Assembly (NCBI GenBank): GCA_014695255.1
Contig: JACJNX010000031.1
Coordinates: 62,001-126,000 of the forward strand
Direction of reading: 5' to 3'
DNA: 64,000 bases
DNA from: Cyanobacteria bacterium FACHB-63
GTDB lineage: Bacteria; Cyanobacteriota; Cyanobacteriia; Leptolyngbyales; Leptolyngbyaceae
Both the position numbers and the translations under genes were made by a program. Shown here one piece after another: positions 1 to 64,000 of the stretch. The first letter of the stretch is position 1. Every line of letters begins with the position of its first letter. The notes under the pieces were generated by a model. That model had not been told where the DNA came from. It was given only the letters and a program-made list of their open reading frames with translations, and searched no databases.

Positions 1-938
1 TTCGGCTCGGTAAGCAAATTCGGGTAGTAACCGAGCATTAAGGATTTGGCTTGAATGCTGAGTTTGTGATCGACGATTGTGATTTCAGCGTGAGGCAGAA
101 CGCGCCCACAGCATTGAATTCCGCTGAGGAAATCGGCAGGTTTGAGGGTGGCAATTTGCGAAGCCGTTTCGGTCATACCGTAGGTGGGCGCGATCGGTAA
201 GCTCCTTGATCGCGCTTGTTGCAGTAAATCTGACCACGCAGGCGCACCCCCTAACAAAATCGTTTTGAATCTCGCTAACCAGTCCCAATGACGTATCAAT
301 TGCTGAAGCTGAGTTGGAACGAGCGAGATAAAAAAGTCTTGCGGATCGAATTGGGTTTCTAACGTTTTCCAGGATTGAGTGATGAAGGTGCCGCCTGTGA
401 GGAACGATCGCATAAATTGCATCAGTCCGCTCACATGATAAAGCGGCAGGACGCAAAGAGAATGGATCGATTCGACCTCAAAATAGTGACAAAATCCTTG
501 CACCGATGCGCTGAGCGTTTCCCATGTGTGCATTGCAAATCGGATTCTGCCTGAAGTGCCGCCTGTGGGAATCATGACGAGTGTTTTCGCCTCCAAAAGT
601 TGGCGATTGAAATCAAAGTCCCCCACTCGTAGGGGATTTAGGGGGCTTTCCAAAGTTTCTGCAACCTCCGAAGCTCCCCAAATTAGGGTTGGTGCAACAA
701 GTGCAAACACCTGCTGCCACTCCGTCTCACCCCAATCTGGATTGCACAGAAACAGTTGACACGGAGCCGAGCAAGCCGCAACAAACCCCGCAAGAAACTG
801 CACCGGATCGCGATCGCACAGCAAAACGACTGGCTGATCCAACTCCAGCAATTCCCGATGCCGATGTTCAGCGAATTTCACTAATCTCTCAATATCAGCA
901 AACCGGAATTGCTCTAATCGGCTGAGAGGCTGTTCCAT
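1..938 (-). CDS. menE: o-succinylbenzoate--CoA ligase MenE (3' end beyond window)
   Basis: Acyl-adenylating enzyme that would convert o-succinylbenzoate to its CoA thioester in the phylloquinone/menaquinone pathway; cytosolic. About 312 residues are visible before the left edge cuts the gene. The adenylation-family signatures can be read: the phosphate-binding loop IPTGGTSG near residue 123-130 and PTYGMTETAS near 251-260. The chosen ATG at 938 lies inside the end of menC (25-bp overlap), as expected for a translationally coupled operon menA-menC-menE. Oddity: residues about 98-108 (SPLNPLRVGDF) are encoded by a palindromic repeat that also sits in menC. The C-terminal lid domain is out of view. 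Identification rests on motifs plus operon partners. Confidence 0.9.
   Translation of the reverse strand, partial: MEQPLSRLEQFRFADIERLVKFAEHRHRELLELDQPVVLLCDRDPVQFLAGFVAACSAPCQLFLCNPDWGETEWQQVFALVAPTLIWGASEVAETLESPLNPLRVGDFDFNRQLLEAKTLVMIPTGGTSGRIRFAMHTWETLSASVQGFCHYFEVESIHSLCVLPLYHVSGLMQFMRSFLTGGTFITQSWKTLETQFDPQDFFISLVPTQLQQLIRHWDWLARFKTILLGGAPAWSDLLQQARSRSLPIAPTYGMTETASQIATLKPADFLSGIQCCGRVLPHAEITIVDHKLSIQAKSLMLGYYPNLLTEP
614..649. repeat. short palindromic repeat, copy in menE
   Basis: The first 35 bases match 1549-1583 in menC with one mismatch. The core is an inverted repeat, CCCCCACTCGTAGGGG, followed by a second G-rich block. It lies inside menE and is read in frame, adding roughly a dozen residues. 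Looks like a dispersed cyanobacterial miniature repeat. Confidence 0.8.
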
Positions 939-1873
939 AGCTCCTCAAAATTCTCGCTGTTTAACTCATCAAACCAGTGGGTTGTACCGTATCCCACGGC
1001 TCGATCGCTCAGTTCTGCTGCAAGTTGCAATCCCATCTGTCGCCCGATCGCGGTTTCAAACACGGTCGAAAACACGCTATCAATCTGATGTTGCTGGCAG
1101 AATTTACGAAGCTGTGAAGGAAATCCAGCGATCGCAGGTTTAATCACAAAAATTCCGCGCCAGCCGCGATCGTAGCAATCTCGAAACTGTCCAAGCGTTG
1201 CAACCGATTCATCTAGTGCAATTGGAGTTCGATATTGATGGCTTAATTCCAACATAATTTCAAAATCATCTTCCAGCATTGGCTGCTCTATGAATTCGAT
1301 ATTGCTATAGCCATCACAAAACTCTAACCATTGGCGTAGTTGAGATTCATCCAATCCCATATTGGCATCGAGTCTTAAAGCTGCATCTTTTGGTAATTGA
1401 TTTAGTAATGATGCGATCGTTGTAATTTCTGTTTCAATCGGTGCAATTGCAATTTTCAATTTAAACGTTTGATACCCCTGATTCCAGAGTGTCTCCCAGT
1501 CTTCCACCTTAGAAAGTAATCCACTGTGTTGCAGCACTTTCCCACTTTCAAAGTCCCCCACTCGTGGGGGATTTAGGGGGCTTCCCACCGCCATCAACGC
1601 AGCCGATTCAAACCCAAATTGACAAGCAGGAAGGGGAATATCTCGAATCCAATCAGAATCAATCACTATCGGAGCATTTCGACAAAATGCGATCGCATCC
1701 TTGATCGATTCCGAGCCAAACCACTCCAACGGCGCAATCTCCCCGAACCCAACTCGCCCCGCCTCGTCTTCTAATCGAATCAGAATTCCCTCGCGTACCG
1801 TCCAAACTCCATGATGCGTTTTCAAGGGCTGACGAAATCGCCGACGATACGGGCGAAACTCAAATTTAATCAC
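914..1873 (-). CDS. menC: o-succinylbenzoate synthase MenC
   Basis: Enolase-superfamily enzyme that dehydrates SHCHC to o-succinylbenzoate, the substrate of MenE next door. Seen: the KLK catalytic lysine motif (about residues 138-140), metal-ligand regions RLDANMG, FIEQPM and ALDES, and the second lysine in FVIKP. The start is chosen as GTG at 1873, because its GTGA overlaps the TGA stop of menA and because the upstream in-frame alternative at 1912 is a TTG deep inside menA. This gives 319 residues, normal for the family. Residues about 98-108 (SPLNPPRVGDF) come from a palindromic repeat insertion between the N-terminal capping domain and the barrel. Confidence 0.92.
   Translation of the reverse strand: MIKFEFRPYRRRFRQPLKTHHGVWTVREGILIRLEDEAGRVGFGEIAPLEWFGSESIKDAIAFCRNAPIVIDSDWIRDIPLPACQFGFESAALMAVGSPLNPPRVGDFESGKVLQHSGLLSKVEDWETLWNQGYQTFKLKIAIAPIETEITTIASLLNQLPKDAALRLDANMGLDESQLRQWLEFCDGYSNIEFIEQPMLEDDFEIMLELSHQYRTPIALDESVATLGQFRDCYDRGWRGIFVIKPAIAGFPSQLRKFCQQHQIDSVFSTVFETAIGRQMGLQLAAELSDRAVGYGTTHWFDELNSENFEELWNSLSAD
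1549..1583. repeat. short palindromic repeat, copy in menC
   Basis: Thirty-five bases almost identical to 614-648 in menE (one mismatch). Core inverted repeat CCCCCACTCGTGGGGG. It is translated in the same reading frame as the copy in menE. Confidence 0.8.
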
Positions 1874-2769
1874 GGAAGCAGGAATCCTAAGCCAAACAGC
1901 AAGCCGTACCAAAAGTGCAACTTAACCGCAATTAATCGACAACGCAAAAGTTTATGGGGTTGTTCATATTGCGATCCAATCACTTGACATAACTGTTTTG
2001 CAACCGGAAAGCTCAGTAACGACAATAGTGTCCAGAACGGAAACGCTTTCAAAATCACAAACAGAATCGTCAATGCGTAAAAACTGCCACAAATCCAGGG
2101 CAAAAGTTCCGCCGATCGCTTTGCACCCAAACGCACAACCGGAGATTTTTTGCCGATCGCTGCATCATCTTTCACCTGATTAAAATGCGAGCAAAACAGC
2201 ACCAAACTCGTTGCGATTCCCACACCGATCGATGCCGCAAAATTCACAGTAGACCACGCCTTCGTTTGACTGTAGTAAGCCGCCGCAAACGCCAAAGGGC
2301 CAAACGCGACAAAACACAGCGGTTCACCCAAACCTTTGTAACTCAATCGAAAGGGTGGGCCTTGATAGACATAGCCGATCGCGCAACACAGCAGAATCAA
2401 TCCAATCACTGTGAAATCTTGCTGCAACAGCGCGATCGACAGAATTCCCGATAGCCCAGCCACCAAGAAGGCATTCGCAATCCAAAAGACGAGCGGCTTA
2501 TTTCCGGTCAAGTTAACAACCGAATTCGCTTTGTTGACATCGACTCCAGTTTCCGAGTCGAACACATCATTACTCAAATTCTCCCAAGCCAAAATCAGGA
2601 TCGCAGACACCAGAAATACGAAGAAAACTGCTGGATTGAGCGATCGAGTTTCAGCAAACGCCACCGCAGACCCGACCCAAATCGGCATAACTGCCACACT
2701 ATACATGGGTGGCTTAATCGCGGCATACCACAATTTCTTTTTAGCAGGCTCCACCGATCGCAGGGTCAT
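1870..2769 (-). CDS. menA: 1,4-dihydroxy-2-naphthoate phytyltransferase MenA
   Basis: Integral-membrane UbiA-family prenyltransferase that attaches the phytyl (or polyprenyl) chain to dihydroxynaphthoate, giving the photosystem I quinone precursor. Seen: the first Asp-rich motif [11 protein letters not shown] followed by [13 protein letters not shown], then many hydrophobic helices, ending in a hydrophobic segment at the C-terminus. The start is ATG at 2769, preceded by TTAGGAG at a good distance; the longer frame to 2793 starts with TTG and has no such site. 299 residues. First gene of menA-menC-menE, divergent from pcyA across about 265 bp. Confidence 0.93.
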
Positions 2770-3034
2770 CCACTTGCTCCTAACTACAGCCAATGCTTGT
2801 AATAACGCACTTTTTTCAGTGTCTCACTCGACTTTAATCAACGTGGCAATCGATTATAGAAACGTTACAGACTGTGCAGAAAATTATCAGACGGCGCACA
2901 CGCAGCTAGAGAAGAAGGCAAACAGAATAACCCCCCTCCCCGGATTTTCTGATTTAAAAATTCCCAGTTCTAAGCTGATATCCTTGGAGAAGAGGAGAAT
3001 TCTAGTAAACGTTCATTGTCCTCTTCAATTTAAA
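2770..3034. promoter_or_regulatory. divergent intergenic region menA / pcyA
   Basis: A 265-bp spacer between two divergent genes that must hold both promoters. No operator could be named. A long open frame on the plus strand runs through it into pcyA, but its upstream part is antisense to menA and is not credible coding sequence. Confidence 0.5.
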
Positions 3035-3769
3035 ATGGCTTCGACTTCGACTTCTCTACGACAACAGCAACATCCTTTAATTCGCAATTTAGCCAACATG
3101 ATCGAGCGTGTTTGGCAGCAGCATTTAGATCTGTCGCCCTACGAGTTGCCCGAAGATTTGGGCTACGTAGAAGGACGAATGGAAGGTGAAAAGCTGGTGA
3201 TTGAAAATCGCTGCTATCAGTCGCCCCAGTTCCGCAAGCTTCATCTCGAACTGGCAAAACTCGGCAATTCGCTGGATATTTTGCACTGCGTTATGTTTCC
3301 GCGTCCAGAGTATGCGCTACCAATGTTTGGAGCCGATCTAGTGGGTGGTCGTGGTGGACAAATTAGCTTAGCGATCGCCGATCTCTCTCCAATCAGTGGC
3401 GATCGCCAACTTCCCGAAGATTATCAAACCGCACTCAACGCCGTTCCTGAAACTGAGTTTGTGCAACGACGAGCCGTTCCTGAATGGGGCGATATCTTTT
3501 CTGATTTCTGTTTATTGGTGCGTCCGAGCAATCCAGAAGAAGAAGCAGCATTTTTAGAGCAAGTGCGATCGTATTTAGAAATTCACTGTCAAACGGCGAT
3601 CGCCACTGATCCGACTCCAGAGCAAAGCGCCGAAATTCTAGCGGGACAGCGATACTACTGCACCCAGCAGCAGCAAAACGACAAAACTCGCCGAGTGCTA
3701 GAAAAAGCCTTCGGAGCAGCGTGGGCAGATCGCTACATCAGCAATGTTTTGTTTGATATGCCTGAGTAA
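3035..3769 (+). CDS. pcyA: phycocyanobilin:ferredoxin oxidoreductase PcyA
   Basis: Ferredoxin-dependent bilin reductase that reduces biliverdin IXalpha to phycocyanobilin, the phycobilisome and phytochrome chromophore. The 244-residue length matches the family. Seen: the [11 protein letters not shown] region, [19 protein letters not shown] (the core containing the Glu and Asp near the substrate), and the C-terminal [18 protein letters not shown] motif. The ATG at 3035 was chosen over the far longer open frame upstream, since family members start with this type of N-terminus and the upstream part overlaps menA on the other strand. No obvious Shine-Dalgarno sequence. Confidence 0.96.
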
Positions 3770-3820
3770 TGCTGTTGGAGTGCGGGAATCTTAAACAAAG
3801 ATTTCTGCGGTGCTACCACG

Positions 3821-4303
3821 ATGTTAAAAGCTAAATCGGCGCTTTCCTGGGAATGTTCGACTCAATCGGCTTTCGTGCCGCTCTCGTACGAGGGTGAGAT
3901 TGTGGGATTTTGCCATCCGAAAAATGCGGCAGCGATGGCAAAATCGCTCAATGAAGCAGAACTGTTTCGCAAAGCCTTATATCTTGCGTGTTATGACCTC
4001 ATCGCCCGTACGGGTGGATCATCCGATCGTGTTGGCGATCTTGTGCAGCAATATTTAGCAAAGGTTGGAAGACCCCTACAAGGAAGTGCGCTGATTGCAG
4101 TCATGCTGCGGGAAAGGCAAACCGATCTAGACCTGACCGAAGAAGAGTTTGCAAAATTCTGTGATTCCTACCGCCTATCTCGCGTAGAACTCCGGGGAAT
4201 TTATCAAGGTGCAGAAGTAGAGAGCCATCAACTGATTCCACTGTCTCGAATTCTTGGAAAGACCGTCGATGAAGTGATCGAAGCTTGGAAAGGAGAAGCG
4301 TAG
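3821..4303 (+). CDS. conserved hypothetical protein (160 aa)
   Basis: I do not recognise a named family. A soluble-looking, mostly helical 160-residue protein without signal peptide or membrane segment. The N-terminal third (to about residue 45) has no clear features; the rest is rich in Leu, Ala and Glu and ends with SRILGKTVDEVIEAWKGEA. It lies 51 bp after pcyA and 93 bp before psbH, on the same strand. Composition and codon use look like the neighbours, which supports a real gene. No function is assigned. Confidence 0.75.
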   Translation: MLKAKSALSWECSTQSAFVPLSYEGEIVGFCHPKNAAAMAKSLNEAELFRKALYLACYDLIARTGGSSDRVGDLVQQYLAKVGRPLQGSALIAVMLRERQTDLDLTEEEFAKFCDSYRLSRVELRGIYQGAEVESHQLIPLSRILGKTVDEVIEAWKGEA

Positions 4304-4314
4304 CTTATATCCGT

Positions 4315-4362
4315 TTAAACTCGCCGTTAACAGTGTTACGCGAAAGTGGTAGTGTGAGTTTA
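4315..4362. repeat. inverted repeat upstream of psbH
   Basis: Arms TAAACTC and GAGTTTA are separated by about 34 bases in the short spacer before psbH. It could fold in a psbH leader RNA or be a decayed terminator of the preceding gene; no T-run follows. Confidence 0.3.
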
Positions 4363-4396
4363 GATATTTGTCGAGACTAACTTAACAAGGTGGGCT

Positions 4397-4591
4397 ATGG
4401 CACAGCGGACTCGATTGGGAGACATCCTTAAACCTTTGAATTCAGAATACGGTAAAGTCGTTCCCGGATGGGGCACAACGCCTTTGATGGGCATTTTCAT
4501 GGCGTTGTTTTTGGTCTTTCTGCTGATTATTCTGCAAATCTATAACCAAGAACTGATTCTCAACGGTTTTGATGTGGATTGGGGCGGTTAG
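4397..4591 (+). CDS. psbH: photosystem II reaction centre protein H (PsbH)
   Basis: Single-span thylakoid protein at the CP47 side of photosystem II, needed for assembly and acceptor-side function. The 64-residue product matches cyanobacterial PsbH: short N-terminus with [17 protein letters not shown], the [10 protein letters not shown] stretch before the membrane helix (about residues 30-47), and the C-terminal [11 protein letters not shown]. Spaced 93 bp from the gene before it and closed by a strong terminator, so it is probably transcribed on its own. psbN, often a neighbour in other cyanobacteria, was not found here. Confidence 0.97.
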
Positions 4592-4620
4592 AACGATCGC
4601 CGCATGGTTAGCATATGCGC

Positions 4621-4646
4621 TCCCGGATTCGTCCGGGATTTTTTTT
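4621..4646 (+). terminator. intrinsic terminator after psbH
   Basis: Perfect 7-bp stem TCCCGGA / TCCGGGA with a TTCG tetraloop, followed directly by eight T. It ends psbH transcription before tatA. Confidence 0.92.
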
Positions 4647-4726
4647 ACGAAGTGCATTAGAGACGATCGTGAAACTCGACAGAACAACCTTCTAAAATAG
4701 AAGCTACCCCTTACTCGGAGATGAAT

Positions 4727-5023
4727 ATGAACTTTTTCGGCATTGGCTTACCGGAAATGGTCTTGATTTTGGTGGTTGCATTACTGGTGTTTGGTCCGAA
4801 AAAGCTTCCCGAAATCGGACGCAGTATGGGTAAAGCAATCCGCAGCTTCCAGGATGCCTCAAAAGAATTCGAAAACGAATTTAAGCGCGAGGCTGAGCAA
4901 ATTACTACCGCTACGCCCCAATCGATGCAAGCGACCTTAGAAGAGAAACCGACGCTTGCCCCAGCGGAAACCGATCAGGACAAAACCGACGAGCCAATTA
5001 CCGCGACCGTCGAGAAAGATTAG
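4727..5023 (+). CDS. tatA: twin-arginine translocase subunit TatA/TatE
   Basis: Pore-forming component of the Tat system, which moves folded proteins across thylakoid or plasma membrane. Seen: N-terminal membrane helix (GLPEMVLILVVALLVFGP), the hinge FGPKKLPEIGRSMG, then an amphipathic helix (AIRSFQDASKEFENEF) and a charged, disordered tail to residue 98. The second ATG (4727) is preferred because CGGAG lies six bases upstream; the ATG at 4721 would touch that site. tatB and tatC are not nearby. The gene is followed after 6 bp by pth, so the two are probably cotranscribed. Confidence 0.93.
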   Translation: MNFFGIGLPEMVLILVVALLVFGPKKLPEIGRSMGKAIRSFQDASKEFENEFKREAEQITTATPQSMQATLEEKPTLAPAETDQDKTDEPITATVEKD

Positions 5024-5029
5024 AGTTTT

Positions 5030-5647
5030 ATGCCCGAAGTGCCTCAGTTGGCTCAATTGCCTCAATTAATTGTCGGCTTGGGAAATCCCGGCAGCAAATA
5101 CGAAAACACCCGCCACAATGTAGGATTTCTCGCTCTCGATCGCCTCTCTGCTCGCTGGCAAATACGTCTCGCTGAAACGAAGAAGTTTCAAGGCTTTTTT
5201 GGAGAAGGCATGAGTCCTGCGGGCAAGATTCGCTTGCTCAAACCGACCACTTACATGAACCTCTCTGGACAATCGATCCGAGCAGTGGTGGATTGGTACA
5301 AGCTTCCTCCAGAATCGGTGATGGTAATTTACGACGATATGGATTTACCCGTCGGTCGGCTGAGAATTCGTTTGTCTGGTTCAGCCGGGGGGCAAAATGG
5401 CATGAAATCGGCGATCGCTCGTTTGGGAACGCAGCAGTTTCCTCGGTTGCGAATTGGTATCGGCAGTGCCAAATCGAGCGAGAAAGATGCGGTATCTCAT
5501 GTATTAGGGACTTTTGCGCCGAGTGAGAAAGGTGCGATCAATGAAGTTTTGGACTTGACCGTGAGCGCGATCGAACTCAGCCTCAAGCAAGGGGTTGAAA
5601 AAGCAATGAGCCTTTATAACAATCAGATCGTAGAGCCGAAATCGTAA
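5030..5647 (+). CDS. pth: peptidyl-tRNA hydrolase
   Basis: Releases peptides from peptidyl-tRNA that drops off the ribosome, recycling tRNA; cytosolic and normally essential. Seen: LIVGLGNPGSKYENTRHNVG near residues 13-32 with the active-site His in RHNVG, then LLKPTTYMNLSG, VIYDDMDLPVG with its conserved Asp residues, and GSAGGQNGMKS. 205 residues, typical length. Tightly packed between tatA and a DUF3146 gene. Confidence 0.97.
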   Translation: MPEVPQLAQLPQLIVGLGNPGSKYENTRHNVGFLALDRLSARWQIRLAETKKFQGFFGEGMSPAGKIRLLKPTTYMNLSGQSIRAVVDWYKLPPESVMVIYDDMDLPVGRLRIRLSGSAGGQNGMKSAIARLGTQQFPRLRIGIGSAKSSEKDAVSHVLGTFAPSEKGAINEVLDLTVSAIELSLKQGVEKAMSLYNNQIVEPKS

Positions 5648-5657
5648 ATCATACATT

Positions 5658-5918
5658 GTGAGCAAACGTTTACCAGAAACCACTGCCCATGTCCGCATTC
5701 TCCGTCAGTCCTGGCAGCAGGGCAGCATTGAGGGTGAAGTGCGGGCAAATGAGTATGAGTGGCAGTTTCACTGGCATTTTCGGCGCGGCTTGTTAAGTAT
5801 TCAACCTTCGCTGGGGCGTGCTCTGATCAAAGAGCCGTTGGGACGATTTCTCGAAGCCAAAGACTATCAGCTTGAACCTGGCGGAGATTATTCGTTCACG
5901 ATTCGGGCAGAGCTATAG
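5658..5918 (+). CDS. DUF3146 family protein
   Basis: Small cyanobacterial protein of unknown function (86 residues). I recognise the family from the Trp- and Arg-rich pattern (RANEYEWQFHWHFRRG) and the C-terminal YQLEPGGDYSFTIRAEL. No signal or membrane segment; it may be a compact beta-rich domain. Translation starts at GTG (5658), ten bases after the pth stop, so it is likely the last gene of tatA-pth-DUF3146. Confidence 0.82.
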   Translation: MSKRLPETTAHVRILRQSWQQGSIEGEVRANEYEWQFHWHFRRGLLSIQPSLGRALIKEPLGRFLEAKDYQLEPGGDYSFTIRAEL

Positions 5919-6011
5919 ATTTACCAAATTTAAGATTCTTACGCAGGTCGAGTGGGAGATTTCATCGATCGTGCGTGTTAGAACAAAGCTATCCCTTTAA
6001 GAAACACGATT

Positions 6012-6842
6012 ATGGGAAGCTTCGTTACAGTCTTTTTTACGGCATTGGTGATTTTAGCGCTGAACGGGCTGAAGGTCGATCGAGAATATCAGCGCGGCGT
6101 GATTTTCCGGTTGGGACGCGCTAAAGGCACAATGGGACCTGGAATGTACTGGATTATTCCCTGGGTTGATCAAAAAGTTCAAGTAGATATTCGGACTAAA
6201 ACGGTCAACATTGAACCCCAAGAAACGATTACCGCAGATAGCGTCACTGTTCGCGTCAATGCTGTTTTGTACTATCGAATTCTTGATCCGACTAAAGCCA
6301 TCAACCGTGTAGAAAATTATGAAGTGGCAGTCTATCAGGTCGCTTTAACCAGTTTAAGAAACGTAGTCGGTCAGAATATGCTGGATGAAGTGCTACAGCA
6401 TCGCGACAAAATCAATGCGCGGGTTCAGGAAATTGTGGATGAGATTACTGAGCCTTGGGGAATTGTCCTAGAGCGAGTTGAGATCAAAGATGTCGAGATT
6501 CCAGCCAGTATGCAACGAGCGATGGCAAAAGAAGCCGAAGCAACACGGGAGAAACGATCGCGCTTAATTAAAGCGTCTGCCGAACAAGAAGCATCGCTAA
6601 AACTGGCAGAAGCTTCACAGAATATGAGCCAAAATCCGGCAGCACTGGAACTTCGACGCTTGCAGATGCTGACGGAAATTGGAGCGGAAAATAATACGAC
6701 GACGATCGTCATGATGCCGTCTGATTTTATTAATGCCGCTCGTCGCTTAGCAGAGCCTTCCACTCCCTCAACGAATGGACAGGAGGCACAGCCTTTTCAG
6801 CCCGAAGTTCTTTTCACGCCAAAAACAGCGGATCGAGAATAA
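6012..6842 (+). CDS. slipin / SPFH-domain (band 7) membrane protein
   Basis: Stomatin-like protein, expected to oligomerise on the membrane and organise lipid microdomains or proteases. Seen: N-terminal membrane anchor (residues 1-19), the slipin signature REYQRGVIFRLGR, GPGMYWIIPWVD, then RTKTVNIEPQETITADSV and an Ala/Glu-rich coiled region (MAKEAEATREKRSRLIKASAEQ). 276 residues with a variable Pro-rich tail. Bacterial slipins are often paired with an NfeD protein, but none is next to it. Followed by a clear terminator. Confidence 0.92.
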   Translation: MGSFVTVFFTALVILALNGLKVDREYQRGVIFRLGRAKGTMGPGMYWIIPWVDQKVQVDIRTKTVNIEPQETITADSVTVRVNAVLYYRILDPTKAINRVENYEVAVYQVALTSLRNVVGQNMLDEVLQHRDKINARVQEIVDEITEPWGIVLERVEIKDVEIPASMQRAMAKEAEATREKRSRLIKASAEQEASLKLAEASQNMSQNPAALELRRLQMLTEIGAENNTTTIVMMPSDFINAARRLAEPSTPSTNGQEAQPFQPEVLFTPKTADRE

Positions 6843-6900
6843 AGGACATTTTGAGTGGGTGCAGGAGCGCGATCGCAGTTTGAGGAATTAATTATTCGTT

Positions 6901-6930
6901 AACCCGGTAAAGGTTTCTACCGGGTTTTTT
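6901..6930 (+). terminator. intrinsic terminator after the slipin gene
   Basis: Stem AACCCGGTA / TACCGGGTT with an 8-base loop, followed by a T-run on the plus strand. It separates the slipin gene from the convergent peroxiredoxin gene. Confidence 0.9.
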
Positions 6931-6940
6931 CAACGACCGA

Positions 6941-7669
6941 TTACGCCAGATACATGGCTAAATCTTCAGAGCCACCAATCAATACGCCATCAACAAACAC
7001 TTGCGGCACTGTGGTTGCACCCGTTACCGCTCTTAAAGTGCGAGGGCTGGCATCTCGACCCAAAACAATCTCCTCATAGTCGAGATCATGCTCTTTCAAC
7101 ATTTGTTTTGCTTTAGCGCAGAAAGGGCATCCGATTTTTGTGAACAGTGAGACTGCTTTCGGTTTTTCTGCTGTTGCATTAATGTACTTCAGCATTGTGT
7201 CAGCATCTGACACTTTGAAGGGATCTCCGGGTTCGTCGGGTTCGATGAACATCTTCTCGATCGTGCCATCTTTCACCAGCATCGAATAGCGCCACGATCG
7301 CTTGCCGAATCCGAGATCGGTCTTATCGACCAGCATCCCCATTCCATCGGTGAATTCTCCGTTGCCATCAGGAAGCATGCGGACGTTATCGGCGTTTTGA
7401 GATTTGCACCATTCCGACATCACAAACGCATCATTCACAGAGATGCAAATAATATCATCGACACCATTCACTTTGAATACTTTTGCCAGTTCGTTGTAGC
7501 CGGGGACGTGCGTAGATGAACAGGTTGGTGTGAATGCTCCTGGTAGCGAGAACACAATCACGGTCTTACCTGCAAACAATTCGTGTGTTGTAATGCTGAC
7601 CCATTCATTGTTTTCGCGGGTACGGAAGGTGACGTTTGGGACTTTTTGCCCGGAGCGATCAGCGAACAT
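6941..7669 (-). CDS. peroxiredoxin 5-glutaredoxin fusion protein
   Basis: Hybrid peroxidase in which a glutaredoxin domain reduces its own peroxiredoxin domain with glutathione, removing H2O2 and alkyl hydroperoxides. Seen: Prx5-type domain (about residues 1-165) with the peroxidatic Cys in [16 protein letters not shown], then a glutaredoxin domain (about 170-242) with the CPFC active site in [12 protein letters not shown] and the [10 protein letters not shown] cis-Pro loop. 242 residues, standard for these fusions. The gene stands alone, convergent with the slipin gene. Confidence 0.95.
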
Positions 7670-7851
7670 AAGCGCCTCTTCTTTCTATTGAATCTCTTTA
7701 TGTTCTAAAGCGTACTCGGAATGAGTATGACTTGTCAAGCAAAGAGCAGCCTTTTTTGTAGAGACAAATGATCCAAAAGAAGAAAATCAATCGCCTTAGA
7801 ATGCGCGATCGAGCGCTGGATAACGTTCCCCATCAGTATCGGTGGACACAA

Positions 7852-8799
7852 TCAATGACATGCTTCGACATTTCGATCTGCGGCAATTCTTTGACAAGCG
7901 TGTTGAATTGTCTGTCTTAGCCAAAGGTTTTCAGGGTTCTGATCGTTGAGTGTACTCCACACCATTGATATTGCCCAGGACGGTAAATCAAGTGGAATAT
8001 CAAATGCCTGGAGGGAGTAGTGTTGAGTAACATGTGCTGCCATACACGAGGGAATGGCTACTAACAGATTGGAAGACGCGATCGCCGAAGGTAAGGCAAA
8101 CCAGTAGGGAACCGTGAGGGAGATGCGTCGTTTTAACTCCTGCTTTGCTAGGGCTTGGTCAATGATCCCGGTATCATCTCGCCGTAAAGTAAATAACGCA
8201 TGGGGAAACCCGAAAAAATCCTCTAGGCTCATAACCCCATTCTCCAGCGCAGGATGTCCACTACGGGCAATGCCAACAAATTGCTCTACTAGCACTGTTT
8301 GTTGAAGAATATGGGGCGGTAAATTAGCGAACGTACCCAAAGCCACATCCAATGTGTCATTTTCGATTGAATCGACCAGCGATTCCTTGTCCACTGGAAG
8401 CATCCGCAGATTAACCTGCGGAGCCTGATGGCCTAGAATATCTAACAACTCTGGCAGAACCATGCTGGCAAAATAATCTGATGTAGCGATGGTGAATGTT
8501 TTCTGTGAAGAGGCAGGATCAAAGGTCTGCAAATCAGCTAGGGTGGCTCGAATCGTGTCTAGAGCAGACATCACCTGTGGAGAGATCGTCACTGCTTTAG
8601 CTGTCGGCTTCATTTCTCGCCCCACCCGCACGAATAATTCATCTTCAAAGAGCGATCGCAATCGCCCCAGTGCCGCACTCATTGCAGGCTGTCCAATGTG
8701 GATACGCTGAGCTGCAAGAGTTACACTTTGATGGATATACAGAGCCTCGAAGGCAACGAGGAGATTGAGATCAACTGCGCCCAGGTCAATTGATTTCAT
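7852..8799 (-). CDS. LysR-family transcriptional regulator
   Basis: Probable activator or repressor of the divergent 8959-11091 cluster. Seen: N-terminal winged helix (about residues 8-66; LNLLVAFEALYIHQSVTLAA then GQPAMSAALGRLRSLFED) of the NodD/NahR/PcpR-like group, linker helix, then a periplasmic-binding-protein-like effector domain. 315 residues, full length. A short inverted repeat overlaps its start codon, which would allow autoregulation. The ligand cannot be predicted from sequence. Confidence 0.93.
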   Translation of the reverse strand: MKSIDLGAVDLNLLVAFEALYIHQSVTLAAQRIHIGQPAMSAALGRLRSLFEDELFVRVGREMKPTAKAVTISPQVMSALDTIRATLADLQTFDPASSQKTFTIATSDYFASMVLPELLDILGHQAPQVNLRMLPVDKESLVDSIENDTLDVALGTFANLPPHILQQTVLVEQFVGIARSGHPALENGVMSLEDFFGFPHALFTLRRDDTGIIDQALAKQELKRRISLTVPYWFALPSAIASSNLLVAIPSCMAAHVTQHYSLQAFDIPLDLPSWAISMVWSTLNDQNPENLWLRQTIQHACQRIAADRNVEACH

Positions 8800-8825
8800 T
8801 GATATTAATAATCTCTATAATCAAT
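8798..8825. promoter_or_regulatory. candidate LysR operator
   Basis: Inverted repeat ATTGAT ... ATCAAT with a 16-base AT-rich centre in the divergent spacer, touching the LysR start codon. Position and dyad form fit a LysR-type site; the assignment is inference. Confidence 0.4.
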
Positions 8826-8958
8826 TTGATTTATTCCAATCCTGCCACTATCTTAATCTCTAGACAGGCTTTTCTAGATGCAGGAGTGAGGATTTTCATG
8901 ACTAACTGTCCAAATCAACCTGATCGATCGTTCGTCGATTGATTTTGAGGTAAAAACA

Positions 8959-9855
8959 ATGCAATTACCTGCTATCTATGCTGATATGCCTGTGGCTTTG
9001 CTGCCTGCCCAGTCCGTTTCAACGTTTCCAGTAAATACATTTCTGGAAAATTTGGCGATTCTTCCATCTGGCGATATCTATCTCACTAACCACGAAGTTG
9101 GACAGATCGTCCAGCTAGATCCAGACGGTAGCCTTAGAATGTACGCGCAGTTGAGTGGAAAGGTCAGCGGCATTGCCTGGATTGAACCAAGTCAGTTCCT
9201 CGTCAATGGCTGGAATGCAGAAGGCATCCCTTTTGTCGCCGTGCTATCCGATGGTGAGGTGCAATTCTTTCAAATTTTGCCAGAAGCACAGTTTCTCAAT
9301 GGCATCACACCATTGTCTTCTCGCTATTACCTCATGGCTGATTCCTATCGGGGTGCAATTTGGTCGTTTGATGTCACTACCCGAACCGTCGAGCTTTGGC
9401 TGGAGGATTCCCTCCTCGATCGTAGTGATGAGTCCAGCACGTTTCCAGCCATCAACGGCTTAAAGCGATTTGGCAATAGTCTCTATGTGTCTAATACACA
9501 GCGGATGTTGCTATTACAGATTCCGTTAAATGAGAGCCTGAAACCCCAGGAGCCGGAGATTTTCGTCGAGGGAACGAACGTCGATGACTTTGCTTTTGAT
9601 ATTCACGGCAATCTCTATGGAGCCACCCATGTGTACAACAGTGTGATTCGCATTGACCGCGATCGCCGCACAACTATCATTGCCCAGGCTGAACAGGGGG
9701 TAACCGGTTGCACTGCTGTCGCCTTCCACGGTACTGATTTGTATGTTGTCACCAACGGTGGAATGTTCCTACCCCCTACAACTGGCCTGGAACCTGCACA
9801 AGTGGTTCGTCTAGCCGTTGGTGTGAGTGGTGCGCCTTTGTTAATTCAGGGTTGA
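8959..9855 (+). CDS. SMP-30/NHL-like beta-propeller protein
   Basis: 298-residue protein with repeated blade-like segments of the SMP-30/gluconolactonase/NHL type ([51 protein letters not shown]). Such folds include lactonases and strictosidine-synthase-like hydrolases; the exact substrate is unknown. No clear signal peptide. First gene of a rightward unit with the ABM-type monooxygenase (4-bp gap) and the SDR, divergent from the LysR gene, which suggests breakdown or modification of a small molecule. Confidence 0.85.
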
Positions 9856-9859
9856 AGTC

Positions 9860-10411
9860 ATGCACACCGATCCTCCTGTGACAGTGGATGTCCTACAGCA
9901 GGTTAGAAGGGGCAAGGAGCGAGAATTTGAAGCGCTATTAGAGCAGATCATCAGCGCAGCCAGCACCTTTGAGGGTTATTTAGGCTCATCTGTGTTTCGC
10001 CCAAGTCATCAAGACGATAATGAATACCGAATTGTCTTCAAGTTTGACCGTTTAGAAAATTTGAAGCGGTGGGAAAATTCATCTATCCGCCATCGGTTTC
10101 TGAGTCAAGCTCACAACCTCACGGTGAATGCTGGCACATTCTCAATTATTACTGGGTTAGAAACCTGGTTCACTCTGCCTGCAAAGCCGGGAATGCTGCC
10201 CCCGCCCCGTTACAAAATGGTGCTGGTTTCTGGAATGGCCATTTTTGGCATTAATCAGATTTTGACTGTTCTTCCTCTGAGTTGGCTGGCACAGCTACCG
10301 TCCATACTACGCTTACTGATCCTAGTTTTTCTAACAACCACATTGATGACCTACATTGTGATGCCAAGGCTGACAAAGCTATTGGCGTGGTGGTTATATC
10401 CCAAACGTTGA
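9860..10411 (+). CDS. antibiotic biosynthesis monooxygenase (ABM) domain protein with C-terminal membrane segments
   Basis: N-terminal ABM-like ferredoxin fold (about residues 1-105: VTVDVLQQVRRGKEREFEAL, then FEGYLGSSVFRP and YRIVFKFDRLENLKRWENS) joined to two hydrophobic helices (about 117-165). This matches the membrane-anchored ABM proteins of bacteria, usually of unknown function. 183 residues. Starts 4 bp after the propeller gene, so translation is probably coupled; the SDR follows about 30 bp later. Confidence 0.88.
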   Translation: MHTDPPVTVDVLQQVRRGKEREFEALLEQIISAASTFEGYLGSSVFRPSHQDDNEYRIVFKFDRLENLKRWENSSIRHRFLSQAHNLTVNAGTFSIITGLETWFTLPAKPGMLPPPRYKMVLVSGMAIFGINQILTVLPLSWLAQLPSILRLLILVFLTTTLMTYIVMPRLTKLLAWWLYPKR

Positions 10412-10440
10412 GCATTGTAATGACATTAAGGAGAAATGTA

Positions 10441-11091
10441 ATGGCTGGCTTATGCGTGATTGTGGGCATGGGCGAAGGTAACGGTATGGCGATCGCCCGT
10501 CGGTTTGCCCAAGAAGAATTTGCGATCGCCATGCTGGCTCGGAATGAGCAGAAACTGAAAGGCTACCAAGCCACTCTGCAGGCTGAAGGGATTACGTCTC
10601 ACTATTTTCTGTCTGATGCAGGAGATGAGGCATCGCTGACTACAGCATTTACCAGCATTCAAAATCAGTTGGAACCGCCAGAAGTGCTCATCTACAACGC
10701 TGCTGTGCCCCGGATGGAGAACATCTTACAAACAACCTACGATACACTCGTGAACGACTTTCGAGCCAATGTTGCGGGGGCAATCGTTTGTGTTCAATCA
10801 GTCCTGCCAGCCATGCAGCAGCGACAGCGAGGCACAATCTTGCTAACAGGAGGTGGATTTTCTCTCTATCCTCAGCCTGATTTTGTGTCACTGTCCATTG
10901 GTAAAGCTGGAATTCGTATCTTGGCGAATACGCTTCATGCGGCACTCAAAGATTCGCCCATTAAGATTGGAACAGTCACCATCTGCGGCACAGTGAATGG
11001 AGATGATCCCAAATACACAAGCGATCGTATTGCCGAAGAGTACTGGAAGCTTCATTCTGCTGAAAATGCAGGCTATGAGGTTGTTTATTAG
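10441..11091 (+). CDS. SDR-family NAD(P)-binding protein with degenerate active site
   Basis: Rossmann-fold short-chain dehydrogenase relative. Seen: the nucleotide-binding loop VGMGEGNGMAIA at the N-terminus and an NAA motif in place of NNAG. The catalytic YxxxK is not kept: the segment reads SLSIGKAG, with Leu where Tyr should be, and the usual Ser of strand 5 falls in LLTGGG. 216 residues, slightly short. The ATG at 10441 is chosen because AAGGAG precedes it; a longer open frame to 10282 overlaps the ABM gene. It may bind nucleotide without classical SDR chemistry. Third gene of the LysR-linked cassette. Confidence 0.87.
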   Translation: MAGLCVIVGMGEGNGMAIARRFAQEEFAIAMLARNEQKLKGYQATLQAEGITSHYFLSDAGDEASLTTAFTSIQNQLEPPEVLIYNAAVPRMENILQTTYDTLVNDFRANVAGAIVCVQSVLPAMQQRQRGTILLTGGGFSLYPQPDFVSLSIGKAGIRILANTLHAALKDSPIKIGTVTICGTVNGDDPKYTSDRIAEEYWKLHSAENAGYEVVY

Positions 11092-11256
11092 GTGAATTGA
11101 ACAAACGCTTGGAGATAACAACCTCATTCGTCCGCTGCCAATAACCTTTGAACCATCGGTCAGTCATCGTACCTTTACGATCGATGAAAACCCATCTTTG
11201 AAGAGCGATTTTTGGGAATTACCCATTAAGTCGCATATCAGAGAATTGACAAGCCG

Positions 11257-12144
11257 TTACACCCAAGCAGGACTCCGCAGAAATTCGAGCAATTCTCGAT
11301 TCACGGTTTGCGGAGCTTCTTGCTGAATCCAATGCCCACAGTGTGGGATGAGTTTGAACTTAAACGGAGCCGAAATCCACTGCTCGATCCCGTCCATCAG
11401 TTTTGGACTCAGAATCGAATCCTCGTCGCCCCAAAGTACCAAAGTCGGAACCGAAATTGGATCGGGCGATCGCATCCAGTCCCTCATCCAGTGCCCTGAT
11501 AAAAATAGCTGACGATAGTAATTCATAGCTGCACCGAGCGCTCCTGGTTTTTGCAGTGCAGCCTGATACTTCTGAACAAGGTCTTGAGTAAACACTCCCT
11601 TGCGGACGGCTTGCTCCTGAAACATATTTTGCACAAACGCTTTCAGGTTTGACTGAATCAGCCACTCTGGTAAGTTGGGAAGCTGAAACGCTAGAACATA
11701 CCAACTCCGACGCAGTTGATCTAAATTGCTGAGTAAATCTTTGGCGAATCGCTGCGGGTGTGGAGCGCTGAGGAGTGCCAAGCGATCAAGCGAATTCGGA
11801 AATTTTTGCGCTAAACGCCACGCGATCGCGCCTCCCAAATCGTGCCCCACCACATGAGCGCGAGAGTAACCTAAGCGATCGATCAAACTGCGAATATCTG
11901 CGCTTAAGGTATCAAGATCGTATCCGCTCGCAGGCTTTTCTGAATCGTTATAGCCTCTAAGATCGGGAACGACTACCTTAAAATGCCGCGCCAGTGCTGG
12001 AATCTGATAGCGCCACGAATACCAAAACTCAGGAAATCCGTGCAGCAGGAGAACCAAGTCACCTTCGCCCTGGGTTACATAATGCAATCGGATCTGGTTG
12101 GCTTCAATGTACTGATGCTGCCAATTCGAGTCAGGAACGGTCAT
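11257..12144 (-). CDS. alpha/beta hydrolase, epoxide-hydrolase/haloalkane-dehalogenase-like
   Basis: Cytosolic alpha/beta-hydrolase. Seen: oxyanion-hole motif HGFPEFWYSW (about residues 35-44), nucleophile elbow GHDLGG with Asp as nucleophile, acidic region WGDED, and the catalytic His in HCGHWIQQEAP near the end. An Asp nucleophile with HGFPE points to epoxide hydrolase activity; haloacetate dehalogenases share this layout. 295 residues, normal length. Monocistronic. Confidence 0.9.
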   Translation of the reverse strand: MTVPDSNWQHQYIEANQIRLHYVTQGEGDLVLLLHGFPEFWYSWRYQIPALARHFKVVVPDLRGYNDSEKPASGYDLDTLSADIRSLIDRLGYSRAHVVGHDLGGAIAWRLAQKFPNSLDRLALLSAPHPQRFAKDLLSNLDQLRRSWYVLAFQLPNLPEWLIQSNLKAFVQNMFQEQAVRKGVFTQDLVQKYQAALQKPGALGAAMNYYRQLFLSGHWMRDWMRSPDPISVPTLVLWGDEDSILSPKLMDGIEQWISAPFKFKLIPHCGHWIQQEAPQTVNRELLEFLRSPAWV

Positions 12145-12166
12145 AAGTTATCTTCATACCAGCCAC

Positions 12167-12210
12167 AGGTGCAAAATGAGGCACATCGGGCTGTGTCAAC
12201 AAATGCACCT
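12167..12210. repeat. inverted repeat between hydrolase and DUF1815 genes
   Basis: Arms AGGTGCA and TGCACCT with an inner GCACA / TGTGT pair. It could form a hairpin in the leader of the leftward hydrolase gene or downstream of DUF1815; no T-run supports termination. Confidence 0.3.
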
Positions 12211-12286
12211 CGCGTTCTGCCACATTATCTCATCGAAAGTGCACCTGCAGAAACGAGGGGATCACTGACCATTAAACGCTTCTGGC

Positions 12287-12637
12287 TTACCGCAAACTTT
12301 CAACAGGTGCGATCGGGCGGTAGTCAGACGGCTTGATTTGATACTTCACCAAGTTGGCTAGCTCTTGAAGCTGGCTGATCGCTTCCGCGCCCTCAAGCTT
12401 CATTAACTCTCGATCGTCACGCATCTCTGTCCAGGTGATGCCATAGTCGGATACCAGGAACCGAATCAGGTGGTTATCACCCAAACTCACCATGAACGAA
12501 GCGCTATTCATTTGACCGCCACAGGTGTAACAAGATGCCAAGTAACCCCGGTTCTCCAGCACGGTTGCCAATGCTTGGAGATTCATTACCAGATCTTGAA
12601 CAAATTGACGGTGTTGCTCTGCTAGTCGTAAGAACAC
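12287..12637 (-). CDS. DUF1815 family protein
   Basis: 116-residue cyanobacterial protein of unknown function, recognised by ASCYTCGGQMNSASF (a CxxC pair), FLVSDYGITWTEMRDDREL and the helical AISQLQELANLVKYQ. Starts at GTG, preceded by a strong GGAGGA site. No membrane segment. The CxxC could bind a metal or act in redox, but this is a guess. Confidence 0.88.
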   Translation of the reverse strand: MFLRLAEQHRQFVQDLVMNLQALATVLENRGYLASCYTCGGQMNSASFMVSLGDNHLIRFLVSDYGITWTEMRDDRELMKLEGAEAISQLQELANLVKYQIKPSDYRPIAPVESLR

Positions 12638-13011
12638 AATTGTCCTCCAATCACCACGATTAATTCTAAACCTTATCTTAAGAATTCAACGTTTATTTCC
12701 CTGATACTATACCGCGATCGCGCAAATACCGAAGGAAACAGGTGTTAAATAAAATACCTTTAGCGAGAGTCATATTACCTGACTGAATCACTAGCCAAAG
12801 TAGCGAACGCAACAAGCCCAAGAAAGCATAGGATTCTTAATATTTCGTACTATTCTTTGGGCAACATTTAAAGTTGATTACGCTTGCTAATTTCGAGAAA
12901 TGATCAACCCTCCTCACTGAAGTTGTCCCCATTGTAGATAGGGGATCAGGCAGTTGGGGGGAATCGATTGGTAGATTTCATCGAATCAATATGAAGTTCT
13001 TATTAAAGCAA
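12638..13011. other. intergenic stretch without a recognised gene
   Basis: About 370 bp between the DUF1815 gene and a palindromic terminator. AT-rich, with one GCGATCGC-type octamer. No tRNA fold, no credible small open frame and no long repeat were seen; the promoter of the DUF1815 gene should lie at its left end. Confidence 0.5.
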
Positions 13012-13037
13012 TAAAGGGGATCAATTGATCCCCTTTA
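13012..13037 (-). terminator. palindromic terminator of the DUF2839 gene
   Basis: Perfect 26-bp palindrome (half-site TAAAGGGGATCAA). It lies about 40 bp past the stop of the leftward DUF2839 gene, and T-rich sequence follows on the minus strand. Confidence 0.75.
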
Positions 13038-13075
13038 TTAATCAAGAAATCGGCTTTTTCCTGTTAGAAATAAAT

Positions 13076-13288
13076 CTAATTGGCTTGCCACCAACCCGCC
13101 GCAGGGCCGACAAATCGAACGACGATCCACGCGACCACAAGTAGGGCAATGCCAGTCCAGGCTCCGGTAGATGTCCACTTCATAAATTGCTGCGTTTGGG
13201 TTTTGGTCAGAGGCAACCAGGGTGCAATCCTGGCTTCTTTGCCGTAATTGTCACCCAGTGATTCTTTCCGACGTTTTGCTTCTCCCAT
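13076..13288 (-). CDS. DUF2839 family membrane protein
   Basis: 70-residue cyanobacterial protein: charged N-terminus MGEAKRRKESLG, then WLPLTKTQTQQFMKWT and one membrane helix (about residues 43-62), ending GPAAGWWQAN. Function unknown. Probably inserted in thylakoid or plasma membrane with a basic cytosolic head. Terminated by the palindrome at 13012. Confidence 0.88.
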   Translation of the reverse strand: MGEAKRRKESLGDNYGKEARIAPWLPLTKTQTQQFMKWTSTGAWTGIALLVVAWIVVRFVGPAAGWWQAN

Positions 13289-13320
13289 AAGGTTTTATGC
13301 GTTGAGGTGTATTGGTGCGA

Positions 13321-14844
13321 TCATATCGCGTTTGATTCGTCACCTACAGTGCTGAAGAGCGTGTCGTCCAGGTAGTTGATGCGGGCAAAGGGGCTGAGTG
13401 CGGTTAAGACTTGGCTGCCGTAGCTACGATGAAGAACGCGACTATCGAGCAATGCCACAACCCCCTGACTTTCACGCACCGGGGACACAGCGCGTTGAAG
13501 TTCGCTCAGGGCTTCTGGTAAGAGATAGAGCCGAAACCAGTCTTGACGATGCTGTTTGTAGTGAGCAACGCGACCCGCAACTAAAGGATGCTCTAGCGAG
13601 GGAATCGGTAACGTGGCGATCGCTAACATTTGAGGCGCAGGTAAAACGCTCTGATGCTCCCGCCAAAATTCCCAGCCTGTGACTAAAATTCCGTTGTCTT
13701 CAAGACAGGTGCGCTCAACTTGGACTCTGGAGCCAAATTCCGCCGCTAGGATTGACCCAACTTGAGCTTTTAATGGGGTGTCTCCGACCAGAATGACAGA
13801 AAAGGTTTGAGAAGAAATCGTAAGCAGTGATCGCAGTTCTCGCAGCAATGCCCCCTGAAACTGAGGCGTATTCGGTAATGGAACGCCTTCGGGCTGGTAA
13901 AGCTGAACGAGATCTTCTTGGCGATCGAGCGCGAATTTTAGGCAAGTTAAATCTTGATCAAGACCGATCGAGGCTCGATAAATCGTGGCATCTGAATCGA
14001 GATCTAATGCGCCACCAATTAATACCGTCGGCTGCTGTGACCAAATCGGTGCCAGCGATGGAGCAACTTTAACCGGAGCGCAATGCAAAGAGAACTGCCC
14101 AGATTGACGCGCGATCGTCACCCAGGTTAAGCGATCGGCTTTGTTAAACTGCTCAAAAAATTTCGCCCAACTTGGCGGCAAAGATTCGGTTAATTGCTGA
14201 TGCAAATCAGTGAGAATGTCGCGTTCGGATTGCTCAAACAAATAGCATTCGTAAGGGTTCGCAGGATGCTGAAAGACGGCGCGAATCAACTGAATCCGGG
14301 CATCTCGAATCAGATCGACCTGTGCGGGACAGGCAAGCATCAGCGCTTCCCAGTCGGCGGACTCTAGATGAAGTGTCAGTTGCTCTCGCGTCCAGGATTC
14401 GAGGTCATCTACACCGTCGATCACCGTAGGAATTCCAGCGGGGAATCTGCCTTCGTGGTTGAGCCGATCGCTCAGCCACGCTTCTGGAGTAGTAATCAAA
14501 ATCCCTTTGTAATCGGGAGAAGGAGCGCGATCGCCAACCTGAATCGGTTTCGGGTGAGTGATCCATTGACGCAACCGGGGAATTTCAACTCTTAAAATCC
14601 GCTGCTGGATCATTTCGGGCACGACCAGAACCACAGGTTCGTGCCACATCAAAATCGGTACAAGATAACTCAAACGATAGCGTCCCTGAAGATCTGAGGG
14701 TGCGCCCGTTTGAATCAGGGCACTCCGACCGATACGAAGCGCCCGTGCGACCAATCTCGCCATTGTTAGATGGTGCGACCAGTACAATTCGCCTTGCTCT
14801 CTGAGAAAGGCTCGCAGTTGTTGATGGACTTCTACCTCAATCAC
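13321..14844 (-). CDS. DinG-like helicase-related protein lacking a normal Walker A motif
   Basis: 507-residue protein that I relate to the cyanobacterial DinG/XPD-like helicase group by its layout: an N-terminal segment where a P-loop would sit reads LIQTGAPSDLQGRYRLSYLVP with no GKT/GKS; a middle region ITTPEAWLSDRL resembling motif II surroundings; and a C-terminal part ending VVALLDSRVLHRSYGSQVL, like DinG motif VI neighbourhoods. Without the P-loop lysine it should not hydrolyse ATP in the usual way. Length is below that of full DinG. It may be a structural paralogue or a family-specific protein; confidence in the helicase link is moderate. Confidence 0.72.
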   Translation of the reverse strand: MIEVEVHQQLRAFLREQGELYWSHHLTMARLVARALRIGRSALIQTGAPSDLQGRYRLSYLVPILMWHEPVVLVVPEMIQQRILRVEIPRLRQWITHPKPIQVGDRAPSPDYKGILITTPEAWLSDRLNHEGRFPAGIPTVIDGVDDLESWTREQLTLHLESADWEALMLACPAQVDLIRDARIQLIRAVFQHPANPYECYLFEQSERDILTDLHQQLTESLPPSWAKFFEQFNKADRLTWVTIARQSGQFSLHCAPVKVAPSLAPIWSQQPTVLIGGALDLDSDATIYRASIGLDQDLTCLKFALDRQEDLVQLYQPEGVPLPNTPQFQGALLRELRSLLTISSQTFSVILVGDTPLKAQVGSILAAEFGSRVQVERTCLEDNGILVTGWEFWREHQSVLPAPQMLAIATLPIPSLEHPLVAGRVAHYKQHRQDWFRLYLLPEALSELQRAVSPVRESQGVVALLDSRVLHRSYGSQVLTALSPFARINYLDDTLFSTVGDESNAI

Positions 14845-14890
14845 ACGCTTCGCTCACTGCGGAACTAAACCATCATTTTGACACACTGAT

Positions 14891-14929
14891 AAAAAACCCT
14901 GCGGCAAGTTATCTCACCGCAGGGTTTTT
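14891..14929 (-). terminator. intrinsic terminator of the 14949 lipoprotein gene
   Basis: GC-rich stem AACCCTGCGG / CCGCAGGGTT with T-runs on both sides, so it can work in both directions; it follows the leftward lipoprotein gene by 20 bp. Confidence 0.9.
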
Positions 14930-14948
14930 CAATTTCTAATCGTTGCGA

Positions 14949-15839
14949 TTAACGCCGTCTGCCGCTACCAAACGAAGAGCGCGATCGCGTTCCGCTACCA
15001 AATCCACCCGGACGGCTGATTCGGCTTGGTGTAGAGCGGTTCGATCGACGTAACGTGCTGGTGCCATAGCCCGATCCGGTGGGTCGATCGTTGCTAATCC
15101 GGGGACGTGCAACACGCGGATTATTAAATCCAGGTGAGCCAATGCGTCCGGTGGAGCGGAAGACCTGACGGTTGCGTTCGACCGCAGGCGGTGCTTGATA
15201 GCGCTGCTGATAGCGATTGACAGCTTGACCGTAGGAAGAGCCGTATCCCCCAAATCCGGTCATCGGCACTCCGGGCTGATAGAACGGGGGCACGTAGTAT
15301 TGGGGGCGGAAGAGGAGGCTACCGATCGCTTGACCCGCGACTGCACCCGCGAACGGTGCCCAGAAATTCGGTTCTTGGCGCACAACGACCGTCTCCGTTC
15401 GTCCAGTTTGAGGATTGGTGACGTTCTCCGTGACGTTGTGGACGTACTCGATTTTGAAGTCTTCGGGAATATGCAGTGAAACTTGTCCGTTTTCGGATTT
15501 GAGATAGCCTTTCTGACCTGCACTTACTTCCTCTGGGGTGAGTTGAGCTAAGGGTAAATTCTCCGTTCTAAACGACGAATTGACTCCCGCAGGCGTGTCT
15601 CTCAGCAGGACGGTATATTCACCAGTTCCGTCATCGAAGGTCGCTTGCTGAACGGCGAACTTTCCATCCGGTAGTTTTTGCGTAGCGCGGTTGGTTGCGG
15701 CTGGACGATTCGATTCAGTCCGGATCGGGTCGCCGATCGACGAGCTGCCACAACCGACCGTTGTCCAGCAGAGCGCAACAGACATAGAGAGAGCAAGAAA
15801 TTTTCGCATCATCGATCGCGCGAGTTTAATAGAGAACAT
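14949..15839 (-). CDS. secreted lipoprotein with Gly/Arg/Ser-rich tail, unknown function
   Basis: 296 residues. Signal peptide with lipobox TTVGC (Cys about residue 30), so probably lipid-anchored outside the plasma membrane. The middle part (about 40-150) is a folded-looking region; residues 155-175 are hydrophobic (APFAGAVAGQAIGSLLF); the last third is low complexity, rich in Arg, Ser, Gly and Pro, ending in several Arg. The start at 15839 has AAGAGG upstream. I recognise the general type from cyanobacterial genomes but no function. Confidence 0.82.
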   Translation of the reverse strand: MFSIKLARSMMRKFLALSMSVALCWTTVGCGSSSIGDPIRTESNRPAATNRATQKLPDGKFAVQQATFDDGTGEYTVLLRDTPAGVNSSFRTENLPLAQLTPEEVSAGQKGYLKSENGQVSLHIPEDFKIEYVHNVTENVTNPQTGRTETVVVRQEPNFWAPFAGAVAGQAIGSLLFRPQYYVPPFYQPGVPMTGFGGYGSSYGQAVNRYQQRYQAPPAVERNRQVFRSTGRIGSPGFNNPRVARPRISNDRPTGSGYGTSTLRRSNRSTPSRISRPGGFGSGTRSRSSFGSGRRR

Positions 15840-15914
15840 TCGGCTTTACCTCTTTCCGTTCTAGAGTCTTTTCTTACACTATCCAGCATCCTAACGAGAG
15901 AAGGCTGTGTATTT

Positions 15915-16517
15915 CTAGAGAGGGATCAGTTCTGGGAAAAATTCCAGCAAGTGATCGGAGTTGAGTTCGTCGCCGAGACGCGAAGGAGAAAAGTGAACTT
16001 GAATCGCTCGTAATCGCTCTTGGTAGTGCAGGTTAATGATCGCTTTGAGTCCTGTCGCCATCGCTCCAAGATCAGCAAGATCGGTTTCGAGTTCAGGAAC
16101 TTCCCCTTCTGCTGCGATCGTAATCATTACGATCAAATTTTGCGTCACGGGTAACGTCAATGGATCGGTCGTAGTTCCCGTATCGGGTTCAAGTTCGGGG
16201 GCACTGAGATAACGCTGGGCTGAATCGGTGAACAGTTCATTCACATAATCTCCCGCTTCGCCTTCATCCGAAATCGCATCGCCTTCGTTTGCTGCCGATC
16301 GCCAATAGGTCTGATATTGCAGCAAACTCTGACAAATTTCGACTAACCCTTCGCCTAAGACTTGCAAATCGCCTTCGGACTGGAGCGCTTTTCGACCTGC
16401 TTGATTGAGGATACCGAGCAGTGGCGCAACTTCATCTCCTGCTAGATGCAGGAAGATGCGGCAGACCACAAAGCGACTTCTACCTGTAAATCGATTAAAC
16501 CGATCGCGCAAACTCAT
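15915..16517 (-). CDS. DUF1517 family protein
   Basis: 200 residues. The C-terminal half carries the DUF1517 pattern: LIVMITIAAEGEVPELETDL, LKAIINLHYQERLRAIQVHF and a final LLEFFPELIPL. The N-terminal half is helical (SRFVVCRIFLHLAGDEVAPLL). Unlike many DUF1517 members there is no signal peptide or membrane segment, so this is a soluble, shorter form. Function unknown. Confidence 0.85.
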   Translation of the reverse strand: MSLRDRFNRFTGRSRFVVCRIFLHLAGDEVAPLLGILNQAGRKALQSEGDLQVLGEGLVEICQSLLQYQTYWRSAANEGDAISDEGEAGDYVNELFTDSAQRYLSAPELEPDTGTTTDPLTLPVTQNLIVMITIAAEGEVPELETDLADLGAMATGLKAIINLHYQERLRAIQVHFSPSRLGDELNSDHLLEFFPELIPL

Positions 16518-16711
16518 AAAAACAACCCTAATCTTTCGTGATAATCAAGGGACAACGTACTAAACTTTTGAGATGAGAACGTCTGTCATAGGTCAGGCGT
16601 TTCCTGCGCTTCACATCACTTTGTGTGATTACCTTGTGTGGATCACTTTGGGGAATCAGACCTCAACCTTTCACCTGAATTCGCTTCATCTTTTGCGTTT
16701 TAGAAACGATC

Positions 16712-18568
16712 ATGAGTTTTTCTCAAGTTAAACGAGCGCTACTCGGTAAAACGTTACCGACCAGTGCCCACTCAGAAGAGCGGTTATCCAAAGCAGCGGC
16801 GCTGGCTGTTCTTTCCTCGGACGCTCTATCTTCGGTTGCTTATGCCACACAAGAAACCTTAATTGTGTTGGTTGCGGCAGGAACAGGGGCAAATATTCTC
16901 GGTTGGTCGCTGCCGATCGCGGCTGCAATTATTGCGCTGTTGGCGATCGTGATTTTGTCGTACCGTCAAACGATTCGAGCGTATCCCAAGGGGGGCGGCT
17001 CTTACATCGTGGCGCGGGGCAATCTGGGGCTTTTCCCTGGATTGATTGCGGGTGCGTCTTTGATGATTGATTATATTTTGACGGTCGCGGTTAGTGTTTC
17101 TGCTGGAATCGATAACTTAGTGTCTGCGGTTCCTAGCTTGCGCCCGTTGACGGTGGAATTGTGTTTAGTGTTTGTGCTGTTGTTGATGATTGCAAATCTG
17201 CGCGGAGTAAAGGAATCTGGGCAGATTTTTATGATTCCAACTTATGCGTTCATTGCGAGTGTGTTTCTGCTGGTGGGCATGGGATTATTTCAGCAAGTCA
17301 CGGGAGCGGCTAATCCAGTTCCATTTCCGTCTGAGGGGTTACCAAAAGTGACAGAAGGGCTGGGCGTATTTCTGGTGCTGCGAGCGTTTGCGGCAGGCTG
17401 TACGGCGCTGACTGGAGTTGAGGCAATTTCTGATGGAGTCTTGGCGTTTCAACCCCCTGAATGGAAGAATGCTCGCCAGACTCTACTGATTTTGGGGATG
17501 ATTCTCGGCATTATGTTTTTGGGAATCACGTATCTGTCTCAGGTGTACCGCGTCGTTCCAACTGAAGCAGAAACGGTTCTTTCGCTGTTGAGTCGGCAGA
17601 TTTTTGGCGGTGGGAGCTTGTTGTATTACTTTTTGGTACTGTTTGCAACTCCGACGATTCTGCTGTTGGCGGCAAACACAAGCTATGCGGATTTTCCGCG
17701 ACTCTGCTACTTTTTGGCGCGGGATGGCTTCTTGCCGAGACAGTTGGCACTCTTAGGCGATCGCTTAGTCTATTCAAACGGAATCCTGCTGCTGAGTATT
17801 TGCGCTGCGATTCTGATCGGTGTTTTTAAGGGCAATACGACTGCAATTATTCCGCTGTACGCTGTGGGTGTGTTTACCTCGTTTACGCTGTCACAGGCAG
17901 GGATGGTGATTCACTGGTTCAGGAATAAAGAGCGGGGCTGGAGAGCCAGCGCGATTCTCAACGGCTTGGGAGCGATCGCGACTGCGATCGTGCTAACGGT
18001 GGTGATTTGGACTAAGTTTGCGCTGGGGGCTTGGCTCGTGGTGCTGACTGTGCCGCTGGTGGTGGTGCTGTTTCTGCTGATTCAACGGCATTATCAGTAT
18101 GTCGCCGATCGTTTGACGATTCAAAATCTACCGCCGCGGAGTCACATTCCACGACCGCGTGGAGGAGTGGTGACGCATCCAGCGATCGTGATTGTGGGAC
18201 AACTGCATCGCGGAACGGTTGAGGCGCTGGATTATGCACGGAGTATCGCCGATGAGATTATCGCGGTACACGTTGATGTGGGAACGACGGATCTCAACAA
18301 GTTTCGTCAGCGATGGCAAGAGCTAGAGTCGGATATCGAACTCGTGATTTTGGATTCGCCCTACCGATCGGTGGTGACTCCGCTTCTGGATTTTGTGCGC
18401 CAGTACGAAGCGCAACATCCGGGCGTTTTATCGACGGTGATTATTCCGGCGTTTGTGCCGCGTCGCTGGTGGGAAGCGCTGTTGCATAACCAAACAACGC
18501 TCTTTCTCAAAGCGGCACTGCGAACGAAAAAAAGTCGCGTCGTGACAACAGTGCGATATTACTTGTGA
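16712..18568 (+). CDS. APC-superfamily permease, KimA-like potassium importer
   Basis: 618 residues: about 12 membrane helices (residues 25-465) and a cytosolic C-terminal domain (about 490-618). Length and layout fit KimA, the high-affinity K+ importer controlled by cyclic di-AMP in Firmicutes, better than ordinary amino-acid permeases (about 450-500 residues). Seen: KAAALAVLSSDALSSVAYA at the first helix, RAYPKGGGSYIVA, and GVEAISDGVLAFQPPEWKNA. The tail starts like a USP-type alpha/beta fold (HPAIVIVGQLHRGTVEALDYA). Single gene; substrate is inferred. Confidence 0.85.
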   Translation: MSFSQVKRALLGKTLPTSAHSEERLSKAAALAVLSSDALSSVAYATQETLIVLVAAGTGANILGWSLPIAAAIIALLAIVILSYRQTIRAYPKGGGSYIVARGNLGLFPGLIAGASLMIDYILTVAVSVSAGIDNLVSAVPSLRPLTVELCLVFVLLLMIANLRGVKESGQIFMIPTYAFIASVFLLVGMGLFQQVTGAANPVPFPSEGLPKVTEGLGVFLVLRAFAAGCTALTGVEAISDGVLAFQPPEWKNARQTLLILGMILGIMFLGITYLSQVYRVVPTEAETVLSLLSRQIFGGGSLLYYFLVLFATPTILLLAANTSYADFPRLCYFLARDGFLPRQLALLGDRLVYSNGILLLSICAAILIGVFKGNTTAIIPLYAVGVFTSFTLSQAGMVIHWFRNKERGWRASAILNGLGAIATAIVLTVVIWTKFALGAWLVVLTVPLVVVLFLLIQRHYQYVADRLTIQNLPPRSHIPRPRGGVVTHPAIVIVGQLHRGTVEALDYARSIADEIIAVHVDVGTTDLNKFRQRWQELESDIELVILDSPYRSVVTPLLDFVRQYEAQHPGVLSTVIIPAFVPRRWWEALLHNQTTLFLKAALRTKKSRVVTTVRYYL

Positions 18569-18574
18569 CGACTT

Positions 18575-18605
18575 GATAGAGACGCTCTAGCAGAGCACCT
18601 CTATC
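18575..18605. repeat. hairpin at the convergent end of the permease gene
   Basis: Outer arms GATAGAG / CTCTATC with an inner GCTCT / AGAGC pair, spanning the 3' ends of two convergent genes. It may act as a transcript end for either; there is no T-run. Confidence 0.4.
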
Positions 18606-19287
18606 CGATCGGGACGTTGCGAAAAACACGCACGTTTGGGATGTCCAAATCGATGCGATCGAGATCCCTCGGCACTCGCACTGTCACCGAAGCATTGACT
18701 GTTGCGCCCGGACTTAAGCTTGCCATTGTGACGAACTGATTATTCGGGGTTTGGGCGCTCACTGCTGTGTATTTCTCATTGGTGCGAGTGTTCAGCGCGT
18801 GGGCGTTGGGTAAATCGATTTCTGTGAGTCCCTGTACGGGTTGATTGAGGCGACGAATCCGGAGTTGAATTGTGGCGAGATTGGAATTTCCAGATTGGAT
18901 GACTCGGCTTGCCGATAGAATTTCAACTTCGCCCGATCGATCTAGGGTCGGCTGGCGATATCGACCGGGTTCGATTTGTTGAAATCGATTTTGAGCGACC
19001 ATCGGCGCGATCGGGCGGCTAATGCCTTGATTGAGCAAACCTGACTGCGTTGTGTTAGGTGCAGGTTCGCTTTGTCGCCGCAGACTACTTGCCTGAATTG
19101 CAGCAAAACAACTGAGAAAGAAAGCAATTACCGACAGCAAGAGGGCTAGACCCGAAGCGATATCGGTAATCGGTGTGCCTTGATGTGAATTCACCCTAGG
19201 CGGAACCGGCAGGGGATCGGCGCGACGTGGAGAATCGAGATCTGGTTCTAAAGCTTTTCGGGGGGGAGTGTTCCGTTCTTGCACCAT
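18601..19287 (-). CDS. membrane-anchored hypothetical protein
   Basis: 229 codons from the chosen ATG; an in-frame ATG at 19299 and a TTG at 19401 are alternatives. Short Pro-rich cytosolic N-terminus, one membrane helix (IASGLALLLSVIAFFLSCFAAI), then an outside domain with a beta-rich end resembling DUF4352-type domains (TNEKYTAVSA ... LSPGATVNASVTVRVP). No named family is recognised. Between pnp and the convergent permease gene. Confidence 0.72.
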   Translation of the reverse strand: MVQERNTPPRKALEPDLDSPRRADPLPVPPRVNSHQGTPITDIASGLALLLSVIAFFLSCFAAIQASSLRRQSEPAPNTTQSGLLNQGISRPIAPMVAQNRFQQIEPGRYRQPTLDRSGEVEILSASRVIQSGNSNLATIQLRIRRLNQPVQGLTEIDLPNAHALNTRTNEKYTAVSAQTPNNQFVTMASLSPGATVNASVTVRVPRDLDRIDLDIPNVRVFRNVPIG

Positions 19288-19420
19288 CAGGCTCACCATC
19301 AGAAGATTGTGGCTCAATTTTATGGGTGAAGCTGCATCACTTGTCCTCCCCCGTAGAAGGATCTTTTTTGCTTCTCTCAGATCTGATACAAGATCGCTCA
19401 ATACTCGCTCTAGACATGGA

Positions 19421-19446
19421 TAAAGACGCGATTAATCGCGTCTTTA
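19421..19446. terminator. perfect palindrome between pnp and the 18601 gene
   Basis: 26-bp perfect palindrome (half-site TAAAGACGCGATT) about 50 bp past the pnp stop on the minus strand. Likely the pnp transcript end; its T-tract is short. Confidence 0.65.
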
Positions 19447-19495
19447 CAAGAGGGGTGATGTGAGGATTGTTAAAGTCCTTAGAGATCGCTCCCTA

Positions 19496-21643
19496 TTATT
19501 TCGTGGCTGCTTCTCGTGCTGCACTGGCTTCGTCAGGATGAATGCCCAAACGAGTGAGATTGACTCGACCCCGGTTATCGATTTCGCGGACTTTCACGAC
19601 CACTTCATCGCCTACCATCACTTCATCTTCGACCTTGCCGACGCGATGATCTGCAAGCTGCGAAATATGAACCATGCCTTCTTTGCCGGGAAGGAACTCG
19701 ACAAATGCACCGATCGGAATAATCCGCGTCACTTTGCCCGCATAGATATCACCTGCATTCAGCTTGCGCGTCATGCCCTGGATGATCGCTTTAGCGCGTT
19801 TGGCTTTCTCGCCTTCGATCGCAGAAATTGTCACCGTACCGTCTTCCGCGATGTCAATCTTGGCTCCGGTTTCTTCGGTGATGCCTTTGATCGTCTTACC
19901 GCCAGGTCCGATGATCATACCGATTTGATCGGAATCGATCTTGATCGTCAGCAAGCGGGGTGCATAAGGCGAAAGCTCTGGGCGAGGTTTGTCGATCGCT
20001 TCGAGCATTTTGTCGAGAATGTGCAGTCGGGCGGGTTTCGCTTTATGGATCGCATCGGCAATTACGTTCATCGGCAACCCAGCAATTTTCATATCGAGTT
20101 GCAGCGCCGTAATTCCGGTATCGGTTCCGGCAACTTTGAAGTCCATGTCGCCCAAGAAATCCTCGATTCCTTGAATATCGGTGAGAATCCGAATTTCTTC
20201 GCCTTCTTTGATTAGCCCCATTGCCGCACCGCTCACGGGCTTGATGATTGGGACTCCGGCGTGCATCAGTGCCAGCGTTGACCCAGACACAGAACCCATT
20301 GAAGTGGAGCCGTTTGAAGACAAGACTTCAGACACGACCCGAATCACATAGGGAAACTGTTCTTTGGGTGGAAGAACGGGAATAAGGGCGCGTTCGGCTA
20401 ATGCCCCGTGACCGACTTCACGCCGACCGGGCGATCGCATCGGGCGCGTTTCTCCCACCGAAAAGGGCGGGAAGTTGTAGTGGTGCAGATAGCGTTTTTC
20501 GGTGTCGGGGTGCAAGTCGTCCATTTCTTGTTCATCACCCGGACTGCCAAGAGTTGCGATCGATAACACTTGAGTCAGTCCGCGATTGAATACGCCGCTG
20601 CCGTGAACTCGCTGCGGTAGAACGCCGACGCGACAAGAAATCGGGCGGATTTCGTCGAGTTGGCGACCATCGACGCGGACGTTATCTTCGACGACTTGAC
20701 GACGCATCAGCGTTTTGGTCACGTCTTTGAACGTGTTGCTGAGGGCTTTGGCATCGGCGGAGGCTGCCACTCTAACCGGATCATCTTCGGGTAGGGCTTC
20801 GATTTCAGCGACTACTGCGGCTTTGACTTCATCAAGTGCCGCATCGCGAACGGTTCTGTCTTTTTCTAACCGCGCAAGAATCTCTTTGACCGGAGCCGTG
20901 ACGCGATCGCGAATAAAGTGCTCCAGCGTTTGATCCATCACGGGCGCTGCTTCTTGCACTAACTCGATACCGAGTTCTTGAATCAAATCGCGCTGAGCTT
21001 GAATCAAATCGCGCACTGCTTCGTAACCGAAATCGATCGCTTCAATCATGTCCGCTTCGGGCAGTTGATTTGCGCCCGCTTCGACCATAATCACGCCGTT
21101 CGGAGAACCCGCGACGACTAAATCTAAATCACCCGACTCGATCTCTTTGTAAGTGGGATTGATCACAAAATCATCGCCGACCAAACCCACTCGCACCGCT
21201 GCCATCGGACCGTTGAAGGGAATTTTAGCGAGCAGGACTGCGATCGAGGCTCCGGTAACGGCAAGTACATCGGGCGGCACTCGCTCATCCATTGACATCG
21301 TCGTAGCGACCACTTGGATGTCATCGCGTAACCAGGAGGGAAATAGCGGACGCAGGGGACGATCGATCAAACGACTGGTGAGAATTGCTTTTTCTGGGGG
21401 ACGACCTTCGCGCTTAAGAAATCCACCGGGGATGCGCCCGGCTGCGTACAAGCGCTCTTCGTAGTCCACGAGCAAGGGCAGAAAATCGATGCCCTCTCTT
21501 GCTTTTGCACGAGTCGCAGCCACCAGAACTGCTGTATCTCCTGACTCGATTAAAACTGCTCCTCCAGCTTGGGGAGCTAACAAGCCGACTTTGAGCCGAA
21601 TATCCCTACCATCAAAGGATATTGACTTCTCGAACTCTTGCAT
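19496..21643 (-). CDS. pnp: polyribonucleotide nucleotidyltransferase (PNPase)
   Basis: Phosphorolytic 3'-5' exoribonuclease and, in cyanobacteria, the polyadenylating enzyme. 715 residues, full length. Domains in order: two RNase PH-type cores (first [20 protein letters not shown]; second with the catalytic region [17 protein letters not shown] and [15 protein letters not shown]), a KH domain ([23 protein letters not shown]), and an S1 domain ([20 protein letters not shown]). Very well conserved; monocistronic here. Confidence 0.98.
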
Positions 21644-22042
21644 GAATTATATTTTCCTTTCTTCTCTTTTCCTACTACCGCAATCCTAACATCGATATAC
21701 TTTTGCTGACCTTTTTGTTTGCAATAGAGTGGAGGGGTTTTAGTTGAAGAAGTGGGGGGTAGGGAGTGGAAACTGGGTTGGTTTCATGGGGGTTTGGAGG
21801 TGAAATCATCGCTGAAGCGATCGCGGTAGAATGAAGCGGAGGGATTGAATTTGAAGGCAGAATTACAACTTGTTAGATTGCTTAAAGAATAGAAAACTTT
21901 CTTGATTTTGGATCGTAAAGATTGCGATCGATGAGATTAAATTTTGCAGCAGATTCTTACTTAAGCAGTGCGATTTCTTAGAAGATTCAGGAGTGGCTTG
22001 CCGAAAGTTCGAGCTAATTCGCTTTTATTTGAGTAGTTTGGC
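21644..22042. other. intergenic region between divergent pnp and SNF2 genes
   Basis: About 400 bp holding the pnp promoter/leader and the SNF2 promoter. It contains a G-rich plus-strand tract near 21730-21800 (GTGGGGGGTAGGGAGTGG). No RNA gene or credible small open frame was seen. Confidence 0.5.
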
Positions 22043-25000
22043 ATGGCAGTTTTACATGGTGGATGGTTTGCTCAAACGCCCGACTCTGACGGGGGCTTGT
22101 TTTTGTGGGGGGAAACGTGGCGCAGGTTGGAGGCGATGCCAACTGGCGCAGGCGTTCCGGCGCACCCCTATGCGATGAATCAAGCCGAACTGCTGGCGTT
22201 TCTAGAACCGTTGGGATTAAAGCTGCCGCAGATTGAACCTCCGAAACGCGGACGTAAAAGCGCGGCGAATTTGGAAAACTGGACGGTGCGATCGCTCTCG
22301 TTGCCAAAGGACGGAGAAGCACCGCAGCTTTCTGCGTCTGCGATCGCGGAATGGGTGCTGTATCCGTGGAAGGTTGAGGGGCTGTGGTTGAATTCGGCTC
22401 AGGCGTTTGAGTTTCTGAATTCTTTGCCGTTGGGTGCTTTGGGGGATGATTCGTTTTTGGGTGGGGATTTACGGTTTTGGTCGCATACGGCGCGGTGGAC
22501 GTTGGATTTGCGGGCGCGATCGAAGTTTTTACCGGATTTGACTCGTTGGGAAGCTTTACTGGATAGTTCAACGGATCAAGCGAGGTTGCGTCACTTTGCG
22601 CGACAGATGCCTTCGGTTTGTCGGTTGTATCAAGACCGTGAGGAGATGGCGATCGATTTACCGATCGAACCTCAAGATCTGCTCCGGGATTTTCTCAATC
22701 AATTGATTGATGCTCAAGTGCGTAAATCCGTGACGACTCCCCGGAATTCATCGATTCTGCAAGCCTGGATTCAGGGACTGGGTACAAAATCATCAACGCT
22801 AGACGAAACGGAATCGAAAACGCTATCGACGGCATTATCGAATTGGAAAGCGCCATTACAGAAAACGCAAGCACAGTTTCGCGTTTGTTTAAAGTTGATT
22901 CCACCGACGGAAAGCTATCAACGCTGGAAGATCGAATATCTGCTGCAAGCGATCGATGATGCAGAGTTCACCGTCAGCGCTCCGATTATCTGGCGCAATC
23001 CGGTCGAGCAACTGAATCATGAAGGACGAATGATCGATCGACCTCAAGAAACTTTGCTGATGGGATTGGGATTGGCATCACGGTTATATCCACTGATCGA
23101 ACCGAGTTTGCAAGAAGCTCGACCGCAAGCCTGTTTACTCGAGCCAACTCAGGCTTATGATTTTTTGATGAATGTCGTATGGCGCTTGCAGGATAGCGGG
23201 ATTGGTGTGATTCTGCCGCCAAGTTTGGCAAATCGTGGCGGGCTGGCGAATCGATTAGGATTGCGAATCAAAGCGTCAACACCAACGAAACAGAAAAAAG
23301 GCAAACTGGGATTACAAAGTTTATTGAATTTTGAATGGGAACTATCGATCGGTGGTCAAAGTCTGACGAAGCGAGAGTTCGATCGGTTAGTAGCGCAGCA
23401 TTCACCTCTGGTTGAAATTAACGGTGAATGGGTAGAGTTAAGAGCGCAAGATATTAAATCTGCACAGTCGTTCTTCACTGCACGGAAAGATCAGACAACG
23501 CTATCGCTTGAAGATGCACTCCGAATTAGTACCGGAGATACACAAACGATCGAGAAGCTTCCGGTTGTGAGTTTTGAAGCGTCCGGTGCATTGCAAGAGT
23601 TAGTCACAACGTTAACGGGAACCGGAACGCTAGAGGAAATAGAAGCGCCCAAGGAATTTAGAGGTGAATTAAGACCGTATCAAGCTCGTGGTGTAGCCTG
23701 GCTACAGTTTCTTGAGAGATGGGGCTTGGGCGCTTGTTTAGCGGACGATATGGGATTGGGAAAAACGATCCAGTTAATCGCCTTTATTCTGTTGTTGAAG
23801 CAGAACAAACAATTAGAGAACCCCATCTTATTAGTTTGTCCGACTTCTGTTCTGGGTAACTGGGAGCGAGAAGTTAAGAAGTTTGCACCGACGTTAAAAG
23901 CGATCGTGCATCACGGAGATAAACGATCGCAAGGACAAGCTTTCGCAAAATCTGTGCAATCCTGCAATTTAGTCATCACCAGTTACACACTTGTACAGCG
24001 CGATTTGAAAGCCCTTCAGCTTGTTTCGTGGCAAGGAGTTGTACTCGATGAAGCTCAGAACATTAAAAATGCAGAAGCAAAACAGTCTCAAGCTGTGCGA
24101 GAACTCGAAGCAGAATTCCGCATTGCCTTAACGGGAACGCCTGTCGAAAATCGGTTAACTGAACTGTGGTCGATTCTTGATTTTCTCAATCCAGGCTACT
24201 TAGGACAGAAAAACTTCTTCCAGCGACGATTTGCAATTCCGATCGAGCGTTACGGCGATACAACTTCACTGCAAACGCTGCGATCGCTGACGCAACCTTT
24301 CATTCTGAGACGATTGAAAACCGATCGCTCAATCATTCAAGACCTGCCGGAGAAACAGGAGATGCCTGTCTATTGTGGATTGTCTGCGGAACAAGCAGCG
24401 CTCTATCAAGCCACAGTCGATCGCTCCCTTGCCGAGATCGAAGCAGCAGATGGTATTCAGCGCAAAGGCATCATTCTGGCACTGCTCACAAAGCTAAAGC
24501 AAATCTGCAATCATCCTGCATTGTTCAATCGAGAAGAAAGCATTCCATCAAATCGATCGGTGAAGTTGCAACGACTCGAAGAAATGCTCGAAGAAGCGGT
24601 TGCAGAAGGCGATCGTGCTTTAATCTTTACTCAATTTGCAGAATGGGGAAAACTGCTGAAACCGCATTTAGAACAGCAATTAGGACGTGAAACGCTGTTC
24701 CTCTACGGCAGCACTTCAAAGAAACAGCGCGAAGAAATGATCGATCGCTTCCAAAACGATCCGCAAGCCCCACGCATCTTTATTCTGTCGCTCAAAGCAG
24801 GCGGAGTTGGTTTAAATCTGACTCGTGCAAATCACGTGTTTCACTACGATCGCTGGTGGAATCCAGCAGTTGAAAATCAAGCTACCGATCGCGTCTTTCG
24901 CATCGGACAAAAGCGGAATGTGCAGGTGCATAAATTCGTTTGTACTGGAACGCTCGAAGAACGCATTCACGACATGATCGAAGGCAAAAAAGCTTTAGCC

Positions 25001-25102
25001 GAACAAGTCGTGGGTACGGGTGAAAACTGGCTGACTGAATTAAATACCGATCAGCTTCGAGATTTACTTCTGCTCGATCGTAGTGCTGTGATAGAGGATT
25101 AA
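22043..25102 (+). CDS. SNF2/RapA-family helicase
   Basis: 1019-residue Swi2/Snf2-type ATPase that would translocate on double-stranded DNA. The N-terminal half (about 1-500) is the bacterial SNF2-associated domain. The motor follows: motif I DDMGLGKTIQ near residue 570, motif II LDEAQN (a DEAQ box) near 670, LTGTPVENRLTELWSI, then lobe 2 with FTQFAEW, LSLKAGGVGLNL and motif VI QATDRVFRIGQ. All key residues are present, so it should be active. Followed after 4 bp by a SWIM zinc-finger gene, its usual partner. Role in DNA repair or transcription reset is inferred. Confidence 0.95.
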   Translation: MAVLHGGWFAQTPDSDGGLFLWGETWRRLEAMPTGAGVPAHPYAMNQAELLAFLEPLGLKLPQIEPPKRGRKSAANLENWTVRSLSLPKDGEAPQLSASAIAEWVLYPWKVEGLWLNSAQAFEFLNSLPLGALGDDSFLGGDLRFWSHTARWTLDLRARSKFLPDLTRWEALLDSSTDQARLRHFARQMPSVCRLYQDREEMAIDLPIEPQDLLRDFLNQLIDAQVRKSVTTPRNSSILQAWIQGLGTKSSTLDETESKTLSTALSNWKAPLQKTQAQFRVCLKLIPPTESYQRWKIEYLLQAIDDAEFTVSAPIIWRNPVEQLNHEGRMIDRPQETLLMGLGLASRLYPLIEPSLQEARPQACLLEPTQAYDFLMNVVWRLQDSGIGVILPPSLANRGGLANRLGLRIKASTPTKQKKGKLGLQSLLNFEWELSIGGQSLTKREFDRLVAQHSPLVEINGEWVELRAQDIKSAQSFFTARKDQTTLSLEDALRISTGDTQTIEKLPVVSFEASGALQELVTTLTGTGTLEEIEAPKEFRGELRPYQARGVAWLQFLERWGLGACLADDMGLGKTIQLIAFILLLKQNKQLENPILLVCPTSVLGNWEREVKKFAPTLKAIVHHGDKRSQGQAFAKSVQSCNLVITSYTLVQRDLKALQLVSWQGVVLDEAQNIKNAEAKQSQAVRELEAEFRIALTGTPVENRLTELWSILDFLNPGYLGQKNFFQRRFAIPIERYGDTTSLQTLRSLTQPFILRRLKTDRSIIQDLPEKQEMPVYCGLSAEQAALYQATVDRSLAEIEAADGIQRKGIILALLTKLKQICNHPALFNREESIPSNRSVKLQRLEEMLEEAVAEGDRALIFTQFAEWGKLLKPHLEQQLGRETLFLYGSTSKKQREEMIDRFQNDPQAPRIFILSLKAGGVGLNLTRANHVFHYDRWWNPAVENQATDRVFRIGQKRNVQVHKFVCTGTLEERIHDMIEGKKALAEQVVGTGENWLTELNTDQLRDLLLLDRSAVIED

Positions 25103-25106
25103 ACCG

Positions 25107-25913
25107 ATGAGTGATTCCTACGTACAACCGAACCGTGAATGGTGGGTACAACAGTGGATTGATTTGTTAGAACGCATTGGATTTACACAGCGATTAGCAC
25201 GAGCGAGAAACTATGCGCGTCAAGGAAACGTCCTCAGTTTGGAATTCAACGGTGCAAAAGTCATCGCCAAAGTGCAAGGAACGGCACCCGAACCGTATGA
25301 AGTCTCGTTTTCGCTCGATCGCTTTACCGACGAAGAATGGGGCTATGTAATCGAATCGATGGCAGAACGGGCAATCTTTTCTGCCAAACTCCTAGCTGGA
25401 GAAATGCCGCAGAACATTCAAGATGTCTTTATCGCTAATGGACTGAGCTTATTTCCATACGATAAATCTGCGATTCATAGTCGCTGTTCCTGTCCTGATC
25501 CGGCGAATCCTTGCAAGCATATTGGAGCCGTTTACTATCTGTTGGGCGATCGCTTCGGAGAAGATCCGTTTGTGTTGTTCCAACTGCGCGGACGCAGCAA
25601 AGAAGAACTGATCAACGCACTGCGTCAGATTCGCAGTTCCGGCGAAGAAAGCGCGATCGCATCAGAGAGCACGATCGTTCGCCCAAGTACGCCCCTCGAT
25701 CCTGATCAATTCTGGAATTACAGCGATCAGCTTGAGCCTTCATTAATCGTCATCACTCCGCCCCCCAGCAGTGAAACGGTTTTAGATGTGTTAGGAGCAA
25801 TTCCACTCAAAATCGACCCGCCTGCGAATCAAGCCGCAATGGAAACCCTGAAACTGATTTATCAAACGGTCAGTATGGGAGCAGTGCAGATGGCAATGGC
25901 GCTCAACGCATAA
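25107..25913 (+). CDS. SWIM zinc-finger protein
   Basis: 268 residues. SWIM motif CSCPDPANPCKHIGAVYY (CxC-xn-CxH) near residues 129-146. N-terminal part starts REWWVQQWIDLLERIG and LARARNYARQGNVL, typical of the SWIM partners of SNF2 ATPases; the C-terminal part is mostly helical with Pro-rich linkers. Operon with the SNF2 helicase (4-bp gap), so it probably binds DNA or the helicase. Confidence 0.92.
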   Translation: MSDSYVQPNREWWVQQWIDLLERIGFTQRLARARNYARQGNVLSLEFNGAKVIAKVQGTAPEPYEVSFSLDRFTDEEWGYVIESMAERAIFSAKLLAGEMPQNIQDVFIANGLSLFPYDKSAIHSRCSCPDPANPCKHIGAVYYLLGDRFGEDPFVLFQLRGRSKEELINALRQIRSSGEESAIASESTIVRPSTPLDPDQFWNYSDQLEPSLIVITPPPSSETVLDVLGAIPLKIDPPANQAAMETLKLIYQTVSMGAVQMAMALNA

Positions 25914-26294
25914 GAATTTCTATGACGGAAAAAGATTCAAATTTCTTATTTAGACTCTCAATAATTTCGAAAATTTCAATTAGAAAAAGTTAGATTTCTG
26001 CAAGATTAAACAATATTCTTCAATCACTATTGTTGATCCGGAATATTATATCTTTTTTATGGCTGAAAAATTTCAGCAAAATGGCTTAGGCGCTTAAAGC
26101 TCCTCTGCGCGGGATTTTCGACATCTAAACTCTGAAAAAATTTCGGTACGATGTGAGTCTTTAAAGCAGAGATGAAGCAGTTGCTTTTGTTACACGATTT
26201 GTTTGAAAGTCCAATGTAGGTTTTACGGTTTCCGATAGAAGAAGTGCATCAAGAATGGTAATCAGAAAGAGTACAATTTTTTTGGCTCTAGATA
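25914..26294. other. AT-rich intergenic stretch
   Basis: About 380 bp with T-rich and A-rich runs. It should hold the end of the SNF2-SWIM transcript and the promoter of the next gene. No RNA gene, clear terminator or small open frame was recognised. Confidence 0.45.
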
Positions 26295-28571
26295 ATGGCA
26301 GGACAAAATATCCTTACTGAATCTTTCAGAAATGCAGATGTTAGCCAATTGAATTGGCTTCCTGGTATCAGTCAAACTGGAGCACTTCCCCCAATTTTGA
26401 CCGCTCGGAGCAGTAGCTCTGCTTCTCCGGGTGGAATTGCTGGCGGTGGCACAGATACTCCCGGCAGTGGCGCACTCCGCCTCACCAACAACACCGAGGG
26501 TCAAGGATCCTTTGTGATCTACAACAAACCCCTGAATGCTGCAGCAGGGCTGTCAGTCGAGTTTGATTTATACGCTTATGGGGGAAGCAGTGCTGATGGC
26601 ATCAGCTTCTTTTTAATCGATGGCACTCAGAGTCCCACCACAGGCGGTGCAGTAGGGCGTAGCTTAGGCTACTCCTCAGACTCGTCTACTAGCGCCGCCG
26701 GAATTGTGGGCGGATATTTAGGAGTCGGCTTTGATGAGTTCGGTAACTTCTCCACCGGCGAAGCCGGAGCAGCGGGAATCGGTACAAGACCTCAATCGAT
26801 CGCCGTTCGCGGTCGAGCAGGACTGAACTATCCACTCCTGCAAAGCGTTTCTCTAGCTGCTGGAGACCGCATTGACAATCCCACCGCCACAAGTCGAGAG
26901 GGCAATGCTCGGCGAGCCAAGATTGATCTGACGACCGCCGGACTACTTTCTGTCGCATTCGATGTCAATGGGAATGCTGTTTTCGAGACCGGTGAAACCT
27001 TTATTTCCAATCTCGATGTCACCCAAAACCTCAGCCCAGGCGATAGCCCCCTGCCCACAACCTTTAAGTTTGGCTTTGCGGCTTCAACCGGGTCATCCAC
27101 CAACTTCCACGAAGTCAATAACCTTTCGGTTAGCACCTTTTCTGGAGCCTACACGCCACTGGTCGAATTCCCCACAACCTCCGGCGTGATTTCGTCCCGT
27201 AGCTCTACGATCACAGCAAGTATTGATGTTGCGACCGACAGACCCGTCACTATTCCGCTGCTTGTCGGTGGCACAGCCCAGAACGACATCGACTATCGGC
27301 TTTCGTCACAGACGATCACGATCGCGCCTGGACAAACCACAGGCAGCATCACGCTCACCCGACTGAACTCGCCAACCGCTGCGGATAAGACGATTCAAAT
27401 CAATCTTGACACTCCGACCAATGCTGACAGAAGCCCACGGAACGCAGCGGTAAACCTCGTATTGTCGCCTGATGTGACATTCACGAATCCTACCGACTGC
27501 GAAATTCCCGATTTTGATGGCAACGGCGGCGTTGATTTGCCCTGGCGCAATGTGGCAACGACTGAGAGTGCAATTTGGTTGATCGATGGGACGCAAGTAA
27601 CCGCGACTGGCTTTACGACGACAACCGGGCCGAACTGGGAAATCGCTTCCACCCGCGATTTCAACGCCGATGGTAGAACCGACCTGCTCTGGCGCAATGG
27701 TGTCACAGGTGAGAATGCAATCTGGTTGATGAATGGCACAGCGATCCAGCAAGCCCTATTTATCACACCACAAGTTGATCTCAACTGGGAGATTGTGGGT
27801 TCACGCGACTTCAACAACGACGCGCAAGCCGACATCTTCTGGCAAAACTCCGTCACGGGGCAAACCGGAATTTGGTTGATTGAAAATGCAGCCGTTACGA
27901 GTCAGGCATTTCTCACGACCACTGACACAAACTGGGATGTTGCCGATTTTGCCGACTTTAACGGCGACGGCAGCGCAGATATTGCTTGGCGCAACGCTGT
28001 GACCGGCGAAAACGGGGTTTGGCTGATTAACGGGACGACCCTCACTAGCGCTCAGTTTCTCCCGGCGATCGCTGATTTGAATTGGGAAGTCATTGCAGCG
28101 CGGGATACTAGCGGTGACGGAAAATCGGATCTCGTTTGGCGCAATCGATCGACGGGCGAAAATGCGGTCTGGTTGATGGACGGAACGAGCGTAACAAGTC
28201 GTCAGGAATTGGCGACCATTTCAGATTTGAACTGGCAAATCATCGATGTCTGCGACACTAGCGGGGATGACAAAGCAGATTTAATCTGGCGCAACACTGC
28301 TACGGGTGAGAATGCGGTCTGGCTGTTGGATGGCGCGACGACCCCGAATCGGGGCTTCCTAACTCAGATCTCCGATTTGAACTGGGAGATTATCGGCGCA
28401 CGTGATACCAGCAGAGACGGCAAAGCTGATTTGATTTGGCGGAATCGATCGACGGGTGAGAATGCGATCTGGTTGCTTGACGGAATCACCGTTACAAACG
28501 CGCAATTCATCCAAACGGTTGAAGATCCAAACTGGCAGATTCAGATTCGTCCGGGTGCGCTAGCGCTCTAA
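26295..28571 (+). CDS. L-type lectin / Calx-beta-like / FG-GAP repeat protein
   Basis: 758 residues, probably a surface or secreted protein. N-terminal about 250 residues look like a legume-lectin-type domain (GSFVIYNKPLNAAAGLSVEFD, DGISFFLIDG). Next a Calx-beta-like stretch (SSTITASIDVATDRPVTIPL). From about residue 405 seven FG-GAP/VCBS-type repeats of about 50 residues follow, each with a Ca-binding-like DxNxDGxxD and LxWRNxxTGExAxWL. No N-terminal signal peptide is visible, so a type I or other leaderless route is possible. Not in an operon. Confidence 0.88.
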   Translation: MAGQNILTESFRNADVSQLNWLPGISQTGALPPILTARSSSSASPGGIAGGGTDTPGSGALRLTNNTEGQGSFVIYNKPLNAAAGLSVEFDLYAYGGSSADGISFFLIDGTQSPTTGGAVGRSLGYSSDSSTSAAGIVGGYLGVGFDEFGNFSTGEAGAAGIGTRPQSIAVRGRAGLNYPLLQSVSLAAGDRIDNPTATSREGNARRAKIDLTTAGLLSVAFDVNGNAVFETGETFISNLDVTQNLSPGDSPLPTTFKFGFAASTGSSTNFHEVNNLSVSTFSGAYTPLVEFPTTSGVISSRSSTITASIDVATDRPVTIPLLVGGTAQNDIDYRLSSQTITIAPGQTTGSITLTRLNSPTAADKTIQINLDTPTNADRSPRNAAVNLVLSPDVTFTNPTDCEIPDFDGNGGVDLPWRNVATTESAIWLIDGTQVTATGFTTTTGPNWEIASTRDFNADGRTDLLWRNGVTGENAIWLMNGTAIQQALFITPQVDLNWEIVGSRDFNNDAQADIFWQNSVTGQTGIWLIENAAVTSQAFLTTTDTNWDVADFADFNGDGSADIAWRNAVTGENGVWLINGTTLTSAQFLPAIADLNWEVIAARDTSGDGKSDLVWRNRSTGENAVWLMDGTSVTSRQELATISDLNWQIIDVCDTSGDDKADLIWRNTATGENAVWLLDGATTPNRGFLTQISDLNWEIIGARDTSRDGKADLIWRNRSTGENAIWLLDGITVTNAQFIQTVEDPNWQIQIRPGALAL
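27511..28540 (+). repeat. seven tandem ~150-bp coding repeats
   Basis: Seven units of about 150 bp encode the FG-GAP-like repeats of the 26295 gene. Later units (5 to 7) are more alike (DTSGDGKSD, DTSGDDKAD, DTSRDGKAD) than earlier ones, suggesting recent internal duplication. Confidence 0.8.
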
Positions 28572-28572
28572 C

Positions 28573-28600
28573 GGAATCGGGAGCGATCGCTCCCGATTCC
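28573..28600. repeat. 28-bp perfect palindrome centred on GCGATCGC
   Basis: Half-site GGAATCGGGAGCGA; the centre is the HIP1 octamer. It starts two bases after the stop of the repeat-protein gene and 63 bp before tpiA. No T-run, but such a strong stem may end or protect the upstream transcript. Confidence 0.7.
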
Positions 28601-28662
28601 ACTCCAAAACTGTCCCCGCGAAGCCGTAGACTGGAAAATGCAATTTAATAAGCTGACAGACC

Positions 28663-29388
28663 GTGCGAAAAATTATCATTGCTGGCAATTGGAAAATGTT
28701 CAAAACCCAGGCAGAAACGCTGGAGTTTTTGCAGGGATTCATGCCTCAGTTGGAGAACACACCTGACGATCGAGAAATAGTGCTGTGTGTCCCGTTTACT
28801 GATTTAGCAGTGTTGTCGGAAAATTTGCACGGAAGTCGGATTCAGGTCGGGGCGCAGAATGTGCATTGGGCGGAGACGGGAGCGTTTACGGGCGAGATTT
28901 CAGCGTCGATGCTGACAGAATTGAGCGTTCGTTACGTGGTGATTGGCCACAGCGAACGGAGACAGTATTTTGGTGAAACAGATGAGACCGTGAATCTGCG
29001 GCTGAAAGCGGCTCAAAGTGCTGGATTGAAGCCGATTCTTTGTGTGGGTGAAAGTAAGCAGCAGCGGGACGCAGGTGAGACTGAAGCGGTAATTTTCGCT
29101 CAGCTTGAGAAGGATTTGGCGGGCGTTGATCAAAACAATTTAGTGATTGCTTATGAGCCGATTTGGGCGATCGGGACTGGAGATACTTGTGAGTCGATCG
29201 AAGCGAATCGAGTGATCGGGCTGATCCGGAGTAAGTTGAGCAATCCAACTGTCACGATTCAGTATGGTGGCTCGGTGAAGCCTGAGAATATTGATGAAAT
29301 TATGGCGCAACCAGAGATTGACGGAGCTTTGGTTGGGGGCGCAAGTCTTGATCCGAAAAGCTTTTCTCGACTTGTCAATTTCCAGTAA
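28663..29388 (+). CDS. tpiA: triosephosphate isomerase
   Basis: Interconverts glyceraldehyde-3-phosphate and dihydroxyacetone phosphate in glycolysis and the Calvin cycle. 241 residues. Seen: GNWKMFKT with the catalytic Lys, the catalytic His in [13 protein letters not shown], the catalytic Glu in [11 protein letters not shown] and the phosphate loop [10 protein letters not shown]. Translation begins at GTG. Followed by a long hairpin. Confidence 0.97.
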
Positions 29389-29407
29389 GAACAGCAAAGC
29401 TTTGGAA

Positions 29408-29462
29408 TGAGGGGGATGGATCTAGCAAAAGAACCAAATCGGAGCTAGATCTATCCCCCTCA
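29408..29462 (+). terminator. long hairpin after tpiA
   Basis: 19-bp arms with a single G-U pair (left starts TGAGGGGGATGG, right ends ATCCCCCTCA) and a 17-base loop, 19 bp past the tpiA stop. No T-run on either side, so it may be a stem-type 3' end or a shared barrier with the convergent gene. Confidence 0.65.
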
Positions 29463-29545
29463 TCGAACAACTTCAGCTTATCCCAGACTCTAGCCAGGGC
29501 AGGCGATCGCACCATTCCCCAAGCCCAATCGACGAATGGACGGGA

Positions 29546-32500
29546 TTAAGCGGATTGTTCAATCCATTCATCCATCTCCGAGAAATCATTACAGCCTGTA
29601 ACTTCCATCAGCGTTTGTAGCATTGCAAGATCCTGCTTTTCCCATTCCGCCAGAATTGAGTCGCGATCGTCTTGGGGTGGAAAGTACTTGTAGATTCGCA
29701 ATCCGCCGCGCCGCCCATCGGGTGCAACGGCTCGACCTGTACAGGTGAGTTTGACTCCAATTTTGCCAAGTAGGGTTTGAACGATCGCGATCGGTGCTAG
29801 CTTCTCGGTCACGGTGAAACTAAACAGCGCTTTCATGTCGTCGCGGCACTCTAATGCAGTGGTCGCCACAAATTGAACCAAATCATCAGTTGCGAGAATC
29901 TTCTCTCCGGGTTTGAGAAATTCTAGGATTTTTAGCGATCGTAATGCTTCCACTTGAGCGGTGAGAAGTTTGACATCCTGAATGGAGATTTTGCCGTCTC
30001 CGCGCTCTAGATGGTCTTCAATCTCTTGCATATCATGAAGTCGTACATATTCTGGATTGCGAGTGAGGTAGTAATACAATCGCAATTGTGTATACCAGCC
30101 ATCATCATCTTTGAGTTTGATCTCTGGTGTGATCGTTTCAACGTTGTATTTACGCTTCAGTTCATGCTTGCGTTTACTGTAGCGTTTCTGAACGGTTTGT
30201 TCTGCTTGTTCTTTGAGTTCGTAATATTCTGCTGGAGTGATTTCCGGAGAATCAGAGACTGCGATCGCTTCTGCGGTTTGATTGCGAGTCCGAATCGCAG
30301 AAATCACCTGAGCAATGCGATCGCACACCTTCAAATCATGCCGCGCTTCCAAGAACTCAAAGCCTGGAATTTTCAGAACGCCCGTTTTTAGTTGAGCCAC
30401 CATTTGATCGGTAATCGGTAACTGTCCAAACATCTTCGTTAAATCATCTGTAACTAATGTCACCGTATGACCTTCGAGCAATAGCCCATTGCGAAACTCG
30501 CGACGATACCGCCATAGAGACGCATTCACTCGCGCCGCCATTTTTGCCCAAGTCCGCAGCGCGATCGGATTGCTCTGCTCATCCAAATCAAAATCGATAT
30601 CTTTCAGCAGGGCAATATTGTACTGAACCGATTTCGTCGCAGATTGTGCGACATCCCGGTAGTTACAGCTTCCATTGCCAATTTTTCCAGGACCGAAATG
30701 GGCTGCCCAGATGTAACGAGGAACGGGTTCGCGGACTCTCGCTAAAGCTTGCCGGGACTCCGAATCTGGGGTTACACCCTGGAAGATACCGAATACACCT
30801 TTGAAGTGATTGCGAACGTCGATCGAGACTCCAGTTCCGATCGTGGGTGTTGCCAAAACGATGTCATAATCACCGATAACATCATTAATGCGCTCAGCAA
30901 TGTGATAAGCAGCATGATCCGGATCAGAAACAGTTTCGCTATCAATTCGGAGAATACGCTTTTCGGAAAACTGCAATCTCAGGTAAGTTTCTAAATTCTT
31001 AGAACTCCAGCGACCCCGGACTTTCTGAGAATCGACACAGACGAAAACGGCTCCGGTTTTTAGAACAGATTCCATTCGATCGATCAAGGGTGCAGGATTT
31101 TTTGTGTCGTATAGCGAAACACTCCAAGAAATCTCAGGCTTCCATTGATTCACTACAACCCAGGGTGTGACCGGAGTTTCCGCCAATCCGCGCAAGTAAT
31201 CGATGCTGACATCTGACAAGTCTGCGTCTTGTGCAATCACCAATCCATCGGTTGCCAGCACAGTCTCAATTAATTCGCGTAGGGTTTCGAGAATTCTGAC
31301 GCGCTGATTGTAGCAAGTTGCACTATTGAGCGCGTGCCATAACACCTGTTCGACTTCATCGAGAATGACGATCGCCCCTTCCCACTCTGCCGCGTTGAAT
31401 CGGATGCGCGAGTTCGGATGCAGCGAATCAATACACAATCCATAGCTGCCCGGATTTTCCGAATTCAGCGCATCAGTGATCCAATCAATCCCAATACTTT
31501 GACAAATGGCTTTGCCGAGTTGAATGCGATGTGTGATCACAAGAACTTTGCGTTCAGCTTTCGCTGTGCCAGAGGCATCGGTTGCCGTTTTGATTAGTCC
31601 TTGTAGGGCTGTCGTTTTCCCGGTTCCTTTAGCACTTTTAATACAGACTAAACCAGAGTCGGGATAAGAAAGATCCCCTAAATACGGCTGATCTAATGTA
31701 AGTGAAGGGGTATAGGTTAATGACCATAATTTTGATGCTTGCCAGAATTCAAGCTCAACTGCTGATTCATATAGTTTTGCAAACGCAGCATGACCACGAG
31801 CAACAATGAAATCGTCAACGCCTTTTTCAGCACCTGGCAGTGCAATAACTTTAACTTGACAGCCAGCATTGGTTAATAGTTGTCCTAAACGAGAAGTCGC
31901 AAGAAAAATATTTTGTAAGGTTCGCGGTTTTGTTTCGTGGTCGAAGCAGATATGAACGGTTCTTTGAGCCGTGGCAAAATGACCGAGTTCTGCGATTAGT
32001 TGCCGAGTTTCGCGCCGATAGCCACTAAAAATTCCGGGAAGCGCGATTGCAGCATACCCCAAACTCAACAAACAACCCGCTTTCTTCTCGCCTTCGGTCA
32101 GGACGATCGGCAAATTATTGCGCCAAACCCATTCCCAAAAGTTCGTTGCTCCGGCAATTTCGATTTCAAACCGCTCTGCAACCTTCTGCCAAATCCGCAT
32201 CGGTACATCTAGCAGAATCAATCGGCTAGACCCTTTACCTAGACTGGGACTGAGGTATTTTGCAGGCTTGCTTTTTGTGCGATCGACGATCGGTGTATCG
32301 GCATCGGGCTTAAACCGTCCCCACTCCATTCGCTGCCAGTGATTGAGAGGATCAATTCCGCTCACCCACCAGCCCCGCACCGATTCCCGCGCTTGTTGAC
32401 CAAATCGCGTCACCTTCCAATTCAGCAACTCTGCGATCGGATAACTTGCCTCGTGAGTAAACGGATCGAAGTCGGTATCACGCAGCGATCGTACATTCCG

Positions 32501-32617
32501 GCGAATAATCTCCGGATCGACACCGCTCATTAACCATTCTTGTTCGTGATCGGGAGCCAGGTAGCCCTCGATCGGTTTTGCCGCTTCAGAAGAAGCAATT
32601 CTGAGGGAAGTTACCAT
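29546..32617 (-). CDS. plasmid-type replication protein, CyRepA1 family
   Basis: 1023-residue protein of the type found as the replication initiator of small cyanobacterial plasmids (CyRepA1). Parts in order: N-terminal region (PIEGYLAPDHEQEWLMSGVD), a DUF3854/Toprim-like domain with PIVLTEGEKKAGCLLSLGY near residue 175 and VHICFDHE, then a helicase-like core: Walker A KSAKGTGKTTALQG near 325, DEVEQ box near 420, and GVSIDVRNHFKGVFGI plus QALARVREP as late motifs. The start at 32617 is preferred since AAGGAG lies upstream; two earlier in-frame starts exist. Divergent from the 33285 gene. Finding it between tpiA and msrA suggests an integrated or chromosomal replicon. Confidence 0.85.
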   Translation of the reverse strand: MVTSLRIASSEAAKPIEGYLAPDHEQEWLMSGVDPEIIRRNVRSLRDTDFDPFTHEASYPIAELLNWKVTRFGQQARESVRGWWVSGIDPLNHWQRMEWGRFKPDADTPIVDRTKSKPAKYLSPSLGKGSSRLILLDVPMRIWQKVAERFEIEIAGATNFWEWVWRNNLPIVLTEGEKKAGCLLSLGYAAIALPGIFSGYRRETRQLIAELGHFATAQRTVHICFDHETKPRTLQNIFLATSRLGQLLTNAGCQVKVIALPGAEKGVDDFIVARGHAAFAKLYESAVELEFWQASKLWSLTYTPSLTLDQPYLGDLSYPDSGLVCIKSAKGTGKTTALQGLIKTATDASGTAKAERKVLVITHRIQLGKAICQSIGIDWITDALNSENPGSYGLCIDSLHPNSRIRFNAAEWEGAIVILDEVEQVLWHALNSATCYNQRVRILETLRELIETVLATDGLVIAQDADLSDVSIDYLRGLAETPVTPWVVVNQWKPEISWSVSLYDTKNPAPLIDRMESVLKTGAVFVCVDSQKVRGRWSSKNLETYLRLQFSEKRILRIDSETVSDPDHAAYHIAERINDVIGDYDIVLATPTIGTGVSIDVRNHFKGVFGIFQGVTPDSESRQALARVREPVPRYIWAAHFGPGKIGNGSCNYRDVAQSATKSVQYNIALLKDIDFDLDEQSNPIALRTWAKMAARVNASLWRYRREFRNGLLLEGHTVTLVTDDLTKMFGQLPITDQMVAQLKTGVLKIPGFEFLEARHDLKVCDRIAQVISAIRTRNQTAEAIAVSDSPEITPAEYYELKEQAEQTVQKRYSKRKHELKRKYNVETITPEIKLKDDDGWYTQLRLYYYLTRNPEYVRLHDMQEIEDHLERGDGKISIQDVKLLTAQVEALRSLKILEFLKPGEKILATDDLVQFVATTALECRDDMKALFSFTVTEKLAPIAIVQTLLGKIGVKLTCTGRAVAPDGRRGGLRIYKYFPPQDDRDSILAEWEKQDLAMLQTLMEVTGCNDFSEMDEWIEQSA

Positions 32618-32719
32618 CAGTTCTGCTCCTTCTGACATAAGTTCGCACGCGAACCTGGCGCAGACGTGCCGCACCTGATACAATGTCTAGACATAGAAAT
32701 CAAGCCCAATCTTTTTGGG

Positions 32720-32866
32720 CAAACAAGGTTATCAACCCCTTTAGCTGACTGTGGTAGGGAAGCTTTAGGGGTTTTGCTTTGGAAGCGAAATTCTAGATTG
32801 GCGGACTTCTTGAAGCGGTGGTAGTCGCCTGAAATCGCGCAATCTAATTCGAGACAAACAAGGTTA
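32720..32866. repeat. 12-bp direct repeat CAAACAAGGTTA
   Basis: Two identical copies, at 32720-32731 and 32855-32866, 135 bp apart in the spacer. They flank the hairpin at 32734. Confidence 0.7.
32734..32773. ncRNA. hairpin, possible copy-control or antisense RNA structure
   Basis: Arms AACCCCT / AGGGGTT, a symmetric TT/TT bulge, then AGCT / AGCT closing a 14-base loop, followed by a TTTTGCTTT run on the plus strand. It lies about 120 bp upstream of the CyRepA1-type gene, in its leader if transcribed leftward. RNA identity is speculative. Confidence 0.3.
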
Positions 32867-33004
32867 GTCGGGTCATGCAGGTTAAACATTGCCGACGTGG
32901 AAAGCAGATTAACACTGATCCAGCAGACGCTCAAGAGGGGATGGATCAGCGATCCGGGGGAGTTATAGGTGAATGAGAGGAGCGGGCTAGGTGGGAAATT
33001 GGAC

Positions 33005-33060
33005 GGGGGAGGAATAGGGAATAGGGAGTAGGAGTGGGGGAATTAGGGAGTTTGTGAGGG
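33005..33060 (+). repeat. G-rich tract with possible quadruplex
   Basis: Six runs of three to five G on the plus strand, with spacers of 4 to 9 bases, just left of the GTTACAG repeats. Four or more G-runs could form a G-quadruplex; two spacers are longer than usual. Confidence 0.4.
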
Positions 33061-33108
33061 ATGCGATCGCGTAAAATAGCTTCACTCCTGGATCGGATCA
33101 ACGGCAGA

Positions 33109-33175
33109 GTTACAGGGAAAAAATCGACGCGGCAGTTACAGAGATCGCGATCGAAATCAGACGCAAGCGTTACAG
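33109..33175 (+). repeat. three GTTACAG repeats, iteron-like
   Basis: GTTACAG at 33109, 33135 and 33169 (spacings 26 and 34 bp) in the same orientation, with further similarity around them (GCAG/GCAAGC upstream). Placed 110-175 bp before the rightward 33285 gene, they resemble initiator-binding iterons, though the unequal spacing weakens this. Confidence 0.4.
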
Positions 33176-33284
33176 GACTCGATGAAATTACTACTAGCGA
33201 TAGGGGCGGTCTGGATCATTCCAGCACTAAATCTCCAGATATAGCGTTTAACCTCTAGACAAAACCCTGAGGGTAGGGCACTAT

Positions 33285-34391
33285 ATGTGGGGTCTAGAAT
33301 CTTCGAGAGCGATGAAACCACTAGAAGCAGCCTTTCCCGTCGATAGCCAACTTTTGATGATGTTGCCCAGAGCTAGCGCATCCGTCCGCAATCCAGATGT
33401 GCGATTACCGATTTTGCGATCGGATGCGAACGGCTATTACTTGGAGATGCGTGTTGAGGCGGATGTTCAGGATGAAAGCGAATTTGCCGTGATTCGTCGA
33501 ATGCCGCTAGAAAATTTGACCGAAGAAGAGTTAACAGAACTAAAAACCGAATATGCCAATCTCGATTGGGCAGCTTGTGTGCGAAAAGGCGTAAGCAATG
33601 GATTAGAAAAAGTCCACGATCGCCGGATTCAGAGAATGTTTATGGCGCTGATGACGTTTTTGAATCCGCGTCAGATTTCGATCGTGCTGTATCTCTACAA
33701 ATTGGCAGCCCAACAGCAAAACGGCGGAACCGTAACGTTCCGATCGAACGATTTACTTGAAAGTTTGGGATATACGCGGACAAAGGATGGCGGATTTGCG
33801 TCGAAGCTGCGATCGCAACTGAATCGAGATTTAGTCACGCTGCACCGAACCGAGTTAGTATTAGCGCAATCGTTCAAGAAAATGCACCAAAATCGTGGCG
33901 CAAAAGTCATGATTAAAAGCATTCTGCGAATTAAAGATTATGAAGTAGATACTGCTCCGCGAGATTTTGATATTACAAAAGCCGCAGATTACACTTATGA
34001 ATTGGCAGACTCTTACACGATTTCTCTAGAATTTTTTGACGGTTCTCGAAACGGGGATTGTGTCCTTTTTCCGAGTCAGTTCGACATCACTCAACGACTG
34101 GGCACGAATGCGAAGTGCGATTATAAAACTAAGCTTCTCATCTATCTAGCTAGTCGAATGAAGTGGGATAGTTTAACCGATGGACAGTTTATCTCTGTCT
34201 CTAAACGTTATCTCTTCAAGAATCTCGATTTACTCGGCAGCAACTCTTCTCGAAACAATCAGATTTTCTGGCGCACGATCGACGAGCTAAAAGAAAGTGG
34301 ATACCTACTTGGCGCACAAGAACTTTCAGGAAAAAGCCGCATCTCTACAATTCAATTCCAAATCGATTCAACCAAACTGAAGTGCAAATAA
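33285..34391 (+). CDS. unrecognised protein, possible replication-initiator partner
   Basis: 368 residues, no signal or membrane segment. I do not recognise a named family. The middle and C-terminal parts have the feel of two winged-helix units: NPRQISIVLYLYKLAAQQQ with TFRSNDLLESLGYTRTKD, and TKLLIYLASRMKWDSLTDGQ with WRTIDELKESGYL, which is the layout of iteron-type plasmid initiators. The context supports that: divergent from a CyRepA1-type gene, with direct repeats between. An in-frame ATG at 33312 is an equally good start. Function is inferred. Confidence 0.75.
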   Translation: MWGLESSRAMKPLEAAFPVDSQLLMMLPRASASVRNPDVRLPILRSDANGYYLEMRVEADVQDESEFAVIRRMPLENLTEEELTELKTEYANLDWAACVRKGVSNGLEKVHDRRIQRMFMALMTFLNPRQISIVLYLYKLAAQQQNGGTVTFRSNDLLESLGYTRTKDGGFASKLRSQLNRDLVTLHRTELVLAQSFKKMHQNRGAKVMIKSILRIKDYEVDTAPRDFDITKAADYTYELADSYTISLEFFDGSRNGDCVLFPSQFDITQRLGTNAKCDYKTKLLIYLASRMKWDSLTDGQFISVSKRYLFKNLDLLGSNSSRNNQIFWRTIDELKESGYLLGAQELSGKSRISTIQFQIDSTKLKCK

Positions 34392-34470
34392 CCCCCACCC
34401 CAGATAACCCTACAAACCTCACTCAAGGTTCACGCTAAAATTAAGAAGTATGAACCTGAGAGAAAAAGCA

Positions 34471-35115
34471 ATGGTGTTATTTGGATTTGGCAAAAAACTG
34501 GCGATTCCCACTCCCGATGAAGCGCTAAAAGGTCGATCGGAACCGATGCCTGTTCCCGCGAAGCATTTCGTCAATGGTCATCCGCTCAAGCCTCCCTTCC
34601 CGCCTGGGATTGAAACCGCTGTCTTTGGTCTTGGTTGCTTCTGGGGTGCAGAGCGGAAATTCTGGCAGCAAGAAGGCGTTTACACGACTGCTGTGGGCTA
34701 TGCCGCAGGAATCACTCCAAATCCAACTTATCAAGAAGTTTGCTCTGGTATGACCGGACATAATGAGGTGGTTTTAGTTGCTTACGATCCGAAGGTGATC
34801 AGCTACCAGCAGCTTCTAAAAGTGTTCTGGGAAAGCCATGATCCGACCCAAGGAATGCGCCAAGGAAACGATGCTGGAACGCAATATCGATCGGGCGTTT
34901 ATGTCTACAACGACGAGCAGCGCCAAGCAGCAGAAGCTTCTCTGAAGACCTACCAGGAAGAACTCGCGAAAGCAGGGTACAAAGCAATCACCACTGAGAT
35001 TTTAGACGCGCCTGAATTCTATTACGCTGAAGCTTACCATCAGCAGTATCTCGCTAAAAATCCCAATGGCTATTGTGGTTTAGGCGGTACAAAGGTCTGC
35101 TATCCCGGAGCTTGA
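34471..35115 (+). CDS. msrA: peptide-methionine (S)-S-oxide reductase
   Basis: Repairs the S-form of methionine sulfoxide in proteins, using thioredoxin. Seen: the catalytic [11 protein letters not shown] motif, then [22 protein letters not shown] and the conserved DAGTQYRS. C-terminal [16 protein letters not shown] provides two recycling Cys. 214 residues from the ATG at 34471; an ATG 21 bases earlier is possible, but family members usually start MVLFGFGKK. Its last 16 bp overlap the convergent MBL gene. Confidence 0.96.
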
Positions 35116-36779
35116 TCCACATCTTCACGAGTCGGCTCATTCGCTTCGCTCCATGTAGTGGTTGCGCTTTGAGCCGACTCAAATGCTGGACAGTATCCAT
35201 CCGGTGTCACCTTGAAATTAAACAACGGCGATCGCGAATTCCAGCAGCGTTGCCCCCGGAAATGCCGACAGCGAAAACAACAGGCTTTCTCAGGGCTATC
35301 CATCCAGGAGGACGATCGCTCTGTGTTTTGCGTCATTAACTCGCGCTGAGACAGTCCCCGCAAGACTAAATCCTGACCCTGCCAACGCGCCTCAATCAGT
35401 CCAGTGTCAGAGATCGATCGCCATCTTGGATCGTTTGTGATTGCCTCCGGCAGGGTGATTGTTACCACCGTTCCTAGCTCGGCAAGTTCACCTTCATAGG
35501 TTGTCTCCGGTGGAGCAGGCTGAAGGAAGGTTTCACCGATCGGTAGCTCAACCAGGCTACCTGAACCGGGGGAATGTAGATGATAGCGGTTATGTAGTTC
35601 TTCTAATCCAGCTAAATCTGATAGATAGTTTGGATTACCGTGAATAAAAATAACGTGTTGGGGACGCAGATTGTGAATAAACTGCGTGGTACTTGCCCCA
35701 TCGCAATGTTGTGCTAGTAGATAGGTTTCGACCGCATACTCCGGTGGGATATCAATCAAGCCTTCTTCTAGATGTTGCGGCAGTAGGATTAACCAGCGCT
35801 CTGGCGTATCCTCGCAAAATTCCTGCCAATCTGTTGAAAAATCCGTCAGCACAATGCAAGGCGACTCACCGACTAGCGATCGCTGTTCTGGATGCAGTCG
35901 TCGCACCCGTGGACGAACACGATCGTCCCAAAACAGCGATTGATGCTTGGCAAAGTTCTGCACTGAAGCAGGCAAGTGCGGTAAAAGCGCCAGATAGGCA
36001 TCACACCCAGACGCGACCCGACCATCCACCCAGATATCTAAATCGCGTCCGGTAAACGAGTGATGGCTCCTCAGCAGCATCAATAATTCTTGTCCAAGTC
36101 CGACCATCGGCAGCGGCAAGAGAACTGAACGTCGATCGCTCAATGCCCGACTCATTCTTTCAGCAATTTGATTTTCTTGTTGCCGTCGATGTGGAAATCG
36201 TGCCGTTCCATACGAGCCTTCGATAATCACCACATCCGGGCGCAGTCCCCGCAGTTCCTCTAGCCGCAAGCCTTCCACCAAGCGGGAATTTGATAAAAAG
36301 AAATCCCCCGTATATAAAATTGAGTGCGATCGACCCTGATGCGGCGTGTATGTCAGCAAAATCGCCGCTGCTCCGGGAAGATGACCCGCCGGAAATAGTT
36401 CAGCCGTTAGCCCATCCTGAAACTCAACGGGCGATCGCCAAGGCAGTGCATGAACAAATTGCGGAATTCGACCCGGTTGATCCAGCCAGTTCAGCGGTAA
36501 TAGCTCTGTCGTCACTTCACTGGCATAAATTGGCAACTGGGGAAAAGCGCGATGCAAACTGAGCAAACCTTGAGCGTGATCCGAGTGAGCATGACTGCAC
36601 AACACCACATCTGCCGGAGCGCGGTCAGGACGATCGGAGGCTGCGCTACCATCCGCAAGCGCAGAAATGTCTGACAGCCCGCAGTCGAGCAGAATCCGAT
36701 AGGGACCCATACGAACGAGAAGACAGACCCCTTCTTCGCCATGTCCCGCACCGTAAGGAAAACAGTCCAATTGAGTCAC
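35100..36779 (-). CDS. MBL-fold metallo-hydrolase, CPSF/RNase-like, with C-terminal Cys cluster
   Basis: 559 residues. Metallo-beta-lactamase fold with the zinc motif [10 protein letters not shown] (HxHxDH) near residue 63-72, then [16 protein letters not shown] and the beta-CASP-like part with [18 protein letters not shown] near the end of the fold. This layout is that of RNA-processing MBL/beta-CASP nucleases. Odd: the C-terminal about 110 residues are extra and hold [13 protein letters not shown] and GYCPAF, a possible metal site. Starts at GTG. Its target is unknown. Confidence 0.88.
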
Positions 36780-36872
36780 GTATCCACCCTAGAAAAACTC
36801 AGAATTCACACATCCTGAATTTGGAATCCAGGGCAGATTTTTCACCCTGTCTTCCGCGTTCTGGCTCTGAGG

Positions 36873-36995
36873 CTAATGCGCTGAGCCATTACCATGATAG
36901 TTATCTGTATCATAAAAACCGTTGCGTGTCCCAAAGAAAAGACAGGCAACCGTGAACACACCGGAGAGTACCAGTAGGACGAGCTTTACATCCAT
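36873..36995 (-). CDS. 40-residue membrane microprotein, Psb35-like
   Basis: Short open frame: one membrane helix (VKLVLLVLSGVFTVACLFF) followed by the polar tail GTRNGFYDTDNYHGNGSAH. The tail is of a type highly conserved among cyanobacteria, and I associate it with Psb35 (Ssl2148), which binds the CP47 module and high-light-inducible proteins during photosystem II assembly. The coding call is strong because of the tail; the Psb35 name is from memory and less sure. Monocistronic, between the MBL gene and a lipoprotein gene. Confidence 0.75.
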   Translation of the reverse strand: MDVKLVLLVLSGVFTVACLFFGTRNGFYDTDNYHGNGSAH

Positions 36996-37264
36996 GTTGC
37001 TTACAACCCTTAACCTTTGTTATCAAGTGTACAAGAACGAAAATAGATCGATACAGAGCATCCTAGAGCGAGTTTGCCCATAGTTTAAGAAATCACAGAT
37101 TGATCTTAGATTCTCCCAAAGACAGAAATAAGAGGGTTAGATCCGACTCTTCTCCGACGAGGAGATATCGCGATAAAAGCGCTTTATTGGATAATCTTGA
37201 AGGACACGAACAAGGGCGATCGCTCGATTCAATTCATTCCGAAAAATGGAGCGTCTCTGCTTTT

Positions 37265-37750
37265 TTATCGGGGTCTGATCAGTTGACCCCGATCAGTAAA
37301 TCGCACCGACTTAATCTTTAAAGTAGGATTCTGTGTCAACGTTCGCCGCACACTCCCAAACAGCGATAACTGTTCACAATTTGCCAGCGAGAGCAGCGAT
37401 CGACGCGCATTCGGAATCGGGCGAAAATCGATCGTCGCCACTCTAGATGCCACTTTGACCCGATATCCTGCCACTCCTAAGCTTTCACTATTTGCCTTTT
37501 CCAACGTTTTCGCGATCGCCTGAGTCACAGGTTGGTTCGCTGCGATCGTTGCTTTGGTGGTAATGAATCTGTTGCACTGGCTATCTAGCTGAAAAATATT
37601 GACCGGAATTGTCCTACCCCTGGGTTTAGGAGACGGTTTGGAAGTTGCGGCAACCGGAGAAGGGGAAACCGCCACTGACGGGGGTTCGGGCGATCGACAG
37701 CCGCCAACGATAAACCAGACTAGATTAAAAAGAACAAATCCTCGAATCAT
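37265..37750 (-). CDS. lipoprotein with GerMN-like domain
   Basis: 161 residues. Lipobox at FIVGGC (Cys about residue 18), a Pro/Ser-rich linker, then a domain of GerMN type (VNIFQLDSQCNRFITTKATI, VTQAIAKTLEKANSESLG, VATIDFRPIPNARRSLLSLA) as found in sporulation/germination-like proteins of cyanobacteria. Probably outer-leaflet or periplasmic; function unknown. The last codons lie in an inverted repeat (37268-37294). Confidence 0.82.
   Translation of the reverse strand: MIRGFVLFNLVWFIVGGCRSPEPPSVAVSPSPVAATSKPSPKPRGRTIPVNIFQLDSQCNRFITTKATIAANQPVTQAIAKTLEKANSESLGVAGYRVKVASRVATIDFRPIPNARRSLLSLANCEQLSLFGSVRRTLTQNPTLKIKSVRFTDRGQLIRPR
37268..37294. repeat. inverted repeat inside the 3' end of the GerMN-like gene
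   Basis: Arms ATCGGGGTC / GACCCCGAT with a 9-base centre. It encodes the last residues of the protein. A T-run lies on the plus-strand left side, so it is not a normal terminator for the leftward gene. Confidence 0.6.
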
Positions 37751-37762
37751 TTGTGTGGCAAC

Positions 37763-37981
37763 TTATCCTGTTTTTGTGACCCGTAGCTGGAAAGAGAAAT
37801 GATACCAACTAGGGTAGATCCTCGATCGCGCTATGTTGCTTCCAAAGACGGGATTTCGCTCTCCGTGTTCTCGGAAACATTGTGAAATTGCTGTTTCAGA
37901 GTTAGCATAAACGTAGCAATCCCCGTCAGGGGTATTGATGTTGAATTCTTCAAAGTTCATGGACGAAGTCCATTTATCCAT
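37763..37981 (-). CDS. possible small protein, unknown
   Basis: A 72-residue open frame from the ATG at 37981 (a GTG at 37993 is in frame). Balanced composition (MNFEEFNINTPDGDCYVYAN, then NPVFGSNIARSRIYPSWYHF) makes it better than a chance frame, but no family is recognised and no clear ribosome site precedes it. It fills the gap between the GerMN-like gene and mgtE and may be a remnant. Confidence 0.35.
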   Translation of the reverse strand: MDKWTSSMNFEEFNINTPDGDCYVYANSETAISQCFREHGERNPVFGSNIARSRIYPSWYHFSFQLRVTKTG

Positions 37982-38051
37982 ATCAGAGTACACTTTCTAG
38001 CCTGGATGCCCTTGGTCTTCCAGCGCGAGGAAGATCGAGGAGGAAAGTTAA

Positions 38052-39404
38052 ATGCTGACTCAAGACAGTCGAGCAACGCTCAGAGGGATTTCGGATCTCA
38101 ATCGGCTGAAGCTCGAACTCAACGAACTGCCTGCGGTTGATGTAGGCGACTACATCACCGGACTTGAACCTGAAAAGCAGGCGATTACGTTTCGGCTTCT
38201 GAACAAAACTCAGGCGACGGATGTATTTGAGTATCTGCCGCCCGAAGTTAGAGAGTCGCTGCTGGGTTCTCTGCACAATGCTCAGGTGTGCCAAATTGTT
38301 GAATCGATGCGTCCGGACGATCGTGCGGAGTTGTTCGATGAGTTGCCTGCTGGAATTGTTAAACGTTTAGTGCAACAACTCAGCCCGGAAGAACGGCAAG
38401 CCACAGCGACGATTTTAGGCTATGCCGAAGGAACTGCAGGTCGGGTGATGACGACTGAGTATGTGCGACTGCGGCAAGGGTTAACGGTTGGAGAAGCACT
38501 GAGCAAAATTCGACTGGCTGACCGGGATAAAGAAACGATTTACTACGCCTATGTCACCGACAACAACCGCAAGCTGAAGCAAGTTGTCTCGTTGCGGCAG
38601 TTAGTGTTCTCGATCCCCGATGCCAAAATCGAGGACATTGGCAGCGATCGCGTGATCAAAGCGCGGACGGAAATGCAGCAAGAAGAAGTGGCGCAACTGA
38701 TGAAGCGCTATGACTTGTTAGCGGTTCCAGTGGTTGATCGCGAAGATCGGTTAGTTGGAATCATTACCGTCGATGATGTGGTGGATATTCTTGAACAAGA
38801 AGCTACCGAAGATATTCAAAAACTTGCAGGTGGCGGCGGTGATGAATCATCACTCTCAACTCCGCTCGAAAAGCTGCGAAATCGAGTCCCTTGGCTGTTA
38901 GGGATTATGGCGCTGTACATCGGGGCTTCTAGCGCAATTTCGCCGTTCCAATCGACGATCGCAGCCGTTCCGGTGTTGGCGGTGATTATGCCGTTGTTCT
39001 CGAATACTGGGGGAACGGTTGGCATTCAAGCGCTGACGGTAACAATTCGATCGCTCGGTATTGGAGAAGTTACTTCTCAAGACACGATGCGGATTCTGCG
39101 AAAAGAACTGCTCGCAGGACTCGGAACCGCTTTGGCGTTGGGTCTAACGATGTTCATCTTGTCGCTGATTTGGACAAAGCCGGAAGAACGCTGGGTCGGA
39201 GTTGTGGCTGCGATCGTCATGGCATCCAACAGCATCGTTGCCGTGACCCTTGGAACACTCTTACCGATGGGACTAAAGCGATTGAAGCTTGATCCGGCTT
39301 TAGTGAGTGGTCCATTGGTAACAACCTTGTTGGATACGATCGGCTTTATCACCTTCCTGACGCTGATTACATTTAGCTTAAATGTGCTGAAACTTCCGAC
39401 TTAG
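38052..39404 (+). CDS. mgtE: magnesium transporter MgtE
   Basis: Mg2+ channel of the plasma membrane. 450 residues: N-terminal helical sensor domain (YITGLEPEKQAITFRLL, DDRAELFDELPAG), two CBS domains (GYAEGTAGRVMTTEYVRLR, then VVDREDRLVGIITVDDVVDILEQEATEDI), and five membrane helices with RVPWLLGIMALY, MPLFSNTGGTVGIQAL and a selectivity segment containing ASNSIVAVTLGTLLPM. Sensor and CBS domains close the channel when Mg2+ is high. Single gene, with nurA 33 bp downstream on the same strand. Confidence 0.96.
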   Translation: MLTQDSRATLRGISDLNRLKLELNELPAVDVGDYITGLEPEKQAITFRLLNKTQATDVFEYLPPEVRESLLGSLHNAQVCQIVESMRPDDRAELFDELPAGIVKRLVQQLSPEERQATATILGYAEGTAGRVMTTEYVRLRQGLTVGEALSKIRLADRDKETIYYAYVTDNNRKLKQVVSLRQLVFSIPDAKIEDIGSDRVIKARTEMQQEEVAQLMKRYDLLAVPVVDREDRLVGIITVDDVVDILEQEATEDIQKLAGGGGDESSLSTPLEKLRNRVPWLLGIMALYIGASSAISPFQSTIAAVPVLAVIMPLFSNTGGTVGIQALTVTIRSLGIGEVTSQDTMRILRKELLAGLGTALALGLTMFILSLIWTKPEERWVGVVAAIVMASNSIVAVTLGTLLPMGLKRLKLDPALVSGPLVTTLLDTIGFITFLTLITFSLNVLKLPT

Positions 39405-39437
39405 CTCTAGGATGAGGGATAGTTCACAATTACTGTC

Positions 39438-40619
39438 ATGCTAGATCTGACAAAACTGGCTCAACAGATGCAAGGGATTAGTCAACAGCTAACCCTAGAA
39501 GCAACCGCAACGCGGCAACGTCTCGATCGCGCAAACTTACTGATGGCACAAGCGCTCGATCGCCAAGCCGAACTGATTGAGATGCAGCAATTGTGGCGCG
39601 ATCGTTTGAGTTTTACCGCAGCGATCCCGATTGAACCCCTGAATACGAGAATTGCGATCGATCCTGCTCCCTTTGCTCATACCGTGATTGCAACTGATGG
39701 TTCTCAGATTGCACCGAGTCATCATGAAATTGCTTATTGCTATTTAATTAATGTGGGTCGCATCATTCTGCATTACGGGCAAAGTAAGCTTCCCTTGCTC
39801 GATAGCCTGCCAGAAGTGTTCTATCGTCCTGAAGATCTCTATGTTTCTCGACAATGGGGCATTCGGACTGAGGAATGGATGGGCTATCAACGAACCGCGT
39901 TAGAAGTGCAGATGCTTGCAGAATTGGCGCAGGCAATCAGCGATGAAATGAGTGTGCCGACGATTTCGCTGGTAGATGGATCATTGATTTATTGGTTTTT
40001 AGAGCAGTTACCAACCGAAGCTCGCGATCGTATTCTCACGCCGATTCTTGCGGCTTGGGATCAGTTAAGAGCGATCGAGGTTCCTTTGGTGGGTTACATC
40101 AGTGCATCCCGAAGCGGAGAAGCCATGAACTTTCTGCGGCTTCAAAGTTGTGCATATCTCGCTCCTGATTGTGCGACACATTGTAGTGAAGTGGTCGATC
40201 GAGCGCCCTGCCAAGTGTTAGATCCGCTTAAAGATGCGGCGATTTGGGGAATGTTGTTGGAGCCAGGTCAGCGCAGTCCTTTATGGAAAAGTTCGGCGCG
40301 AATTCAAGAGTTTTATGGCGATCATGCGATTCATTTTTGCTATGTGAATGTGGGGAGTGAGATTGCACGAGTTGAGGTTCCTGCTTGGGTCGCAAACGAT
40401 CGCGCACTGTTGAATTCTGCATTGAGTTTAGTGCTGGCTCAAGTGCAGAAAGGCTATGGTTATCCGGTTGCTTTAGCTGAGGCGCACAATCAGGCAGTTG
40501 TGCGAGGGGGCGATCGGGCGCGATTTTTTGCCTTGTTGGAACAGCAGATGATCAAAGCAGGCTTGCGAAACGTGGGAACGTCTTACAAAGAAGCTCGGAA
40601 ACGTGGCAGCATTGCTTAG
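39438..40619 (+). CDS. nurA: NurA-domain nuclease
   Basis: 393-residue NurA-type nuclease, which in archaea resects DNA ends with HerA helicase. Seen: a metal-binding aspartate in VIATDGSQIAPSHHE near residue 75-90, the second in TISLVDGSLIYWFL, and the last-third GQRSPLWKSSARI and FCYVNVG. No herA is next to it. Separated from mgtE by 33 bp, so it may share its transcript. The repair role in cyanobacteria is inferred. Confidence 0.88.
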   Translation: MLDLTKLAQQMQGISQQLTLEATATRQRLDRANLLMAQALDRQAELIEMQQLWRDRLSFTAAIPIEPLNTRIAIDPAPFAHTVIATDGSQIAPSHHEIAYCYLINVGRIILHYGQSKLPLLDSLPEVFYRPEDLYVSRQWGIRTEEWMGYQRTALEVQMLAELAQAISDEMSVPTISLVDGSLIYWFLEQLPTEARDRILTPILAAWDQLRAIEVPLVGYISASRSGEAMNFLRLQSCAYLAPDCATHCSEVVDRAPCQVLDPLKDAAIWGMLLEPGQRSPLWKSSARIQEFYGDHAIHFCYVNVGSEIARVEVPAWVANDRALLNSALSLVLAQVQKGYGYPVALAEAHNQAVVRGGDRARFFALLEQQMIKAGLRNVGTSYKEARKRGSIA

Positions 40620-40650
40620 AATTAGAAAGTCACAAGGCTGAGGAGTTCAG

Positions 40651-41090
40651 ATGAATACGGAACTATATGAAGGAGACTATTACTTATGGATTCAAGACAC
40701 AGTTGAAAATTTAGAAAATCAAAACTACGACCCAGTTGATTGGACAATTTGCTCGATGAAATTGAGGCGCTTGGAAGAAGAGAACGACGTATTTTAGAAA
40801 CTAGCCTGGTTGCCATTCTGTTACACCGATTGAGGTGGCAATATCAGTCCGATCAACGATTAAGAAGTTGGAAAGTGATTGTCTTAGAGCGTCGTAGACA
40901 ACTCAGGGAATTGCTGGAAGATTCACCTAGTCTTAAGCCATATCTTGAAGAAGTTTTTGAGGAATGCTATCGAGATGCAGTTGAGCAAGTGAGTGCCATA
41001 ACAGGCATATCAGTTAAAGCTTTTCCTTGCGAATGTGCTTACTCGATCGATGAAATTTTAGAAAGTAGTCTAGATACTTTTGAGTGCTAA
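40651..41090 (+). pseudogene. DUF29 family gene with a -1 frameshift
   Basis: Reads as DUF29 in two frames: from ATG 40651, NTELYEGDYYLWIQDTVENL ... YDPVD, then after a break near 40738-40741 in the other frame LDNLLDEIEALGRRERR and on to the stop at 41090. Inserting one T at GATTGG (giving GAT TTG GAC) restores an uninterrupted DUF29 protein of about 146 residues. Either a single-base loss in this genome or an assembly error. DUF29 proteins are of unknown function and numerous in cyanobacteria. Overlaps xseB by 4 bp at the end. Confidence 0.8.
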
Positions 41091-41332
41091 AATTCAGCTT
41101 CATCGGTTAACGTTTCAATCAATAAATCCACCTGCTTTTGCCGCTCTGCTAAAAACGACTCGCATTGTCGTAAGTAATCAACTGCAGCAGAAAACTCTTC
41201 AAATACATCGGCTAACTCCAATTCACCCGCTTCAATTCGCGTCAAAATCTCCTCAACCTTCGCCACTGTTTCTTCGTAGTTCCAGGATTCAGAAGAACGG
41301 TTCGATTTTTGAGCATCCGGGGAGGAATTCAT
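41087..41332 (-). CDS. xseB: exodeoxyribonuclease VII small subunit
   Basis: 81 residues, Ser-rich N-terminus then the conserved [23 protein letters not shown] and a second helix ([20 protein letters not shown]). Binds XseA to form ExoVII, which degrades single-stranded DNA in both directions. Lies 26 bp downstream of xseA in the same operon. Confidence 0.93.
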
Positions 41333-41358
41333 TGGCAGAAGTTCGATCGCTAATTTAC

Positions 41359-42600
41359 TTATATCGTCTCATCTGCTGATACGTTGGTTACGGTAACATC
41401 AATCTGCCCTTTTCCTAGCCGAATCGTTAAAGTTTCACCAACTGTTACGTCATCCGACGATCGCACAATTCCCGATTCTGCCCGAACCACTGCATATCCT
41501 CGATGTAAAACCGATGCTGGATCAAGTGTCGTCAACTTTTCCTGAAGCATCTGACAGTGTTGCTCTGCAATTTGAAACCGTCTTTGCGTCGATTGAATTA
41601 ATCGTTGACGCAACCAAGAAACACGCTGCGCTTCTTGTTTTAATGCTCGATCGAGCCTCAATCGAGAGATGCGATCGCGTAATCCAGCTAAACGATCGTG
41701 CTCCTCGCTCATATATTGCAGCATTGCTAGATTGAGCGACTGAACTCGATTGTTGTGAAGCTCATACAAATCTGCCAAACAAGGAACCGCTTGTTCTGCC
41801 GCAGCCGTTGGAGTATGCGCCGCCAAATCTGCCGCCAAATCCGAAAGCGATTCGTCGCGCTGATGTCCAATTCCCGCAATTACCGGAATCGAGCAATTCG
41901 CGATCGCTCTTACGACAGTTTCATCATTAAAACAGACCATATCTTCGATCGCACCGCCGCCGCGTGATATAATTAGTACATCTGCTCTGCCATCTCGCTC
42001 AACCCGTTTGATCGCCGACACGATCGCGGCAGGTGCTTGATCGCCCTGTACCAATGCAGGCGAAAACAGCACCCGTAAACCCGAATATCGTCGCTTCAGC
42101 GTTCTCTGAATGTCTCCCCAAGCGGCGGCTTGCGGCGAAGTCACAACCGCTACGGTTTGTGGATGAGTCGGGATCGGGCGCTTGCGATCGGCATCAAACA
42201 GTCCCTCGGCTTCGAGGCGATCTTTGAGTTGGCGCGATCGTAGAGCGCGTAAGCCTTCCCCCGCCGGGAGCGCTTGCCAGACGATTAACTGATAGCTGCC
42301 CCGGTGCGGCTGCACATGCACACGACCTAGCAAAATCAACTGTTCACCTGGAGCGGGTAACGTCGCCAACTTATGCAACTGACTATTCCAAACCACACAT
42401 TGGATCGTAGCCTTCGCATCCGGATCTTGCAGCGTGAAAAACAAGCCACTGCGATACCGCGTCGCACTCGACACTTCTCCGGTGAGCCAGACTTGGCGCA
42501 GTTGGTCATCCTGCTCGATCAGCGACTGAATGTAAGCCGTAAGACCCGCCACCGTCAGGGCGGTATCCGGTACCAACAAATTCGGCAGTTTCGAGGTCAT
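41359..42600 (-). CDS. xseA: exodeoxyribonuclease VII large subunit
   Basis: 413 residues. N-terminal OB-fold ([21 protein letters not shown]), then the catalytic domain with [16 protein letters not shown], a [14 protein letters not shown] metal-binding region and [20 protein letters not shown], followed by the coiled-coil arm and a C-terminal [12 protein letters not shown]. Forms ExoVII with XseB. Divergent from recA across about 160 bp, so recombination genes cluster here. Confidence 0.96.
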
Positions 42601-42762
42601 TCTCGTTACCCTAGAAGAAGAAATACGAATTGTGCTGAGAGCGGCATCCTCTCTATGCTACAAAGTTTGGCAATTAGGTGATAGTTCGATCGCAATTCGG
42701 CTACAATTGCCCATCCCGTTCTGTCCCCCCTCTCTTTTTTCACACCACTTTCTGAGGCGCTA

Positions 42763-43839
42763 ATGGCAACTAAAACTACAGAAACGACCGATAAGCAAAA
42801 AGCCCTAAATCTCGTTCTCACCCAGATCGAGCGCAACTTCGGGAAAGGCAGCATCATGCGCCTGGGCGATGCCACCCGAATGAAAGTAGAAACGATTCCG
42901 ACGGGAGCCTTGACGCTGGATTTGGCGCTGGGTGGCGGTTTGCCCAAAGGTCGGGTGATCGAAATCTATGGTCCTGAAAGTTCAGGTAAAACGACGTTGG
43001 CGCTTCATGCGGTCGCAGAAGTGCAAAAGGCTGGCGGCATTGCAGCATACGTAGACGCTGAACACGCGCTTGATCCGAGCTACTCAGCGGCGTTGGGTGT
43101 AGACATTGCGAACCTGCTGATTTCTCAACCGGATACTGGAGAATCGGCGCTGGAAATTGTGGATCAATTAGTGCGATCGACGGCGGTTGATGTAGTGGTC
43201 GTAGACTCTGTTGCTGCTCTGGTTCCCCGCGCTGAAATCGAAGGGGAAATGGGTGACTCTCACATGGGCCTGCAAGCGCGATTAATGAGCCAAGCACTGC
43301 GGAAGATCACAGGCAACATTGGTAAATCGGGCTGTACAGTGATCTTCATTAACCAATTGCGTCAGAAGATCGGTGTCACCTACGGTAGCCCGGAAACGAC
43401 TACAGGTGGTCAAGCGCTGAAGTATTACGCTTCGGTGCGGCTCGATATTCGCCGGATTCAAACCTTGAAGAAGGGAACCGAAGAATTTGGAACTCGCGCA
43501 AAGGTGAAAGTTGCGAAGAACAAAGTCGCGCCTCCGTTTAGAATTGCAGAGTTTGACATCATCTTTGGTAAGGGAATCTCGACTTTGGGCTGTCTGGTGG
43601 ATCTGGCTGAAGAAACGAGCGTGATTGTTCGCAAAGGTGCTTGGTATAGCTACAAGGGCGAGAATATCAGTCAAGGTCGCGATAATGCGATCAAGTACAT
43701 GGAAGAGCGCCCAGAACTTGCGAAGGAGCTTGAGCTTCAGGTGCGCGAGAAGTTAGAAATGGGCGCACAGGTGTCTGCGAATTCGGTCGGTCAGGTCGAT
43801 GAGCATGACAGCGAAGAGGAAACCTTGGACGAAGAATAG
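42763..43839 (+). CDS. recA: recombinase A
   Basis: 358 residues. Walker [10 protein letters not shown] near residue 70, Walker [13 protein letters not shown], the L1/L2 region [18 protein letters not shown] and [11 protein letters not shown], and the C-terminal acidic tail [13 protein letters not shown]. Central to homologous recombination and repair. No LexA-type palindrome was seen upstream, in keeping with weak SOS control in many cyanobacteria. Followed by an intrinsic terminator. Confidence 0.98.
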
Positions 43840-43875
43840 GAAGATTGGGCGATCGTCAAGTTGCTTCAACCCTTT

Positions 43876-43900
43876 AGGTAGGCACAAGCCTACCTTTTTT
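43876..43900 (+). terminator. intrinsic terminator after recA
   Basis: 8-bp stem AGGTAGGC / GCCTACCT with an ACAA loop and a T-run directly after. Confidence 0.93.
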
Positions 43901-44135
43901 ATGTCTCACAATGGATAGCGCTGGAATCTGCTACCTTGCCGAAGTTGTGTATTAAATCTGCTTAAACAGCGAGCTAATTTAAAGCATTGACTAGATTAAT
44001 GTCTGCATGAGACGAAGCTTTGGGAAAATGACAGAATGAAGCGATTCATCTCCATTGAAATAATTATTAGATTCTTATAGTAAATGGGTATTATCCTGGA
44101 TAAGAGCTTTATATTTATAGAGAAAATTACCCCTA

Positions 44136-44873
44136 ATGTACAAGTATGATGTCAATTCCGCAGAGCAGATTATAACAGGCGCTCATAAATTAGTCCTTGA
44201 ATGCGTAGCTCACGCTACAGACATAACTCAAATAATTGATAGTTGCCATGAAAATGATCTCAGACCCTTCGTGTTTAAGAGGTTTGCTGTCATTATTCAT
44301 AACTATATGCTGTCATTTTTCTTTATTAAAGATAGCTTGTTACACTACGCCTGGTGGGATTCTATTGGCTATAGCAATCTTACTAATGAGCAAAAAATGG
44401 TAAATGCTTCAAGCTTCTTTGAATCAACAACTTTTTCCACGTTTCATGCACTTTATATGGTTTGCGAATCATCTCTGCGATTATTAAACAAGGCTTTTGA
44501 TTCTACAGTACTTGATGAATCAACAGGTGGAATTTACAAAGTCCGCAAGCATTTATATGAAAACTTCCTATCAATTTCTTACTCACAACATTCTAATTTT
44601 TATCAATTTACATCATTGATTAGAAATTGTACCCATAATGGCGGTGTCTATCGTAATCCAAATTTACCCAATCTCTCAGTAAATTATCGTGGTAATTCTT
44701 ATTCATTCACGCATAATCAGCCACCCAACTTCATTAGTGTAGAATTAATGTTTGAGCTATCACGCGATAGTATCCAGGTTATGTATGAGATTATCTTAGA
44801 CCCAAACGTTATTTCTCTTCCATTTATCGAAGATCTATACAATCGTCTTTATCAGACTCACCCAATACTCTAA
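44136..44873 (+). CDS. orphan protein, HEPN-like
   Basis: 245 residues, lower GC and rich in Phe, Tyr, Asn and Ser compared with the neighbours, which suggests acquisition from elsewhere. No signal peptide. The C-terminal half has the pattern LIRNCTHNGGVYRNP, close to the RNxxHN signature seen in some HEPN ribonuclease-like domains. The N-terminal half is helical with FFFIKDSLLHYAWWD. No named family is recognised; HEPN is a guess from this motif. Next to an antitoxin and a decayed toxin. Confidence 0.75.
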   Translation: MYKYDVNSAEQIITGAHKLVLECVAHATDITQIIDSCHENDLRPFVFKRFAVIIHNYMLSFFFIKDSLLHYAWWDSIGYSNLTNEQKMVNASSFFESTTFSTFHALYMVCESSLRLLNKAFDSTVLDESTGGIYKVRKHLYENFLSISYSQHSNFYQFTSLIRNCTHNGGVYRNPNLPNLSVNYRGNSYSFTHNQPPNFISVELMFELSRDSIQVMYEIILDPNVISLPFIEDLYNRLYQTHPIL

Positions 44874-45016
44874 ATACTTCTTTTTACCATTACCCGTGTC
44901 ACTAAAATTGAATTTCTAACCGGAGTTGTCGTTGAAATAGCGATCGCACCCAATGTTTCCTGAAGTTAGAAAAGCATCCTCTAAAATAGAGCAATAGCCG
45001 AAAGATTCTCTTCATT

Positions 45017-45253
45017 ATGCCAATCACTAGCGAAGCTCTAAAGCAAGACCCTGATCAACTCACCGAGGATCAACTTGCTGAAGTTGCGGATTTTATTGCT
45101 TTTCTAAAATTTCGCGATAAACGTCGTCGTGTCGCTTTTGATCCGGCTCAGTTGGCTACTCTTGCAACAGAATTCGCAGAAGACGGTCGTGCTTTGGCTG
45201 AAGCGGGAATCAGTGAATGTGCAGCGATGTTGGTTCAAGAAGACCAACTATGA
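45017..45253 (+). CDS. DUF2281-like antitoxin-type protein
   Basis: 78 residues. N-terminal PITSEALKQDPDQLTEDQLAEVADFIAFLKF resembles DUF2281-type antitoxins with a degenerate addiction module. Its stop overlaps (ATGA) the start of a truncated mazF-like frame, as in TA operons. Since the toxin is broken, the pair is probably no longer active. Confidence 0.7.
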   Translation: MPITSEALKQDPDQLTEDQLAEVADFIAFLKFRDKRRRVAFDPAQLATLATEFAEDGRALAEAGISECAAMLVQEDQL

Positions 45254-45315
45254 CCGAATCACTGAATCGAGGAGAAGTTTGGCTGGCAAATCTGAATCCG
45301 ATTCAAGACTATTGA
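45250..45315 (+). pseudogene. truncated MazF/PemK-type toxin
   Basis: ATG overlapping the antitoxin stop (ATGA). The 21 residues MTESLNRGEVWLANLNPIQD resemble the start of MazF/PemK toxins (RGEVWLxNLxP), then a stop at 45313. No remaining toxin body is found downstream, so it is a remnant. Confidence 0.6.
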
Positions 45316-45432
45316 ACGTCTTCAAAATGAGGTGAAATTAGATCCTGAGGAGTCTGAAGCGGACACGCTCTGCGTGAGCCGGGGGCAACGCCCTTGCTCT
45401 GGAACTTGGTGCAGATTTGCTGCTGAGTATCT
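45307..45432 (+). pseudogene. decayed coding fragment interrupted by a palindromic repeat
   Basis: In one frame KTIERLQNEVKLDPEESEA precedes the repeat at 45359-45396, and ALELGADLLLSI then a stop follows it. Removing the repeat would join the two into one C-terminus. Origin of the fragment unknown; it does not look like MazF. Confidence 0.45.
45359..45396. repeat. palindromic repeat, GCGGACACG type, copy 1
   Basis: Starts GCGGACACGCTCTGCGTG, with hairpins CACGC-TCT-GCGTG and GGGC-AAC-GCCC. The first bases match the repeat at 62206. Confidence 0.65.
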
Positions 45433-45464
45433 AATTCACTCACCTCGGTTGCAGGGCTTTAAAC

Positions 45465-45501
45465 AAAAAAGCTGGTAGCTCCAGCAAAGGAAACTACCAG
45501 C
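45465..45501 (-). terminator. intrinsic terminator of dnaK
   Basis: Arms GCTGGTAG / CTACCAGC with a run of six T on the minus strand, about 24 bp past the dnaK stop. Confidence 0.9.
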
Positions 45502-45524
45502 CTCAATCACAATCAAACTAGAGT

Positions 45525-47432
45525 TTATTTCGACTCGGTGAAGTCAGCATCAATCACATCATCACCACCTGTCGAACCCGTCGAACCGCCTGCACTTGCA
45601 CCTGGATCAACGTCCGGAGCAGCACCGCCACCCGCTTGCTGATAGAGGTTTTGGCTAATGCCGTACAGTGCCTGTTGTAGATCCGTGGTCAGCGTCTTGA
45701 TCTGATCGAAGTTCTCTTGGGCGATCGCGTCTCTGAGATCCTTAACCAAGCCTTCAACCTTGGTCTTGTCATCCGCAGGAACCTTATCGCCCAGTTCACT
45801 GATCTGCTTCTCAGCTTGGTACGCCAGCGAATCCGCTTGGTTCTTCAGATCGATGCGCTCACGCCGTTCTTTGTCTGCCGAAGCATTGACTTCAGCATCG
45901 CGAACCATGCGCTCGACATCATCCTTCGGCAAGGTCGAGGCACCCGTAATGCTGATCGATTGTTCCTTACCTGTGCCCTTATCTTTTGCAGAAACGGTCA
46001 AGATACCATTCGCGTCGATGTCGAAAGTGACTTCGATTTGAGGAACACCACGCGGAGCCGGGGGAATTCCATCGAGACGGAAGGTTCCAAGGCTCTTGTT
46101 GTCGTTCGACATTTCGCGCTCACCTTGCAGCACATGGATTTCTACATTGCTTTGTCCATCAACTGCCGTCGAGAACACTTCCGATTTCTTGGTCGGAACC
46201 GTGGTGTTACGAGGGATGATCTTGGTCATCACACCGCCCAAGGTTTCAACACCGAGAGACAGCGGAGTCACGTCGAGCAAGAGAATGTCTTTAACTTCAC
46301 CAGCCAACACACCGGCTTGAATCGCAGCACCCATTGCCACAACTTCATCGGGGTTAACAGTTTGGTTCGGATCTTTGCCCAGAACGCGCTTCACGACTTC
46401 TTGAACTGCAGGAATCCGAGTTGAACCCCCAACTAACACAACTTCATCAATCTTGCTCTTGTCGAGTTTCGAGTCACGCAATGCCGCTTCAACCGGAATG
46501 CGACACCGATCGATTAAGTCTGCACAGAGTTCTTCAAACTTTTGACGGGTAAGAACATTCTCTAAGTGTTTCGGACCGTCTTGGGTTGCGGTGATAAACG
46601 GCAGGTTAATGTCTACTTGGGTCACGCTAGAAAGCTCAATCTTCGCCTTCTCAGCCGCTTCGGTTAAGCGTTGGAGGGCTTGCTTGTCTTTACGAAGATC
46701 AATCCCTTCAGCCCGCGCAAAGTTGTCTGCGAGATAATCTACGATCTTCTTGTCGAAGTCGTCGCCGCCTAAGTGCGTGTCGCCTGAAGTGGCAAGCACT
46801 TCAAACACACCATCACCCACTTCTAGGATCGAGACATCAAAGGTACCACCACCCAAGTCAAAGACCAGAATTGTTTCGTTGCTCTTTTTGTCAAGACCAT
46901 AAGCCAACGATGCCGCAGTCGGCTCGTTGATGATTCGCAGCACTTCTAGACCTGCAATTTTACCTGCGTCTTTGGTCGCTTGGCGCTGAGAATCGTTAAA
47001 GTAAGCGGGAACAGTGATCACCGCTTGGGTCACATCTTCGCCCAGATATTTACTGGCATCTTCTTTTAGCTTGCGAAGAACTTGAGCAGAGATTTCTTCC
47101 GGTGCAAACTGCTTCCCTTGTGCGGGGCAGTCGAGTTTTACATTGCCACTGATATTCAGGACTTTGTAGGAAACTTCTGTGGTTTCGTGCGTCACTTCAT
47201 CAACGCGACGACCGATGAACCGTTTCACCGAATAAAAGGTATTCTCTGGGTTCATCACGGCTTGACGCTTTGCGATTTGACCGACTAAGCGATCGCCATT
47301 TTTCGCAAATGCAACAACGGAAGGAGTTGTCCGCCCGCCTTCTGCATTCGGAATCACAGTGGGCTTACCGCCTTCCATCACAGCGACACACGAGTTCGTC
47401 GTTCCTAGGTCAATTCCAACAACTTTTGCCAT
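45525..47432 (-). CDS. dnaK: chaperone protein DnaK (Hsp70)
   Basis: 635 residues. ATP-dependent folding chaperone. Seen: [18 protein letters not shown] at the N-terminus, [24 protein letters not shown], the linker [11 protein letters not shown], and the C-terminal substrate domain, ending with a Gly-rich tail and ADFTESK. In cyanobacteria with several DnaKs this tail and length fit the main, heat-responsive form, but a paralogue number is not assigned. No dnaJ or grpE nearby. No CIRCE element was seen upstream. Confidence 0.97.
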
Positions 47433-47690
47433 ATTGGTGCTTCGGCTCCATCACTATCAAATGCTTTTTCAGGGTAGGGGACTGGCAATAGCGCCAGAAT
47501 CGGTTCGGGGCAGCAGGACTCAAACGGGCGTTTATCATTGCCACCAAAGCATCCTTCAATCCCCTACCTTATATACTGTTCGGCTAATGCCGTTCCATGA
47601 AGGGGTATTTACCGTACCTACCGAACCATTTCAGGGGACGGTTGGGGGTAGGGGGAACAGAAATAGTATCCCTATTCCCCACGCTCATCT

Positions 47691-48209
47691 CTAGCTATTC
47701 CAAACGTCTGCGGTTTCCGCTTCAGCTTGAGGTGCCTCCGGCGCTGCTTCAGCTTGGGGTGCGATCGCAGCTTCGGTCGTGCCAGTCAGGTTCAGCTTCA
47801 CAACCGCAGGCTTCACGGCTTGGTAGCGCGGCAGCGTCAGTGTCAAAATGCCGTCGTTGAATTCAGCCTTGACTTGATCGTTCTGCACCGCAGCAGGCAG
47901 CGTCAGGACGCGGCGGAACTTGCCGTAGCGGAACTCAGAGCGGAATCCTTTCGCGTCGGTTTGCTCAAACTTGCGTTCGCCAGAGATTGCGATCGCATCG
48001 CGTCCGACTTGCACTTCAACATCTTCTGCCTTGATACCAGGGAGTTGAACGCGGACGGTGAACGCATCATCGCTGCTATTGAACTCGATCGCAGGTGTCC
48101 AGGTTGCTTCGCGGGTCGGCATCAGTTCGTTGAAGAGTTGATTGAATTGACGACGAGCTAATTCCATTTCTTGCCAAGGTTGCAAACGAGTAGAAGTCAT
48201 CATGGTCAT
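47691..48209 (-). CDS. small heat-shock protein Hsp20
   Basis: 172 residues. Alpha-crystallin domain (about 40-135): WTPAIEFNSSDDAFTVRVQL, SGERKFEQTDAKGFRSEFRYG, FRRVLTLPAAV and DGILTLTLPR. The C-terminal tail is Ala/Glu/Pro-rich. Holds unfolding proteins for DnaK; upstream of dnaK with about 260 bp between, on the same strand. In cyanobacteria such a gene is often called hspA, which I do not assign with certainty. Confidence 0.93.
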   Translation of the reverse strand: MTMMTSTRLQPWQEMELARRQFNQLFNELMPTREATWTPAIEFNSSDDAFTVRVQLPGIKAEDVEVQVGRDAIAISGERKFEQTDAKGFRSEFRYGKFRRVLTLPAAVQNDQVKAEFNDGILTLTLPRYQAVKPAVVKLNLTGTTEAAIAPQAEAAPEAPQAEAETADVWNS

Positions 48210-48584
48210 TGTTTAAGAGAGAGGAGTTTAGTCTTGGGCTTTGTTCGTCCGCCCTTGATGTTTCTACTGTAAGAAGAATGGAGCGCGATCGCATTGAGGC
48301 GAACCGTAATCGTGTAGGTGTAGTTGCCGATGGCTGAAAATGCGCTCTGTTCGGTATGCCGATGACTTGATTGGGTTTCCCGAAATTTAGTCTTCGCTTT
48401 GTAGGGTATGTTGAGTTGCTGTTGAAGCTGCTGGACTTCTGCGATCGGTAACCCAGCCAAAATTGCTGAAGCTCCATGAGGAATAAGCAACCTGAGCAAA
48501 CACAACTAAGCAAAGTTGATAAATTCAGCAAATGCACAATCTTCGATCCACTGAGTCAACCATTGATTGAAGCGATCGAACAAT
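48210..48584. other. spacer upstream of hsp20
   Basis: About 375 bp. It should contain the heat-shock promoter of the leftward gene and the end of the Uma2 gene. Several overlapping open frames exist but none has a family or a good ribosome site. No CIRCE-like GCACTC-N9-GAGTGC was found. Confidence 0.4.
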
Positions 48585-49163
48585 CTATTCTCCTGCTTGC
48601 ATCACTTGATTCACAGTTAATTGCAATTCAGGAAGCTGAGCGGATTGAATTCGATCGTTGCCCCGTAGTACCGCCGCTTCATAAAATCCATCTACCAAAG
48701 TCAGTAAAGTAATCTGCGCTTCATCTGGATCAATAATCCAATATTCTGCAATGCCTCGCGCTGCATATTCTGATCGTTTATATCGATAGTCACGATCGCG
48801 ATTGGTTTTACCCGGAGACACAATTTCGATCGTGATCGCAGGCGGTGGCATCTCTAGCAGAATTGTGCCTCGCGCAGCACCACTCAAAGCTTCAACTAAT
48901 TCGTCTGTAAACACCATCAAATCTGGGAAGTGAACCCTTGCCCGTGCGCCGCTGACGACCAGCTCGTAATCTTTGTGGCTAATTTTCTGAAACGGCAGTA
49001 GCTTAAGAAACCCTGACAGCAAAAACAGCGCAATTCGGCTATTCCGAGTGCTTTCCGGTGGCATCTCAACCAATACTCCATCCACTAACTCATAGCGCTG
49101 CTCCGTCCCGGCATCATGCGCTAAATATTCGGCAAGCGTCATCCGCTTTGAAGCGAGAGTCAT
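48585..49163 (-). CDS. Uma2 family (DUF820) putative endonuclease
   Basis: 192 residues. PD-(D/E)xK-like fold: EQRYELVDGVLVEMPPES, HFPDLMVFTDEL, AITIEIVSPGKTNRDRDYRYK and EYWIIDPDEAQI. The catalytic Asp, Glu and Lys positions appear kept. Function is unclear; the family is much expanded in cyanobacteria. Another copy is at 58384. Confidence 0.92.
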   Translation of the reverse strand: MTLASKRMTLAEYLAHDAGTEQRYELVDGVLVEMPPESTRNSRIALFLLSGFLKLLPFQKISHKDYELVVSGARARVHFPDLMVFTDELVEALSGAARGTILLEMPPPAITIEIVSPGKTNRDRDYRYKRSEYAARGIAEYWIIDPDEAQITLLTLVDGFYEAAVLRGNDRIQSAQLPELQLTVNQVMQAGE

Positions 49164-49264
49164 AGCATCGATCGCACATTTACGATCCGTATTTTACCTG
49201 GTTCATTTTCTTTTAGATCTGCGCTATACTACTCATAGTCGTTATGAGTTTGTAATAGAAGTTT

Positions 49265-50632
49265 ATGGCAAACCCAACTGTCGAAAATTTAGTAATCATT
49301 GGGTCGGGTCCCGCTGGCTACACGGCAGCAATCTATGCAGGACGCGCCAACCTCAAGCCGCTCGTATTTGAAGGATTTCAGGCAGGAGGAATTCCCGGCG
49401 GACAACTCATGACCACGACCGAAGTTGAAAATTTTCCTGGTTTTCCGCAAGGCATCACCGGACCTCAGTTAATGATGCAGATGAAAGCGCAAGCTGAGCG
49501 TTGGGGTGCAGAACTGGTGACAGAAGATGTACTGTCGGTTGATTTTTCGCAGCGTCCATTTACGATTCGCTCTGAAACTCAAGAAGTGAAAGCCCATAGC
49601 GTTGTCATTGCTACCGGAGCGACCGCAAAACGGTTGGGTTTACCAAACGAGCATGAATTCTGGAGCCGTGGTATTTCCGCTTGTGCGATTTGCGATGGCG
49701 CAACTCCGATTTTTCGGGGTGTACCGTTGGTTGTGATTGGTGGGGGCGATACTGCCGCCGAAGAAGCAATTTATCTCACTAAGTACGGCGATCATGTGCA
49801 TCTGTTAGTGCGGGGCGAAGCGATGAGAGCCTCGAAAGCGATGCAAGATCGGGTGCTGAAGAACGATCGCATCACCGTGCACTGGAATTCTGAAGCGATC
49901 GATGTCGTCGGCGATGCCAAACACATGACCGGGGTGAGAATTCGCAACCGCAAGACCGGAGAAGAAAGCACGATCGAAGCAAAAGGCTTGTTTTATGCGA
50001 TTGGGCATACACCGAACACCGCTCTATTTAAAGGTCAACTCGAACTCGATGAAATTGGCTACATTAAGACCAAGCATGGCGGCGTTGAAACCAGTTTAGA
50101 AGGTGTATTTGCCGCAGGTGACGTGCAAGACCATGAATTCCGTCAGGCGATTACTGCCGCCGGAACCGGATGTATGGCAGCAATGTTGGCGGAACGTTGG
50201 CTCTCGGTGAATGGCCTGGTGCAAGAGTTTGCCAGAATTCAAGCAGACGTACCCAACGAAGAGAATACTGCTCACGCTCCAATGGAAACCGAAGTTGTTG
50301 AGTTTAGCCTAGAATCGACGCGGCATCGGGGCGGTTTGGCGTTGCGGAAGCTATATCACGAGAGCGATCGACCAATTTTGGTCAAATATGTCTCCCCGAC
50401 TTGCGGGCCTTGCCACACGCTAAAGCCTATTCTCAACAAAGTGGTGGACGAGTTCGACGGTAAGATTCACTTCGTTGAAATCAACATCGAAGAAGATCAA
50501 GACATTGCAGAAGCAGCAGGGGTGATTGGAACCCCAACTGTGCATATCTTCAAGAACAAAGATAAGATTGCAGAACTCAAAGGCGTGAAGCAAAAGAGCC
50601 AGTATCGAGAAGTGCTCTCGGCTCATATTTAA
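49265..50632 (+). CDS. trxB: thioredoxin reductase-thioredoxin fusion (NTRC)
   Basis: 455 residues. FAD/NADPH thioredoxin reductase part (about 1-320: [20 protein letters not shown], redox CAIC in [36 protein letters not shown]), then a thioredoxin domain (about 345-455) with [10 protein letters not shown]. Chloroplast-type NTRC uses NADPH to reduce 2-Cys peroxiredoxin and other targets. Thr in place of the usual Trp before CGPC is what I expect for NTRC. Followed by a terminator. Confidence 0.96.
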
Positions 50633-50660
50633 GCGATCGGAGTTTCGCTCTGTTCTGACC

Positions 50661-50694
50661 ACAGCGGATGAGGAGAACTTGTCCGCTGTTTTTT
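50661..50694 (+). terminator. intrinsic terminator after the NTRC gene
   Basis: Stem ACAGCGGA / TCCGCTGT with a 13-base loop and a run of six T. Confidence 0.92.
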
Positions 50695-50765
50695 ATTGGC
50701 ATACGATTTGTCCTACGATCGTCTGTCAATGCCACAATGCCTAGATTCGATCGAGGTGAAACCCG

Positions 50766-51185
50766 ATGATTGCTCAAAACCGAGTTGACGAGATCATTCA
50801 CACGCTCAAGCAAGATTTACCCACTTTATTCGAGAAAGATATTACCTACGACATCTACAGTTCAGATATCTTTTTCAAAGATCCAGTCAATACCTTTAAG
50901 TGGAAGTTTAACTATCGCATTATCTTTTGGACATTGCGCTTTCACGGCAAACTGTTTTTCACTGAGCTATTTTTTGATCTGCATCAGGTCTATCCTAAAG
51001 ATGAATCAACTATCTTGGCAGATTGGACAGTACGCGGAACGCTGAGGGTTCCTTGGAAAGCGCGGCTCTTGTTTAATGGCACTTCAACTTACAGCCTCAG
51101 CTCTGATGGACTGATTTACAGGCATATCGACACTTGGGATCGGCCTCCCAACGAAATCCTGAAACAGTTCTTGCAGAAGGGATAA
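50766..51185 (+). CDS. DUF2358 family protein
   Basis: 139 residues. Recognised by LKQDLPTLFEKDITYDIYS, IFFKDPVNTFKWKFNYRIIF and SLSSDGLIYRHIDTWDRPP, which give an NTF2/SnoaL-like small fold. Function unknown; widespread in cyanobacteria and plastids. Starts with ATG after a gGTGAAACCCG context. Confidence 0.88.
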   Translation: MIAQNRVDEIIHTLKQDLPTLFEKDITYDIYSSDIFFKDPVNTFKWKFNYRIIFWTLRFHGKLFFTELFFDLHQVYPKDESTILADWTVRGTLRVPWKARLLFNGTSTYSLSSDGLIYRHIDTWDRPPNEILKQFLQKG

Positions 51186-51198
51186 GCGTTTACTCACC

Positions 51199-51654
51199 TC
51201 AACGACTTAACTTCTGGTGACGGATATGGCGGAGTTTCGCTCTAGTTCCTTTAATCACAATGAATAGAATCACGCCTGGGACCATGAGATGCAGCGCTAA
51301 AACTAGAATCGTTGAAAAGAGAGTCTGGAAGCTCAGGGATGTAGTTCCAGTAAAGAGTGGCTGAAGCGATGCGTGAACTATATACCCACAGAGACCTAAG
51401 ATGGGTAGCCCGATCGCAACCCAGCTCATCACAATGATGCGCCAGGGCATTCGACCTTGGCTCATACCCCGATACACCCGTTCTTCTAGCCCCACTTCTC
51501 CCATTGGCGTAAATCCAGAGGGAATCTGCTCTACATCAAAGTATTGGTTTGGCGGTGGAACTGAAATATTGCGTTTATCGCTCAATTCTGGATCGGCATC
51601 AAATTTTGAAAAATCGAACTCTGAATCAGAATCAATGTTCTTGCTCATTGCCAC
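51199..51654 (-). CDS. membrane protein of unknown family
   Basis: 151 residues: acidic N-terminus of about 70 residues, then two membrane helices (about 77-95 and 113-135) with a short loop, ending in a basic tail TRAKLRHIRHQKLSR. No named family is recognised. Convergent with the DUF2358 gene. Confidence 0.72.
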   Translation of the reverse strand: MAMSKNIDSDSEFDFSKFDADPELSDKRNISVPPPNQYFDVEQIPSGFTPMGEVGLEERVYRGMSQGRMPWRIIVMSWVAIGLPILGLCGYIVHASLQPLFTGTTSLSFQTLFSTILVLALHLMVPGVILFIVIKGTRAKLRHIRHQKLSR

Positions 51655-51752
51655 ACCCTCATGAAGAGAATGAGTGAAGCTTCAACCAAATGGGCGGCGT
51701 TTCCTGACTGAAGGTTTCTCTGTTTTAACTCGATCGCTTATCAATTGCGATT

Positions 51753-52352
51753 TTAATCTTTAACCCAGAGTGCAAGTCCGCCTCCGCGTCCACGGGCTGC
51801 AATGAAGCGATCGCAAATCAGAAAAAACGCAAAAAAGGGAAGTTTCCCAATCGAAGTTTCTGAAAAGGCTTGTTCTTTTTCGGCTCCACCCCGAACCGCT
51901 TGAGTAAAAATAGGCTGATTTCCTAAGCAAACCTGAAGCTGTGTAAACTCAAATGCCAGCAAATGCTTCTTCGGTTGAAATCGTGCAGGGCCGGAGAACT
52001 TCAAGGACAGCAGCCCAATTTGCGCTTGGTTGCCAATTCGTTCGGCTCCAGACTCATCGGTACTAAATGAAATCTGAGCTTTCGCAAGTTTAGGCACATA
52101 ATATCCTTTTTTCAGCTTGATCCCGCCCTGGCGAATTTTGCGGGTTCCAGTGGCAAAACAAAGCCGCCACTGCCCCTGGAGTTGCGAAGACTGGTCATCG
52201 ATCGACCCCTGCTTTGCCGATCTTTCAGCCTGCAAGAGCGCATCTACAACGCTCTCGGCTCCCGGACGGTTCGCTGTTGAATTCTGGAATGCTAGAGCAG
52301 CCTGCTCTAAAACGGCCATGAAATCAGGTGCGGTAGAAGTTGAGGAAGTCAT
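51753..52352 (-). CDS. PAP/fibrillin-like protein
   Basis: 199 residues. A lipocalin-like start LQGQWRLCFATGTRKIRQGG near residue 60 and strands up to AFFLICDRFIAARGRGGGLALW at the end, as in plastid-lipid-associated (fibrillin) proteins. The N-terminus is helical. Family link is by pattern and should be read as moderate. If right, it would bind lipids or pigments at thylakoids. Confidence 0.7.
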   Translation of the reverse strand: MTSSTSTAPDFMAVLEQAALAFQNSTANRPGAESVVDALLQAERSAKQGSIDDQSSQLQGQWRLCFATGTRKIRQGGIKLKKGYYVPKLAKAQISFSTDESGAERIGNQAQIGLLSLKFSGPARFQPKKHLLAFEFTQLQVCLGNQPIFTQAVRGGAEKEQAFSETSIGKLPFFAFFLICDRFIAARGRGGGLALWVKD

Positions 52353-52500
52353 GAGGGCTACGCGAGACGGCTAGCAGGATTATAGAAAATTTGACGATCG
52401 CTATCCTGTCAAATCCAAAAAACCAATTTTTACCACCGTTCAAAGTGGGCGATTTTGTAAAGAAATGCCAAAATAATTGGATAGGTTTTTGTGGAACCCA

Positions 52501-52824
52501 ATGGCATTTAATCCTGACAGTGCTAATTTTCTTCATACCGATGCTGAGGCAAGCGATGCAAATGCGCTGCTGCGTTACCTTCAGCATCAACCGCCCGAAG
52601 TCCTAGAGCGAGTGGCACGATCGGTCAGTCCTCAAGTGAAGCAGATTGTCTCCCACAACGTACAGGGATTGGTCGGTGTTCTCCCTGGAGACGGCTTCAA
52701 CGTCAAAATTACCACCGATCGCGAAAATCTCGCAGGACTACTCGCGTCTGCAATGCTGACAGGCTATTTCCTGCGTCAGATGGAGCAGCGGATGGAACTC
52801 GAAAATAATGTTGGAGATCTCTAA
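52501..52824 (+). CDS. DUF760 family protein
   Basis: 107 residues. Starts MAFNPDSANFLHTDAEASDA at ATG 52501; an in-frame TTG at 52477 is not needed. Pattern LLRYLQHQPPEVLERVARSV, IVSHNVQGLVGVLPG, TTDRENLAGLLASAMLTGYF is that of DUF760, cyanobacterial and plastid. Function unknown. Confidence 0.87.
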   Translation: MAFNPDSANFLHTDAEASDANALLRYLQHQPPEVLERVARSVSPQVKQIVSHNVQGLVGVLPGDGFNVKITTDRENLAGLLASAMLTGYFLRQMEQRMELENNVGDL

Positions 52825-52872
52825 ATTGAAGGTCTCTAAGCGCACCGATTTCCTAATCAATGCGCCTCAGAT

Positions 52873-54054
52873 TTAGCTTTTTTTCGGAAATGCGCCTGGA
52901 CGTACCTGAACGGTCTGTGTGCTATTTCCTCGCTTCACCGCGATTTGAAGTGGCGCTCCAATTTGGCTTGCTTCGACCTGTCTCTGAACATCGGAAGTAG
53001 TCTGAACTGAAGTGCCGTTAATTTTTTGGATAATATCGCCAGGGCGTAATCCCCCTTGAGCCGCCGGAGAATTCTCTGCAATCCGCGCAATAAACACGCC
53101 TTGATCTTCTGTCACTTGCGCTTGACCGCCCGATTCTTTGTTCAGTTCCTCACGAATCGCCGCCGTTAAATCAATCATCTGAATCCCCAAGTAAGGATGA
53201 TCGACACTGCCTTTAGTAAAAAGCTGTTCAGCAACTCGCTGAGCAGTTTCGATCGGGATTGCAAATCCTAATCCCTGAGCATCTGCCCGAATTGCCGTAT
53301 TAATGCCAATCACTTCACCCCGATCGTTGAGCAACGGTCCACCCGAATTACCGGGATTAATCGCGGCATCGGTTTGAATAAAGCTGACTCGTTTATCGGA
53401 AACGCCGACCTGGCTGCTCGATCGACCCGTCGCGCTGATAATCCCTGCGGTGACTGTATTATCTAGTCCGAGCGGATTACCAATGGCGATCGCCCACTGC
53501 CCCGGAATTAAACTGGTCGATTTTCCAAGCGTTACGTTGGGTAGCCCTGCCGCATCGATTTTCACGGCTGCCACGTCGGTTACAGAATCCGTTCCAACGA
53601 CTCGCCCCTCGAAAGTCCGTCCATCTTTCAGCGTCACTTCTACGGTGTCGGTTCCTTCGACCACATGAGCATTCGTGAGCAAGCGACCATCTGAAGTCAG
53701 CAGAAAGCCTGATCCCGTTCCGCGCTCGACTCGATCTTCAGGAGCCGGAAGCTGATCGCCAAAAAACCGCTTAAAGACAGGATTCCGAAACGCTTCCGGG
53801 ACATTGCTCGATACGCGTCGCGTCGCATTGATTCGCACTACCGCAGGACCTGCTCGATCGACCGCCGTAGAAATAAAGTTTTCATTTTTGGCGCTATCTG
53901 GAGATACCAGAATCGTGCTGGGCGGAGCGGATTGCACCTGAAACGGCTGTCCTTGAAGCCGATTGCTCAAATAATGATTTGCCACTAAGCCCGCTCCACC
54001 ACCGACGGCTAACAGCGAAGCTCCGATCGCGACTTGTCTGAAGGAGAGAACCAT
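52873..54054 (-). CDS. HtrA/Deg-family serine protease
   Basis: 393 residues. N-terminal membrane anchor or signal (about 8-27), trypsin-like domain with the His in TNAHVV, Asp in VTDVAAVKI and Ser in GNSGGPLLN, then a single PDZ domain (AENSPAAQGGLRPGDIIQKI). All triad residues kept. The single PDZ fits the cyanobacterial HtrA/HhoA/HhoB group, which degrades damaged periplasmic or thylakoid proteins; which of the three is not clear. Confidence 0.95.
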   Translation of the reverse strand: MVLSFRQVAIGASLLAVGGGAGLVANHYLSNRLQGQPFQVQSAPPSTILVSPDSAKNENFISTAVDRAGPAVVRINATRRVSSNVPEAFRNPVFKRFFGDQLPAPEDRVERGTGSGFLLTSDGRLLTNAHVVEGTDTVEVTLKDGRTFEGRVVGTDSVTDVAAVKIDAAGLPNVTLGKSTSLIPGQWAIAIGNPLGLDNTVTAGIISATGRSSSQVGVSDKRVSFIQTDAAINPGNSGGPLLNDRGEVIGINTAIRADAQGLGFAIPIETAQRVAEQLFTKGSVDHPYLGIQMIDLTAAIREELNKESGGQAQVTEDQGVFIARIAENSPAAQGGLRPGDIIQKINGTSVQTTSDVQRQVEASQIGAPLQIAVKRGNSTQTVQVRPGAFPKKS

Positions 54055-54233
54055 ATAACGTAACGCAGAAAAAACAGCGGTGTATTCAGTGTATCTTTGT
54101 CTTTTGAATCCGGTGGGTATTTCTGTGACCGATTCGGAGGGACTCGTTTTGGGATAGACTGCTTTTACACAGACTGCGCCTGATTTTCGGCAGTTTGAAG
54201 GCGTGGTATACCAGTGAGTTGAAACATAGGGTT

Positions 54234-54677
54234 ATGGCAAAGTATCGGTCTATTCTGGCGCTTGTTTTTTGCACGCTCATGGCGATCGTCATGGTGGGCT
54301 GTAGCAGTCCGACAGCAGTTAAGCCAACTTACACTCCGGAGAAGATTGCAGAGATTCAAAGCTATGCAAAAGATTTGAGTGAGTTGGGCGATCGCTTACC
54401 TGAATTACAAAATCTGATTCAGCAAGAGGATTTCATCTTTGCGCGGAACTTTATTCATGGACAGTTGGGTGAAATCCGCGTCTTAATGAGTCGGGTCGCG
54501 GGCAATCTGTTGCCGAATGAGCAGAAGCCAGCACGCGATTTAGCAAAACAGATTGCAAACGATTTGGTGGAGATCGATCAAGCCTCGGCATCGAATAACT
54601 ATAAGGAAGCGATTCGCTACTATGGTGAAACGGTGAAGGATTTGAAAGCGTTCACCAAACTGATTCCACAGCGTTAA
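54234..54677 (+). CDS. psbQ: photosystem II protein PsbQ (CyanoQ)
   Basis: 147 residues with a lipobox VGCSS (Cys about residue 22), so lipid-anchored in the thylakoid lumen. Four-helix-bundle features: YAKDLSELGDRLPELQNLI, FIFARNFIHGQLGEIRVLMS, LAKQIANDLVEIDQAS and the last helix AIRYYGETVKDLKAF. Stabilises the oxygen-evolving complex. The ATG at 54234 is preferred over the upstream one because it gives the expected signal peptide. Confidence 0.93.
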   Translation: MAKYRSILALVFCTLMAIVMVGCSSPTAVKPTYTPEKIAEIQSYAKDLSELGDRLPELQNLIQQEDFIFARNFIHGQLGEIRVLMSRVAGNLLPNEQKPARDLAKQIANDLVEIDQASASNNYKEAIRYYGETVKDLKAFTKLIPQR

Positions 54678-54729
54678 GCGGAAGGGGGCGAAGGATGAAT
54701 TCTAAAGTTGTTTATTCTTCGCCCTGCGT

Positions 54730-55800
54730 ATGAAGATTACGATCGCAGGCTGTGGCGTGGTGGGCGCGACGATCGCTTACGAACTCAGCAAAATTTCGGG
54801 CTTAGAGATTACGGTGGTCGATGCTCAACCGACTCCGGTTCAGGCTGATTTAACGCAATGCCCAACCTCTACAGGGGCAGCACTCGGTGTCTTAATGGGT
54901 GCAATCAGCAAAAAGGAAAAAGGTCGCAATTTGAGAATGCGACTACATGGAATTCGGTATTACAACGAAACCATTCCAGAGTTAGAAGCTTTGACGGGTC
55001 GATCGATTCCCTTCAATCGTCAAGGCATTTTGATGCTGCAATTTCCCGATGATAATTTGTCGGTTTGGCACCGCTTAATCGAGGTGCGCCTTGAACAGGA
55101 TTTAACTTTGGAACTTTGGAATCAAGCGAAATTGAAATCGAAGTTCCCGTTTCTCGATCGCGCTTCTGCTGCGGTTTATTCGCCGAGTGATCGACAAGTG
55201 CATCCGGTTGCATTGACTCAAGCCTTAATTGAAGGGGCAAAACTGCGGGGTGTGCGGTTTGAGTTTGGAGCCAAAGTGATCGGAATGCAGAATCAGCAAG
55301 TTCAGATTTCTGGAGGTGCGATCGCTTCAGATTATCTTGTGATTTCTGCGGGAGTGGGAACGAGTGCGATTGAACGATCGATTGATATTCGTCCTGTTCT
55401 GGGGCAAGCTATTCACCTACGATTACCGAAACCCTTAAGTGATTCGGATCTACCTGTGATTACTGGGAATGATGTGCATATTGTTGCGATTGGGAAGTTA
55501 GATTACTGGGTGGGTGCAACGGTTGAATTTCCAACTGAGATGGGAGAAGTGCTGCCGCCCGATCGAGCGATGTTTGATGAGGTGATGAGGCAAGCGATCG
55601 AATTTTGTCCGGCTCTCAAAGATGCAGAATCAATTCGCACTTGGTTTGGCTTGCGTCCGCGTCCTCAAGGTCGCCCTGCTCCAGTGATTGAAGAGCTTAA
55701 GCCGAATGTTTTGCTGGCGACCGGACATTACCGAAATGGCGTTTTGTTAGCACCAGCAACGGCAGCAGAAGTGAGAGAAAGAATTGTTAAGAAGCTGTAG
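54730..55800 (+). CDS. FAD-dependent oxidoreductase (DAAO/glycine oxidase-like)
   Basis: 356 residues. FAD-binding GCGVVGATIAYELSKISG near the start, LVISAGVGTSAIE, and a C-terminal WFGLRPRPQGRPAPVIEE and ATGHYRNGVLLAPATA. These are typical of the DadA/ThiO (glycine oxidase, D-amino-acid dehydrogenase) family. Substrate not defined; ThiO (thiazole synthesis) is possible. Lies 53 bp after psbQ on the same strand; its last bases overlap hicB. Confidence 0.9.
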   Translation: MKITIAGCGVVGATIAYELSKISGLEITVVDAQPTPVQADLTQCPTSTGAALGVLMGAISKKEKGRNLRMRLHGIRYYNETIPELEALTGRSIPFNRQGILMLQFPDDNLSVWHRLIEVRLEQDLTLELWNQAKLKSKFPFLDRASAAVYSPSDRQVHPVALTQALIEGAKLRGVRFEFGAKVIGMQNQQVQISGGAIASDYLVISAGVGTSAIERSIDIRPVLGQAIHLRLPKPLSDSDLPVITGNDVHIVAIGKLDYWVGATVEFPTEMGEVLPPDRAMFDEVMRQAIEFCPALKDAESIRTWFGLRPRPQGRPAPVIEELKPNVLLATGHYRNGVLLAPATAAEVRERIVKKL

Positions 55801-56044
55801 CGGATAAGCGATCGCTAGGTAACGGAATTGGATCATCAAAATCGTAAGCAGTTTCAATCCACAACTGCCGTGCTTCTTCAATATTTTCCAGTATTTCTTC
55901 AGCCGTTTCACCCTGAGTCATACAACCAGGAAGATCTTTAATTACGGCAACATAGCCACCCTCTAGCTCAGGATAGACGGTCACAGCATAGGTTAGATTC
56001 AGATAGTATTCCAGAGGCTCAGGATTCTTCTTGCTGATTGGCAT
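55787..56044 (-). CDS. hicB: type II antitoxin HicB (short form)
   Basis: 85 residues. HicB RNase-H-like fold: YAVTVYPELEGGYVAVIKDLPGCMTQGETAEEILENIEEA. Ends at LPSDRLSATAS without a clear DNA-binding domain, so a short HicB. Overlaps hicA by 26 bp and the convergent oxidoreductase by 14 bp. Confidence 0.88.
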   Translation of the reverse strand: MPISKKNPEPLEYYLNLTYAVTVYPELEGGYVAVIKDLPGCMTQGETAEEILENIEEARQLWIETAYDFDDPIPLPSDRLSATAS

Positions 56045-56279
56045 ACCACTCTTCTAAATTAAGCAAGCTCACGATTTCTCTAATATAAGTTCGTTTAACC
56101 TTTTGTCCACCTTTCTTCGGAACAGTTATTGTTCGTCCTTCTGAGTCGCGAAAAGTGTGATGACTGCCTTTCGCTCTAACTTCCTCAAAATCGAAAGCAT
56201 TAAGCAGAGCGCGAACTTCTTCAAACCTAACTTCAACTGGTTCTGATAAGAATAGTTCGACGAGTTTAAGTGTTTTCAT
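56019..56279 (-). CDS. hicA: type II toxin HicA
   Basis: 86 residues. dsRBD-like mRNA interferase: FEEVRAKGSHHTFRDSEGRT with the catalytic His in GSHHTF and VPKKGGQKVKRTYIREIV. The usual toxin-before-antitoxin order of hicAB. N-terminal about 20 residues precede the usual start, so a downstream start is possible, though no better one was found. Confidence 0.88.
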   Translation of the reverse strand: MKTLKLVELFLSEPVEVRFEEVRALLNAFDFEEVRAKGSHHTFRDSEGRTITVPKKGGQKVKRTYIREIVSLLNLEEWYANQQEES

Positions 56280-56608
56280 CGTTTCTGCGGAAACTAAATA
56301 CTTCTGTTCTAATCTACAGGGATATTTTTAATCTCTCTAGATATAGCGATTATGTAAGGGGTAGATATTCTTAAAGCGCTAAATATAAATCGTCAACTCG
56401 CTTCTAGATAAAAAGTTGGATTAGTAATACTTCTACGACCACGAATAAAGATCAGTCGTCAACCGATACTGCATCAATTCATCAAAAATTTAATTATCAA
56501 CTTAATCATCTGTAACGAACTCAGCACTATAAACCCACAAATCGGGCATCACACTACGGTAAGGTGAAGAAAGTCACTTGATAAGCACGTATCAACTTTC
56601 CGTTAATT
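56280..56608. other. AT-rich spacer before hemC
   Basis: About 330 bp, AT-rich, with the hicA promoter at the left end and the hemC promoter at the right. No RNA gene, strong hairpin or small open frame was recognised. Confidence 0.45.
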
Positions 56609-57577
56609 ATGTCCTCAACTGTTTCTAGCCCAGCCCGTACCATCAAGATTGCTTCCCGCAAGAGCCAACTCGCATTAGTGCAGACTTATTGGGTGCAGGA
56701 GCAGTTACAAAAAGCATTTCCCGATCGCACCTTTGAAGTCCATACAATGGAGACTCAGGGCGATAAAATCCTCAACGTCGCGTTAGCAAAAATTGGTGAT
56801 AAAGGTTTATTTACCAAAGAACTCGAAGATGGAATGCTTAACGGCACAACAGATTTTGCGGTGCATTCCCTGAAAGATTTGCCGACGCGCTTACCCAAAG
56901 GCTTGATGCTGGGTTGTGTTACCGAGCGCGAAGATCCCGCAGATGCGCTAGTGGTGCATGAAAAACACAAAGATAAAGAACTCGCGACCTTGCCCGAAGG
57001 CGCTGTAATTGGAACTTCCTCGCTGCGGCGCTTGGCTCAATTGCGTCATCATTATCCGCATCTCAGCTTCAAGGACGTGCGCGGGAATGTGAACACTCGC
57101 TTGGCAAAATTAGATTCGGGTGAATACGATGCCATCATCTTGGCAGCAGCAGGATTGAATCGGTTGAATTTTAGCGATCGCATTCACCAACTGATTCCGG
57201 CTGACATTTCTCTTCATGCTGTGGGTCAAGGTGCACTCGGAATCGAATGTCGCGAAGGTGATACCGAAATTCTCGATCTGCTCAAAGTGCTAGAACATCA
57301 GCCGACCGCATATCGCTGTTATGCAGAACGGGCATTTTTGCGCGAATTAGAAGGCGGTTGCCAAGTGCCGATCGGCGTTAACACCAAAATCGAAGGCGAC
57401 ACTTTGACATTAACCGGAATCGTGGCAAGTTTAGATGGTCAAAAACTCGTCAAAGACAGCGTTTCGGGACTGGCAACCGATGCGGAGAAGCTCGGAACCG
57501 AATTGGCGCATCGTGCCAGAGAACAAGGAGCGCAGGAAATCTTAGACGAAATTCTTGCCACCTTAAATCGCAGCTAA
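56609..57577 (+). CDS. hemC: porphobilinogen deaminase (hydroxymethylbilane synthase)
   Basis: 322 residues. Condenses four porphobilinogens to hydroxymethylbilane in heme and chlorophyll synthesis. Seen: [51 protein letters not shown], and the dipyrromethane-cofactor Cys in [11 protein letters not shown]. Single gene with cysH 69 bp downstream on the same strand. Confidence 0.97.
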
Positions 57578-57645
57578 ACGCAATGCGCCCATAACGTTCG
57601 ATAATAGAAAACGCAATATAGGGAACGCTGCCGGAGAACACAACT

Positions 57646-58392
57646 ATGGCACAAACGATCGCGCAATCCGCGTTAGACATTCCAAGTTTAGACGCGGAAC
57701 TCTCAACCCAAAGCCCTCAGAGAATTCTGGAACGGGCGCTAGATCAATTTGACAACATTGCGATTTCGTTTAGCGGTGCAGAAGATGTCGTGCTGATCGA
57801 CATGGCGCATCGTCTCGGTAAGAAAGTTCAGGTGTTTAGCCTCGATACTGGGCGGCTTCATGCGGAGACTTACCAGTTTATCGAGCAGGTGAGAAAACAC
57901 TACGGCTGCTCGATCGATATTCTCTTCCCGGACACTGAGAAGGTTCAGAAACTCGTCAGCGAAAAGGGACTATTCAGCTTCTACGAAGACGGACACAATG
58001 AATGCTGCGGCATTCGCAAAGTTGAACCGCTCCGTCGTAAGCTCGGAACCTTGGATGCTTGGATCACAGGACAACGTAAGGATCAAAATCCGTCCACTCG
58101 TGCAACGGTTCCGGTGGTTCAGGTGGATACAGCGTTTTCGTCGGACGATCGCCAACTGATCAAGTTCAATCCCCTGGCAAACTGGTCTTCTGCGGATGTC
58201 TGGCTGTATATTCGAGGCTTTGAAGTGCCTTACAATCCTTTGCACGAAAAAGGATTTGTTAGCATCGGTTGCGAGCCTTGCACCAGAGCCGTTCTACCGA
58301 ATCAGCATGAGCGGGAAGGACGCTGGTGGTGGGAAGATGCCACCAAGAAAGAGTGCGGCTTACACGCGATTAATCCCACGAAATCAGCTTAA
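57646..58392 (+). CDS. cysH: adenylyl-sulfate/phosphoadenylyl-sulfate reductase CysH
   Basis: 248 residues. Assimilatory sulfate reduction to sulfite with thioredoxin. Seen: [16 protein letters not shown], a CC pair in [12 protein letters not shown] and CxxC in GCEPCTRAV, and the catalytic ECGLH at the C-terminus. The two Cys pairs would hold a [4Fe-4S] cluster, which by the usual rule marks APS-using enzymes; PAPS enzymes lack it. Substrate assignment is inference. Confidence 0.95.
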
Positions 58393-59046
58393 GCGGTCTT
58401 TGAAGTCCTGATGTTCTGGACTGTTTAATCCGGTTTGTAAACTCGATAGAACCGTTGCAATGTCGCCTTGCTGAAGTGAGGCGACATTTAGCCATAAGCC
58501 CGGAAAAACGCGGCTTTTGATCACGCCTGCTTCGGGTTCTAACGGGATGTACTCGCTATCTTGTAGGTGAAACCAGCGAATCTGATTTTCGTAAATTTGC
58601 CAAACTAGATACTCTTTCACGCCATTCCGACGATAAGCGTTTAACTTGGCATTGAGATCAACCGATGCGCTACTCGCTGCAATTTCTACGACAAGTTCTG
58701 GCGCACCTTCGATATAGTCATCTTCAGTAATTCGAGAGCCTCCCCCCGCTTCGGGTTCGATTCGCAGTAAAGCATCGGGTTGTGGCTCATTGTCCAAATC
58801 GAGCCGGACAGTTGCATTGTCTTCGATATCAACCCCTGGAGTCGCCGCAACATAAGCCGTTAGCCATCCAATCACAAAGGCGTGAGGTCTGCCATGTTGT
58901 TTTGCTCGGACGGGAGATGCCACGTATACGACTCCTTCGATTAATTCGGCTTTGAGATGAGGAGATTGAGCATAACGGCGCTCGAACTCGGAGCGAGAAA
59001 GACGATCGCCGCTCTCAAGAGGAGGAGTCGAAACCTGGCGAATCAT
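58384..59046 (-). CDS. Uma2 family (DUF820) putative endonuclease
   Basis: 220 residues from the ATG at 59046. Uma2 features: [54 protein letters not shown] and [11 protein letters not shown]. The frame runs further upstream to 59328 but the extension overlaps glgA. Second Uma2 copy in this window, distinct from the one at 48585. Overlaps the convergent cysH by 9 bp. Confidence 0.9.
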
Positions 59047-59143
59047 GGGACAAACCTCAGCATTTCTTTGATTTTGACACACGCGAAAATCGTCATCCCA
59101 AAGTCGGTATGATGACAGTGCGAAAAGAGAGAGGGAAAGCCAG

Positions 59144-60556
59144 ATGCGGATTTTGTTTGTGGCGGCGGAAGCAGCACCGATCGCGAAAGTAGGAGGCATG
59201 GGTGATGTCGTGGGTGCCTTGCCGAAAGTGTTGAAAGCGATGGGACACGATGTCCGAATTTTTCTGCCGTATTTTGGCTTTCTCAACGACAAGATTAAGA
59301 TTCCGGCAGAACCCGTTTGGAAAGGCAACGCAATGTTTAATGCCTTTGCGGTGTATGAAACGGTGTTGCCCGGAACCGATGTGCCGCTTTATTTGTTCGG
59401 GCATCCGGCGTTTGATCCGCGTCGAATTTATGGCGGAGAAGATGAAGACTGGCGGTTTACGTTTTTTGCCAATGGTGCGGCTGAATTTGCCTGGAATTAT
59501 TGGAAGCCGCAGATTATGCACTGTCATGATTGGCATACCGGGATGATTCCGGTATGGATGCACCAAGACCCGGATATTGCCACGATTTTTACGATTCACA
59601 ATTTGGCATATCAGGGACCTTGGCGCTGGAAATTGGAGCAGATGACCTGGTGCCCCTGGTATATGCAGGGACATAATACGATGGCGGCAGCCGTTCAGTA
59701 TGCGAATTGGGTGACAACGGTTTCGCCCACGTATGCAGAGCAGATCAAAACGCCAACGTATGGGGAAACGCTGGAGGGATTGCTATCGTTTATCAGTGGC
59801 AGGGTCTCTGGGATTGTGAACGGAATTGATACCGAGGCTTACAATCCAGAGGTAGATAAAGCGATCGCTCAACCCTTTTCTACTGAAACGATCGGCGATC
59901 GCATCGCTAACAAAATTGCGCTGCAAGAAGAAGTGGGTCTCGAAGTCAATTCCAAAGCGTTCTTGGTTGGGATGGTTTCGCGCTTGGTGGAGCAGAAAGG
60001 GTTGGATCTGGTGATTCAGATTCTTGATCGCTATCTTGCCTACACCGATGCTCAATTTGTGCTGTTGGGAACGGGCGATCGGTACTACGAAACGCAGATG
60101 TGGCAGATGTCCTCGCGCTATCCAGGGCGGATGTCGGTGTATTTGCTCTATAACGATGCTCTAGCGCGTCGGATTTATGCGGGAACGGATGCGTTCTTGA
60201 TGCCTTCGCGATTCGAGCCTTGTGGCATTAGTCAAATGTTGGCAATGCGATATGGTTGTGTACCGATCGTGCGGCGAACGGGTGGGTTAGTCGATACCGT
60301 ATCGCATCATGATCCCGAAAATCATGCGGGAACGGGGTATTGTTTCGATCGCTATGAACCGTTGGATCTATTTACTTCAATGGTGCGGGCGAATGAAGCT
60401 TACCGATTTAAGGGCTTGTGGAAAGAGCTTCAGCAGCGCGGTATGGAGCAGAACTTTAGCTGGAAGAATTCGGCGGTGGAATACGATCGCCTGTATCGTC
60501 GCGTTTTGGGAATGCCAGAAGAGGAAACACTCGAAAAAGAATTAATTCAGGGATAA
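59144..60556 (+). CDS. glgA: glycogen synthase
   Basis: 470 residues, GT5 family: ADP-glucose to alpha-1,4-glucan. Seen: [16 protein letters not shown] near residue 14-29 (KxGG, ADP-glucose site), [22 protein letters not shown], and C-terminal [27 protein letters not shown] rather than KTGGLADV marks one of the two cyanobacterial GlgA types. Confidence 0.96.
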
Positions 60557-60645
60557 GAATTGCGGCTTACAGTTGGAATTTCTAGTCTGAGGGAAGATCT
60601 GTTCTGATCCGGATTTGCGGTATTCCAATTAATGGACTGCTCTAC

Positions 60646-61617
60646 ATGGCGCTTATGAGTTTCCGGTTTTCCTGGTTCGACTGGTTTTGCTTTTGGTATC
60701 CGCCCGGATGGTTGATTCTGTTTAATCGTCATTGGCAACATTACCACGCTGATCCAGATGGCTGGAACTGGCTGGAGTATACGTTATTTCTGATTCCTGG
60801 AGGATTTTACCTTGCTCTGTTGATTCGGTGGATTCGTTTGGGATTTCGATCGCCCAAGTCCGATTTCACTGAACCCGATCCCCTCTATCAAAAAGCGTTT
60901 CGAGAAGAAATCTTGCTGCCGATCGTCACGCGCTATTTCCGCGCCGAACTGCATCACCTAGAAAACTTGCCAGAGCATCCATCTGCGATCGTCACGCTGA
61001 ATCATGCGGGAATGTGTTTTCCGTGGGATTTCGTGTGTTTAGGCGTATTGCTGGGTGAAAAAACCGGATGGTTTGTGCAACCTGTGGCGCATCCGATCTT
61101 TTTTGATCATCCCTGGTTGGTTTGGTGGTTGCCGCGTGGATGGGCACAGGTATTGGGCGGAGTCCGGGCAGAACGGGAAAGTTTCGAGACAGCAATGGCA
61201 CAAAAAACAGTGTTACTCTATGCGCCTGAAAGTTGGCGCGGACTAGCAAAAGGCTGGCGGCGACGCTATCAGCTAGAAAAGTTTGATCCAAGCTTTCTGC
61301 AATTGAGTGCACGATATCAAGTGCCGATCGTCCCCACCGTTTGTATTGGCAATGAGTATCTTCATCCCTGGACAGTGAACTCTAAACGGCTGGCACGTTG
61401 GTTGAGAATGCCATTGCTACCTGTATCTCCGTTACTGTTGTTGTTTGTATTGTTTCCATCGTTGGGAGTGTGGGCGGTAAGAACGCGATTGAAGTATTAT
61501 TTTCAGCCGCTACAGTCTCCGTCCCAAGAAGCATCAACGCGATCGCAGCTTTACGATCAAGCAAGAGACTTACGATCGCGCTTACAACAAGAACTCAATC
61601 AGCTAACGGCACGCTAG
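60646..61617 (+). CDS. lysophospholipid/glycerolipid acyltransferase-family protein
   Basis: 323 residues. N-terminal hydrophobic region (about 15-65), LPLAT-like core with NHAGMCFPWDFVCLG where HxxxxD would be expected but the Asp is displaced, then LLYAPESWRG and VPIVPTVCIGNEYL; membrane helix near 260-280. Spacing of the His and Asp differs from PlsC, so the substrate may be unusual. Likely acts at a membrane in lipid synthesis. Confidence 0.82.
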   Translation: MALMSFRFSWFDWFCFWYPPGWLILFNRHWQHYHADPDGWNWLEYTLFLIPGGFYLALLIRWIRLGFRSPKSDFTEPDPLYQKAFREEILLPIVTRYFRAELHHLENLPEHPSAIVTLNHAGMCFPWDFVCLGVLLGEKTGWFVQPVAHPIFFDHPWLVWWLPRGWAQVLGGVRAERESFETAMAQKTVLLYAPESWRGLAKGWRRRYQLEKFDPSFLQLSARYQVPIVPTVCIGNEYLHPWTVNSKRLARWLRMPLLPVSPLLLLFVLFPSLGVWAVRTRLKYYFQPLQSPSQEASTRSQLYDQARDLRSRLQQELNQLTAR

Positions 61618-62136
61618 ACCTGTATAGGGATTCACTGGGATCGGAGATGCGATCGGACTTCCATAAATTGCACTGCCGCAAGCGGGAAGCGTATAGTTAC
61701 CAAAACCAAAGCCTGGATTGACAATAACTTTTCGCGCTCTCGGTGTCACAATCACAGTCGAACCTGGAACCACTGGTGGAAAGAATCCAGGGGAATAATA
61801 GCCAGGGGCGTAATAGCCGTTGTTGTAGTAGCCATTGTTGTAGTAGCCTGGCGAGTTGTAATAGCCGTTGTTTGGAGTCCGAATAATAACTTGACCGTTG
61901 TAGCCTGGTGAATTGTAATAGCCGTTGTTCGGAGTCCGAATAATAACTCGACCGTTGTAGCCTGGCGAATTGCGGTAAAAAATTTCACCGGGATAGCGAG
62001 AAGGCGCTCCGAAGCGAGAAGATGTTCCGATCGAGACACCAAAACCAGAAGAGCGAACGCCATAACCAGCTTGAGCGGGCAACATCGGTGCAAGCGCAAC
62101 CGCCCCTGCAACCATACAAGAAATTAGTTTGAACAT
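61603..62136 (-). CDS. secreted Tyr/Asn/Gly-rich tandem-repeat protein
   Basis: 177 residues with a signal peptide (MFKLISCMVAGAVALAP ... PAQAG). Middle part built of 19-residue units RVIIRTPNNGYYNSPGYNG, about 2.3 copies, degenerating to YYNNGYYNNGYYAPGYYSPG. C-terminal part (about 125-177) is different and has two Cys (LPACGSAI, GLACR). Looks like a cell-surface or periplasmic structural protein; function unknown. Overlaps the convergent acyltransferase by 15 bp. Confidence 0.78.
   Translation of the reverse strand: MFKLISCMVAGAVALAPMLPAQAGYGVRSSGFGVSIGTSSRFGAPSRYPGEIFYRNSPGYNGRVIIRTPNNGYYNSPGYNGQVIIRTPNNGYYNSPGYYNNGYYNNGYYAPGYYSPGFFPPVVPGSTVIVTPRARKVIVNPGFGFGNYTLPACGSAIYGSPIASPIPVNPYTGLACR
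61843..61970. repeat. 57-bp tandem repeat in the 61603 gene
   Basis: Two full 57-bp units (starting 61843 and 61900) and part of a third (61957), differing by a few bases. Period equals 19 codons, so the frame is kept. Confidence 0.85.
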
Positions 62137-62189
62137 AGCATCCCCGAAGATGAAGAGAAGTTAAGTCGATCGATGCACCGCTTAGACTG

Positions 62190-63431
62190 TTAATTTCGAG
62201 GGCTTGGCGGACACGTTCCGTGTAGCGAAGCTACCGCATTTCCGGCAATCCAGCCTGTTGTCCAAGCACTTTGAAAGTTAAAACCACCTGTAATACCATC
62301 AATATCCAATATTTCACCCGCGAAATAAAGACCTGGACAGCATCGGCTTTCCATTGTTTTAAAGTTAATTTCCTTGAGATTCACTCCACCGCAGGTTACA
62401 AATTCTTCTTTAAACGCGCCTTTCCCAGCTATTTGATAACTACCTTGTGTGAGTTCCTGAATCAACTGATTCAGGGTTCTGTTAGATAGCTCTGCCCAGC
62501 GGCGATCGCGATCGATTCCGACTGCTTCCGTTAACCGTTCCCATAAGCGACGCGGCAACATGACTGGACAATTGGCGGCGATCGTTTTTTGCGGAATTTG
62601 ACCCCTCACGGCTGTTAATTCTTGCCGCAATTGTTCCGGGTTCTGTTTGGGCAACCAGTTAATCGTCAGTTTTGCTCGATAGTTGTGATCGTGAAGTTCC
62701 CTGGCTGCCCATGCAGAAAGCTTTAACACCGCAGGCGCACTTAAGCCCCAATGCGTGATTAATAAAGCTCCGGTCTGTTCAAATTTGGATTCTCCGACTT
62801 GCAACTTCAGCCGAGCAGAATCAACGGAAACACCCGCGAGATCAGTCAAGCGATCGTCGCGCACATTGAACGTAAACAGCGATGGAACCGGATTGATGAT
62901 TGAATGTCCCAAAGCTCTGGCAAATTCATAACCGTGGGGATTGCTTCCGGTTGCAATCAGGACGCGATCGGCAGTCAGAACGTCACCAGAGCGGAGTTCG
63001 ATCGCGAATTCATCACCCAATTTTGTCACAGATTTTACCGGAGCTTGCGTGTAGATTTTCACGCCTAAGTCGGCTGCTTGATCAAATAAACAATCTGCGA
63101 TCGTGCGTGAATCATCAGTAATCGGAAAAATGCGTCCGTCGGCTTCGGTTTTGAGCTTGACATTGCGATCGGTGAACCATTCGATCGTATGTTTTGCTTG
63201 GAACTGTGAAAATGCGCCTCGGAGTGCTTTTCCGCCTCTTGGATAGTGCTGCACTAATAAAGACGGCTCAAAACACGCATGAGTGACATTACAACGACCC
63301 CCGCCCGAAATCAGCACTTTCGATAAACATTGCCGCCCTGCTTCGAGCAACGTTACTTCTATACCCGATTGCGCGGCACAAATCGCCCCAAAAAATCCTG
63401 CTGCTCCACCGCCAATAACAACTAATTTCAC
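62190..63431 (-). CDS. NAD(P)/FAD-dependent oxidoreductase (HI0933 family)
   Basis: 413 residues. FAD loop VIGGGAAGFFGAICAAQSG at the start, the family signature LISGGGRCNVTH, ADRVLIATGSN and FAGEILDIDGITGGFNFQSA near the end. HI0933/BaiN-type flavoproteins, some of which act as reductases of unsaturated substrates; role unknown here. Oddity: the last residues HGTCPPSPRN are encoded in the palindromic repeat at 62206, which seems to have replaced the original end. Confidence 0.92.
   Translation of the reverse strand: MKLVVIGGGAAGFFGAICAAQSGIEVTLLEAGRQCLSKVLISGGGRCNVTHACFEPSLLVQHYPRGGKALRGAFSQFQAKHTIEWFTDRNVKLKTEADGRIFPITDDSRTIADCLFDQAADLGVKIYTQAPVKSVTKLGDEFAIELRSGDVLTADRVLIATGSNPHGYEFARALGHSIINPVPSLFTFNVRDDRLTDLAGVSVDSARLKLQVGESKFEQTGALLITHWGLSAPAVLKLSAWAARELHDHNYRAKLTINWLPKQNPEQLRQELTAVRGQIPQKTIAANCPVMLPRRLWERLTEAVGIDRDRRWAELSNRTLNQLIQELTQGSYQIAGKGAFKEEFVTCGGVNLKEINFKTMESRCCPGLYFAGEILDIDGITGGFNFQSAWTTGWIAGNAVASLHGTCPPSPRN
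62206..62237. repeat. palindromic repeat, GCGGACACG type, copy 2
   Basis: Outer arms GCGG / CCGC enclose two hairpins, ACACG-TTC-CGTGT and GTAGC-GAA-GCTAC. Shares its start with the repeat at 45359. It lies inside the 3' end of the flavoprotein gene. Confidence 0.75.
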
Positions 63432-63538
63432 CGCTCTATTTCCCCCAGTGCAATCTTGATCTTAGGCGATTCGATCGCAAGACAGACTCAGAAATACAGT
63501 GTGCAAGATTAAGATTTGAGAAACCAGAATGAATTAAT

Positions 63539-64000
63539 ATGCAACTTCATCGGGACAAGACTATTGCACGATTGCGATCGCTCACCCATCTGCTTGATAA
63601 TGCCTTTCCAATCCCAGGAACAAAATACCGCGTCGGGATTGATCCGATCATTGGGTTGTTGCCGGGGGGTGGAGATGTAGCGATGTCGTTTGTTTCGTCC
63701 TACATCCTGATCGAAGCCGCACGGTTGGGTTTGCCTCGCCCAACTTTGCTCCGAATGTTGTGGAATTTGATTCTTGATGCGTTGCTTGGAATCGTTCCCA
63801 TGGCGGGCGACTTTGTTGATCTCGCTTGGAAGGCAAACAGTAAAAATCTCGCACTAATTGAGGCGCATTTAGCGAAACCAGGAAAACAAGCGAAAGCAGA
63901 TTATTTGTTTGTGGCGTTGCTGATTGTAATCTTTCTTGCAGTCGTGATTGCGTTAGGAATGTTGACGGTGTTGGTTATTAGCACCATTTGGAATGCGATC
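63539..64000 (+). CDS. DUF4112 family membrane protein (3' end beyond window)
   Basis: 154 codons visible to the right edge. Starts MQLHRDKTIARLRSLTHLLD; DUF4112 signature GIDPIIGLLPGGGDVAMSF, then LLGIVPMAGDFVDLAWKANS, and a final membrane helix LFVALLIVIFLAVVIALGML. Function unknown. Monocistronic as far as seen. Confidence 0.87.
   Translation, partial: MQLHRDKTIARLRSLTHLLDNAFPIPGTKYRVGIDPIIGLLPGGGDVAMSFVSSYILIEAARLGLPRPTLLRMLWNLILDALLGIVPMAGDFVDLAWKANSKNLALIEAHLAKPGKQAKADYLFVALLIVIFLAVVIALGMLTVLVISTIWNAI

Follow-up and report, generated by a model that had tools for sequence, protein, structure and literature searches.

The window, that is, the whole stretch of 64,000 nucleotides analysed here, carries at positions 29546-34391 a replication module, probably an iteron-type origin that descends from a plasmid, has been retained by the chromosome and is combined with an exchangeable replication enzyme. 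It consists of two divergent genes, coding for a CyRepA1-family protein and a predicted initiator, and of the spacer between them. A first-pass annotation had proposed a plasmid-type module, either integrated and kept or serving as a chromosomal system, and both halves of this proposal were backed, the former by relatives on plasmids (loci L098-L101) and the latter by selection on chromosomes across the genus. Both reading frames of the pair are present, their flanking genes are as it described, and the divergent pair co-occurs in other genomes. It had missed that the rightward protein, judging from its model, may be a RepE/RctB-like plasmid-type initiator, that the spacer repeats are predicted to be the iterons of this protein, and that the partner enzyme appears to have been swapped between unrelated kinds. 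The features of the locus are listed below.

29546-34391: replication module, two divergent genes and a 667-bp spacer (32618-33284)
29546-32617, minus strand: CyRepA1-family replication protein, 1023 aa, with a DUF3854 Toprim/primase-like N-terminal part and a helicase-like core
32692-32778, plus strand: most conserved spacer block, 97% mean column identity over eight genomes of the genus
32734-32773, probably plus strand: hairpin 1, arms 32734-32746 and 32761-32773, apical part ACTGTGGTAGGG
32794-32846, plus strand: second hairpin, GTGGTAG (32818-32824) in its apical part
32952-32969, plus strand: iteron 1, score 21.0, top site of the 64 kb window
33099-33116, plus strand: iteron 2, score 15.7, within the genus scored only in the window and in genome G006
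33125-33142, plus strand: iteron 3, score 12.7
33159-33176, plus strand: iteron 4, score 20.6
33312-34391, plus strand: predicted iteron-binding initiator-like protein, two winged-helix domains, RepE/RctB-like fold

The Two Divergent Proteins

The leftward gene is of the full-length CyRepA1 type, as first proposed. It starts at the ATG at 32617 (1023 aa), the longest reading frame beginning at a TTG at 32683, and its product matches NCBIfam NF042913 (CyRepA1) with 428.5 bits against a cut-off of 200, over profile positions 2-594 of 595. The N-terminal DUF3854 domain (Pfam PF12965) scores 142.4 bits against a cut-off of 23, and the KGTGKTT loop is intact in the translation. Two other CyRepA1-type genes occur in the genome; their tested divergent neighbours are ALP_N actin-like proteins, with no winged-helix relatives among them.

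The longest reading frame of the rightward gene spans 33285-34391 (368 aa), and its probable start is the ATG at 33312 (MKPLEAAF...), since locus L039 has an in-frame stop between both starts and the reading frames of L038, L040 and L043 begin at 33312. The protein had been described as unrecognised, and sequence searches agree: nothing was found in Pfam and NCBIfam at E up to 1, Rep_3 (PF01051) included, and the two sub-threshold Rep_3 matches of this genome lie elsewhere, none at the locus. PHROGs returned two weak matches only (best E 0.17) and the PDB sequence searches nothing useful (one match at E 0.94, none in a second search). Its two winged-helix-like parts are supported by an AlphaFold model of middling confidence (mfc3af9c71b44; pLDDT 73, the best of five, the others 56-64). 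When this model was compared by Foldseek and VIA-align, RctB, RepE and Pi led all other matches: domains 2-3 of RctB (5tbf residues 175-467) with Z 12.5 over 247 residues at rmsd 5.0, covering residues 20-363 of 368; the RepE monomer entries with VIA Z 10.0-11.4 over 199-212 residues at rmsd 4.0-4.8, 1rep at 11.4; and Pi (2nra) with VIA Z 10.3.

An Iteron Array in the Spacer

The spacer, previously estimated at about 670 bp with repeats and a hairpin, measures 667 bp, and both elements go beyond chance. The iteron matrix was trained on 59 spacers with the window and its genus excluded, so that the window is an independent test. Its four best sites in the 64 kb all fall in the spacer and on one strand, the next scoring 8.3. 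The training spacers hold 464 sites on the plus strand and 0 on the minus strand, and their flanks (702 kb) 6 and 2, respectively. In 38 of 63 spacers there are 8-12 sites, and the spacing is near-fixed, with final two gaps of 25 or 26 and then 34 in 38/63, window included. The array was found with all three kinds of partner enzyme described below. It is down to 2-4 sites in the genus of the window, which has four, one of them not conserved in the genus. No site fitting the matrix was detected anywhere in the loci of the most distant homologues (L102 and L103, 30-31% identity), and L079 has kept the initiator with no iterons and a glycosyltransferase as neighbour. The outermost iteron of the window lies 207 nt from the last, like that of L041 (208 in G006); since the remaining siblings differ, with 173-175 or no such site, this agreement was not counted as a match.

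DnaA boxes were absent from the window spacer (up to one mismatch) and not enriched across the 63 spacers (20 observed vs 27.8 in shuffles). The best 60 bases are 60-82% A+T in 62 of the 63 spacers and 57% in the short spacer of L037; those of the window reach 63%, with no clearly AT-rich stretch. Given the dedicated enzyme and spacers not enriched in DnaA boxes, the module would probably initiate without DnaA. A role of the winged-helix system as substitute for a lost dnaA was considered and rejected, as dnaA is present in 58/58 relatives at E up to 0.001 (57/58 over the cut-off), the genome of the window included.

Exchange of the Partner Enzyme

Among 62 readable relatives, the gene divergent to the initiator falls into three replication-enzyme clusters in 60: CyRepA1-like in 19, similar to primases of the AEP fold in 37 and of a DUF3987 kind in 4. 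The exceptions are L079, with its glycosyltransferase, and L102, where a 1370-aa protein has a sub-threshold DUF3854 match. These counts derive from 62 of 67 loci, four being dropped for having less than 1 kb of upstream DNA (L049, L052, L090, L095) together with L103, in which an IscB gene intervenes and a DUF3987 gene lies behind it. The classes are BLAST clusters of which 8 CyRepA1-like, 5 AEP-like and 3 DUF3987 members were scanned, and part of the partner reading frames are fragments (e.g., L042, L072, L085, L094). The AEP fold was assigned from the model of one member (7nqd, E 2.9e-7; 3h20, E 2.7e-4), and catalytic motifs DxD / SGGxH (SxH) occur in 33 sequences; Pfam gave no primase in the five members tried. 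Parsimony counts seven partner changes on a tree in which many forks are open and which excludes L039, L049, L052, L079, L089, L090 and L095; its starred branches force only two changes for CyRepA1, two for DUF3987 and one for AEP.

This pattern bears on a rival reading, to which we give a minor but real chance, of an origin that has become regulatory: the winged-helix protein would now only control the two promoters via the iterons and CyRepA1 would act in fork repair or restart, with no initiation at the spacer. The lowered iteron number in this genus, the spacer with no clearly AT-rich stretch and the L079 protein kept with neither iterons nor replication partner speak for it, as does the frequency of chromosomal CyRepA homologues, which PMC10899382 found in 80 of 145 cyanobacteria while leaving their function open. 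However, 38 of 63 spacers retain 8-12 sites, with the spacing seen on plasmids, and a partner swapped for other replication enzymes is not what one would expect from regulation alone or from a single role in repair.

Hairpins in the Spacer

In the conserved hairpin 1, 87.1% of the cells are paired and 31 cells have two-sided changes, a level reached in 0 of 500 shuffles. The 28 sequences compared (27 relatives and the window) were chosen by a loop match within two mismatches, so loci with no hairpin are absent from this set; two sequences were left out, L088 (a near-copy of L072) and L073 (its match is at another place and folds differently). A hairpin model (R2) matched 19 of 56 genomes, once each and always at this locus. 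Several of the loci that it finds were also used to train it, so the one independent result is that it matches nowhere else in the 56 genomes, in a search whose stricter filters lose weak matches. The pair types (82 G-T cells vs 15 A-C) indicate that the plus strand is probably the one that folds; folding of 32684-32960 against shuffles opposes this count (z -4.4 for minus-strand RNA; -1.8 and -2.0 for plus-strand RNA and DNA). No Rfam family corresponds to the hairpin (a single chance-level match at E up to 1, near 29.0 kb), and a promoter scan gave no promoter and terminator-like sites on the minus strand only.

Chromosomal Location and Plasmid Relatives

The module resides on a contig of 5.7-6.4 Mb in the four near-finished carrier genomes of the family (G002, G004, G007, G031), and none of six flanking proteins tested there is plasmid-type. 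It was found in 8/8 genomes of the genus, with 87-100% identity, and in 30 of 42 genomes of the family, 29 of these 30 with a single match; as 12/42 lack a match, it is not required throughout this family. Its placement between tpiA and msrA is correct for the window but does not hold as a meaningful setting, because neighbours vary among genomes. In a search of 26 genomes, tpiA was next to the module only in that of the window and in G006 (contig ends could mask it in fragmented ones, e.g., G003), and msrA was next to it in 6/8 genomes of the genus and 0/11 searched carriers from other genera. The tpiA-msrA interval was thus rejected as an insertion site and these flanks are incidental. GC skew, sampled at 20 stretches each in the chromosomes of G031 and G004, shows no turn at the locus and varies too irregularly for any origin to be located from it.

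Both genes are under purifying selection, with dN/dS of 0.057-0.065 for CyRepA1 (three relatives) and 0.032-0.053 for the initiator (seven relatives). These values argue against a functionless plasmid remnant, newly integrated or in decay, although dS exceeds 1 in several comparisons. Such a remnant, suggested by the plasmid relatives, a broken initiator gene in G016 and the reduced array of this genus, is also opposed by the presence of the module throughout the genus and by its non-plasmid flanks, and we regard it as highly improbable.

Initiator, iterons and divergent layout occur together on four large plasmids (L098-L101). This would fit a chromosomal guard, in which iterons and initiator titrate or handcuff plasmids sharing the iterons and so block their establishment, and the single match in 29 of 30 positive family genomes is in line with it. 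We consider this improbable, since it leaves unexplained a primase/helicase partner present in 60/62 loci and under purifying selection, and the initiator occurs in just 6 of 72,556 PLSDB plasmids.

Comparison With Known Systems

RepE (mini-F) and Pi (R6K), whose structures were solved with their iteron DNA, have two winged-helix domains, as in the model of the initiator, and their origins likewise have iterons in one orientation upstream of the initiator gene. Unlike them, the protein described here has no Pfam Rep_3 match and about 12% identity, and the module shows no DnaA-box enrichment, has a dedicated divergent primase/helicase partner and hairpins, and is located on a chromosome; DnaA boxes are frequent in Rep_3/RepE-type origins, though not universal. 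RctB of Vibrio chromosome 2 gives the best fold match, but over domains 2-3 only; in function, too, it is the nearest parallel, being an initiator of plasmid type that serves a chromosome. It uses iterons and has N- and C-terminal domains 1 and 4 and crtS control, and it serves a second chromosome, of which there is none here; we know of no partner enzyme or such hairpins in that system. RSF1010 RepB' and CRISPR-associated Prim-Pol share the AEP fold and motifs with the partner in 37 relatives, which differs in being divergent to an iteron initiator and is absent from the window itself.

The CyRepA1 of plasmid pSYSA (Synechocystis 6803) is of the same family as the leftward protein. In the passages of PMC9978351 consulted, pSYSA requires this protein, with primase and helicase domains, uses an overlapping mRNA/asRNA pair and is not mentioned as having a winged-helix partner; 'iteron' occurs 0 times in the text of that paper. 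The module described here also differs in being chromosomal.

Proposed Mechanism and Significance

In the origin reading that we favor, the protein encoded at 33312-34391, RepE/RctB-like, would bind the spacer iterons and open or mark the origin, and the divergent CyRepA1 would supply the primase/helicase step, a role that in relatives may be taken by an AEP primase or a DUF3987/DnaB-type protein. The plus-strand hairpins with their GTGGTAG apex would be part of the origin, acting either as a site for priming or loading on a single strand or as a regulatory RNA. Counted against this reading were the irregular GC skew, the array of 2-4 sites with one non-conserved iteron, the spacer with no clearly AT-rich stretch, the unenriched DnaA boxes, L102/L103 with no sites, L079, the absence in 12/42 genomes, the middling model and the missing Rep_3 match.

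The locus may further be a working extra or alternative origin, an extension that we offer tentatively: Leptolyngbya-type chromosomes would, at least under some conditions, start from a DnaA-free plasmid-derived iteron origin, in which evolution swaps the primase/helicase (CyRepA1, AEP primase, DUF3987) and retains the initiator and the iterons, with the hairpin also kept in many lineages. According to the part of PMC7198777 consulted, Synechocystis 6803, Nostoc 7120 and dnaA-less cyanobacteria replicate their chromosomes free of DnaA by a mechanism described as unknown, and a chromosome-integrated plasmid can take over initiation in Synechococcus elongatus when dnaA is deleted. As initiator, iterons and enzyme of a conserved chromosomal locus are defined here to the base, the firing of such loci is directly testable. 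If the proposal is true, the initiator of the module would join RctB as a protein of plasmid type that serves a chromosome, and would clearly illustrate how an initiator can change its primase/helicase.

Two divergent genes in a chromosomal setting

The first-pass annotation described a plasmid-type replication module between tpiA and msrA, and its parts are as follows:

29546-32617, - strand: CyRepA1 gene
32618-33284: spacer
32734-32773: hairpin 1, near the CyRepA1 gene
32794-32846: second hairpin, with GTGGTAG at its apex
32952, 33099, 33125 and 33159, + strand: iterons (direct repeats)
33312-34391, + strand: initiator-like gene (open reading frame from 33285)

Both divergent genes were confirmed as real open reading frames. 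The leftward gene, proposed to encode a full-length CyRepA1 protein, does so: read from the ATG at 32617, the product contains DUF3854 (residues 160-277) and the CyRepA1 domain (321-959), both far above curated cut-offs. The rightward protein had been called unrecognised, and no match was obtained in Pfam or NCBIfam at E values up to 1, while PDB sequence searches gave nothing of use; its gene more probably starts at 33312 than at 33285. In the 7.23 Mb draft genome, where the window sits in contig C105, this protein has a single match and the CyRepA1 model has 12, 7 of them above the cut-off. The initiator gave dN/dS values of 0.032-0.053 in 7 comparisons and CyRepA1 values of 0.057-0.065 in 3; dS exceeded 1 in several.

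An AlphaFold model of the rightward protein (35 aligned sequences; pLDDT 73, pTM 0.72) reproduces the two winged-helix-like parts suggested earlier, at about residues 113-220 and 230-360. Foldseek ranked RctB domains 2-3 at the top (E 2.8e-4) and RepE-iteron complexes next, and in VIA-align the Z values were 12.5 (RctB), 11.4 (RepE, 1rep) and 10.3 (Pi, 2nra); the best non-initiator rows were CRP-like (Z 8.1) and spanned ~70 residues.

The initiator and CyRepA1 genes are the only ones between tpiA and msrA, hence no partition, transfer or integrase gene occurs there. The tpiA-msrA adjacency itself is a product of rearrangement. Seven of the family's genomes are assembled into 5 or fewer contigs; the initiator gene is absent from G012, G020 and G028, and in G002, G004, G007 and G031 it sits on a contig of 5.7-6.4 Mb. 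In these four, the six proteins checked beside the module (solute-binding, metallo-beta-lactamase-fold, RecQ-like helicase, invertase, ABC transporter ATPase and aconitase) are not of plasmid type. A dnaA gene occurs in all 58 relatives, and in the four genomes it is separated from the locus by 33-45% of the chromosome. GC skew, taken at 20 points along each of two chromosomes, was irregular; such irregularity is reported for most cyanobacterial genomes (PMC7198777). On contigs C174 and C8 of the window genome (loci L217 and L218), CyRepA1-type genes have partition-type neighbours, being divergent from ALP_N actin-like genes, and these are probably plasmid replication and partition pairs.

Other features of the window include a foreign-looking 245-aa ORF of 35% G+C (window 48.7%) directly after a recA-like gene (44136-44873), an Rfam match to the plastid psbN 5' UTR RNA (4438-4499, - strand; 57.6 bits, cut-off 50) and, upstream of tpiA, a 758-aa protein (26295-28571) with repeated DxNxDGxxDxxWRN units, which we take to be FG-GAP/VCBS-like.

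Distribution of the initiator and exchange of its partner

The rightward protein is present in 27 of 58 relatives, including all 8 genomes of the genus, in 30 of the 42 genomes of the family (a single match in 29) and in 6 of 386 sampled across the phylum. The genome_contigs collection has it at 61 loci, and 6 plasmids out of 72,556, each of them cyanobacterial, carry it as well; of these 67 loci, 62 have a divergent gene starting upstream. The co-occurrence of the pair in other genomes was borne out by a CyRepA1-like gene at 19 of these 62. The converse association fails, as CyRepA1 relatives occur on 272 plasmids versus 6 for the second protein.

BLAST clustering of the 62 partners, the genes divergent to the initiator gene, yielded 19 CyRepA1-like members (8 of 8 checked above the CyRepA1 cut-off), 37 in a second cluster, 4 in a third and 2 singletons, of which L102 has a weak DUF3854 match and L079 a glycosyltransferase. 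The second cluster shows DxD and SGGxH-type motifs, the latter pattern occurring in 33 of the 62 proteins, every one in this cluster. Pfam found no primase domain in five members; the one member modelled adopts a predicted AEP primase-polymerase fold (CAPP 7nqd, E 2.9e-7; RepB' 3h20, E 2.7e-4). DUF3987 was detected in the three third-cluster members checked, and a DnaB N-terminal domain in one DUF3987 partner. The initiator thus stays constant across the loci, and it is the replication enzyme that is swapped. On the initiator tree the three partner labels require 7 changes, and starred branches force 2 for CyRepA1 and 2 for DUF3987.

Several loci deviate in their organization. L079 (genome G018) holds an orphan initiator copy (67% identity) with a glycosyltransferase as divergent neighbour and no iterons, and on pCHRO.01 (L103, 4573-5847) the initiator homologue and the DUF3987 gene are separated by a gene annotated as IscB. 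Nodosilinea LEGE 06152 (L070/L096) and Microcoleus FACHB-1515 (L083/L088) carry two loci each on separate contigs, the initiators being identical in Nodosilinea; in G016 (L035/L036) the initiator gene is broken.

Iterons and hairpins of the spacer

The repeats noticed in the spacer proved to be iterons. K-mer counts in 63 spacers, one from the window and the others from the 62 loci, gave a single motif, ATACGCCGGAGTTACAGG. A matrix trained on 59 spacers, with the genus of the window left out, found 464 sites on the initiator-gene strand and 0 on the opposite one, at least three sites in 55 of the 59, and only 6 and 2, respectively, in 702,052 bases of flanks. These spacers are the training data and the window is the independent test: the top four scores of the 64 kb (21.0, 20.6, 15.7, 12.7) all fall within its spacer on the initiator-gene strand, the fifth being 8.3.

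Arrays of 8-12 sites occur in 38 of 63 spacers (exactly ten in 19), with typical gaps of 24/25/31/25/73/25/31/25/34, and have shrunk to 2-4 sites in the genus of the window. In 38 of 63 spacers, including the window (26, 34), the array ends with a gap of 25 or 26 followed by one of 34. Large plasmids (L098-L101) and chromosomal contigs both carry the array, and it occurs alongside all three kinds of partner. The matrix gave no sites at L079 or at the most distant homologues (L102, L103); seven of the 11 other CyRepA1-type loci of the window genome (L002, L003, L005-L009) had none in 4-5 kb each. Identity within the genus is 83-91% for three window iterons, 60% for the remaining one, 61% at 32970-33098 and 97% for the block 32692-32778. 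Degenerate G-rich repeats of the GGGAATAGGGAGTAGG type lie between iterons 1 and 2 (32969-33060), shared at full length only with G006 in alignment A5. CAAACAAGGTTA occurs twice in the spacer (32720-32731 and 32855-32866), and CAAACAAGGT at both places is kept in all 8 aligned genomes of the genus.

Hairpin 1 lies close to the partner gene and has a conserved apex, ACTGTGGTAGGG. Its stem shows covariation across 28 chosen sequences: 87.1% of cells are paired, best at zero slide, and two-sided changes affect 9 pairs versus 5.9 in shuffles (6/500 as high) and 31 cells versus 16.1 (0/500). On the + strand G-T pairs fill 82 cells, or 56 when a single almost invariant pair is left out, versus 15 for A-C, so this strand is probably the folded one; contrary to this count, folding energies favour the - strand. 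Of 56 genomes, 19 match the hairpin model, each at a single place; all 19 belong to the 26 with the initiator gene, the match lying about 0.5-1.1 kb upstream of it, and the 30 lacking the gene give no match. Shorter GTGGTAG hairpins occur alongside: the heptamer is present 56 times on the + strand and twice on the - strand of the 63 spacers (shuffles 3.2 and 2.75), and closing stems at 27 sites besides hairpin 1 are longer than in permuted flanks (3.56 versus 2.13; 0/2000). The presence of hairpin 1 with CyRepA1 as well as AEP partners makes the initiator, or a host factor, a likelier reader of it than the partner.

A putative origin module

Among the matches listed for cyanobacterial iterons, RctB, DUF3854, CyRepA1 and primase-polymerases, in literature mostly excluding subscription papers and preprints, titles and abstract openings do not describe the pair. 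Judged by its anatomy, the locus is very probably a complete iteron-type origin module. That the chromosome uses it as an additional or alternative origin appears rather doubtful; that the module works as an origin where it is located, with the whole mechanism as proposed, is somewhat favoured.
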